Assembly (NCBI GenBank): GCA_018333535.1
Contig: JAGXTA010000004.1
Span: 1 to 40,008, forward strand
From: Deltaproteobacteria bacterium
GTDB taxonomy: Bacteria > Desulfobacterota > BSN033 > UBA1163
Length of the DNA: 40,008 nt
Direction of reading: 5' to 3'
Part shown: piece after piece, positions 1 to 40,008 of the stretch
Numbering within the stretch: the first letter of the stretch is position 1
How the letters are laid out: each line of letters begins with the position of its first letter
Program-made: the position numbers and the translations under genes
The notes under the pieces: generated by a model
The model's input: only the letters and a program-made list of their open reading frames with translations
What the model was told of the DNA's origin: nothing
Database searches by the model: none

Positions 1-8
1 CTAACCAT
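1..8 (-). CDS. start of a downstream gene, probably livF (partial)
   Basis: An ATG at 8-6 overlaps the TGA stop of livG (10-8) by one base, the usual translationally coupled arrangement. Only the first two codons (Met-Val) lie in the window. In liv operons the gene after livG is normally livF, the second ATPase, so that identity is inferred from position only. Confidence 0.3.
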
Positions 9-790
9 CAGCAGACCTCTTCGCCGAGGTAAGCCTTAATGACCTCCTCGTTTGCCCTCACCTCTTCGGGTGGGCCTTCCGCAATCTTCATCCCTTCGTC
101 CAGCACAATGATTCGGCGGGAGAGAGACATCACAAATGGCATGTTATGTTCCACGATGAACAGGGTCAAGCCCCTTTCGACAAGAAGATGGATCAACCGG
201 GCAAGCCCCTCCACCTCGTGGGCCGCCAATCCCCCTGCTGGTTCATCGAGCATGAGCAGTTTGGGCTTCATTCCGAGGGCTCGTGCTATTCCGACCAGTT
301 TCCGTTCTCCAAGGGGCAGGCGGTAGATGGGGTCATGGGCTCTACCCTCCAAACCAACCATGGCGAGACTCTCCATGGCCTCCTCCTTGATCCTCTTTTC
401 TTCTTTGAGTGCCGATAGCAGAGAAAAACCACAGGCAAGCATTCCTGAGCGGCTCCTGGTGTGACAGCCTACCATAACATTTTCCAACACAGAGAGGCTG
501 CCGAAAAGTTCCAGCAGCTGAAAGGTCCTGCCGATCCCCTTGGCTGCTATAACATGTCCCGGCAGTCCGGTGATATCCTCCCCCTGGAAATGGACCTCCC
601 CTGCATCGGGCACATGGGTACCAGAAACGACATTAACGAACGTGGACTTCCCGGCGCCGTTCGGGCCGATCATTGAAATAATGCTTCCTTGAGGGATGCT
701 GAAAGTGACCCCGCTCATGGCCCTTATTCCGCCGAAGTGCTTGCTCAGCCCGCGCACATCGAGAAGAACATCATCCGCTGGTTTTCCCAA
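8..790 (-). CDS. livG: Branched-chain amino acid ABC transporter ATP-binding protein LivG
   Basis: This is an ATPase of the HAAT (Liv) family that powers uptake of branched-chain amino acids or related small carboxylates or amides at the inner membrane. The Walker A motif GPNGAGKS lies near residue 42, followed by a Q-loop (GRTFQ), the signature LPLGERKLVGIARAL and Walker B LLMLDEP. The length, 260 aa, is normal for LivG. The likely start is a TTG at 790, preceded by GGAGG at good spacing, and it overlaps the 3' end of livM by 20 bases. It is the third gene of livH-livM-livG. The substrate cannot be read from the sequence, and no periplasmic binding protein gene is in the window. Confidence 0.93.
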   Translation of the reverse strand: MGKPADDVLLDVRGLSKHFGGIRAMSGVTFSIPQGSIISMIGPNGAGKSTFVNVVSGTHVPDAGEVHFQGEDITGLPGHVIAAKGIGRTFQLLELFGSLSVLENVMVGCHTRSRSGMLACGFSLLSALKEEKRIKEEAMESLAMVGLEGRAHDPIYRLPLGERKLVGIARALGMKPKLLMLDEPAGGLAAHEVEGLARLIHLLVERGLTLFIVEHNMPFVMSLSRRIIVLDEGMKIAEGPPEEVRANEEVIKAYLGEEVC

Positions 791-1760
791 AGGTTCTCCT
801 CCCTAAATCCAAAAGCCGATCCATCCAACCGGACAGGCCGCCCGGCATAAAGATCAGGATAACGATGATAAGAACGCCAAAGAAAAGCGCATCGACCTGG
901 GCGCCCATCCTGGGCAGGACCTTACCGAGATACATATGGATCAGCTCTTTGACCCACATCACGACGAAGCCTCCGAGCAAGGGTCCGTAGAGCGTCTTAC
1001 CCCCACCGATGATGACCATGGTCATCAGTTGAACCTGGAGGGGGAAACCAAAAATACCGGGCTCTGCGAAACGGAGGTAGCAGGTATAGACGCTGCCGGT
1101 CAGGCTGGCCATCATAGCTGTCAGTATGAAAACTTTCAGCTTGAACCGCGGCACATTGATGCCCATGCTTTTTGCCGCTACCTCGCTGTCACTGAATGAC
1201 TTAATGGCACGGCCCATACGGGAACCCATCAGATTATACAGAAACCAGAGGCAAGCGAGACAGAGAGCCCAGGACAGGTAGTAATAGTGCACATCCGTTT
1301 CAAGAATGAAACCACCGATAGAAAAAGGTGGAATTCCCATCAGACCTTCGTGGCCGCCGGTGAGGGGCCCGAGTTGCCCCAGGCTGATCTGCACGATGAG
1401 TAAAAGCCCGAAGGTAGCACAGGCAAGGTAATAGCCCTTAAGCCTCAGGAGCGGAGCGCCAATGACATAGGATACGAACCCAACGAAAACGGCGCCAATG
1501 ATGCTTCCCAGCCACGGAGGCGCTATGCCCCGGAGAGCCAGTATCCCTGACACATAACCTCCGAGCCCGAACCAGACGGGATGGGCCAGGGAAAACATGC
1601 CCGCCTGCCCGAGGAGCAGACCCATACTCACGGCAAGCCCGCCAAAGATTGCAATAAAACACATCACTCCGACGACGTAAGAGCCTGCAACAAGCGGAAT
1701 CGCGGTGATGAACGCGATGGAAACGAGCCAGAGGAGCTTCGATTGAGGCACGCCGTTCAT
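771..1760 (-). CDS. livM: Branched-chain amino acid ABC transporter permease LivM
   Basis: This is an inner-membrane permease of the LivM type, 329 aa and very hydrophobic, with about eight to ten membrane segments. The family region GQAGMFSLAHPVWFGLGGY is recognisable near residues 50-70, and the cytoplasmic coupling segment DSEVAAKSMGIN near residue 195 follows it. It starts inside the last codons of livH (4-base overlap) and runs into livG, so the three genes form one operon. It would form the translocation pore with LivH and be energised by LivG and LivF. Confidence 0.93.
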   Translation of the reverse strand: MNGVPQSKLLWLVSIAFITAIPLVAGSYVVGVMCFIAIFGGLAVSMGLLLGQAGMFSLAHPVWFGLGGYVSGILALRGIAPPWLGSIIGAVFVGFVSYVIGAPLLRLKGYYLACATFGLLLIVQISLGQLGPLTGGHEGLMGIPPFSIGGFILETDVHYYYLSWALCLACLWFLYNLMGSRMGRAIKSFSDSEVAAKSMGINVPRFKLKVFILTAMMASLTGSVYTCYLRFAEPGIFGFPLQVQLMTMVIIGGGKTLYGPLLGGFVVMWVKELIHMYLGKVLPRMGAQVDALFFGVLIIVILIFMPGGLSGWMDRLLDLGRRTFGKTSG

Positions 1761-2635
1761 GGGGATCCCCTCCCCGTTCTCGAAGCGAAGTTCATCGTCC
1801 GGACGATCAGAAATAGGATCATAATCAGAAGTGCGAAAACGTCCTTCAGCCCTGCCGAGATGAAGCCGGCGCCGAACCCCTCAATGAGCCCCAGTGCCAG
1901 GGCCGCAACCATAGTTCCGGTCATCGTCCATCCCCCGACAATGGCGGCCACAAGACCCTTGAGTCCAGTAAGCATGCCTACTTCATAGCCGGTAAACGTG
2001 ATCGGGGTAATCACAATTCCTGTGATCGCCCCCAGGCCCCCGGCGAGACCAAAACAAAAAAGCCTGAATCGACCGATATCGATCCCCATGAGGCTAGCTC
2101 CGGTCAGGTTGACAGCCGAAGCCCTGAGAGCCTTTCCAAATAGGGTCCGGTTCAAGAAGAGCGAAAGCCCTATGGTGACGATGACCAGGAGTCCGAAGAC
2201 GCAGAGAACCTGCGAGGTAATCGTTGCCCCGAACAGATGGATTATCTCTGTGTCAAAGAAAGACTCGATGCGCCTGGTTTCGGATCCCCAGGCAAGGAGG
2301 ACTAAACCCTTAATGACCGAGGCGCCGGCTATGGTAATCATCATGTACGTCACCTCGTTTGGATACCTTACCGGGCGGACGGCGATCCGCTCGAGGATCA
2401 TAGAAATGAGGATCGTACAAGCCACAGCGAAGAGAACGGAAGGGACAAGGCTAAAACCCGCGGTGCGGAAAACCCACGTAAGCATGCCGCCTAGCATCAC
2501 AAACTCGCCTGTCGTGAAATTGAGGACCTTGGTGATGAGGTAGACGAGGCTCCAGCATATTCCGATTACCGCATAGATACTTCCGCCTGTCATTCCTGAA
2601 ATGGCATATTGAATAATTTGTGATAGAAGTGTCAT
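1757..2635 (-). CDS. livH: Branched-chain amino acid ABC transporter permease LivH
   Basis: This is the 292-aa partner permease of the Liv transporter and the first gene of the operon. The N-terminus has the LivH-type segment GGSIYAVIGICWSLVY and the following GEFVMLGG, which in the family precede the pore helices. The coupling motif ASLMGIDIGRFRL lies near residue 180. No strong Shine-Dalgarno is visible before the ATG at 2635. The 5' side is a long AT-rich stretch shared with a divergent GntR regulator, so this operon may be controlled by that regulator. This is inferred from position only. Confidence 0.92.
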   Translation of the reverse strand: MTLLSQIIQYAISGMTGGSIYAVIGICWSLVYLITKVLNFTTGEFVMLGGMLTWVFRTAGFSLVPSVLFAVACTILISMILERIAVRPVRYPNEVTYMMITIAGASVIKGLVLLAWGSETRRIESFFDTEIIHLFGATITSQVLCVFGLLVIVTIGLSLFLNRTLFGKALRASAVNLTGASLMGIDIGRFRLFCFGLAGGLGAITGIVITPITFTGYEVGMLTGLKGLVAAIVGGWTMTGTMVAALALGLIEGFGAGFISAGLKDVFALLIMILFLIVRTMNFASRTGRGSP

Positions 2636-2948
2636 TTTTAAACGGTTAATTACATCTTTACTGGGCTACTGGAATGTTGTCAAATCTAATGGCATAATAA
2701 TGAGAAACAATTATTTTAGGAATATATAATATTATATATATAACTTTGTCAAGAAAAAAATATAGGTGTGGGAAAATTAAATAAATACCAATAATATCAA
2801 TATGTTTATAATAAAAATTTAAGATTTATAAATTTGTTTATGTGTATATTAAGCAGTTAATTAGAGCCTTGACATCGATTAGGTTAATCGGTTATCTATA
2901 GCAATGTTAGGTTACCAATGTAGACGAATATAATACTCTGAGATTATT
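2636..2948. promoter_or_regulatory. AT-rich divergent intergenic region between livH and the GntR gene
   Basis: A 313-base, very AT-rich gene-free stretch holding the promoters for both directions. For livH, minus-strand TTGACA boxes lie at 2752-2747 and 2680-2675. The first is followed by a TATAAT/TTATAT-rich segment, the second by TAAAGA at 17-base spacing. For the regulator, TTGACA at 2869-2874 is followed after 17 bases by TTATCT at 2892-2897. No open reading frame or RNA gene is recognisable. Confidence 0.6.
2869..2897 (+). promoter_or_regulatory. gntR promoter with candidate operator between -35 and -10
   Basis: A perfect TTGACA (2869-2874), a 17-base spacer and TTATCT (2892-2897) make a good sigma-70 promoter. 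The spacer holds a perfect inverted repeat, CGATTA-GGT-TAATCG (2876-2890), where a dimeric GntR-family repressor could block RNA polymerase. Autoregulation is inference from this placement. Confidence 0.6.
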
Positions 2949-3698
2949 ATGGGTAATCAGACGACTATAGACCGACAAGCATTTGAACCGGCATATGCTC
3001 AGCTTGTCAATATTCTCAAGGAACAGATCGCAAGGGGTATCTATCTCCCTGGCGACCGTCTTCCATCTGAATCAGAACTTTGCAAACATTATCATGTCAG
3101 CCCCATGACGGTTCGCCGTTCCATAAATGCTTTGTTGGATCAGGGGATTGTCAGCACAACTCAGGGAAGCGGGACCTATGTAAAAGCCCCAGATTTGAGC
3201 GGAGTAACATTCAGCCTGGAAGAATTTCACAACATATTTAAGGATAAGGAACGTACCAAGGTAAAAATTCTGGAAGTGCTCATCATTAAGACCGATGCAA
3301 CAACAGCAAATAGGTTAGCCATAGATTTGGGAGAGAGAACTATCCTCATCAGGCGTGTGTTAATTCGGGATGGTGATCCCATTATTTATCACAAAGAGCA
3401 ACTAATATACGACCCCGTCCGTCCGATTGTCGAGGCAGAACTGGAGGTCACCTCTCTCCATGGGCTGTTTGTCGGAACAGGAGAAACAAAATTCAAGAGG
3501 GGGGATATAGCAATCGAAGCAGCAGTTCTCACGAAGGAAGAAGCGGATGCACTCAACACCATGCAAATGCAGCCTGCATTCCGCCTGGAACATATCTTTT
3601 ACGATTTCGAGGACAAACCCGTCAGTTGGGGGCGGTTCATATGCCGTGGGGATCGCCTTAGATTTACTACCACAGTAGGCGTCAGCCACAGAACATAG
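2949..3698 (+). CDS. GntR family (HutC/UTRA type) transcriptional regulator
   Basis: A 249-aa DNA-binding regulator. Residues about 12-80 form the winged helix of GntR proteins (ILKEQIARGIYLPGDRLPSE, then SPMTVRRSINALLDQGIV and QGSGTYV). Residues about 95-245 match the UTRA ligand-binding domain of the HutC subfamily, including the IRRVLIRDGDPIIYHKEQ strand. It is transcribed away from livH and is followed after 27 bases by a corrinoid protein gene, probably in the same transcript. Likely targets are its own promoter and the liv operon or the corrinoid gene. The effector is unknown. Confidence 0.88.
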   Translation: MGNQTTIDRQAFEPAYAQLVNILKEQIARGIYLPGDRLPSESELCKHYHVSPMTVRRSINALLDQGIVSTTQGSGTYVKAPDLSGVTFSLEEFHNIFKDKERTKVKILEVLIIKTDATTANRLAIDLGERTILIRRVLIRDGDPIIYHKEQLIYDPVRPIVEAELEVTSLHGLFVGTGETKFKRGDIAIEAAVLTKEEADALNTMQMQPAFRLEHIFYDFEDKPVSWGRFICRGDRLRFTTTVGVSHRT

Positions 3699-3725
3699 TT
3701 TCGATTTCCAAGGGGTTACGCTTAT

Positions 3726-4376
3726 ATGCTCGTGACAGACAACCAAACGGAATTAAGCGCCTTGATGGCTGAACTTCAAGAGGAGGCCGTATTGAACCTG
3801 GTCCGGCAATGCCTCGCCGATGGTGTTGACCCTTTGGTTATCATCGATCTCTGCCATAAAGGCATGATCCAGGTGGGAGAGTACTACGAACAGGGACATT
3901 ACTTTATATCGGGGTTAATCATGGCTGGCGAGATCATGCACCAGGTTGGTCAACTGGTATTTCCCCTTCTCGCAAGCAGGATCACAAATGGTGATTCCGG
4001 CACGATTGTCCTGGGTACGGTTGAAGGAGATATCCACTTTGTCGGTAAGGATATCTTCAAATTTCTTGTCCGTGTACACGGGTTTACCGTGCATGATCTT
4101 GGGGTAGATGTTCCGCCGAGTCAATTCCTTGCAGCGATTCATGAATTCAAGCCCAACATTGTTGGGCTTTCCTGCCTGATCAGCACGGTGTTCAAGTCCT
4201 TGCGAGAAACAGTAGCATTCTTGAAAAAAAATATCCCTCAGTATATGTCACCTCCTGCATATGTGATCGGCGGTCGGGTTGACGAGATCGTATGCAAGGA
4301 CGTAGGAGCGGATTACTGGACAAACGATGGCATGAAGGGGGTTCGTTTATGCCAAAAGATTATGGGCAAGAGCTGA
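3726..4376 (+). CDS. Corrinoid (B12-binding) methyl-carrier protein, MtaC/MtbC-like
   Basis: This 216-aa protein has the two-domain build of methyltransferase corrinoid proteins. A helical B12-binding-2 cap covers residues about 5-90, and a Rossmann-like cobalamin domain follows. The cobalt-ligating motif DxHxxG is present as D102-I-H104-F-V-G107, followed by GLSCLIS near 147 and the GGR loop near 182. Such proteins carry a methyl group on cobalamin between a substrate-specific methyltransferase (MtaB/MttB type) and an MtaA-type or folate-specific methyltransferase. No substrate methyltransferase lies beside it. The upstream gene is a GntR regulator, and the convergent neighbour 8 bases away is MtaA-like. 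The methyl donor cannot be told. Confidence 0.88.
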   Translation: MLVTDNQTELSALMAELQEEAVLNLVRQCLADGVDPLVIIDLCHKGMIQVGEYYEQGHYFISGLIMAGEIMHQVGQLVFPLLASRITNGDSGTIVLGTVEGDIHFVGKDIFKFLVRVHGFTVHDLGVDVPPSQFLAAIHEFKPNIVGLSCLISTVFKSLRETVAFLKKNIPQYMSPPAYVIGGRVDEIVCKDVGADYWTNDGMKGVRLCQKIMGKS

Positions 4377-4384
4377 ATTAGGAA

Positions 4385-5287
4385 TTAATCCCTGAACAAT
4401 TCGTCTGCGATTCGATAGAGTTCTTCTATTTTTTCAAAAAATTCTCCAGAAAATAGGCCACTGGATGAGCAAAGGATAAAACCACCCTGTGAGACAAGGG
4501 ATTTAAGTAGCCTTTCAAACTCCTTCATGCCGGACAATGATATTTGCCCCGCCTCTAAAATCTCTGCATCGATTCCAGCCATCAGGGTAAGATTTGACCC
4601 ATATTTTTCCTTTAAGCCAATCAGATCATTTGTCCGATGCTGAATGGCTGCTAAACCGTCAAATCCAAACGAAAGCAGTTGGGGGACCAACCCTTTAATA
4701 TTTCCGCAGGAATGAAACAAAGCGTAAGAACGCCCTCTATGAATTTTAGAAACAGCCTGGATATAAAAAGAGGAAAAGAGGTCCTGGATCTCGCGTGGGT
4801 CAACAAATGTAGAGCTCTCTCCGGCCAAATCATCCGCTATAATAACAGAATCAACCGACAGCTCAAGGCACCGCGTTATCAGAATATCAACTTCTGCCCG
4901 CTCTTTCTCATATTCTTTTGCAACTTCATACCGTTCCCGTTTCCATCTGGTGAGGATTTTCATCAATCCATTTTTTTCTGCAAGCCTCTGAAAGGGGCCA
5001 TCAATGATCGCTGTTAAAAAGAGGTCACTTATCCTTGAGGCCTCTTCAATCTCTTTTAAACTGAAGTGCCTGTAGCCAAGGGCTTTATTCGTAGATATGT
5101 CATGTGATAGGGGAAGACAAAGGAAATCCTGGCCTAAACGCTTGACAAGCTCTATGTGGCCTTCCAGGTTATCTTCAAGGTTGGCCTTTTTGAAAAGGTC
5201 TGTTCCCAGCCATATCTCCCCCCTCGGAATACGACCTGTAAACCGGTGCTCAAAGGCCCTTTTGACGGTATCGATTGAATGATCCAT
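4385..5287 (-). CDS. Uroporphyrinogen decarboxylase-like (MtaA/CmuA family) methyltransferase
   Basis: A 300-aa URO-D superfamily protein. It has the zinc-ligand pattern of MtaA/CmuA methylcobamide methyltransferases, H192-S-C194-G near the middle and C273 near the C-terminus, rather than the haem-biosynthetic HemE active site. The family role is to transfer a methyl group from a methylated corrinoid protein to a thiol or other acceptor. It is convergent with the corrinoid protein gene, with only 8 bases between the stops, which suggests a functional pair although transcription is opposite. It lacks the N-terminal motifs expected of HemE. The acceptor is unknown. Confidence 0.8.
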   Translation of the reverse strand: MDHSIDTVKRAFEHRFTGRIPRGEIWLGTDLFKKANLEDNLEGHIELVKRLGQDFLCLPLSHDISTNKALGYRHFSLKEIEEASRISDLFLTAIIDGPFQRLAEKNGLMKILTRWKRERYEVAKEYEKERAEVDILITRCLELSVDSVIIADDLAGESSTFVDPREIQDLFSSFYIQAVSKIHRGRSYALFHSCGNIKGLVPQLLSFGFDGLAAIQHRTNDLIGLKEKYGSNLTLMAGIDAEILEAGQISLSGMKEFERLLKSLVSQGGFILCSSSGLFSGEFFEKIEELYRIADELFRD

Positions 5288-5479
5288 ATCCTGTTATTAC
5301 GGCTTGGGGTGGCGTGTGGTCAGTCTTTGACTTTGGACAATTTGCTGAAAAATTTTCCAATTCTTTCTATAAATGTCTGACCACTCTTGATTACTTATTC
5401 GGCGGCATTCCCATTTTTTCCTGCCCCTCAGAAAATTAGCAAAATAGAAAACAATGTCCCCGATTTTCGATTTTGTCCC

Positions 5480-6940
5480 TCAGAATTGGAGGTTGATGGT
5501 GATGCTTTTTCGCTGGGTGAAGCTTTCGAGCATTCCTTCGAGGGAGTATTCCCGGCCAAAACCGCTCTGCTTGAATCCGCCATAGGATTGACCGGGAACA
5601 ATGCCTACCCCCTGGTTGACCTGAACCCATCCCGATTCGATGCGATGGGCTGTGCGAAGAGCCTTTCCGATGTCGTGCGTCCAGATAAAGGCGGCCAGGC
5701 CGTAATGGCTCTCATTGGCCATCCGGATAGCCTCTTCCTCCTCTTTCCACGGAATGGCAACCAGCACCGGCCCGAAGATCTCCTCCCGTGCGATGCGCCA
5801 ATCATGATCCACATTGCTAAAGACCGTGGGCTCCATGAAATAACCCTGGCTGAGCGGCCCTTCTTTCGGCGGAAGGCCTCCTGTCAGAAGGCGTGCCCCT
5901 TTCTGCTGGATTCCATCTCCAACATAGGAACAGACCTTCTCGAACTGAGTCCGGTTGATCAGAGCTCCCATATCTGTTGATTCATCGAGAGGATCGCCGA
6001 TCTTAAGATGCTTCAGCTTTTTAACGAGCTTTTCCAGGAAGGAGTCATAGATTGATTCATGAAGAAAGAGGCGCGAACCAGCGGTGCAGGATTGGCCCTG
6101 CCTTGTAAATCGCATGGCTAAAAAGACCCCATCCACCACCTGAAGTTCATCTGCGTCTGGAAAAACGATCTGCGGACTTTTACCTCCCAGTTCAAGGGTA
6201 ACCGGCACGATGCGCTCGGCGGCTGCTTCCATGATCGTCTTGCCAATCTCATGGGAGCCGGTAAAGGAGAGCTTTCTCACAAAAGGATGTCTTGCCAGAG
6301 GAATGCCGCACTCCGATCCGGTTCCGGTGACTACATTGAGCGTTCCCGGAGGCAGAATTTCAGAACAGATCTCTGCCACCATTAGAACAGCAAGGGGCGC
6401 CTCCGAAGAGGGTTTAAGAACCAGAGTGTTGCCCGCAGTGATCGCCATGGCAATCTTGAGCGCGGCAAGACCTGCCGGTGAATTCCATGGGACAATTCCT
6501 CCCACGACACCGATGGGTTCCCTTCGCGAATAACTTAGATGATTCTCTCCGAGAGGTATGGTCTCTCCTTTGATCTCGCTTGCGACCCCGCCGAAGTAAC
6601 GAAAGATGTCCGCAGTGAGCATAGCCTCAGGCCGGGACTGCGTGCGGATGGCATTTCCTGTTTCAAGGGCAGTGATGCGAGCAATCTCATTGGCCTTCGC
6701 TTCAATCGCCTCGCTGATCCTGATCATCAACCTGCCCCGCTCACGAGGACTGACCCGCTTCCAATCTTCAAACGCCCTGGCAGCCGCTTTAACCGCACGA
6801 TCCACATCGACGGCTTTTGCACGGGGAACTTCTCCGACGATCGAATCTCTCCGGCTCGGGTTTTCAACCGGGATGAATTCACCGTCCGAACCCTCAACCC
6901 ACTGCCCATTGATCAGCATGAGCTTGCGACCCACATCCAT
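5480..6940 (-). CDS. NAD(P)-dependent aldehyde dehydrogenase
   Basis: A class I/II-like aldehyde dehydrogenase of 486 aa that oxidises an aldehyde to a carboxylate with NAD(P)+. Visible motifs, numbered from the ATG at 6940, are PWN with catalytic Asn152, the LELGGKSP motif with general base Glu251, and GQSC with nucleophile Cys285. The coenzyme-fold segment FTGSHEIGK precedes Glu251. The ATG at 6940 is chosen because AGGAGG lies 9 bases upstream; a GTG three codons earlier abuts that site. It lies last in a row with hydroxypyruvate isomerase and a 3-hydroxyacid dehydrogenase, so a small hydroxy-aldehyde substrate is possible. The substrate itself is not readable. Confidence 0.9.
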   Translation of the reverse strand: MDVGRKLMLINGQWVEGSDGEFIPVENPSRRDSIVGEVPRAKAVDVDRAVKAAARAFEDWKRVSPRERGRLMIRISEAIEAKANEIARITALETGNAIRTQSRPEAMLTADIFRYFGGVASEIKGETIPLGENHLSYSRREPIGVVGGIVPWNSPAGLAALKIAMAITAGNTLVLKPSSEAPLAVLMVAEICSEILPPGTLNVVTGTGSECGIPLARHPFVRKLSFTGSHEIGKTIMEAAAERIVPVTLELGGKSPQIVFPDADELQVVDGVFLAMRFTRQGQSCTAGSRLFLHESIYDSFLEKLVKKLKHLKIGDPLDESTDMGALINRTQFEKVCSYVGDGIQQKGARLLTGGLPPKEGPLSQGYFMEPTVFSNVDHDWRIAREEIFGPVLVAIPWKEEEEAIRMANESHYGLAAFIWTHDIGKALRTAHRIESGWVQVNQGVGIVPGQSYGGFKQSGFGREYSLEGMLESFTQRKSITINLQF

Positions 6941-6995
6941 TTCACTCACCCTCCTACCATTTTAGTTCTTCAAAGTTTCAACTAAATTCCGTCCG

Positions 6996-7058
6996 CCCTG
7001 AGCCTGTCGAAGGGCAAATTAAAGCCGATCACCCTTCGAGAACCTCAGGGTGATCGGC
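6996..7058. repeat. Palindromic intergenic repeat (CCTGAG...CGAAGGG type)
   Basis: CCCTGAGCCTGTCGAAGGG (6996-7014) is followed by an imperfect inverted copy at 7032-7050. The second copy sits inside a perfect 12-base stem, GCCGATCACCCT (7024-7035) pairing with AGGGTGATCGGC (7047-7058). Similar palindromes are dispersed through many bacterial genomes. It could also act as transcription stop or mRNA 3'-end protection for the gene ending at 7114, but no T-run follows. Confidence 0.7.
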
Positions 7059-7113
7059 ATCGTAATACCTTCACTAAATATGAAAGAGCCTTTCATCTTT
7101 GTTCTTTGTAAAA

Positions 7114-7998
7114 TCATCCGATCGTATGATTGGCAAGCTTTTCGAGAATCGTAACGATCGAGGAATGGTCCAGTTCGCTTCCTCCCTGGGCGGCAAGGGC
7201 ATTGAAGAGCTCCTGCGCTGTGGCTGTATTGGGCAGGCTCAATCCCATGCTCCGTGCGGACTGAAGGGCGATGCTTAAATCCTTCTGATGAAGCCGGACA
7301 CGAAACCCCGGATTGAAGGTTCGCTTGATCATCCTCTCTCCATGAATCTCCAGGATACGGCTCTGGGCAAACCCGCCGAGAAGCGCAGCCCGTACCTTCA
7401 TCGGGTCAGCGCCTGCCTTGGAGGCAAAGAGAAGAGCCTCAGCCACTGCCTCAAGGGTCAGCGCCACAACGATCTGGTTAGCCACCTTGCAGGTCTGACC
7501 ATCCCCATTGCCGCCGATATGAACGATGTTCTTCCCCATCAACTCAAAGAAAGGCTTGACCTGGTTGAACACCTCCTCTTTTCCTCCCACCATGATCGAG
7601 AGGGTGGCGTTCTCAGCTCCGACCTGGCCTCCTGAAACCGGCGCGTCGAGCATCTCCACGCCCATCGAGACCAGCCTCTTTGCAAATTCCTTTGTCGCAA
7701 GTGGCGAGATTGAGCTCATATCCACAACGATGGAGCCTGGCTTCAAGCCTTCTGCCACACCCTCCGCGCCGAAGAGCACCGCCTCCACATCGGGCGTGTC
7801 AGGAACGATGATGAAGATGATCTTTGATTTCTGCGCCACCTCTTTGGCGCAGGAGCATCTCCCCGCACCCAGACTGCATAAATGCTTCACGGATTCCTCG
7901 ACCAGATCGCACACATGAACGGTGTGGCCTGCCTTAACCAGATGACCTGCCATGGGTTTGCCCATGATCCCCAGACCGATAAAGCCAATCTCTGCCAT
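7114..7998 (-). CDS. garR: 3-hydroxyisobutyrate dehydrogenase family; likely 2-hydroxy-3-oxopropionate (tartronate semialdehyde) reductase
   Basis: A 294-aa beta-hydroxyacid dehydrogenase. It has the N-terminal dinucleotide-binding motif GFIGLGIMGKPMA (residues 5-17), the substrate-binding signature DAPVSGGQVGAENATL (118-133) and the catalytic lysine K171 in GQTCKVANQ. These enzymes interconvert tartronate semialdehyde and glycerate, or related 3-hydroxyacids, with NAD(P)H. The upstream neighbour is a hydroxypyruvate isomerase, which makes or consumes tartronate semialdehyde, so the GarR role fits best. 3-hydroxyisobutyrate or succinic semialdehyde reduction cannot be excluded. Confidence 0.8.
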   Translation of the reverse strand: MAEIGFIGLGIMGKPMAGHLVKAGHTVHVCDLVEESVKHLCSLGAGRCSCAKEVAQKSKIIFIIVPDTPDVEAVLFGAEGVAEGLKPGSIVVDMSSISPLATKEFAKRLVSMGVEMLDAPVSGGQVGAENATLSIMVGGKEEVFNQVKPFFELMGKNIVHIGGNGDGQTCKVANQIVVALTLEAVAEALLFASKAGADPMKVRAALLGGFAQSRILEIHGERMIKRTFNPGFRVRLHQKDLSIALQSARSMGLSLPNTATAQELFNALAAQGGSELDHSSIVTILEKLANHTIG

Positions 7999-8040
7999 AT
8001 TTTTTCTCCTTCCCTCAATGTAATGACATGCGAAAAAGAA

Positions 8041-8058
8041 GCAAGCCTAAAGGCTTGC
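8041..8058. repeat. Short perfect hairpin GCAAGCCT-AA-AGGCTTGC
   Basis: An 8-base perfect stem with a two-base centre between garR and hyi. No T-run follows, so it looks like a dispersed palindromic repeat rather than a terminator. Confidence 0.6.
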
Positions 8059-8079
8059 CCTACGGAATCTTAATGATCG

Positions 8080-8859
8080 CTACTTAAGATAAGGTTCAAT
8101 CCACTTCAGTCCGTCTTCTGTCTTTCCTGCCGGGATGTATTCGCACCCGATCCATCCATCATAACCCGCCTCATCGATGAAGCGGAAGAGATTGACGAAG
8201 TTGAGCTCTCCTGTTCCCGGCTCGTGGCGTCCAGGAACATCGGCTAACTGAATATGCCTGATCCTCGCAAGGTTGCTTAAAATCGTCTTCGTCAAATTTC
8301 CTTCCATGATCTGCATATGGTAAATGTCGTATTGAAGAAAGAGATTGGGATGGTTCACTTCCTCCATTAATTGAAAAGCATCCCTTGTTCGCACCAGATA
8401 GAATCCAGGCATATCCTGATCGTTGAGGGGCTCGATGAGGAATCGGATTCCCTCTTTTTCAAGGGCGTTGGCGGCAAACCGGAGATTATCGACCAGGGTC
8501 CGGCGAACCTTCTCCAAAGGGATTCCCTGGGGTGTCTTTCCTACCAGGCAGTTGAGTCGGGGACATCCCAGGGTTTTGGCATATTCAATGGCCGTTCCCA
8601 CGCCATCCCGGAATTCTCCTTCTCTTCCCGGCAAGCATGCGATGCCTCGCTCCCCTGCCTGCCAGTTGCCTGCAGGAAGGTTGTGCAATACCTGGACAAA
8701 GCCATACCTGTTCAGGCGCTCTGCCAATTGCTTCTTGTCCCATCCGTATGGGAAAAGATATTCGACCCCCTTAAACCCCGCCTTGGCCGCTCGCTCAAAA
8801 CGATCTAAAAATTCGACCTCATTGAACAGCATGGTGAGATTGGCACTGAATTTCGGCAT
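8080..8859 (-). CDS. hyi: Hydroxypyruvate isomerase family protein (xylose isomerase-like TIM barrel)
   Basis: A 259-aa TIM-barrel enzyme of the AP endonuclease family 2/Hyi group. Candidate metal ligands are the Glu in FLIEPLN (about residue 143), Asp and His in QYDIYHMQ (about 177-182) and the late Glu in GCEYIP (about 239). Hyi converts hydroxypyruvate to tartronate semialdehyde in glyoxylate/glycerate metabolism, and the next gene encodes a matching reductase. The ATG at 8859 is preferred over one five codons earlier because GGAGG lies 6 bases before it. No glyoxylate carboligase gene is nearby, which leaves the precursor open. Confidence 0.82.
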   Translation of the reverse strand: MPKFSANLTMLFNEVEFLDRFERAAKAGFKGVEYLFPYGWDKKQLAERLNRYGFVQVLHNLPAGNWQAGERGIACLPGREGEFRDGVGTAIEYAKTLGCPRLNCLVGKTPQGIPLEKVRRTLVDNLRFAANALEKEGIRFLIEPLNDQDMPGFYLVRTRDAFQLMEEVNHPNLFLQYDIYHMQIMEGNLTKTILSNLARIRHIQLADVPGRHEPGTGELNFVNLFRFIDEAGYDGWIGCEYIPAGKTEDGLKWIEPYLK

Positions 8860-8942
8860 GGTCGCCCTCCACACGATTCCTTAAACTTTAAAATCGTTTA
8901 TCAACTTATCGGTTTGAAATAAACTTTTAAAATCCCTCCCCA

Positions 8943-8995
8943 CCTCCCTTTTCCAAAGGGAGGAGAAGCATATCCCCCTTTTGATAAAGGGGGAT
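8943..8995. repeat. Two adjacent perfect intergenic hairpins
   Basis: CCTCCCTTT-TCC-AAAGGGAGG (8943-8963) and ATCCCCCTTT-TGAT-AAAGGGGGAT (8972-8995) are perfect palindromes with C-rich/G-rich arms. The second is closely related to the palindrome at 22472-22492, so this is a dispersed repeat family. It sits between ctpA and hyi and may also end transcripts. Confidence 0.7.
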
Positions 8996-9090
8996 TAGAT
9001 AACCTTTTTCAAAGAGCTAAAATGCTCAGGGCCTTGAGTTTATCAAAAGGCCGTTACCGTTGAACGAAACCCTTCTTTTTAAAACAAATA

Positions 9091-10410
9091 TCAACTCGCT
9101 TTCTTGGTGGCGATATTTTTAAAGATTTCCCAGCTTTTCAGAAGCTCAAGGGCCCGTTCGAGCTGGTTATCAACCGGCTTTTTCTCCTTCACCTCCACCT
9201 TTGGCTTCTCCTTCTCTTTGACATCGTTCAGGTGGCGTTCCAGATCCTTCTCCGTGGGTTGTTTCGGAGTAACTGTTTTCTCCTCTTCGGGAGGGGAAGG
9301 TTTCACGATGATGTCAGGCGCAATCCCTTTGGCCTGGATGGAGCGACCGCTGGGCGTGTAATACCGTGCCGTGGTCAGCCGTAGTCCTGAGCCGTCTTTC
9401 ATGGAAAAGATCGTCTGGACCGAACCTTTTCCAAAGGTCTGGGTGCCGAGGATAATCCCGCGACCGTGGTCCTGAATGGCCCCGGCCACGATCTCCGCGC
9501 CGCTCGCGCTCCCTCCATTGACCAGGACAACAAGAGGATAACGGCTGAAGTTATCCTCCTGCGAATGGGCGTTAAATTTCGTCTTATGTTCTTCTCTTCT
9601 CCCCTCAATGGAGACGATGACGCCCGATTCAATAAACCGATCCGACACCTTCACCGCCTGATCCAGAAGGCCTCCGGGGTTGTTTCGCAGATCGAGGATC
9701 AAACCCTTCAGCCCTCCTTTGGTCTCCTCCTCCAGGGCCTTGACCGCTTTCTGAAATTCGCTATCGGTCTTTTCCTGGAACTGAGAAAGTCGGACATAGC
9801 CGTACTGTTTTTCCAGCACCTCGTACCGAACGCTTCGAACCGGAATCACATCGCGGATCAGTGTGAATTCCCGGGGTTTCGGAAATCCCTCCCTCATAAT
9901 AGTGAGGGTCACCTTCGAACCTTTTGGGCCTCTCATGCGTTTGACAGCCTCCATCAGGGTCAGGGGCTTTGTCAGCTCCCCGTCGATCTTGACGATTTGA
10001 TCCCTTGCCTGAATGCCTGCCTTAAAAGCCGGCGTGCCCTCGATGGGAGAAACCACTGTGAGCACACCTTCTTTCGTGGTGATCTCAATCCCCAATCCTT
10101 CGAACCGACCCTTGGTCTCTTCTTGCATCTCCTTATACATATTGGGCGGCATGAAGGCCGAGTGGGGATCTAAGGTTTCCAGCATCCCCTTGATTGCTCC
10201 GTAGATCACATCCTTCGGTTTCGTCTCCTCCACATACTCCTTTTGAAGCAGACCCAGGACATCGGTAAACACTTTCAGGTCTTCATAGATGGGGTTGGAG
10301 AGAGCAGAGGCCTTATGGAACCGACCCAGTCCCACAGTCACGCCCAGAATAAAGACCAGAAAGACCACCGAGATGATTTTTAAGATTCTCATCCCTTTTC
10401 CTTGTGCCAT
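9091..10410 (-). CDS. ctpA: Carboxyl-terminal processing protease, S41 family (CtpA/Prc-like)
   Basis: A periplasmic serine protease anchored by an N-terminal hydrophobic segment (residues about 9-30). Order of domains, numbered from the ATG at 10410: signal anchor, helical N-terminus, PDZ domain about 100-175, S41 catalytic core about 200-370, then a low-complexity Glu/Lys/Pro linker and short helical tail. The Ser-Lys dyad is seen as S303 in GGSASGAEI and K328 in TFGKGSVQ, 25 residues apart as in the family. The start at 10410 has AAGGAGG five bases upstream; an ATG at 10431 overlaps the envC stop and is less well placed. It is the last gene of ftsE-ftsX-envC-ctpA, so it probably trims cell-wall hydrolases or lipoproteins. 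Confidence 0.93.
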   Translation of the reverse strand: MAQGKGMRILKIISVVFLVFILGVTVGLGRFHKASALSNPIYEDLKVFTDVLGLLQKEYVEETKPKDVIYGAIKGMLETLDPHSAFMPPNMYKEMQEETKGRFEGLGIEITTKEGVLTVVSPIEGTPAFKAGIQARDQIVKIDGELTKPLTLMEAVKRMRGPKGSKVTLTIMREGFPKPREFTLIRDVIPVRSVRYEVLEKQYGYVRLSQFQEKTDSEFQKAVKALEEETKGGLKGLILDLRNNPGGLLDQAVKVSDRFIESGVIVSIEGRREEHKTKFNAHSQEDNFSRYPLVVLVNGGSASGAEIVAGAIQDHGRGIILGTQTFGKGSVQTIFSMKDGSGLRLTTARYYTPSGRSIQAKGIAPDIIVKPSPPEEEKTVTPKQPTEKDLERHLNDVKEKEKPKVEVKEKKPVDNQLERALELLKSWEIFKNIATKKAS

Positions 10411-10427
10411 ATCATCCTCCTTGTTTA

Positions 10428-11633
10428 TCATTTCCTCCTCGACTCATTTCCTTCCGGAAGTAAGGCCAATTTATCCGGTTGTGAAATCCAATCCATGGGG
10501 TCCTGTGGTTTTCCCTGATGACGGATTTCGAAGTAAAGAGAGGGACCCTTCAGCGATCCGGCGCTGCCCACCAGACCGATCGCCTCACCCTGGGCCACCT
10601 CTTCTCCTGCCTTCTTCAACAACTCGGAACAGTACCCCGAGACCGTAAAGACGTGATCTCCGTGATCGATGATCACGATATTCCCGAACCCCTTGAACCA
10701 ATCAGCATAGAGGACTTTCCCGGGAAGCACAGCCCGAATCTCCGTTCCCATCGCCGCCTGAATCTCGATTCCGTTCTGCCCCCTCTCCTTGAAAAGGCTG
10801 ATCACCTTTCCATTAACCGGGGGGGTTAGCCTCCCCTTGAAATTTTCAGGTTTTGCCTTCCCATAGGAGAGAAGGCTCTTCTCCCGCTCTAATTTCCGAA
10901 CAAGCGTCTGGAGGTTTTTCGCCCTCTCCTCCAGTTCCTTGATCAGTTTTTGATAGACCACCTTTTGGTTCTGGATCGATCTGAGAAGGGCTTGCTTCTC
11001 CTTCCTGATGCCCTGAATCTCGGCTTTCTTCTTCTCCACCTCCGAGATATCTCTTTCCCACTGGCGCTGATCCCGCGTCAACTCATCCTGGTATCGCTCC
11101 TTCAGTGCCACCTGATACTGGTAGGTTTCAACCAGACGGGCATCCGAGTGAAGGATGACCCTGAAATATTTATCGATCTTTAATAGATCAGGAAAGGACT
11201 GCGAGGTCAGGAGGATCGTCTCCGGAGGCGTTCTTCCCATTTTATAGAGAGCTGTCAATCTCGAAAAGAGCTCTTCCCTGGTCCGCTCCAATCCAATGTT
11301 GAGCATGGCAATCTGGCCCCTGGTCTGTCTGAGCCTCTCCCTGATTTGAGCCAGCTGGCCTTCCATCTGTTTTAACTCCTTCGTCTTCTTATAAAGTTCG
11401 GTCTCAAGGGAATTGAGGTTTCCGAGGATGGAAGACTCTTTCCCCCGTATCTCCTTCTCTCTCTTCCTGGTCACGGAGATCTCTTTTTTAACATCGCCGA
11501 GGTCCTTCTTCTTCTGAGTGATATCCTTCTCAATCTGATCTTTTCGACTCGCCTGAAGGTCGGAAACGACAAGAGTGAGGATCCATACCGCGACGCCCCC
11601 TATGATCAAAACCCTCCTTCCCCTTTTCATCAT
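10428..11633 (-). CDS. envC: Murein hydrolase activator EnvC-like (coiled coil plus degenerate LytM/M23 domain)
   Basis: A 401-aa exported protein. A hydrophobic signal sequence covers residues 1-28, a long coiled coil with repeated Lys/Glu/Arg runs about 30-250, and a LytM/peptidase M23 fold about 275-390. The M23 zinc site looks inactive. The usual YxH position reads GYCSEL, and the usual LHFEIR histidine position reads LYFEIR. This matches EnvC-type activators, which switch on amidases instead of cutting peptidoglycan themselves. It lies 4 bases after ftsX and just before ctpA, the expected context, since FtsEX controls EnvC across the inner membrane. Confidence 0.88.
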   Translation of the reverse strand: MMKRGRRVLIIGGVAVWILTLVVSDLQASRKDQIEKDITQKKKDLGDVKKEISVTRKREKEIRGKESSILGNLNSLETELYKKTKELKQMEGQLAQIRERLRQTRGQIAMLNIGLERTREELFSRLTALYKMGRTPPETILLTSQSFPDLLKIDKYFRVILHSDARLVETYQYQVALKERYQDELTRDQRQWERDISEVEKKKAEIQGIRKEKQALLRSIQNQKVVYQKLIKELEERAKNLQTLVRKLEREKSLLSYGKAKPENFKGRLTPPVNGKVISLFKERGQNGIEIQAAMGTEIRAVLPGKVLYADWFKGFGNIVIIDHGDHVFTVSGYCSELLKKAGEEVAQGEAIGLVGSAGSLKGPSLYFEIRHQGKPQDPMDWISQPDKLALLPEGNESRRK

Positions 11634-11637
11634 CCGC

Positions 11638-12540
11638 TCACCTGCCGTATCTCAAAAACCTCATCGAAGCGACAAAACTGCCGAAGAGACCGAGGACCAT
11701 TCCTCCTGATAAGATCCATGCAATCGTCTCCCAGGGCAGAAAAAGAATGGGTATGCCCGCCATCCATCCCTTCATCAGGGGAGTAATCGTGATGAGGACG
11801 GCCTTATATAATAAGAAGAGGAGCCCCGTTGCCATTCCTGCTCCTAACAGTCCCTGAATCAGGCCTTCCATATAAAACGGGACCTGGATGAAGGCCGGGT
11901 TGGCCCCCATCATCTGCATCGCCTCAATCTCCTCCCTGCGTGAAGAGATGGTGAGCTGGAGCGTATTGGAGACGATGAAGATGATCGCAGCAAGCAACAG
12001 CCCTCCCAAAATCAACTGGGTGAGCCGGACCAGATGGACCAGCACGGAGAAGGTCTCGATCCATTCCTGGCCATACTGAATCTCTTCAATCTGCGGAACT
12101 CCTTTCAGATGGGCCACCACTTCATCGATCTTCGTCTGTCCCCAGTAGTCTTTCTTCAATCGAATTTCGATTGAAGAGGGTAGGATCGCCGGCTGAATGC
12201 CTTCAAGGAGATTCTTCTGCCGGCCCAGCCTTGACTCCATAAAAGCCATGGCGTCAAAAGGGGATAGATAATTGACGGTCTCCACTCCCTCGAGTTGCCG
12301 GATCTGTTTCAAAAGGCTTTCCACCTCGCCCAAGGAAGTCCCTTTCTTCAGATAGACGATCACCTCGAATTTCTCTTCCCAGACCTTCAGAAGGGAGGTC
12401 AGATTAAAGGCGATCAGCGAGAAGGATGAAAAGATGAGAAGCGAGATGCCGGTGATGGCAATGGTGGTCATATTGGGGAAAAGATTTCCCTTCATGTTTC
12501 GGAGGGCCCTTCTCATCGCATAGCTTAAAAAAGAGAGCAT
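11638..12540 (-). CDS. ftsX: Cell division ABC transporter subunit FtsX
   Basis: A 300-aa inner-membrane protein with the FtsX plan. A first membrane helix (about 22-45) precedes an extracytoplasmic domain (about 50-165) containing the FEVIVYLKKGTS and EGVETVNYLSPFDA strands. Three more membrane helices follow (about 175-200, 225-250, 270-292). The cytoplasmic loop SSRREEIEAMQMMGA is a recognisable MacB/FtsX-type coupling segment. It overlaps ftsE by 16 bases and is followed by the EnvC-like gene, so FtsEX most likely couples ATP hydrolysis to septal peptidoglycan hydrolysis. Confidence 0.93.
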   Translation of the reverse strand: MLSFLSYAMRRALRNMKGNLFPNMTTIAITGISLLIFSSFSLIAFNLTSLLKVWEEKFEVIVYLKKGTSLGEVESLLKQIRQLEGVETVNYLSPFDAMAFMESRLGRQKNLLEGIQPAILPSSIEIRLKKDYWGQTKIDEVVAHLKGVPQIEEIQYGQEWIETFSVLVHLVRLTQLILGGLLLAAIIFIVSNTLQLTISSRREEIEAMQMMGANPAFIQVPFYMEGLIQGLLGAGMATGLLFLLYKAVLITITPLMKGWMAGIPILFLPWETIAWILSGGMVLGLFGSFVASMRFLRYGR

Positions 12541-13223
12541 CCCTCGGATCTCACCCCTTCATTGTTTTCCTCATCCCCTCTCTTCCCTTCTATGAGCGGA
12601 ATCACTCGATAGGGATGGCGTTGAATCAAATTGGCATCCTGAGTGGCAAAGACGATGGTCGTCCCTTTCTGATGAAGTTCGGAAAAGATCTCCATTACCC
12701 TTCCGGTCATCTCGTCATCCAGAATGGAGGTGGGTTCATCAGCCAGGATCAGGGCAGGGTCTTTGACCAGGGCCCGGCCAATGGCCACTCGCTGTTGCTC
12801 TCCTGCGGAAAGGGAATGAATCGAATCTCTCTCTCTCTTCTCAAGGCCCATCTGCCTTAGCGTCTCAGAAACTCTTTCACGGACTTCTTTCGACGGATGA
12901 CCTGTCACCTCAAGGGCAAAGGCAATATTCTCTTTTACATTTCGATCCTTCAGGAGTCTAAAATCCGGAGAAATGATTCCCATCGTCTTTCTCAACTGAT
13001 AAACCTTCTTAAAACCGGGCTGGGTGAGACGGATTCCGTTGACAATCACCTCGCCGCTGCTCGGTTTTTCAGCCCCGAAAAGGATGCGAAGAAGGCTGCT
13101 CTTGCCCGATCCGCTCGGACCTGTAATGAAGACAAACTCCCCTGCCGGAACCTCGAGATAAAAATCCGAAAGGGCGGTAATCTGGCTGGGATAAGTCTTC
13201 GAGACGGAAAACACCTGTATCAT
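12525..13223 (-). CDS. ftsE: Cell division ATP-binding protein FtsE
   Basis: A 232-aa ABC ATPase. Walker [10 protein letters not shown] spans residues about 35-43, the signature [15 protein letters not shown] lies near 138, and Walker B LILADEP follows. The start [14 protein letters not shown] at 13223 aligns with FtsE N-termini; a longer reading frame adds 19 codons without family resemblance. FtsE binds FtsX at the division site and regulates amidase activation. The C-terminal tail is slightly longer than usual because of the overlap with ftsX. It is the first gene of the four-gene wall-remodelling operon. Confidence 0.93.
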
Positions 13224-13365
13224 TAAGTTCAAACTAACACGAACCCCCTTTTTTTTCAAGGAAACGGCATGAATTGACATCCGGGCTATCTCAAGAGAGC
13301 GTGCAGTAGTTTTTCAGATTTTTCTCAAAAACAAATTGACATTTTCGCCGGTTATGATAGTTTGT

Positions 13366-13395
13366 TTGGAACAATTAGGCATTGAGTGTTATATT
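13366..13395 (+). promoter_or_regulatory. Candidate promoter of the toxin-antitoxin pair
   Basis: TTGGAA (13366-13371) is followed after 17-18 bases by TTATAT/TATATT (13389-13395), ending about 40 bases before the antitoxin ATG. A separate TTGACA at 13336-13341 has no well-spaced -10. The choice is tentative. Confidence 0.35.
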
Positions 13396-13436
13396 GAAGA
13401 TCAGAATGCAAATAGTAGCAACAAGGAGGTGTTGGT

Positions 13437-13616
13437 ATGGAGACCTTGAAACAAGATGCAATAAAGGCGATTTCAAAACTGCCGGAATCGGCAAATATCG
13501 ATGACATAATGTATGAACTTTATGTCATTGATAAGGTGAACAAGGGTAAAGAGGCAGCCGAACGTGGAGATTCAATTTCTATCGAGGAATTAAAGAAAGA
13601 GATACAATCGTGGTAA
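13437..13616 (+). CDS. Small antitoxin of a ParE/RelE-type system (59 aa)
   Basis: An ATG at 13437 is preceded by an excellent AAGGAGGT (13423-13430) and opens a 59-codon frame ending at the TAA at 13614-13616. The product is METLKQDAIKAISKLPES, continuing to a C-terminal EELKKEIQSW. It resembles short RelB/ParD-like addiction antitoxins of the DDIMYELYVIDKVNKG type. It has no separate DNA-binding N-terminus of ribbon-helix-helix type that I can recognise. It overlaps the toxin gene start by 7 bases, indicating coupling. It should neutralise the toxin and possibly autoregulate the pair. Confidence 0.82.
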   Translation: METLKQDAIKAISKLPESANIDDIMYELYVIDKVNKGKEAAERGDSISIEELKKEIQSW

Positions 13617-13912
13617 GGTGGACAAGACCAGCAAGGCTCGATCTAAAGCAAATCCGTGATTACATCGCAAGAGACTCAAGGTTCTATGCAGAAAAAGTAT
13701 CGTTGGAAATCGTTGAAAAGTCGGAAATACTCAATTCCTTCCCTGAAGCTGGTAGAATTGTTCCTGAGATAGGAGATCCCAATATCAGGGAACTCTTCAT
13801 TTACTCGTACCGTCTCATCTATGAAATACTTCCCACCAAGATTGAGATTCTGGCATTGATCCATGCCAAGCGCAATTTTATGGAACAATTCACGAAGGCC
13901 TCAAGGCAGTAA
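13610..13912 (+). CDS. Type II toxin, ParE/RelE family
   Basis: A 100-aa toxin starting with GTG at 13610 inside the end of the antitoxin gene. The fold is recognisable from WTRPARLDLKQIRDYIARDS, the helix pair to residue 45, the central FPEAGRIVPEIGDPNIRELFIYSYRLIYEI strands and the closing ILALIHAKRNF. ParE members poison DNA gyrase and RelE members cut mRNA on the ribosome. The helix and strand pattern with IRELFIYSYRLIY is closer to ParE, but the target cannot be decided. It is convergent with the S1-domain gene and separated from it by a hairpin. Confidence 0.87.
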   Translation: MVRWTRPARLDLKQIRDYIARDSRFYAEKVSLEIVEKSEILNSFPEAGRIVPEIGDPNIRELFIYSYRLIYEILPTKIEILALIHAKRNFMEQFTKASRQ

Positions 13913-13950
13913 AGAACTCGCAGCTGCGCTGTGGGGTTCTTTAATCCTTT
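13911..13950. terminator. Hairpin between convergent toxin and S1-domain genes
   Basis: AAAGAAC (13911-13917) pairs with GTTCTTT (13936-13942). The inner CAG (13921-13923) can pair with CTG (13929-13931). T-rich bases follow on the plus strand (from 13947), so it can stop the toxin transcript; its role on the other strand is less clear. The 3' arm includes the stop codon of the S1-domain gene. Confidence 0.5.
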
Positions 13951-15404
13951 TTTATTTTCAAATTCTTAAAAACATCTCCGAGGGTTCCGAGCTTCCCGCT
14001 TCGATCCTCCTTCTTCAGAAACTTTTCGTAGTCCTCCCGATCCTCTCTCTCTTCCATCGCTTTCTGAGATAGCCTTATCTTTCCCTTTTCATCGATGGAG
14101 ACAATCTCCACCTGGATCTCTCTCCCTCTCGGGAACCTCTTTTTGACATCCCCTTTTTCGGAAGATCTCAACTCCTCGTTGGGAAGCAACCCTCTTACCT
14201 TTCTTCCAAACTGGGGAAGGCGAATAAAGAGGCCGTAAGGCTTGATGTCTTCAACAATCCCTCTCAGGACCTGCCCCGTCTCCAGACGCACCTTATCCGG
14301 CCCATCCTCTTCTGTGATCTTTTTCTTTACACCCACTTCTTTGATCGACAGGGAAATACGCCTCGTTTCGGGATCGATTCCCAGAACGAGCGCCTCAACG
14401 AGATTTCCTTCCTGAAGAAGTTTGCCGGGATGGGTCACTCGCTCGTAACTGATTTCAGAGATGTGAACCAGGCCATCGACGCCTGGCGCCACTTCCACAA
14501 AGGCGCCGAAGTCTGTGATTCTGGAAACTTTTCCGCGAATGATCTCTCCTTCCTCTAATCCAAGCCCCTTCTCCCAGGAATCTGGTTCGAGGGCTTTGAT
14601 GGAGAGAGAAATCTTGGGCTTTCCCTCTTTGTCCGGTTCAACTTTCAACACCTTAACCCTGACCTGCTGGCCGGTTTGAAGGACTTCCGAGGGATGATTG
14701 ATTCTTCCATGGGAGATTTCGGAAATGTGGACCATTCCTTCAACCCCGCCCAAATCCACAAAAGCGCCGAAGTTGGTCAGCTTCGTCACTTTTCCTTCAC
14801 ATTCGAGATCAGGCTCCAGCCTCTCCAAGGTCTCCTTCGATAACTTCTCCTGTTCTTCCTCCAGAAGCGCGCGCCGCGATACGATGATATTTTTCCCTTT
14901 CTCTTTTATCTCCATGATCCGGAACGGGTATCGTGCTCCGAGATGGTCCTCCGGTTTTTCCGTAAAGATCCGGTCGATTTGGCTCAAAGGGCAGAAGGCG
15001 CGAATGCCGGAAAGGTCGATTTCAAAACCTCCTTTGACGACACTCGCGACTTTCCCTTCAACAGGAATGAAATTTTCTTTTGCCTCGTGCAAGATATCGA
15101 GGGTATCCGCACCCTGTATCTTCATTCCCCTGGTGAGATGGATGCCATCTCTGGTGGAGGCCACTCGCATCTCGACCCGGTCTCCTGGTTTGATCGTCAG
15201 GTTCCCCTTCTTGTCCAAAAATTCCCCAATATCCGCAAGGCCCTCGCTCTTCCCTCCCAGATCAACAAAGATCGTATCCTTGCCGATCTTCTCCACCCTC
15301 CCGGAAATCCTCTCTCCGGGACGCACCCTCCGGCCCGGAGATTCGGAACTGGCCTTCAAAAGCTCCTCAAAACTGATCTCTTCATTCATCTCGTTTTCTG
15401 TCAT
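13941..15404 (-). CDS. rpsA: S1 RNA-binding domain protein, ribosomal protein bS1-like
   Basis: A 487-aa protein made of five S1 OB-fold repeats at about residues 30-95, 112-180, 195-270, 282-352 and 370-445. The third and fourth are the most typical (KVTKLTNFGAFVDLGGVEGMVHISEISH and KVSRITDFGAFVEVAPGVDGLVHISEISY). Proteobacterial S1 usually has six repeats and about 560 aa, so this is a shorter version or a paralogue. S1 binds mRNA and helps initiation on the 30S subunit. The ATG at 15404 has GAGG upstream; the longer frame to 15455 would run into a TATAAT -10 box at 15440-15435. Confidence 0.82.
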   Translation of the reverse strand: MTENEMNEEISFEELLKASSESPGRRVRPGERISGRVEKIGKDTIFVDLGGKSEGLADIGEFLDKKGNLTIKPGDRVEMRVASTRDGIHLTRGMKIQGADTLDILHEAKENFIPVEGKVASVVKGGFEIDLSGIRAFCPLSQIDRIFTEKPEDHLGARYPFRIMEIKEKGKNIIVSRRALLEEEQEKLSKETLERLEPDLECEGKVTKLTNFGAFVDLGGVEGMVHISEISHGRINHPSEVLQTGQQVRVKVLKVEPDKEGKPKISLSIKALEPDSWEKGLGLEEGEIIRGKVSRITDFGAFVEVAPGVDGLVHISEISYERVTHPGKLLQEGNLVEALVLGIDPETRRISLSIKEVGVKKKITEEDGPDKVRLETGQVLRGIVEDIKPYGLFIRLPQFGRKVRGLLPNEELRSSEKGDVKKRFPRGREIQVEIVSIDEKGKIRLSQKAMEEREDREDYEKFLKKEDRSGKLGTLGDVFKNLKIKKD

Positions 15405-15434
15405 TTTTTCTTCCTCACACCCTCTAGATGATCT

Positions 15435-15440
15435 ATTATA
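15435..15440 (-). promoter_or_regulatory. -10 box of the S1-domain gene
   Basis: A perfect TATAAT reads on the minus strand at 15440-15435, about 30 bases before the chosen start codon. No clear -35 hexamer is found at the usual spacing. The remaining intergenic bases to 15652 hold no recognisable gene. Confidence 0.45.
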
Positions 15441-15652
15441 ACTTTTTCTAAACATCTTAGAAAGTGTTTGTGCCCACTTCCTTTTAGGAGGGAAAAACCT
15501 GCTGACGCCAAACTCATTGAGGAAATCTCCAGAGCAAAAGGCTTCGTTTATTCTTTTGGCATCCTGTTTTTATTTCTGGAGAACGCAATATGAATAGAGA
15601 AGGCGGGCGTCTCTACCGCAGATAAGCTACCTTGCATAAACCGGAGACCAGA

Positions 15653-16102
15653 TTATTTCGTCAAGATAGGCGCTTTGGGTAACATCTCTCTAAGCTGCTC
15701 CGGTTGATCCGTTGAGACTATGGAAATCCGATACTTTGTATCACTGATTGGCTCAAGCGCCGCATCGATGATCACCTTTTCCACACCCGGAACCATTTTC
15801 AGTTTTTTCTGAATAAGCTTTCGCAGATCATGGGCAAGATTGTCCGCATCGTCGATCCCTGGATTGATTCTTTTATATTCCTCGATATTGCGCCTAATCG
15901 CCTCCTTACGTAAGCGTTCAGGTAAAACGGCAATGTTCCAAGCTCTACAGGCACTACTCAGGTAGCTTTGGCGTTCCTCCATGGTCTCTCCCATATTAAT
16001 GTAATCGGAAGCATACTCCCCAATGAGCTCCGACATCTTAATCTCCGGCGAAGCGTTAATGAACAGATTTCCTCTCTTCCTCTTCTTCTTTATCTTCTTC
16101 AT
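15653..16102 (-). CDS. Uncharacterised 149-aa protein
   Basis: I do not recognise this family. The product starts with a strongly basic stretch (MKKIKKKRKRGN), which could bind nucleic acid or be cytosolic. A mostly helical region follows (residues about 22-115) with MEERQSYLSSACRAWNIAVLPERLRKEAI, and the C-terminus is probably a beta-alpha unit (VEKVIIDAALEPISDTKYRISIVS). No signal peptide or membrane segment is present. No clear Shine-Dalgarno precedes the ATG at 16102. It lies 58 bases after the Cys-rich 213-aa protein on the same strand, so the two may be cotranscribed. Confidence 0.65.
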   Translation of the reverse strand: MKKIKKKRKRGNLFINASPEIKMSELIGEYASDYINMGETMEERQSYLSSACRAWNIAVLPERLRKEAIRRNIEEYKRINPGIDDADNLAHDLRKLIQKKLKMVPGVEKVIIDAALEPISDTKYRISIVSTDQPEQLREMLPKAPILTK

Positions 16103-16160
16103 GGGTCATCCAACGAAATATCCGGAAAGAGGATTGAATGGATAGATTATCAAGCGGACT

Positions 16161-16802
16161 TCAATCTTGAATACTACGCAACATTTTATTTCCAAACTTA
16201 TCCTCGGCTATGAATTGCCCTTTCGAATTCATATTTCCCAGGTTGTTTTTTAAATAATTCAAATAGCCAAATTCTCCAAACCTGTCTCCACTCATTTTTT
16301 TTACTGAAATCATTAAGCGCAAAAATACCTGGCCGATTTTATTTCTTTCCATGTTGAATTTCCACAGGCTTATATGACTCGAATAAAATTTCATCAATTC
16401 TTGAGTGAACTCATCAAGGCCTTCTTCCGGGGGATGATTGTTAAAGTAAATCTGATAAATCCGTTTATAGGATTCATATACGATCTGATCGGTAATGCGA
16501 ATGTTCCCTGCCACATAAATATCGCGAACAAAGGCTTCTATTTCTCCCGCCATGAAGGCCACTCCCAGGTCATGAAATATATCATCATATTGGCCATGCG
16601 GAACACTTTCTAGTAACTTTGAAAAAGCTTTTTCATCCTCCCGCTTCTTCTGAAATGCCACGCCTTCAAGGTATCTGCAATCTTCCATGCAGTCTATCTT
16701 TTTAAGTCTGTTCTCGCCACAGCAACCGGGGCAAAGAAGATTATCAATCGGGGCGCAATACCTCTTCCCCTTTTTCGTTTTACAATACCAACAGGCGGCC
16801 AT
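16161..16802 (-). CDS. Uncharacterised protein with N-terminal Cys-rich zinc-binding module
   Basis: A 213-aa protein with eight cysteines in the first 42 residues (C4, C7, C16, C24, C27, C28, C38, C42), arranged CWYC...RYC...LLCPGCC...DC...DC. This looks like a compact two-zinc module seen at the front of various hypothetical proteins. The rest (about 50-213) is helical with no further cysteines and contains a SISVKK-like stretch without known motifs. GGAG lies upstream of the ATG at 16802. The function is unknown. The module could bind nucleic acid or protein, but nothing in the sequence decides this. Confidence 0.7.
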   Translation of the reverse strand: MAACWYCKTKKGKRYCAPIDNLLCPGCCGENRLKKIDCMEDCRYLEGVAFQKKREDEKAFSKLLESVPHGQYDDIFHDLGVAFMAGEIEAFVRDIYVAGNIRITDQIVYESYKRIYQIYFNNHPPEEGLDEFTQELMKFYSSHISLWKFNMERNKIGQVFLRLMISVKKMSGDRFGEFGYLNYLKNNLGNMNSKGQFIAEDKFGNKMLRSIQD

Positions 16803-16885
16803 GGATTATTTCTCCGAGATTCTAAAATAAGCGACAGAGATTGTTAACGTGTAAGATGTTATCGTCATTTTCTTTTTCATTAAGT

Positions 16886-17087
16886 CTACCGCTGCCCATC
16901 CTGCGCAAGGCAAACGGTCAATTGGTCTTCCGGGTCCAAAATTTAGGCGTCCCCAGTTTACGTAGAGAAAAAGATTAACCCGTTAATCAGGACAACGCGG
17001 CTCTCATAGCCTTGCGCTTTCTTGATGATGTAATCGGCCTCCCTGTTCATGCCAATCTGGTCTCTGCTGGTCCGAAATAAAACTGTG
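16886..17087 (-). pseudogene. Decayed remnant of a small conserved protein gene
   Basis: In one minus-strand frame this stretch reads SRDQIGMNREADYIIKKAQG, then YESRVVLINGLIFFST, a TAA, TGDA, another TAA, ILDPEDQLTVCLAQDGQR, and TAG at 16888-16886. The amino-acid run looks like a real small protein, and the frame is kept across both stops without a frameshift. This suggests recent inactivation by point mutations. The Met codon is at 17050-17048. The family match is from memory of similar proteins and is not certain. Confidence 0.45.
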
Positions 17088-17092
17088 TAGGG

Positions 17093-18160
17093 TCATTTCT
17101 CCGATGACGGTTTTTTGATCTGCTCGGCGACCCATTGTTGGAGATTGGCTAATGACTTGGCGCTTGACGCTCCTTCGATCGTTTTGAGGGCGATATCCTG
17201 AACCTGTTGATAGGCTTTCTCCAATTGCAGACCAAGCCTGGCGATCTGTTCGCCCTGCTCTTTTGCCAATTTTTCGAGGGATTCAATCCGGGTCGTCAGG
17301 ACATTTTTTTCGCCCGCGAATTCTTTTTTCAGTAGATCTTCCCTATTCTTGGATTCCAGATTCAGCCTCTCAGTCGTCTCTTTGACGGTTTTCCCGACGG
17401 CTGCTTCCATCTCTTTCGGAAAAGCAGCGGCCCTTTTCCTCAATTCGGCCAGTTCGTTCTCCTGGGAAGCGATCATTTTCTCCCTTTCTTGCAAATCTCT
17501 TTCCATCTCTTCCCTCTTGACTTGGATCTCCCTTTCCAGTTTTCCCTTTTCGTCTTCGAACTTATCTTTTGCTAATTTCTGCTCCCTTTTGAAGGAATAG
17601 TCATATTCCTCCTTATCTCTTTCACGCTTCTTTTTCTCGGCGGCATCCCGCTCTTTTATCTCATCGTCGTATTCTTTTTTCGCCTTTTCCCGCTCTGCAC
17701 GCAGAAATTCGATCTCCCGGGTGAGGGCTTCCTTCTTTTCGGCCATCTCCGATTCGAAGGATTCCCGCTTCTGGTTTTGCGACTCAATTAAAGCCGCCAG
17801 GGTCAAGGACGACTTTTCAATCTCATAGAGCTCCTGAAGTTCCTTCTCCTTCAACGTGATGGCGCTTTGAACCGCCTTAAACTTGCCGATCTCTTCCTCA
17901 AGCCGGTCGGAGATCTGTGCAAGCATCTTTCCCGTTTCTATTTTCAGGGTGCTGACTTCCTTCGCAATTCCTTCGGAAGAAAGCGATTCCGCCACATGGG
18001 TCACTTCTTTCGCTTTCTTCTCCTCGAGCCGTTTTTCGGGTTTGAGCTCAGCTTCTCTCTGAGCCTCCAGTTGCTTCAAGACCACCTGATAGGCTTCGAG
18101 CATCTCCTGTTTGGTATTCGCCACAGTAAGTTTTTTTGGTTGAACCTTTTTCTCATCCAT
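17093..18160 (-). CDS. Long coiled-coil protein of unknown function
   Basis: A 355-aa protein that is almost entirely predicted coiled coil, rich in Glu, Lys, Arg and Ala. Heptad-like runs extend from about residue 20 to 330 (for example KKAKEVTHVAESL and REIQVKREEMERDLQEREKM). A short non-coiled C-terminal segment ends AEQIKKPSSEK. There is no signal peptide, membrane helix or enzyme motif. The ATG at 18160 is chosen because GGGGG lies 5 bases upstream; a frame beginning at 18181 lacks such a site. It may be a structural, scaffold or chromosome-associated protein. That is only suggested by the coiled coil. Confidence 0.7.
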   Translation of the reverse strand: MDEKKVQPKKLTVANTKQEMLEAYQVVLKQLEAQREAELKPEKRLEEKKAKEVTHVAESLSSEGIAKEVSTLKIETGKMLAQISDRLEEEIGKFKAVQSAITLKEKELQELYEIEKSSLTLAALIESQNQKRESFESEMAEKKEALTREIEFLRAEREKAKKEYDDEIKERDAAEKKKRERDKEEYDYSFKREQKLAKDKFEDEKGKLEREIQVKREEMERDLQEREKMIASQENELAELRKRAAAFPKEMEAAVGKTVKETTERLNLESKNREDLLKKEFAGEKNVLTTRIESLEKLAKEQGEQIARLGLQLEKAYQQVQDIALKTIEGASSAKSLANLQQWVAEQIKKPSSEK

Positions 18161-18350
18161 AAGTGCCCCCTTTCTTTTCATGGGATTCTCATCAAATCAG
18201 GAAAAATATTACTTAAGGCAAGGAGGGAAGTCAATAGACTTATAAGTTCCGATAGAAGGAGTAATCCTCTCAGAAAAGGTCGTTATGTAGGCGATAAAAA
18301 GTCCAAAGCTCTCGATTTCCCGAGGACACGAAAAGGCCACTAAGGGAGGC

Positions 18351-19049
18351 TTACTTCTTCTCCTGAACCGAAATCAGCTCTACCTCGAAGATCAGGGTGG
18401 CATTCGGTCCGATCTGGGGTCCTGCGCCCCGTTCCCCGTAGGCGAGCGGAGAGGGAATAAAGAGCTGCCACTTCGCGCCCTCTTCCATCAACTGGAGGGC
18501 CTCGGTCCAGCCTGCAATCACACCATTGACGGGAAAACTCACAGGCTGCCCGCGCTTATAAGAGCTGTCAAACTCGGTTCCATCAATCAACGTGCCCTTG
18601 TAGTGAGTGGTCACGGTATCGGTCGATTTTGGTTTTTTCCCGCTGCTTTTTTTAATGACCTTATACTGCAGGCCGCTGGCCAATGTAACTACCCCTTCCT
18701 TTTTCTTGTTTTCGGCTAAAAAAACCTCTCCTTCCTTCTTATTCTTCTCTCCCATTTTCTTGTTTACCTCCTCCTGTTTGGCTTGCATCTCTTTCTGAAA
18801 AGAGGCAATCGTATCCTTCATCTCCTGATCGGTCATCAAGGGTTTATTTCCTGAAAGGCCATCCTTGATGCCCTTGAGAAGGATTTCCGGGTTGATTTCA
18901 ATCGATTGTTTCTTAAGGTTTGTCCCGATATCCATCCCGATGATGTAGCTCACCTTATCCTTCTGGTTTTTAGGCGCCCCCTTTTCTTCTCCTATGGCCT
19001 GATTTGAAAAAATTAGAAACCCTAAAATGATGACCCAATGGTATCTCAT
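18351..19049 (-). CDS. Exported FKBP-type peptidyl-prolyl cis-trans isomerase (FkpA/Mip-like)
   Basis: A 232-aa protein with a signal peptide (residues 1-20, ending NQAIG), an N-terminal helical dimerisation domain (about 30-100, KVSYIIGMDIGTNLKKQ) and a C-terminal FKBP domain (about 120-230). FKBP signatures include HYKGTLIDGTEFDSSY, VIAGWTEALQLMEEGAKW and AYGERG. It catalyses proline isomerisation and chaperones folding in the periplasm. The linker is rich in charged residues. It is a monocistronic-looking gene between the coiled-coil protein and the complex I operon. Confidence 0.92.
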   Translation of the reverse strand: MRYHWVIILGFLIFSNQAIGEEKGAPKNQKDKVSYIIGMDIGTNLKKQSIEINPEILLKGIKDGLSGNKPLMTDQEMKDTIASFQKEMQAKQEEVNKKMGEKNKKEGEVFLAENKKKEGVVTLASGLQYKVIKKSSGKKPKSTDTVTTHYKGTLIDGTEFDSSYKRGQPVSFPVNGVIAGWTEALQLMEEGAKWQLFIPSPLAYGERGAGPQIGPNATLIFEVELISVQEKK

Positions 19050-19118
19050 GTTGACCCCTTTCTGTGGAAAGATTTTTTCTGTGGAAATGCTCCTGTTGGA
19101 AGCCTGTCCACCCCCACC

Positions 19119-19174
19119 CCTGCCTGTCGGCAGGCAGGCTCACCTTCCCAGGTGGCACGGGCATCTTGCCCGTG
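19119..19174. repeat. Two GC-rich intergenic hairpins
   Basis: CCTGCCTG-TCGG-CAGGCAGG (19119-19138) and CACGGGCA-TCT-TGCCCGTG (19156-19174) are perfect palindromes upstream of the FKBP gene. Around them a GGAAGCCT(A/G)TCC motif occurs twice. The pattern is typical of dispersed palindromic repeats; no gene is recognisable between 19050 and 19260. Confidence 0.65.
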
Positions 19175-19265
19175 TTGACAGGCTGGAAGCCTATCCCACC
19201 CGGGGGAGGGATTTTGGGGAAAATATGACGGATTAGATTGTAAAAGGATATTTAAAGAGATGCAA

Positions 19266-19303
19266 AGAAAAAAAGGAGCGCCCGGCTCTATCAGCCGACG
19301 CCC
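19266..19303 (-). terminator. Rho-independent terminator after nuoN
   Basis: On the minus strand a GC-rich hairpin with core CGGCT...AGCCG (19297-19293 pairing with 19287-19283) is followed by a run of seven T residues (19274-19268). It sits about 35 bases past the nuoN stop and would end the long nuo transcript. Confidence 0.7.
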
Positions 19304-19333
19304 CCCTCTGTTTCTAAACCTCTCCCCACTTTC

Positions 19334-20785
19334 TTACATCAATCCTGCGATCGACTTCTGGGCAAAGGAGAGGACATTCGAAGGAAAGATTCCCATGTAG
19401 AAGGTTCCGATCAGGGCCAAAATCAATGCGATCACCGGCGCCGGTGAAAACTGGAGGCCTGTGATTTCCCGCTCCGATTCCCTGAAATACATCAATACCG
19501 TCACCCGCAGATAGTAGTAAACGGAGATGGCGCTGTTGAGTACGCCGAGAATGGCCAGCCAGTAAAATTTCGCTTCCACCGCCGCACTGAAAATATAGAA
19601 TTTAGCCATGAATCCACCCAGGGGAGGAATGCCTGCCATCGAGAGAAGGAAGATGGTCATCGAGGCAGCCAGAAGGGGATACTTGAAACCCACTCCCGCA
19701 TAATCAGTGACCAGGATGTTCTCCTCGCCTTTCTTGCCGAGAAGGATCACGCAGGTGAAAGCCCCCAGGTTCATAAAGGCATAAGCCATGAGGTAGAAGA
19801 GAATTCCGGAGGTTCCTGACTTGTTGCCGGCGACAAAGGCCACGAGGATATATCCGGCATGGGCAATGCTCGAATAGGCTAACATCCTCTTGATGTTGTT
19901 CTGGGAGATGGCGATGATGTTTCCGACGGTCATGGTCACAACCGCGATGAGCCACATGATCGAGGTCCAGTCCGGACGGAATTCCGGAAGAGCGGTGAAG
20001 AAGACTCGGATCAGGGCGGCAAAGCCTGCGGCCTTCACGCCCGTTGCCATAAAGGCGGTGATCGAAGTCGGAGCTCCTTCATAAACATCGGGCGTCCACA
20101 TATGAAAAGGAACAGAGGCGATCTTGAAGCCAAAGCCAATGGTGAGAAAGGCCAGGCTCATCAGAAGCATCGGATTATCAAGAAGTTTTTTCGAGGCGAT
20201 GTAAGAGGCGATATCCTTCAGATAGAGGGAGCCTGTGGCCCCGTAGAGGAAAGCGATTCCATAGAGGAGAAAACCGGTGGCAAAGGCGCCCAGCAGGAAG
20301 TATTTGAAAGCCGACTCCACCGACTTCCGGTCCTCCCTCAGCATTCCGGCCAGGATGTAAATGGAGATGGACATTGTCTCCAGGCCGAGGAAGATGACGA
20401 TCAGATGGGTGCCGGAAGCCATGAGCATCATCCCGAGCGTGGCAAAAAGGATGAGGGCATAGTATTCTCCGAACCCGATCCCTTCCCTCGTAGCATAGCC
20501 CATCGAGATCAGGACGGTCAGAAAAGCGATGATGAGGATCGTGATCTTGAAGAAGATGGCAAATCCGTCCGAGGTAAACATCCCTTCAAACCCGGTCTTG
20601 GCCGCCCCCGCCAGAGGAAGGGTGTAAAAGAAGGCGATGACCACGCCGATCAGACTGAGGACTCCGAGATATCCCTTCTTCTCCCCTTTGGGCGCAAAGA
20701 CGTCAACGAGAAGAACTAAAAACCCAAAGGCGGCGATGATGATTTCCGGCGCAATGAGATAGAGATCAATATCTGGCAGTTTCAT
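19334..20785 (-). CDS. nuoN: NADH-quinone oxidoreductase subunit N
   Basis: A 483-aa antiporter-like membrane subunit, last gene of the nuo operon. It has about 14 membrane helices. The family features are GLETMSISIYILAGMLRED with its conserved Glu, the broken-helix lysine region FGFKIASVPFHMWTPDVYEGAP, and NIKRMLAYSSIAHAGYI. NuoN is one of three subunits with proton half-channels linked to quinone chemistry in complex I. The length is normal, and the gene follows nuoM at a spacing of about 107 bases. Confidence 0.95.
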   Translation of the reverse strand: MKLPDIDLYLIAPEIIIAAFGFLVLLVDVFAPKGEKKGYLGVLSLIGVVIAFFYTLPLAGAAKTGFEGMFTSDGFAIFFKITILIIAFLTVLISMGYATREGIGFGEYYALILFATLGMMLMASGTHLIVIFLGLETMSISIYILAGMLREDRKSVESAFKYFLLGAFATGFLLYGIAFLYGATGSLYLKDIASYIASKKLLDNPMLLMSLAFLTIGFGFKIASVPFHMWTPDVYEGAPTSITAFMATGVKAAGFAALIRVFFTALPEFRPDWTSIMWLIAVVTMTVGNIIAISQNNIKRMLAYSSIAHAGYILVAFVAGNKSGTSGILFYLMAYAFMNLGAFTCVILLGKKGEENILVTDYAGVGFKYPLLAASMTIFLLSMAGIPPLGGFMAKFYIFSAAVEAKFYWLAILGVLNSAISVYYYLRVTVLMYFRESEREITGLQFSPAPVIALILALIGTFYMGIFPSNVLSFAQKSIAGLM

Positions 20786-20891
20786 TTAAAAGCCTCCAAA
20801 TTCCTTTAAAAAATGATGAGGGGATAGGGTGATTGGGAGATGGGGTGAGGTTTATGCCTTTTTCTCCCCATCCCCCTAACTCTTTATCTCC

Positions 20892-22436
<1,545 letters not shown>

Positions 22437-22471
22437 GAGTTTTAACTCCTTTAACTTAAAATCCCCCCTCA

Positions 22472-22492
22472 CCCCCCTTTATTAAAGGGGGG
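22472..22492. repeat. Perfect palindrome CCCCCCTTTA-T-TAAAGGGGGG
   Basis: A 10-base perfect stem with a single central base between nuoL and nuoM. It is related to the hairpin at 8972-8995. It lies inside an operon and is not followed by a T-run, so it is more likely a dispersed repeat or an mRNA processing/stability element than a terminator. Confidence 0.65.
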
Positions 22493-22502
22493 ATTTGAGG
22501 AT

Positions 22503-24476
22503 TTACAAGAAGGCCCGCATGATATAGTAGACGGCCAGGATTAGTCCGCCGAGAACGATCGAAAAGGCGTAGTTCTGAACAAATCCTGTCTGCATCTTCC
22601 TCATCACGCCGGACAGCCATCCGATGAAATAGGCAATGCCATTGACCGTTCCATCGATCACAAACTCATCGAACCCCTTCCAGAGCCCTGTGCCCAGTCT
22701 CTTCAGGGAGTTGACGAAGAGGAACTGGTAGAGTTCGTCCACATAATATTTATTGGAGACCAGTCGATACAGCCCGCTCCATTTCTCAGTCAGCATCCTG
22801 GGTAGGGCCGGGTTCTTCAAATATAAAAAGTAGGCGATTCCAATCCCGATGAGGGCGATCACTACGGAGCCGGCCATCAGAAAAAGTTCCAGAGCGGCGG
22901 AATGGCCCCCTGCCCCTCCTCCTGCGGCCCAGGCTTCGGAGATGAGAGAGAATATGGCCTGGGCTTTTACAGGCTCAGCGCTTCCGCCCACCACCGGCGC
23001 CAGGAATTCATGGATGTGGTTGGCTCCGCCTAAGACATGGGGAACACCTACATAACCTCCCACGATGGAGAGAAAGGCCAGGACCATCAAAGGAACGGTC
23101 ATGACCTTCGGCGATTCATGGATATGGTGCGCTACATGGTGATCCACCCTCGACTCTCCGAAAAAGGTCATAAAGAGCGCCCTGAACATATAGAACGCCG
23201 TCATCCCCGCGGCTATGGCAGCCACCAGCCAGAGCAGGAAATGTCCGCGTCCGCTGGAGAAGGCCATCCAGAGGATTTCGTCCTTGCTGAAAAATCCCGA
23301 GAGGCCGGGCACGCCCGCGATCGCCAGCGTGGCGATGAAGAAGGTTCCAAAGGTGATGGGAATCTTCTTTCTCAGGGCTCCCATCTTCCTGATATCGAGC
23401 TCTCCGCTCAGGGCGTGCATCACGCTTCCCGCCCCGAGAAAGAGGAGCCCCTTGAAAAAGGCATGGGTCATGAGGTGAAAGATCCCTGCCGCATACGCTC
23501 CCACACCCACGGCAACAAACATGTACCCGAGTTGGCTGATCGTCGAATAAGCCAGGATTTTTTTGATATCGTACTGGCAGAAACCAATGGAGGCCGTAAA
23601 GATGGCGGTGGCCACGCCCACAATCGCCACAACCGCCATGGCAATGGGCGCCATGTTGTAGAGGACATTGCACCGGGCGACCATATAGACGCCTGCCGTC
23701 ACCATGGTGGCCGCATGGATCAAGGAGCTGACCGGTGTGGGACCTTCCATTGCATCCGGAAGCCAGACATAGAGGGGAATCTGCGCCGATTTTCCGCAGG
23801 CGCCGACAAAGAACAGGAGCGCGATGGCAGTGGCGGTCGTTGTGTCGAGTTTGTTGGCGGTGGTGAAGGCCTCAGTGAAATCAAGCGTCCCCAGGTTGAT
23901 GAAGAGGAGGAACATTCCCAGGATGAAACCGAAATCGCCCACCCGGTTGACGATAAAAGCCTTCTTTCCCGCATTGGCCGCAGAATCCTTCTCATACCAG
24001 AAACCGATCAGAAGATAAGAGCAGAGGCCCACGCCCTCCCAACCTACAAACATTAGAAGGAAGTTGTTGGCCAGGATGAGGTTGAGCATCATGAAGACGA
24101 AGAGGTTGAGATAGGTGAAAAATCGAGTAAAACCTGGGTCGTCATGCATATATCCCACGGAGTAAATATGGATGAAGAAACTCACTCCGGTCACGACCAG
24201 GGCCATGAGGATGGAAAGGGGATCGATCTGATAACCGATCACGGTCTGGAAAGAGCCTGAAACGATCCAGTCGAAGATCACCTTCTCGAAGAGCCTCTCT
24301 GTTGGAGGAAGCTTTATCAGTTCTAAAAAGATGAGGACGGAGGTGAGAAAGGAGAGCCCGATCGCGGAGGGGCCCACCACGCTGACCACGCCCTTTCCCA
24401 GACGCTTCCCCAATAACCCGTTGATCAAAAATCCGATGGCAGGAAATAGAGGGATTAACCACACCTTGTCAAGCAT
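22503..24476 (-). CDS. nuoL: NADH-quinone oxidoreductase subunit L
   Basis: A 657-aa membrane subunit at the distal end of complex I, with about 16 helices and the long amphipathic C-terminal helix. Family motifs include FVGWEGVGLCSYLLIGFWY, the GKSAQIPLYVWLPDAMEGPTPVSSLIHAATMVTAG block, DIKKILAYSTISQLGYM and HLMTHAFFKGLLFLGAG. The final region (NKYYVDELYQFLFVNSLKRLG and what follows) is the usual NuoL tail. The length is within the normal range. Proton pumping is the known family role. Confidence 0.95.
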   Translation of the reverse strand: MLDKVWLIPLFPAIGFLINGLLGKRLGKGVVSVVGPSAIGLSFLTSVLIFLELIKLPPTERLFEKVIFDWIVSGSFQTVIGYQIDPLSILMALVVTGVSFFIHIYSVGYMHDDPGFTRFFTYLNLFVFMMLNLILANNFLLMFVGWEGVGLCSYLLIGFWYEKDSAANAGKKAFIVNRVGDFGFILGMFLLFINLGTLDFTEAFTTANKLDTTTATAIALLFFVGACGKSAQIPLYVWLPDAMEGPTPVSSLIHAATMVTAGVYMVARCNVLYNMAPIAMAVVAIVGVATAIFTASIGFCQYDIKKILAYSTISQLGYMFVAVGVGAYAAGIFHLMTHAFFKGLLFLGAGSVMHALSGELDIRKMGALRKKIPITFGTFFIATLAIAGVPGLSGFFSKDEILWMAFSSGRGHFLLWLVAAIAAGMTAFYMFRALFMTFFGESRVDHHVAHHIHESPKVMTVPLMVLAFLSIVGGYVGVPHVLGGANHIHEFLAPVVGGSAEPVKAQAIFSLISEAWAAGGGAGGHSAALELFLMAGSVVIALIGIGIAYFLYLKNPALPRMLTEKWSGLYRLVSNKYYVDELYQFLFVNSLKRLGTGLWKGFDEFVIDGTVNGIAYFIGWLSGVMRKMQTGFVQNYAFSIVLGGLILAVYYIMRAFL

Positions 24477-24504
24477 GAGGAACTCCTTTTGTCATTTCGG
24501 ATTT

Positions 24505-24595
24505 CGCCTGCCCGCCGAACAAGTTCTTTGGCAGGCGGGGAGTGCGGATTTCGGAATTTCACTCCGCATTCTGCACTCCGGATTCCGCATTTGTA
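24505..24595. repeat. GC hairpin plus degenerate repeat tract between nuoK and nuoL
   Basis: CGCCTGCC (24505-24512) pairs with GGCAGGCG (24530-24537). It is followed by a degenerate tract of short units such as GATTTCGGAATTTC, ACTCCGCATTC and ACTCCGGATTCCGCAT. The sequence is non-coding and looks like part of the same intergenic repeat population seen elsewhere in the window. Confidence 0.55.
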
Positions 24596-24913
24596 TCACC
24601 ACTTTAATAGATTGATCTCATCGACATTGATCGTCTCTTTTGAACGATAGAGCATCACAAAGATCGCCAGCCCAACCGCTGCCTCCGCCGCGGCCACGGC
24701 CATCACGAAGAAGACAAAGATCACCCCGTCGATCGATTGGAGAAAGCGGGAAAAGGTGATGAACGTCAAATTGACCGCATTGAGCATCAGCTCGATGCAC
24801 ATAAAGACGACGATCGCATTGCGACGGGTCAACACCCCAATCACACCGATCGTAAAGAGTACTCCACTCAACATAAGATAGAGGGCAGGGGGAATGGTTG
24901 GCACGACCCACAT
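24596..24913 (-). CDS. nuoK: NADH-quinone oxidoreductase subunit K
   Basis: A 105-aa, three-helix membrane subunit. The middle helix motif [25 protein letters not shown] holds the conserved glutamate needed for proton transfer. A second acidic residue lies in the third helix segment ([18 protein letters not shown]). It begins 12 bases after nuoJ. The length is normal. Confidence 0.95.
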
Positions 24914-24925
24914 AATCGATTCTCC

Positions 24926-25453
24926 TTATGTCCTTTTCTTGCTCAAAATCACTGCGCCGATGATGGCAACGGTTAACAGGATGGCCGCAATCTCAAAGGG
25001 AAAAACATAGTCCGTGAAAAGCGCCTCACCCACGGCCTTCACATTGGTGGCCATCTTTTCGGGGGTATAGGAGCCTGTCTGGCCGGTCGGGAATTTGGCC
25101 ACGACGGTGTAAAGGATCCCGAAGAGGAAGAGAACGGCCAGAAACCCTCCGATGACCTTTGAATAGACAATCTTCAGCTTGGAACGGAGCTCCGTCTCCA
25201 GGTCGAGGAGCATGATGACGAAGACGATGAGCATCACGATCGCCCCCGCATAGACGATGACCTGGATGATGGCAATGAACGGGCTGTGGAGCAACACATA
25301 TAGCACGGCCACACAGAGCAGGGTCAGCACCATGAAGAGGGCGCTGTGGATGGGGTTTTTGCGTGTGATGACCAGCAGGGAGGCGACGATCGAGACGAAG
25401 GCTACTCCCAGAAAGATCAACCACTGAAAGAGTATTCCGAAATTTTCAGCCAT
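24926..25453 (-). CDS. nuoJ: NADH-quinone oxidoreductase subunit J
   Basis: A 175-aa membrane subunit with five helices. The TM3 region AIIQVIVYAGAIVMLIVFVIMLLD is typical and includes the flexible segment (YAGAIVML) involved in coupling in complex I. The segment RKNPIHSALFMVLTLLCVAVLYVLL is also family-like. A hydrophilic loop follows helix 4. It follows nuoI after about 200 bases of AT-rich repeat tract, unlike the tight packing elsewhere in the operon. Confidence 0.94.
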   Translation of the reverse strand: MAENFGILFQWLIFLGVAFVSIVASLLVITRKNPIHSALFMVLTLLCVAVLYVLLHSPFIAIIQVIVYAGAIVMLIVFVIMLLDLETELRSKLKIVYSKVIGGFLAVLFLFGILYTVVAKFPTGQTGSYTPEKMATNVKAVGEALFTDYVFPFEIAAILLTVAIIGAVILSKKRT

Positions 25454-25651
25454 TGTTTTACTCCTAACTTAGCCAAGCCAGAACTAAACAGGCTTTTTGT
25501 GTTTAATAAATCCGAAATCCGAATTTCAAAAATCCAAATGTCTCAAACTATTTTTTGTTTCGATCATTTCAATTTTGGTCATTCGATATTGTTTCGAATT
25601 GGTCCTGCTGGACGCTTCGCCCGGATTTCGTGCTTCGTATTTAGAATACTA
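25454..25651. repeat. AT-rich degenerate repeat tract between nuoI and nuoJ
   Basis: About 200 gene-free bases inside the operon contain overlapping short units of the type AATCCGAAATCCGAATTTC, AAAAATCCAAATGTC and ATTTCAATTTTGG. Similar tracts occur at 29210-29336 and on both sides of the IS110 element. The tract has no coding potential and no clear promoter. Confidence 0.55.
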
Positions 25652-26065
25652 TTACGGATTATACTTCTTCTCCTCTAAAAGTTTCTCCGTGTTCATGAGA
25701 AAGGGCGTGCGTTCTCTCTCCACCCATTCGTAATTTTTTCCTACGAAGATGGCATTGACCGGGCAGGCCTCTTCACAATAACCGCAGAAGATACATCTCA
25801 GGACATCCAGTTCGTAGGTGAGGGGGTAGCGTTTTCCCTCCTCATCCTCGGCGGTCTCAATGTAGATGCACTGGGAAGGACAGACCGCCATGCAGAGGCC
25901 GCAGGCCACACACTTCGTCTTCCCCTTCTCATCCTTCTCAAAATACTGGATTCCCCTCCAGCGTTTTGCAGGAGGCACCTTTTCTTCCGGATACTGGATG
26001 GTGATCGGCTTGGAGAAGAACCGACCCAATGTAAAGGCCAGACCTTTTAGTAATGGAATGATCAT
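25652..26065 (-). CDS. nuoI: NADH-quinone oxidoreductase subunit I (2x[4Fe-4S])
   Basis: A 137-aa ferredoxin-like subunit carrying clusters N6a and N6b, which pass electrons toward N2 in NuoB. The two motifs are C52-x2-C55-x2-C58-x3-C62 and C91-x2-C94-x2-C97-x3-C101, each followed by Pro. The N-terminal amphipathic region (GLAFTLGRFFSKPITIQYPEEK) matches the family membrane-contact segment. It starts 13 bases after nuoH. All cluster cysteines are standard here, in contrast with NuoB. Confidence 0.95.
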   Translation of the reverse strand: MIIPLLKGLAFTLGRFFSKPITIQYPEEKVPPAKRWRGIQYFEKDEKGKTKCVACGLCMAVCPSQCIYIETAEDEEGKRYPLTYELDVLRCIFCGYCEEACPVNAIFVGKNYEWVERERTPFLMNTEKLLEEKKYNP

Positions 26066-26078
26066 GCGTAACCCCTTA

Positions 26079-27098
26079 TTAACCTTTCAGCAAAACGACC
26101 AAGGCGGTGATAAAGATATTGACGAGAGTCAATTCAAATAAAACCTTCCAACCAAACTTCATGATCTGATCGTAGCGGAGCCTCGGAAAGGTTCCTCTCT
26201 GCCAGATGAAGAAGAAAATCAGCACGAAGACTTTCGCCCCAAACCAGAACACCCCGGGTATGAAATCGAGCTGGGGCAGTGGAGCCTGCCATCCTCCCAG
26301 GAAGAGCGTCACGGCGACAGCAGCTACGGTGATCATATGGGCGTATTCAGCCATGAAGAAGAGGGCAAATTTCATGCTGCTGTATTCGATGTTAAATCCA
26401 CAGGCTAATTCCGACTCCGACTCCGGCATATCAAAGGGGGTCCGGTTAATCTCGGCAAGGGCGCAGATGATGAAAAAGACGAAAGCAGCAGGCTGATACA
26501 AGATGTTCCAGTTCCAGAACCCCCCCGCCTGGAGCGTAACGATCTCTGTTAGCCTGAGGCTCTGAGAGAGAATGATGACTCCGACGATGGAAAGTCCGAG
26601 GGCCACCTCATAACTGATCATCTGAGCCGCCGCCCGAAGCGACCCGGTCAGGCCATATTTATTCCCCGAAGACCAGCCTCCGAGGACGATCCCAAATTCT
26701 CCAAGGGAGGCAATACCAAAAACATAGAGAAGTCCGATGTCAATATCAGCGATTCGCAATTTGACCACCCAATCCGTTCCCGGAATGGTGAACTGGTTTC
26801 CAAAGGGAATCACGGCAAACATGCTGATGGCCGCAATGATAGAGATCATCGGGGCAATGACAAAGACCGCCTTATCCGCGTTCCCCGGAACAAGATCCTC
26901 CTTGAAGAAGGCTTTGATGCCATCCGAAAAGGGCTGAAGCAGTCCGAAGGGACCGCAGCGATTCGGGCCAAAACGGATCTGGATGTGGCCCAGGACCTTC
27001 CGCTCCAGCCAGGTCAGATAGGCCACGGAGAGCATCAGGCAAGCAAAGACCACCACACATTTTACAATTGTCTCAATGAGAAGATATACGACCTGCAT
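26079..27098 (-). CDS. nuoH: NADH-quinone oxidoreductase subunit H
   Basis: A 339-aa membrane subunit that forms the quinone chamber with NuoB and NuoD. Diagnostic segments are WLERKVLGHIQIRFGPNRCGPFGLLQPFSDGIK, the quinone-site loop FGIASLGEFGIVLGGWSSGNKYGLTGSLRAAAQMISYEV shown here by its parts GEFGIVLGGW and SLRAAAQMISYE, and AEINRTPFDMPESESEL. Conserved acidic residues of the E-channel are present. The length and helix count (about eight) are normal. Confidence 0.95.
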   Translation of the reverse strand: MQVVYLLIETIVKCVVVFACLMLSVAYLTWLERKVLGHIQIRFGPNRCGPFGLLQPFSDGIKAFFKEDLVPGNADKAVFVIAPMISIIAAISMFAVIPFGNQFTIPGTDWVVKLRIADIDIGLLYVFGIASLGEFGIVLGGWSSGNKYGLTGSLRAAAQMISYEVALGLSIVGVIILSQSLRLTEIVTLQAGGFWNWNILYQPAAFVFFIICALAEINRTPFDMPESESELACGFNIEYSSMKFALFFMAEYAHMITVAAVAVTLFLGGWQAPLPQLDFIPGVFWFGAKVFVLIFFFIWQRGTFPRLRYDQIMKFGWKVLFELTLVNIFITALVVLLKG

Positions 27099-27250
27099 TC
27101 TGCTTCTCCTCTAACCCCTTTTTTCAACTAATTCCCCATGCCCGGAGGGCACCCACGAATGATGAAAATGACAAATTTCACGAATAGTAAAAGATCGTTT
27201 TATATTCGTGTCATTCGCTGTAATTCGTGTTATTCGTCTCTATTTCCTAA
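27099..27250. repeat. Degenerate ATTCGTG repeat tract
   Basis: Between nuoH and the fusion gene, ATTCGTGTCATTCG, TAATTCGTGTTATTCG and inverted units CACGAATGATG and TTTCACGAAT follow one another. It is a tract of short direct and inverted ATTCG units without coding potential. Confidence 0.5.
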
Positions 27251-29203
27251 TTAAACCGCAAAGAGCCCTACCCTCACACACCGGAGGCAGCGCTCGGCTT
27301 CCTTCTGTGCGACCGGAATCGAAAACCCTTTCTCCACTTCGTCGAAGATCCACTTTCTTGAATCAGGAGGAAGAAGTTCCAGCATCGCCCTCTTCTGCCC
27401 GCCCGGGTTTCCGATCTTTTCATCCTTGCTGTAAACTTTGATCTTCTCAACCAGGGTCTCCAGCCGTTCGTCCTCGGATTCCTTCACCTCTCTTCCCTGA
27501 ACGAAGGCGTCAATCTTTTCGGCGGCCCTCTTTCCATGGCCCGCCCCCCGGACGAGAACATCCGGACCGATCACACAATCACCCGCAGAGAATATCCCTG
27601 CACGGTTTGTCTGAAATGTTCCTTCCTGCACTGCGATGGTGGAGCGCTTTGTCGTCTTCACCCCGTCCTTTTCGTCGAGGAAGGAGAGGTCGATCGCCTG
27701 GCCAATGGCGGGAATTACGATATCGGCCTCGATGAAAAATTCCGAACCTTTAATCGGGACAGGTCTGCGCCTTCCGCTCTCATCCGGCTCGCCTAATTCC
27801 ATCCGGATACATTCCATGCCGGTCACTTTCCCATCCTTTTCAATGATCCGGACCGGATTGCAGAGGTAATGGAATTTCACGCCCTCCTCTTCGGCATCGT
27901 GGATTTCCACCCGGTCAGCAGGCATCTCTTTTTTCGTCCTCCGATAGACCAGGTTCACATCGGCCTTTCCGATGCGAAAGGAAGAGCGTACGCAGTCAAT
28001 TGCCACATTCCCGCCGCCCACAACCACCACTCTCTTTCCTTCGGGATAGGGGTCTCTTCCAAGATTGATCTCAAGGAGATAATAAACTCCGGGGATGAAC
28101 CCCTTATATCCCTTGTCCTCTCCCTCAACACCCATGGGCGTATTGGTATGGGCCCCCACGCCGATAAAGATGGCTTTGTATCCCTGTTCAAATATCTGGG
28201 AGAGGGTGATATCTTTTCCCACCTGAGTGTTGTAACGGATCTCCGCACCCATCCTTTCCACGAGGCTTGTCTCATATCTTACGATATCCCTCGGGAGCCT
28301 GTAATCCGGAATTCCGACAGCGGCCATTCCTCCCGGCTCCCCCAGCCTCTCAAAGATCGTGACCGGATAACCTTTAAGGCCAAGGTAGTAAGCGCAGGTA
28401 AGGCCGGCGGGACCAGCTCCGATGATGGCCACCCTTTCGGAACGGGTGGGAACCCGGGTTACCTCCGGTTCTCTTCTTTTGTCCAATTCATAATCAGCCA
28501 CAAATCGCTTGAGCCATTTGATGGAGACGCATTCATCCACGTTCTGCCGCCTGCAGTTGTCCTCGCAGGGACGGATGCAGACCCTTCCCAAAACGCCTGC
28601 GAGGCAGGTCGCCTCACGGATGGCGGCGAGCGCGTCTATATACCGGCCTTCCTTGATCAATTCGACATAGCGTGTGATGGGAAGATGCGAAGGGCAAGCG
28701 CTTTCGCACGGAGCGGTCACCTTGACTTTATACTCTTCACGCGGGATCTTCTTCTTTGACTGAATCACTTCGGAAAACTGTGCTTTAAAATGGTCGAGGG
28801 CATGGAGCACGGGTTTGGGCCCGGTCTGTCCTAAATTGCATTTTGAGCTCTTCTCAATCGTCTCGCCTAAATATTTCAACTGGTCTAAGTCCGTTGCTTT
28901 CCCCTGACCCCCTGCAATCCGGTTAAGGATGGATGACATGATCCGCGTTCCCACCCGGCAGGGTGTGCACTTTCCGCACGACTCCTTCTGAACCGCTTCC
29001 ATGTACGCCCGAATCAGATCGATCAAATTGACTTCAGGGTCGCGGATGGCAATCCCGTCCCAACCGATGAAGGCTCTGACCTTCTTCTCCTTGTCAAATT
29101 CAAGAGGAAGATTGAGATTGGGTATGGGCGCCCTCTCTGCTTCCGGTTTTCCCCGGTTATCCACAACCGCTCCACCCCAACTGCTAAAAAGGATGTCTGT
29201 CAT
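27251..29203 (-). CDS. NuoF N3-cluster domain fused to GltD-like FAD/NAD(P)H oxidoreductase
   Basis: A 650-aa protein in the slot normally held by nuoE-nuoF-nuoG. Residues about 60-140 match only the C-terminal iron-sulfur domain of NuoF, with N3 ligands C76-x2-C79-x2-C82 in ESCGKCTPCRVGTR and C122 in KCNLGQ. The NADH/FMN domain of NuoF is missing. Residues about 160-235 are the GltD-type Cys-rich domain (C166, C170, C200, C209, C213, C217). Residues about 255-560 are the FAD/NAD(P)H fold, with GAGPAG at 262-267, GGGN at 397-400 and the closing FSAGDCV near 539. A CLRC motif ends the protein. It may feed NAD(P)H electrons to complex I through FAD and N3. The start at 29203 has AAGGGG seven bases upstream. 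Confidence 0.88.
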   Translation of the reverse strand: MTDILFSSWGGAVVDNRGKPEAERAPIPNLNLPLEFDKEKKVRAFIGWDGIAIRDPEVNLIDLIRAYMEAVQKESCGKCTPCRVGTRIMSSILNRIAGGQGKATDLDQLKYLGETIEKSSKCNLGQTGPKPVLHALDHFKAQFSEVIQSKKKIPREEYKVKVTAPCESACPSHLPITRYVELIKEGRYIDALAAIREATCLAGVLGRVCIRPCEDNCRRQNVDECVSIKWLKRFVADYELDKRREPEVTRVPTRSERVAIIGAGPAGLTCAYYLGLKGYPVTIFERLGEPGGMAAVGIPDYRLPRDIVRYETSLVERMGAEIRYNTQVGKDITLSQIFEQGYKAIFIGVGAHTNTPMGVEGEDKGYKGFIPGVYYLLEINLGRDPYPEGKRVVVVGGGNVAIDCVRSSFRIGKADVNLVYRRTKKEMPADRVEIHDAEEEGVKFHYLCNPVRIIEKDGKVTGMECIRMELGEPDESGRRRPVPIKGSEFFIEADIVIPAIGQAIDLSFLDEKDGVKTTKRSTIAVQEGTFQTNRAGIFSAGDCVIGPDVLVRGAGHGKRAAEKIDAFVQGREVKESEDERLETLVEKIKVYSKDEKIGNPGGQKRAMLELLPPDSRKWIFDEVEKGFSIPVAQKEAERCLRCVRVGLFAV

Positions 29204-29209
29204 AAGAAC

Positions 29210-29336
29210 CCCTTTGAAGAATAAAAGTTCAAATTTCAAAATCCAAATGTCAAAGGAATGTCAAATTTCAAAATTTAAAAAAATTTGAACTTTGGATTTA
29301 ATTTGCAATTTGAACTTTGACATTTGAAATTTTCTT
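29210..29336. repeat. AT-rich degenerate AAATTTCAAA repeat tract
   Basis: Units such as AAATTTCAAAATCCAAATGTC, shown here in parts (AAATTTCAAA, ATCCAAATGTC), recur as AATGTCAAATTTCAAA and, inverted, as TTTGAACTTTGACATTTG. The tract separates nuoD from the fusion gene and is non-coding. Confidence 0.5.
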
Positions 29337-30509
29337 TTAACGGTCTATCTCTCCCAGCACAATATCGATGCTTCCGATCGTGGCGACCACATCCGCAATC
29401 AAACTTCCCTCGATCATCTTCGGAAGGGCGCTCAGATTGAGGAAAGAGGGAGGCCGGATTCTCACCCTGAAAGGCCGATTCGACCCATCGCTCACCACAT
29501 AGAACCCAAGCTCCCCTTTCGCCGCCTCCACGCTCGCATAGACCTCCCCTTTCGGAGCCTGGAAACCTTCGGAAGCGATCTTGAACTGCCGGATCAGGGA
29601 GGCAATATCCGTGAGAACCATTTCCTTTTCAGGAAGCACGACCTTTGGATCATCCGCAAGGATGGGCCCTTTTGGCAAGCGATCCAATGTCTGTTTCACA
29701 ATCGAGTTTGCCCACTCCATCTCTCTCAACCGGACATAGTACCGGTCATAGACATCGCCCACCGAACCCGTTGGAATATCGAATTCGAAATCTTCATAGC
29801 TCGAATAAGGGAATGCTTTTCTCACATCCCACTTCACTCCGGAGCCGCGAAGCGTCGGACCGGTTACGCCCCAGTTGATCGCATCCTCCTTCGAGATAAT
29901 CCCGACTCCCTTGGTCCGTTTCAGCCAGATCACGTTCTTCGTCAGAAGGGTTTCGTAATCCTTCATATGGCCCGGAAAGGCTTCAACAAACGCTCTGATC
30001 TTCCCTTCGATCCCTTCCGGAAGGTCTTTGGCAACCCCGCCGATTCTCAGGTAGGTCGGAGTCAACCTCCCTCCGGAGACCTCTTCAAAAATCCTCAGGA
30101 TATCCTCCCTTTCCCGGAAATTGTAGAAGAGCAGCGTCATGGCGCCGATGTCCAGTGCATGAGTCCCCAGCCAGATGAGATGCGCCGCAATCCTCTGAAG
30201 CTCGGCCATCATCACTCTCAGGTATTGGGCCCTCTTGGGAACCTCAATGCCCAACAGTTTTTCAACGGCCAGAACATAGGCCAAATTATTTCCCATCGCA
30301 TTGGTGTAGTCCAACCGGTCCGTGAGAGGAATGACCTGATGGTAGGTCCTGGCCTCGGCTAATTTTTCAACCCCCCGGTGGAGATGCCCAATATGGGGAG
30401 TTGCCTTTACAATAATTTCTCCATCCAGTTCCAACACAAGCCTCAACACCCCGTGAGTGGCCGGGTGTTGAGGGCCCATGTTGATGGTCATCAATCGTGT
30501 CTCTGCCAT
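29337..30509 (-). CDS. nuoD: NADH-quinone oxidoreductase subunit D
   Basis: A 390-aa peripheral-arm subunit (49-kDa homologue) related to NiFe-hydrogenase large subunits. It forms the quinone headgroup site with NuoB. The N-terminal GPQHPATHGVLRLVLELDGE motif (with the quinone-site His), HIGHLHRGVEKLAE, and the C-terminal region EGSLIADVVATIGSIDIVLGEIDR are typical. The ATG at 30509 is chosen because GAGG lies 6 bases upstream and it begins 1 base after nuoC ends; an earlier in-frame ATG overlaps nuoC. It is a separate gene, not a NuoCD fusion. Confidence 0.95.
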   Translation of the reverse strand: MAETRLMTINMGPQHPATHGVLRLVLELDGEIIVKATPHIGHLHRGVEKLAEARTYHQVIPLTDRLDYTNAMGNNLAYVLAVEKLLGIEVPKRAQYLRVMMAELQRIAAHLIWLGTHALDIGAMTLLFYNFREREDILRIFEEVSGGRLTPTYLRIGGVAKDLPEGIEGKIRAFVEAFPGHMKDYETLLTKNVIWLKRTKGVGIISKEDAINWGVTGPTLRGSGVKWDVRKAFPYSSYEDFEFDIPTGSVGDVYDRYYVRLREMEWANSIVKQTLDRLPKGPILADDPKVVLPEKEMVLTDIASLIRQFKIASEGFQAPKGEVYASVEAAKGELGFYVVSDGSNRPFRVRIRPPSFLNLSALPKMIEGSLIADVVATIGSIDIVLGEIDR

Positions 30510-30510
30510 T

Positions 30511-30999
30511 TCAGACCTCGGGGACAAAGGGTTTGTCAAAATCCGGTCCTTCGACCGGGAAATCTTTTCTCAGGGGATAGCCTTCGTAGCCATCCCAGAG
30601 GAGTATTCTCCTCAGATCCGGATGTTTCTCGAAGGGGATTCCGAAGAGGTCATAGACCTCCCTCTCAAGCCAGTTGGCCGACTTCCAGATCGATTCAACG
30701 CTCGCCACTGATTCAGCTTCTCCGACCTTCGCCTTCAGTCTCAATCGATCATTGGTCTTGAACGAGTAAAGGAGATAGACTACCTCAAACCTGGGGCTTT
30801 GGGGAAAATGGTCCACCCCGCAGAGGTCGGTGAGCATATGGTACTGGAGATCGGGGTCGGCATAGAGAAATCGGCAAATCTCAAAGATATCCTTCTTCGG
30901 CACAGCCACACTGACTTCCCCCCTAAAGGTCGTCGTCTCTATTGCCGAAGAGCGAAATTTTCCCTGAATTTTTTTTACGGCAGGATGAACTTCAGTCAT
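30511..30999 (-). CDS. nuoC: NADH-quinone oxidoreductase subunit C
   Basis: A 162-aa peripheral-arm subunit (30-kDa homologue). It has the family segments HMLTDLCGVDHFP, RFEVVYLLYSF and WLEREVYDLFGIPFEKHPDLRRILL, ending GYPLRKDFP. The ATG at 30999 follows the nuoB stop by 1 base with AAAGGA upstream; a start six codons earlier is possible. NuoC helps hold NuoB, NuoD and NuoI together. Confidence 0.94.
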   Translation of the reverse strand: MTEVHPAVKKIQGKFRSSAIETTTFRGEVSVAVPKKDIFEICRFLYADPDLQYHMLTDLCGVDHFPQSPRFEVVYLLYSFKTNDRLRLKAKVGEAESVASVESIWKSANWLEREVYDLFGIPFEKHPDLRRILLWDGYEGYPLRKDFPVEGPDFDKPFVPEV

Positions 31000-31000
31000 A

Positions 31001-31522
31001 TCATTCCATCCTTTCATCAGTCTCTTCCCTGATCAGCCGGACATTCTTCCGATCCGCAAGGGTCTCCTTCTCGATCTTCTTCTGAAGCGTTAAGATCGCC
31101 GTAAGGAGCGTTTCCGGTCTGGGCGGACAACCCGGCACATAGACATCCACCGGTAGAATCTGATCCACGCCCTGGACGACACTATATGTCTTAAAAATCC
31201 CGCCCGAGCAGGCGCAGGCCCCATACGCGATGACCCATTTGGGCTCCGGCATCTGTTCATAGATGCGTTTGACCATGGGAGCCATCTTCTTGGTCAGCGT
31301 TCCCGCCACAATCATCAGATCCGCCTGCCGTGGAGACGGCCTGAAAACCTCTGAACCGAATCTCGAAATATCCCACGTCGCCGAACTGGTGACGATCATC
31401 TCCAGAGCGCATCAGGCAAGGCCGAAGGTGACCGGCCAGATCGAATACTTCCGGCCCCAGTTGACCACCTTATCGAGGACCGGCATCAAAGGTGTTTTTT
31501 CAAGGTAGGTTTCTATTCCCAT
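31001..31522 (-). CDS. nuoB: NADH-quinone oxidoreductase subunit B with in-frame UGA at the N2-cluster cysteine (candidate selenoprotein)
   Basis: Translation from ATG 31522 (GGAG upstream, 10-base overlap with nuoA) gives [20 protein letters not shown], then [16 protein letters not shown], a UGA codon at 31414-31412 (residue 37), then [14 protein letters not shown] and the rest of a normal NuoB. Most NuoB proteins read GLACCAxEM or GLGCC here. The two adjacent cysteines ligate cluster N2, and the first is the UGA. Other N2 ligands are present (C104 in GACACSG and C134 in VPGCPPRP). The whole product would be 173 aa, normal for NuoB. A frame opening at 31399 would lack the first 41 residues, including this ligand, and could not make N2. 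Read-through as selenocysteine is the best explanation; a TGC-to-TGA error or mutation is the alternative. Confidence 0.85.
31376..31414 (-). promoter_or_regulatory. Candidate bacterial SECIS of nuoB
   Basis: After the UGA (31414-31412) comes a hairpin. CGUCACC (31394-31388) pairs with GGCGACG (31382-31376) with one A-C mismatch, closing a five-base loop AGUUC (31387-31383). The loop starts 24 bases after the UGA and has a G in its second position, which fits the general bacterial SECIS pattern. It is weaker than the fdhA element, and this part of nuoB is also constrained by its protein sequence. Confidence 0.5.
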
Positions 31523-31872
31523 TCCAGCGCTCCTTTTTTCCAGACATAGATATAGGCAATGATGAGAATCCCGACGAATATAGACATTGAAATAAAGCCG
31601 AAGATCTTTAATTCCTTAAAGACCACTGCCCACGGATAGAGGAAAACGATTTCGATATCAAAAATCAGGAAAAGCATGGCGATGATGTAGTACTTGATCG
31701 AGATCCTGCGGAAAGAGGAACCGTAAGTGGTCATGCCGCATTCGAAAGGCGCTTCCTTGATGAGCGTCTGTTTTCTCTGGCCCAGAAGATAGGAGGCGGT
31801 AATGGCAAAACAGGCAAAGATGACGGCAATGGCGAAATAAAAAAGGATGGGAAAATAATCGATCAGCATCAT
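31513..31872 (-). CDS. nuoA: NADH-quinone oxidoreductase subunit A
   Basis: A 119-aa, three-helix membrane subunit and first gene of the nuo operon. The loop segment KEAPFECGMTTYGSSFRRISIKYYIIAMLFLIFDIEIVFLYPWA is the NuoA signature, seen here as KEAPFECGM and FLIFDIEIVFLYPWA. AAGGGGGG lies just before the ATG at 31872 (ATG-ATG, so one codon later is also possible). The last 10 bases overlap nuoB. Confidence 0.94.
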   Translation of the reverse strand: MMLIDYFPILFYFAIAVIFACFAITASYLLGQRKQTLIKEAPFECGMTTYGSSFRRISIKYYIIAMLFLIFDIEIVFLYPWAVVFKELKIFGFISMSIFVGILIIAYIYVWKKGALEWE

Positions 31873-31907
31873 GCCCCCCTTGTGAAAAGTTTCTTCATCC
31901 GTGCAAC

Positions 31908-31936
31908 AAACTACAAAATCGCCTATTTTTTGTCAA
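31908..31936 (-). promoter_or_regulatory. Candidate promoter of the nuo operon
   Basis: Minus-strand TTGACA (31936-31931), a 17-base spacer and TAGTTT (31913-31908) lie about 36 bases before nuoA, within a 250-base AT-rich gap that separates nuoA from fdhA. This suggests nuo is transcribed separately from fdhA, at least in part. The rest of the gap to 32122 shows no gene. Confidence 0.5.
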
Positions 31937-32122
31937 GAGAAATTTTGCCTGAAATGATCGATCAAGCAATATTTCTATTATTCAACTAATGAATTGATTT
32001 CATTAATTATTTTGTTTTCAATAAATGTCGAAATAAAAAACCCTTAAAAACTTCGTGAAATAATTAACATTATATTTGTTCCATTGCAATAATACTTGAT
32101 CTATCGGCCGTTGCCCTGCTGA

Positions 32123-34795
32123 TTACCCGCTAAATTTCTCTACTCGCACTGTTGAAAATTTCAAATCCGGAATCTTCGATTCAGGGTCAAGCACCGTATT
32201 GGTAAGAAGATTGACAGGAGCTTCTGCAAAGTGAAATTTGGCAAAGACCACCCCACTTGATACCTTATCCGTAATCTTCACCTTTGAAACAAAATCACCC
32301 CTCCTGCTCACAATCCTCGCCTGGTCCCCTTCTTTGATTCCAAGCTTATCTGCATCGGATGGGTTTATCTCCACAAGGCTTTCAGGGCACATCTCATTGA
32401 GGAGCCGGACTTTTCTGGTCATGCTGCCCGCATGATAATGGTAATAATCCCTCCCTGTGCTCAGAATAAACGGGTAATCCTTGTCCGGCACTTCAGGGGG
32501 AGGAGTATAATCGACAGGGACAAAGAGTCCTTTCCCCCTTACAATCTTACCCTTATGCAGGATAGGCGTTCCCGGATGATTCGTATCCGGGCATGGCCAC
32601 TGGATGCCTCCGGATTCCAGTCGTGAATAGGTGATGCCGGCATACTGTGGAGTCACCTTCCTGATCTCCTCGAAGATCTCCTCCGGACCTCCATAATTCA
32701 TCGGATATCCAAATGTTGAGGAGAGGTCACAGATGATCTCCCAGTCTGCTCTGGCTCCCTCCGGTCCATTGAGCGCCTTTCTCACCCTCTGAACCCTCCT
32801 TTCGGTGTTGACAAAGGCGCCGTCCTTTTCAAGGAAGCTCAGAGACGGAAGGACGACATGGGCGACCTGGGCTGATTCGGTGAGAAAGATATCCTGAACC
32901 ACAAGCAGTTCCAACTTGGCATAGGCTTTTTTCAGGTGAGAAAGGTCAGGATCCGTAACCATAGGATTTTCACCCATGATATAGACGGCTTTAATCTTTC
33001 CCTCATAAGCCGCCTCGCTCATTTCGACCACAGTCAATCCCGGCTTCTCTGAGAGAGAAACTCCCCAGTGGCTTTCAAATTTATCCCTTAATTCCTTTAG
33101 AGCCACTCCCTGGTATCCCGGATAGACGGTTGGCAGGCAGCCCATATCACAGGCGCCCTGCACATTATTCTGGCCTCTAAGAGGATTGACGCCGCTACCC
33201 GGTTTTCCCAACTGGCCGCAGAGGAGGGCAAGGTTTGAGATCGCCTTAACCCCATCCGTTCCTTTTGAGTGCTGGGTGATCCCCATGCAGTAAAGGATGG
33301 CCGCATTTTTGGCCGAGCCATACATCCGCGCCGCTTTGATCAACTGATCTTTTGGAATTCCGGTGATCTTCTCCACAAACTCAGGAGTGTAGCGGGAAAC
33401 CCTCTCCTTTACGGCCTCAAAACTCTCTGTATGCTGGTCGATAAATGGTTTATTATAGAGGTTTTCTTTGATGATGATGTGGGCCAATCCATTTAACCAC
33501 GCAATGTCGTCTCCGGGCTTGGGTTGAAGCCAGAGGTCAGCCTCTTCCACCAGATCGATCTTTCTCGGATCGACGACGATGATCTTGGCGCCATGGAAAC
33601 GGGCGCGATTCCTCAGCAACATTCCGATGACAGGATGGGTTTCAGTGGTGTTGCTCCCGGTCACCAGAAGGACATCTGCTTCCTTCAAATCAGCGATGGA
33701 ATTGGTCATGGCTCCGGAGCCCAGTGTGGTGGCCAGACCGACCACCGTGCTGGAGTGTCAGAGACGGGCGCAATGATCGATATTGTTCGTTCCGATGGCC
33801 GCCCTGATGAATTTCTGAAAAAGATAGTTCTCCTCGCAGGTGACCCTTGCGGAGGCAAGACCGGCAATGCTGTCAGGACCATTCTTCTCTTTGATCTCCC
33901 TTAGCTTCCTCGAAACATAGGTCAAGGCCTCATCCCAGCTCGCCTCTCTCAACTTGCCATTGTCTCTGATCAAGGGGGTGCGGAGCCTTTCCGGGCTATT
34001 TACAAATTCATAACCGAACCTTCCCTTTACGCAGAGGACTCCATTATTTGTCCCCAGGCCTTCTTTTGTGGTGACTTTGATCATCCGGTTTCCGACCACA
34101 TTCGCTTCGAGATTACAACCCACCCCGCAATAGCCGCATACGGTAGAAACCCGCTTCGTTTGCCAGATCCTTCCTTTGATCGAGCTGACATTCTCTGTGA
34201 GGGCTCCAACCGGACATGCGGCCAGACATTCGCCGCAGGAGATACATCTTTCGGGTTTTACGGCCTCGACTCGCGTATCAAAACCGGTCTCCTTAAGATC
34301 GAGGACCTCCCTGCCCACGATTTCTCTGCAGGTCCGGATGCATCGACTGCAGAGAATACAGCGGTTCGGATGATACTTGATGGCAGGCGTGGAATAGGTC
34401 TTATACTCTTTGACCGGTGCATCGACCTGATAATCCGCCTTTTGAATCCCATATTCATAGACATAATCCTGAAGATCACATTCTCCTCCCTTGTCACAGA
34501 CCGGACAATCGAGGGGATGCTTCACCAGCATGAACTGCAGGACTTCCTTTCTTATCTCCCGAATCTTCGCGGTATCGGTTTCGATCACCATGCCATCAAG
34601 GGCCTGTGTGTTGCAAGCGGTGACAGGGTTTTCAAGACCCTGAACCTCCACCACACACATCCTGCAGAAGCCCGTTGGAATAAGGCTCTCCATGTGGCAC
34701 AGCGTTGGGATGCGGAAACCGTTCTGATGGGCAATCTCAAGAATGGTTGCGCCTTCTTCTGTCTCAATAGCTCTGCCGTTGATGGTCATTCTCAT
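32123..34795 (-). CDS. fdhA: Selenocysteine-containing formate dehydrogenase alpha subunit with NuoG-like N-terminus
   Basis: One 890-aa protein, read through an in-frame UGA at 33760-33758 (residue 346). Around it the protein reads NNIDHCARL-Sec-HSSTVVGLATTLGSGAM, the standard formate dehydrogenase active-site context. Domains: NuoG-type [2Fe-2S] (C33, C44, C47, C61), His-Cys [4Fe-4S] (H93, C97, C100, C106), two ferredoxin clusters (C146/149/152/156 and C184/187/190/194), then the molybdopterin domain with its [4Fe-4S] (C220, C223, C227, C255), Sec346-His347, and a C-terminal cofactor-binding region near 775-880. It oxidises formate or reduces CO2. No NAD-binding beta or gamma subunit gene is adjacent. 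It lies directly upstream of a complex I that lacks nuoG. Confidence 0.95.
33721..33760 (-). promoter_or_regulatory. Bacterial SECIS element of fdhA with its UGA codon
   Basis: The UGA at 33760-33758 is followed by a strong hairpin. GGUGGUC (33746-33740) pairs fully with GGCCACC (33734-33728) around the loop GGUCU (33739-33735). A lower stem CCAG/CUGG (33753-33750 with 33724-33721) adds to it. The loop GGU starts 18 bases after the UGA, the same distance as in E. coli fdhF, and GGU is the SelB contact in that element. Confidence 0.92.
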
Positions 34796-34897
34796 TGTGA
34801 TCTTCTCCTAAAAAAAATGAAGGTTTAATAAGATCATACGATCTGTCATCCTCGTTGTGATCGTTAAACCTTTGTGAAATATTTAATTTGCCCCTAT

Positions 34898-34926
34898 TCA
34901 ATAGAACAACCCAAAAAATTTGTCAA
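34898..34926 (-). promoter_or_regulatory. Promoter of fdhA
   Basis: Minus-strand TTGACA (34926-34921), a 17-base spacer and TATTGA (34903-34898) lie about 100 bases before the fdhA start. The leader in between has no recognisable riboswitch. Confidence 0.6.
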
Positions 34927-34957
34927 GCAAAAAAGAACGGGGTTCTAAAGGCGCATT

Positions 34958-34979
34958 GGGGTCAGGTCTTTAATCTTGA
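34958..34979. repeat. Left inverted repeat of the RAYT unit
   Basis: A 22-base sequence starting GGGGTCAGGTCTTTAA matches, in reverse complement, 35865-35886 with one difference (21 of 22). Together they bracket the RAYT gene, 31 bases before its start. Confidence 0.8.
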
Positions 34980-35010
34980 CATTCTATTTCGAGTGGAGTA
35001 AAGTTGCTTT

Positions 35011-35874
35011 ATGGTTAGGCCACTGAGGATTCAATACGCGGGGGCAGTGTACCATATCACCTCCAGAGGGAATGCAAGGAAGGCCATCTTCAAGGATGAT
35101 AGAGACCGGAAGGTATTCCTCAATATTGTGGAGGAGGTCAAGGATCGATATCATTGGCTCTGTCATGCCTATTGTCTTATGGACAATCATTATCATCTTG
35201 TTATTGAGACCCAGGATGGGAATCTTTCAAAGGGGATGCGACAATTAAACGGTGTCTATACCATTCGTTTTAATAAACGGCATAATACCGTAGGGCATGT
35301 CTTTCAGGGAAGATACAAGGCCATTCTTGTGCAAAAAGAGACTCATTTGCTTGAGGTCTGCCGATATGTGACGCTGAATCCTGTCCGGGCCAAAGTAGTT
35401 GAGTCCCCTGAGCGATGGAGATGGAGCAGTTACCGGGGTATGGCAGGGATAGAGAAGCCTCATCCTTGCCTTACAACAGAGTGGCTGTTGGAGCAATTCG
35501 CCTCAGGGAGAAGGGAAGCCGAGAGAAAGTATAGAGGATTTGTGCATAATGGGATAAGTGAGCGAACCATATGGGATGATATTAAAGGCCAGAGTATCCT
35601 TGGGGAAGAAGATTTTGTGGATCAATTGATTGATTATGTGAGAGGATGTGAGGAGTCAAAGGAGATTCCGAAAGGCCAGAGATATATGAACAGGCCAAGT
35701 CTTGGAGATATTTTTAAGGATACAAAAGGAGAAAGAGGTAAAAGAAATAGAGGGATTGCGGATGCAGTTGATCGCTGGGGGTATAGTCAAAAAGAGGTGG
35801 CTGATCATTTAGGGCTACATTATTCTACCGTAAGCAGGTTGATTAACGAGAGAAACTTAAAATATCAAGATTAA
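35011..35874 (+). CDS. REP-associated tyrosine transposase (RAYT, Y1/HUH family)
   Basis: A 287-aa protein with an HUH single-strand transposase domain (residues about 5-130). The metal-binding pair H60-Y-H62 lies in MDNHYHLVIE, and the catalytic tyrosine is probably Y119 in CRYVTLNPVRA. FQGRYKAILV between them is also typical. The C-terminal part (about 225-285) ends in a helix-turn-helix (YSQKEVADHLGLHYSTVSRLINERN) that could recognise the target hairpins. RAYTs act on short palindromic repeats. It is an intact gene flanked by inverted repeats and starts at the ATG at 35011. Confidence 0.9.
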   Translation: MVRPLRIQYAGAVYHITSRGNARKAIFKDDRDRKVFLNIVEEVKDRYHWLCHAYCLMDNHYHLVIETQDGNLSKGMRQLNGVYTIRFNKRHNTVGHVFQGRYKAILVQKETHLLEVCRYVTLNPVRAKVVESPERWRWSSYRGMAGIEKPHPCLTTEWLLEQFASGRREAERKYRGFVHNGISERTIWDDIKGQSILGEEDFVDQLIDYVRGCEESKEIPKGQRYMNRPSLGDIFKDTKGERGKRNRGIADAVDRWGYSQKEVADHLGLHYSTVSRLINERNLKYQD

Positions 35875-35886
35875 AGCCCTGACCCC
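35865..35886. repeat. Right inverted repeat of the RAYT unit
   Basis: Reverse complement of 34958-34979 with one mismatch. It covers the last codons and stop of the RAYT gene, so part of the coding end is also the repeat arm. Confidence 0.8.
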
Positions 35887-35938
35887 GTTGGGTGACCCCG
35901 CTGGGCACTTTAGTTGATTGACATTGACAGGGAGAAAT

Positions 35939-37048
35939 ATGAGCAAGCTTTTTGAAATGAGTAGGATTAATGGCATGGAATTGTCGAACCGATTTGTTCG
36001 ATCGGCCACCTGGGAGGGAATGGCCGCTGCTGACGGAGCGGTCACCTCGAAACTGATTGAAACAATGATTGCCCTTGCCCGGGGCGGAGTGGGGTTGATC
36101 ATCAGCGGTCACACTTATATCCGACCGGAGGGCCAAGCGAGCCCCTTGCAGCTTGGCATTTACAAGGACGACCTCATCCAGGGACTGCGAGAAATGACAA
36201 ACGCGGTCCATGACAGCGGCGTGAAGATCATCATGCAATTGGCGCACGCCGGAAACTTTGCGGCCAAACACTTGACCGGGCAACCTCCCCTTGTCGTATC
36301 TGATTTCGAAGGATTGGCCTCATCACCCCGGAAGGAAATCACCGAACAGGGTATCCGGGAAATGGTCCGCTCTTTTGCGGATGCGGCCCGGAGGGCTAAA
36401 TCAGCCGGTTTTGACGGGGTCCAGATTCACTCCGCCCATGGCTACCTTCTCAGCCAGTTCCTCTCTCCCGCGTTTAACAGGCGCAAGGATGAATACGGAG
36501 GAGATGTGCAAAATCGGGCGAGGATTCACCTCGAAATATACGAAGCCATCAGAAAGGTGGTGGGCCAAGACTATCCTGTTTTGATTAAGTTGAACAGCAG
36601 GGATTTTATAGAAAACGGTTTGAGTCTGGAGGACTCGCTGCAAATTGCCAAGATACTGGCCCGCGCAGGCATGGATGCTATCGAACTGAGCGGCGGTTTT
36701 ATTACAGGCGGGAAACTCTCTCCCAGCAGGTCGGGAATCGACTCAGAAGAGAAAGAAGCCTATTTCAGGGAAGACGCGCGCGCCATGAAGAAAGAGACTG
36801 GTATTCCGTTGATTCTGGTCGGCGGCATGCGATCTTTTAATGTGGCTGAAAAACTCATCCAGGATGGGACTGCTGATTATATCTCCATGAGCCGGCCGTT
36901 GATCAGGGAACCGGATCTCGTCAATCGCTGGAAAGCAGGCGACCGGCGAAGAGCAGAATGCCGGTCAGACAATCTCTGTTTCAAACCCGGTTTGGATGGC
37001 GAGGGAATCTATTGCGTCGTCAAAAGCCGTGAGAAAAAAAATAGTTAA
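35939..37048 (+). CDS. Old yellow enzyme family NADH:flavin oxidoreductase (single domain)
   Basis: A 369-aa FMN TIM-barrel protein. It has the OYE features NRFVRSATWEGMA at the front, QLAHAGNFA near 104, the substrate-site pair in QIHSAHGYLLSQFLSPAFNRRKDEYGG (given by its parts IHSAHGYLLSQF and NRRKDEYGG) and the FMN phosphate loop VGGMRSF near 300. A C-terminal Cys cluster CRSDNLCF...YC resembles the partial CxxC tail of single-domain members. It reduces activated C=C bonds or related substrates with NAD(P)H; the true substrate is not readable. The ATG at 35939 has AGGGAG upstream. Its stop overlaps that of the convergent radical SAM gene. Confidence 0.88.
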   Translation: MSKLFEMSRINGMELSNRFVRSATWEGMAAADGAVTSKLIETMIALARGGVGLIISGHTYIRPEGQASPLQLGIYKDDLIQGLREMTNAVHDSGVKIIMQLAHAGNFAAKHLTGQPPLVVSDFEGLASSPRKEITEQGIREMVRSFADAARRAKSAGFDGVQIHSAHGYLLSQFLSPAFNRRKDEYGGDVQNRARIHLEIYEAIRKVVGQDYPVLIKLNSRDFIENGLSLEDSLQIAKILARAGMDAIELSGGFITGGKLSPSRSGIDSEEKEAYFREDARAMKKETGIPLILVGGMRSFNVAEKLIQDGTADYISMSRPLIREPDLVNRWKAGDRRRAECRSDNLCFKPGLDGEGIYCVVKSREKKNS

Positions 37049-38091
37049 TCAAGCCACTTTCTTTCAATCAAAACCTCTCCCTCTTTGGTTTGAAGTCCGA
37101 GATCCCCTCTTCCGACATCCTTGTGACTGAAAATAAAAATATCGCTGAGCTTGAAACGGTTTTTTAGCCTCTGGAGATTCTCATTCCTCTGCCCCTTCAG
37201 ATTTGAGAGATCCTTCGGATGGCAGACGAAAACAGGCTTGGACCCATTCGGGTGATTTCGTAGCAGGTCTTCCGCCATATCGTGAAAGATGGCCGAATCG
37301 ACGAGCTGATGCAAGGCGGGATGAAAGGGGCCTGCAACAAGATGTTCTTCCAGCTCCTTGGTTGGCTGAAGGCCAATCCGGGCAAGCGGCAGCGATGCTT
37401 TTTCTAATTTAAGCATTCCCTTTTTTAGCGACTGAATCGCCTCATCCAAGGATAAGGGAGAATATTCCCCATTCCTCCAGAGTTCTTCAAGCGGAGCGCC
37501 TCGGAGTACCAGTGTGGGGTGGATTCTCACAAAATCGGGCCGGAGGTCAACGATCCGGTCGAGGGAGCGGAGGAAATAGTCGCAGGTATCACCCGGAAGG
37601 CCGATCATCAAATGAACACCCACCTCGAACCCCCAATGCTTCAAACGTAAAATGGCAGAGGCAGAGTCGTTTGCACCATGGCCCCTCTTCGAAAGGATGA
37701 GGACCTCATCGAGCATTGACTGGACTCCAATCTCGACGGTCTTCACTCCATATTTCTTGAGTGTCGCAAGCGTCTCTTCGTTCAGAGCGTCTGGCCGTGT
37801 GGAGAGACGAATCGAGTCGATCCGGCCCGAAGAGAGAAAGGGTTGAACCTCTTTCAGATAGGAGACCTGATCTTCCAGGCTCATTGCCGTAAAACTTCCC
37901 CCGTAGAAAGCAACCTGTCTTTCTCGTTCCCCTGGGCGGGAGGAAAAATGACGCAGAGAAGCTTCGATGAATTCCCGGACCGATTGAGGAGAAGGAACCT
38001 CTGTGGCTGTTGCCTTTTGATTGCAGAAGAGGCAATGCTGACGACATCCCAGATGCGGAAGGAAGATAGGGAGGATGAGTGGAGTCATCAT
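37045..38091 (-). CDS. Radical SAM protein, Elp3-like (elongator-type) family
   Basis: A 348-aa radical SAM enzyme with the cluster motif C16-x3-C20-x2-C23 (CRQHCLFC) close to its N-terminus. Family segments are FYGGSFTAM, IRLSTRPDA, VKTVEIGVQSM and VGVHLMIGLPG. A C-terminal helical region follows, without the acetyltransferase domain of true Elp3. This resembles the bacterial YtqA/Elp3-like group. The substrate is unknown. It is convergent with the OYE gene, and the two stop codons overlap by four bases. Confidence 0.85.
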   Translation of the reverse strand: MMTPLILPIFLPHLGCRQHCLFCNQKATATEVPSPQSVREFIEASLRHFSSRPGERERQVAFYGGSFTAMSLEDQVSYLKEVQPFLSSGRIDSIRLSTRPDALNEETLATLKKYGVKTVEIGVQSMLDEVLILSKRGHGANDSASAILRLKHWGFEVGVHLMIGLPGDTCDYFLRSLDRIVDLRPDFVRIHPTLVLRGAPLEELWRNGEYSPLSLDEAIQSLKKGMLKLEKASLPLARIGLQPTKELEEHLVAGPFHPALHQLVDSAIFHDMAEDLLRNHPNGSKPVFVCHPKDLSNLKGQRNENLQRLKNRFKLSDIFIFSHKDVGRGDLGLQTKEGEVLIERKWLD

Positions 38092-38190
38092 TTAAATCCT
38101 AAACTCGAAATTCTAAACTCTAAACAAACTCAAATGTCCAAAACACAAAACTTAAAAAAATAAAAATTTTAACTTTTAGATTTTGTATTT
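38092..38190. repeat. AT-rich AAATCCTAAACTC repeat tract beside IS110
   Basis: Short units such as AATCCTAAACTCGAAATTC, TAAACTCTAAAC, CAAATGTCCAAAAC and TTAACTTTTAGATTTTG form a degenerate tract between the radical SAM gene and the IS110 element. A matching inverted tract (ATTTAGATTTAGAGTTTAGATCCC) lies on the other side of the element near 39687-39712. Confidence 0.5.
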
Positions 38191-38215
38191 ACGTAGAAAA
38201 TAACTGCCTTCGTTC

Positions 38216-39451
38216 TCAGGCTGCTTTTTGAAAGGGTTCGAGAATGACCTTGAACCCCAGGCTCTCTAATCGCCTGATGTGATGGTTCTTAATATGAGTT
38301 ACGTTTACTTGATCGAAGTAATTGGTACCCAGTTCATGATAAGGTACTTCGTCTTTCAAAACGTGATAGACGATTACAACAAGCGAGTGGACCAGGGCCA
38401 CAATAGCCTTTTTCTTTCCTCGTCGAGGCACCAATCGGTGATACAAAGAATTCAAATAGGTATCTTTGGTTCGAGTTACCGCCCAGCCCCCTTCCAGCAA
38501 GACCCTGAACAACCATCGATCCCCCCGACGAGTTTTGCCGCTCTTGTGCTTCCCTGCGCTCTCATTGTTGCCCGGACAGACGCCTGCCCAGGAGGCCAAA
38601 TGGCGATGGGTTGCGAAGCGGTTCATATCTACCCCAATCTCAGCCACGATCGCCTCAGCCACCCTCTGATCCACTCCGGGAATCGTCTTCAGAAGATCGA
38701 CCTGCTTCGAAAAAGGGGCGATCTGATTCTCCACCTCCTTACTGAGTTGCTCAATCGCTTCGTCCAGGTAGTCCACATGCGAGAGAATTTGCCTCAACAG
38801 AAAGCCATGATGGGGACGAAAACGCCCCTTCAATGCCTCCCTCAAGAGAGAGAGTTTCTTGCGCAACTTCCCTCGGGCCAACTCTGCCAGCACTTCTGGA
38901 TCCGTTCCCCCCGAAGTCAGCGATTCCAACATCGCTCGACCCGAAACGCCCATCACATCGGTCGCCACCGAGGAAAGCTTGATGTTGGCCGATTCCAACA
39001 GCTTGTGCAACCGATTCACCTCCCTGACTCGTTCATCGGTCAAGGACTTGCGATACCGCGTCAGGTCTCGAAGATCCCGAATGGGTTCAGGAGGAATAAA
39101 ACTTCCCTTGAGCAGACCATGGCAAAGCAGATTGGCAATCCACTCACAGTCTTTCACATCGGTCTTACGTCCCGGCACAGCCTTAATGTGGGCGGCATTG
39201 ACCAACAAGACCTCAAAATTTCCTTCCAGCAAATTGAAGATCGGCTTCCAGTAAACCCCGGTGCTCTCCATCGCGACATGCGTGACCTTATGGGTCAAAA
39301 GCCAATCGTGAAGCATGAGAAGCTCAAAGGTCATCGTCCCGAACGTTCGAATCTCTTTTGTAAGTTTCCCCTCCTCCCAAATCAATACGCAAGCCACAAC
39401 GATCTTTTTGTGAACATCCAACCCGCAGCACCGTCTGTAAATAACCTCCAT
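38216..39451 (-). CDS. IS110 family transposase
   Basis: A 411-aa transposase of the DEDD type. The RuvC-like acidic residues are D12 in GLDVHKK, E62 in AMESTGVYWKP, and D98 and D101 in KTDVKDCEW. A coiled linker is followed by the Tnp_20 domain (about 250-340) with the helix-hairpin-helix LLKTIPGVDQRVAEAIVAEIG and the catalytic serine S298 in NNESAGKHKSG. IS110 enzymes recombine DNA using a structured guide (bridge) RNA. AAAGGAG precedes the ATG at 39451. The gene is intact. Confidence 0.93.
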   Translation of the reverse strand: MEVIYRRCCGLDVHKKIVVACVLIWEEGKLTKEIRTFGTMTFELLMLHDWLLTHKVTHVAMESTGVYWKPIFNLLEGNFEVLLVNAAHIKAVPGRKTDVKDCEWIANLLCHGLLKGSFIPPEPIRDLRDLTRYRKSLTDERVREVNRLHKLLESANIKLSSVATDVMGVSGRAMLESLTSGGTDPEVLAELARGKLRKKLSLLREALKGRFRPHHGFLLRQILSHVDYLDEAIEQLSKEVENQIAPFSKQVDLLKTIPGVDQRVAEAIVAEIGVDMNRFATHRHLASWAGVCPGNNESAGKHKSGKTRRGDRWLFRVLLEGGWAVTRTKDTYLNSLYHRLVPRRGKKKAIVALVHSLVVIVYHVLKDEVPYHELGTNYFDQVNVTHIKNHHIRRLESLGFKVILEPFQKAA

Positions 39452-39638
39452 CCCTGTCTCCTTTCTTCGTTGTCTCCAGGGGATGTCTCACGATCGAAGA
39501 GTTTACGTGGCGTACTCCCCGGCAGCGCGGGGGTAACATTTAGGGGTGCCTCAAGACATCCTGGTCCAATTATTTGCGGGCTCGTTGGCACCAAATCCGA
39601 ACCGACCTTCTTCCATGGAGATAACTTGAGACAGTATA
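39452..39638 (-). ncRNA. Candidate bridge RNA region of the IS110 element
   Basis: A -10-like TATACT reads at 39638-39633, with no good -35. The region from about 39626 down to the transposase ATG is some 175 bases, non-coding and rich in short hairpins (for example CCCCGCGCTGCCGGGG near 39515-39533). This size and place match the bridge RNA of group IS110 elements, which is transcribed from the left end into the transposase gene. The loops cannot be assigned without covariation. Confidence 0.4.
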
Positions 39639-39728
39639 CCATAGATCCATTTTCATGTTTTGTGGAAGGCCAGGTGGCCATGAAAAATTATTTAGATTTA
39701 GAGTTTAGATCCCAAATGCCATAACATA

Positions 39729-39776
39729 GGTTACCCAGAATTGGTTTTAAGATGTGTCAATACATCGGTAACCCAG
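39729..39776. repeat. GGT(T/A)ACCCAG direct repeat pair
   Basis: GGTTACCCAG (39729-39738) and GGTAACCCAG (39767-39776) lie just past the stop of the IS481-like fragment and could be part of that element's end. 28 bases separate them. Confidence 0.4.
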
Positions 39777-39777
39777 T

Positions 39778-40008
39778 TTATGGTTCAGTAATAATCGAGG
39801 AAGGGAACTTGTAGGGTAAACAAAGAGCCAGTTCCTGCCCCGAGTAAACTTGGATTTGGTGTAAAGCAGTAACAATTCTGGCACGAACGTAGGTGTAAAT
39901 GAGATCCCTTGGCAACATGAAATGTTCTCCGAAGACATCCAAGACCTGGTCACTTCGGATAAATCGAATAAGGGAGATGGTTCCGTCGGGAATATTAGAA
40001 ATCTCAGG
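39778..40008 (-). CDS. Integrase-core (IS481-like) transposase, C-terminal part (truncated by window edge)
   Basis: The last 76 codons of a frame entering from the right edge read PEISNIPDGTISLIRFIRSD, then QVLDVFGEHFMLPRDLIYTY, then VRARIVTALHQIQVYSGQEL and a short tail to the TAA at 39780-39778. The IRFIRSDxxLDVFGExFxLPxxLxYxYV pattern is the C-terminal beta domain that follows the DDE integrase core in IS481-like transposases. The catalytic core is outside the window, so integrity is unknown. Confidence 0.65.
   Translation of the reverse strand, partial: PEISNIPDGTISLIRFIRSDQVLDVFGEHFMLPRDLIYTYVRARIVTALHQIQVYSGQELALCLPYKFPSSIITEP

Follow-up and report, generated by a model that had tools for sequence, protein, structure and literature searches.

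Cluster N2 of complex I donates electrons to quinone; its strained ligation by tandem cysteines is unusual, and its potential is pH-dependent. In Y. lipolytica, C85, the equivalent of the residue replaced in the operon described below, has been described as the more mobile ligand, adjacent to a quinone-binding tyrosine (PMC8042128). The 14-subunit complex I shares NuoA–D, NuoH–N, NuoI, the N2 site and the operon order with our locus. Unlike it, our operon lacks NuoE and the FMN/NADH domain of NuoF, appears to have NuoG replaced by a selenocysteine (Sec) formate dehydrogenase, and would carry Sec at an N2 ligand. The 11-subunit complex I-like enzymes, e.g. of Desulfitobacterium, likewise comprise the core without NuoEFG (PMC11238625), whereas the operon studied here encodes a dedicated replacement input module.

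Two further groups of enzymes resemble that module. In Moorella thermoacetica, sfrB2 encodes the beta subunit of an NADPH-dependent formate dehydrogenase (PMC13040438); this subunit contains a NuoF-type [4Fe-4S] domain followed by a GltD-type FAD/NADP unit (PMC5736913). For SfrAB of Geobacter sulfurreducens, a connection to acetate metabolism and to the regeneration of NADP has been drawn (PMC13186404). Both share the domain content of our fusion subunit, with an Fe–S cluster domain and an NADP-binding unit, and have an FdhA or SfrA partner (PMC13040438, PMC5736913, PMC7483475); these enzymes are soluble, in contrast to our gene, which lies inside a nuo operon where nuoEFG would be expected. 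In the StnABC/NfnABC transhydrogenases (8oh5, 9bov, 9n5u), the closest structural matches to the fusion, a GltD-like NADPH unit feeds NuoG-like clusters, but there the NuoG-like subunit itself contains GltD as a fused part, NuoE/NuoF-like subunits are present and there is no membrane arm.

Here we describe a 40,008-nt stretch of DNA (hereafter the window; assembly GCA_018333535.1, contig JAGXTA010000004.1), a single contig from the metagenome-assembled genome (4.4 Mb, 97% complete) of an uncultured, anaerobic member of the Desulfobacterota. An earlier reading of the sequence (the original prediction) had proposed that its nuo operon lacked nuoE, nuoG and the FMN/NADH part of nuoF, and that a gene joining the N3 domain of NuoF to a GltD-type unit provided a different electron-input module.

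Operon layout and the fusion subunit

The operon lies on the minus strand in the order nuoABCD-fusion-HIJKLMN (Table 1), contains the complete quinone/proton core of complex I (NuoA–D and NuoH–N) and is the only nuo operon of the genome, in which NuoD has a single copy. As predicted, the NuoE and NuoF NADH/FMN module (PF01257, PF01512) was not found within it. Elsewhere in the genome there are five NuoE/NuoF-type pairs, the occurrence of which, together with nuoG, the original prediction had named as evidence against itself; they count against it only in part, as all five are HydB-type (NuoF of 597–658 aa), none accompanies a nuo operon, and they sit in other catabolic clusters, with flanks that resemble CODH/ACS, FdhA, Etf and pyruvate oxidoreductase regions (ORFs judged by eye). 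Five pairs of NuoE and long NuoF suggest many soluble NAD-linked modules. Transposase-like genes of the IS200/Y1 type (35011–35874, plus strand) and the IS110 type (38216–39451, minus strand) stand beside the operon, and at 3726–4376 (plus strand) the window encodes a B12-binding-domain protein, possibly a corrinoid protein, adjoining a GntR regulator.

Table 1. Features of the nuo operon and its upstream formate dehydrogenase gene, with positions in the window.
Feature	Position	Strand	Basis
FdhA, 890 aa, Sec346 (UGA read through), NuoG-like N-terminal Fe–S domains	32123..34795	-	TIGR01591 and NuoG scores
UGA read as Sec346 of FdhA	33758..33760	-	Rfam SECIS_3 over 33705–33763, 32.1 bits, E 1.7e-4, below gathering score
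NuoA	31513..31872	-	PF00507
NuoB, full length 173 aa, putative Sec37	31001..31522	-	nuoB_fam 235 bits; phylum survey
UGA at first tandem N2 cysteine of NuoB	31412..31414	-	Alignment to 2fug chain 6; UGA/Cys exchange
SECIS-like hairpin 3' of NuoB UGA	31376..31394	-	Synonymous-shuffle control; pair counts
NuoC	30511..31017	-	PF00329
NuoD, only genome copy	29337..30539	-	PF00346
SfrB-type fusion, 650 aa from ATG	27251..29203	-	Pfam; invariant Cys; AlphaFold model; structural matches
N3 [4Fe-4S] domain of fusion, residues 62–144, Cys76/79/82/122	28772..29020	-	PF10589 (62–144, 1.1e-27)
GltD-like Fer4_20, FAD and NADP(H) unit of fusion, residues 163–571	27491..28717	-	PF14691 Fer4_20 (163–242, 5e-20); PF07992 Pyr_redox_2 (257–548, 6e-31); matches 5jca, 8oh5
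C-terminal CxxC of fusion, Cys639 and Cys642, putative ligands	27278..27289	-	Invariant in 39 homologues
NuoH	26079..27098	-	PF00146
NuoI	25652..26065	-	TIGR01971
NuoJ, K, L, M, N	19334..25453	-	ORFs; assigned by sequence and order conserved in relatives

The gene between nuoD and nuoH does join the N3 domain of NuoF to a GltD-type unit, with successive matches to PF10589, PF14691 and PF07992. It is not a new protein design: judged by its domains it corresponds to SfrB, which serves the NADPH-dependent formate dehydrogenase of Moorella as its beta subunit. What is new is the placement of an SfrB-type protein as a probable input of complex I. The four cysteines originally assigned to N3 (Cys76, Cys79, Cys82 and Cys122) are invariant in 39 homologues, as are Cys166/170, Cys209/213/217 and Cys639/642 and the GGGNVA and YRR nucleotide-binding motifs. 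Among curated NCBIfam models the protein reaches no cut-off, the nearest being GltD-like families. An AlphaFold model built from 31 homologues (pLDDT 91, pTM 0.89) matches 9bov, 8oh5, 5jca and other structures over its GltD part with Z-scores of 41–50 (about 50 for NfnABC/StnC), in a comparison that spans mainly residues 162–650, the N3 domain being identified by sequence only. A search for solved relatives found no structure with the same domain order, as the best ones cover the GltD part (NfnABC, StnC) or the N3 part (HydB, NuoF) alone.

The prediction of a complete GltD-type Fe–S unit held for its FAD/NAD(P) portion, while the Fe–S portion is doubtful: judged against the ligands of dihydropyrimidine dehydrogenase, the distal GltD cluster seems to lack two N-terminal cysteines, the place of which may be taken by the C-terminal CxxC. 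The GGGNVA/YRR motif agrees with structures of NADPH-binding homologues, and the subunit probably uses NADPH.

The fusion gene also occurs in the nuo operons of about nine related families, most commonly in the order nuoABCD, fusion, a NuoG/SfrA-like gene, nuoHIJKLMN. Because the order nuoD, fusion, (nuoG-like), nuoH recurs across these families, the fusion gene is no assembly accident, and the place of nuoEFG is taken by a flavin/NADP(H) unit joined to N3, in keeping with the different input module foreseen.

A candidate replacement for NuoG

The absence of nuoG, in contrast, did not stand. An fdhA gene that ORF callers split at its Sec UGA codon lies directly upstream of nuoA and, with codon 346 read through, yields a full-length formate dehydrogenase alpha subunit that scores 873 bits against TIGR01591 (cut-off 666) and 420 bits against NuoG. 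It keeps all NuoG-type cluster cysteines as well as the active site, with U346-H347 and the catalytic arginine (PLRGQNN), and we therefore dropped the reading of NuoG as missing in favour of FdhA filling its role. The simplest reading of the sequences is that NuoG has been replaced rather than lost, with FdhA as the candidate.

Comparison with relatives sets this candidate in context. In the window's genus, the gene at the nuoG position is gone and FdhA directly precedes nuoA with a gap of 60–250 bp (genomes with a readable stretch). The subunit at the nuoG position varies elsewhere: in two families (four loci) it is an active Sec formate dehydrogenase, and in most others the Fe–S cysteines are kept and the catalytic residues lost. 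Sister genera have a non-catalytic homologue of this kind after the fusion, whose best match in our genome is FdhA at 45% identity, and also a shorter Sec-FdhA, apparently without the N-terminal Fe–S domains, about 0.3–4 kb upstream of nuoA. FdhA is a replacement at best, given that it stands upstream of nuoA and not in the nuoG slot, and that the tree does not place it as the sister of the degenerate proteins found at the nuoG position in its own family. Since the partner is a Sec formate dehydrogenase, formate/CO2 may be a second input. One relative has two Sec-FdhA genes near its nuo operon, one of them adjoining an open frame of 1042 aa with a match to the fusion.

Proposed complex and its alternatives

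We consider it likely that the operon encodes a NuoABCDHIJKLMN proton pump whose usual NuoEFG has given way to a relative of the Moorella NADPH-dependent formate dehydrogenase, namely the SfrB-type fusion and FdhA, and we have about the same confidence that these two subunits belong to the membrane complex. From the sequences we infer a single complex in which NADPH would pass a hydride to the FAD of the fusion, and electrons would then move through the GltD clusters to N3, on to the NuoG-like Fe–S clusters of FdhA, and via NuoI and N2 to quinone, driving proton translocation. FdhA would feed in electrons from formate or give them to CO2, such that formate, NADPH, quinone and the proton gradient could all be connected through the complex, and either direction may be possible in an anaerobe. 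The structure of StnC, where electrons from NADPH and FAD reach NuoG-like clusters by way of two GltD clusters (PMC10482914), provides a fair model for this path, in which N3 would be the point of entry into the NuoG-like subunit. Of the originally proposed entry by FAD, perhaps from NADPH, and then N3, the entry fits the nucleotide motif, while the path has been revised to include Sec-FdhA as partner.

Gene order alone is no proof of docking, because the known SfrB-type partners are soluble enzymes, and a separate, soluble NADPH-dependent formate dehydrogenase, merely co-transcribed with an 11-subunit complex I that takes electrons from ferredoxin or another donor, is the most probable alternative. 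It draws support from homologous pairs of SfrB-type protein and Sec-FdhA that stand alone, outside nuo operons and resembling the Moorella enzyme, at two loci elsewhere in the phylum, and from the existence of 11-subunit forms, as two operons keep Sec-NuoB without any input genes. We nevertheless regard it as unlikely, as the fusion is placed exactly between nuoD and nuoH in about nine families, its NuoG-like partner is often catalytically dead, a state that would serve no purpose if the enzyme were a soluble formate dehydrogenase, and N3 and the NuoG-type clusters are retained.

Rather less probable still is an enzyme that is essentially an NADPH:quinone oxidoreductase, with FdhA unrelated to it and the NuoG slot empty in this genus. 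The variable gap between fdhA and nuoA would suit such an enzyme, as would the shorter, more distant Sec-FdhA of sister genera. However, N3 would then have no route to NuoI for want of a NuoG-like subunit, and it is in the window's genus, where the internal partner has vanished with no other copy in the genome, that the upstream FdhA has a full NuoG-like N-terminus. A single complex of pump, fusion and FdhA remains the reading we prefer.

A probable selenocysteine codon at an N2 ligand of NuoB

NuoB has its true start at the ATG at 31522, overlapping the end of nuoA, and its frame runs through a single TGA at codon 37 (FGLA-U-CALEM), which the original prediction had overlooked. ORF callers begin at 31399, at a methionine just past the UGA, and the resulting truncated protein lacks about 41 residues including the first N2 ligands, which is why Sec-NuoB is easily overlooked. 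Codon 37 aligns with Cys45 of Thermus Nqo6 (2fug chain 6), the first of the two tandem N2 cysteines; in the same alignment the four ligand positions correspond to putative Sec37, to Cys38 and to cysteines within the GACACSGG and VPGCPPRP motifs, and N2 would accordingly be a [4Fe-4S] cluster held by Sec37 and three cysteines.

The codon is exchanged with cysteine among close relatives, reading TGA in 15 and TGC or TGT in 6 of 21 related loci. A scan of 84,980 species genomes (GTDB) for the motif with TGA gave 83 matches, and 79 of the 80 inspected were true NuoB, the other being a chance match to the pattern. Together, Desulfobacterota and Nitrospirota contain over 80 species with UGA-NuoB, among them an isolate, Thermodesulfatator autotrophicus S606. 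In samples of the two phyla, 25 of 395 Desulfobacterota genomes (leaving out one case with TGA at another position) and at least 19 of 246 Nitrospirota genomes carried a NuoB with one TGA, the position of which was inspected for part of them, and TGA forms were intermixed with Cys forms at 80–90% identity. Counts of Sec-NuoB are lower bounds, because the GTDB pattern missed a group with the motif CALEF (family f26). That family has a fusion-containing nuo operon, with UGA in L193 and Cys in L211; a NuoG-like gene between fusion and nuoH was not seen in L193.

Downstream of the codon, a hairpin 20–38 bases past TGA is specific to the Sec genes: its energy is −9.0 kcal/mol vs −5.96 ± 0.21 kcal/mol for synonymous shuffles with amino acids fixed, and the same stretch of Cys genes has no excess (−5.48 vs −5.68 ± 0.55 kcal/mol). 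Hairpin covariation was 0.357 vs 0.151, a value reached in 0 of 500 shuffles, though such shuffle counts overstate significance as the sequences share ancestry; within the window's group, nine sequences without gaps showed changes on both sides in two of the seven pairs. The hairpin of the window NuoB alone was not significant against dinucleotide shuffles (z −0.17), and an Rfam search called no SECIS at NuoB. In the 20 codons preceding the TGA, most differences are synonymous (63%) and fall on third positions, which shows that this stretch is translated in frame, and purifying selection acts at the protein level on both sides of the UGA. SelB was present in all 20 Sec-NuoB genomes checked, and the window's genome encodes SelB and tRNA-Sec; one relative in which SelB did not exceed the cut-off has Cys-NuoB, and another has TGA-NuoB and SelB only as a fragment at a contig end.

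On these grounds NuoB is very probably a selenoprotein. Sec stands in for Cys in known redox proteins with metal clusters, such as FdhA, [NiFeSe] hydrogenase and HdrA. The majority of carriers are known from metagenome assemblies, yet an error of sequencing or assembly, a pseudogene or a reading as something other than Sec is highly improbable and was rejected, given the same codon, always at a Cys position, in over 80 species from both phyla with an isolate among them, its exchange with Cys, the Sec-specific hairpin, selection on both sides, SelB, and a formate dehydrogenase in the same operon that reads UGA as Sec at a known site.

Sec-NuoB and the SfrB-type input are independent of each other, because Sec-NuoB can accompany the SfrB-type input, classical NuoEFG (two loci in Nitrospirota) or no input genes at all; a tie to the SfrB-type input only is thus ruled out. 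We also considered Sec as a stand-in for a lost redox-Bohr group, a role assigned to the NuoD histidine in RMHPAWFRIGG of E. coli. Threonine occupies this position in the window, and the same holds for nearly all related operons, whether they have Sec or Cys, for which reason the idea was not upheld. NuoB is absent from the selenoprotein catalogues of 2022 (PMC9312934) and 2026 (PMC13188914), whose sole 'NADH:ubiquinone oxidoreductase' entry is NqrE (PF02508), an unrelated subunit of Na+-NQR. A literature search, with most subscription journals outside its reach, found no paper on SfrB in a nuo operon or on Sec in NuoB.

Conclusion

Taken together, our analysis points to a large group of anaerobes that probably have a Sec-ligated N2 in complex I, to which the lineage of the window would add an input of formate and NADPH instead of NADH. 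The exchange of Sec and Cys between close relatives, at one ligand atom of N2, offers a natural test of the effect of this cluster on coupling. From the SfrB/FdhA input it would seem that complex I can have its NADH module exchanged for an enzyme of the NADPH/formate type. This is of relevance to how anaerobes that rely on formate and the Wood–Ljungdahl pathway conserve energy.
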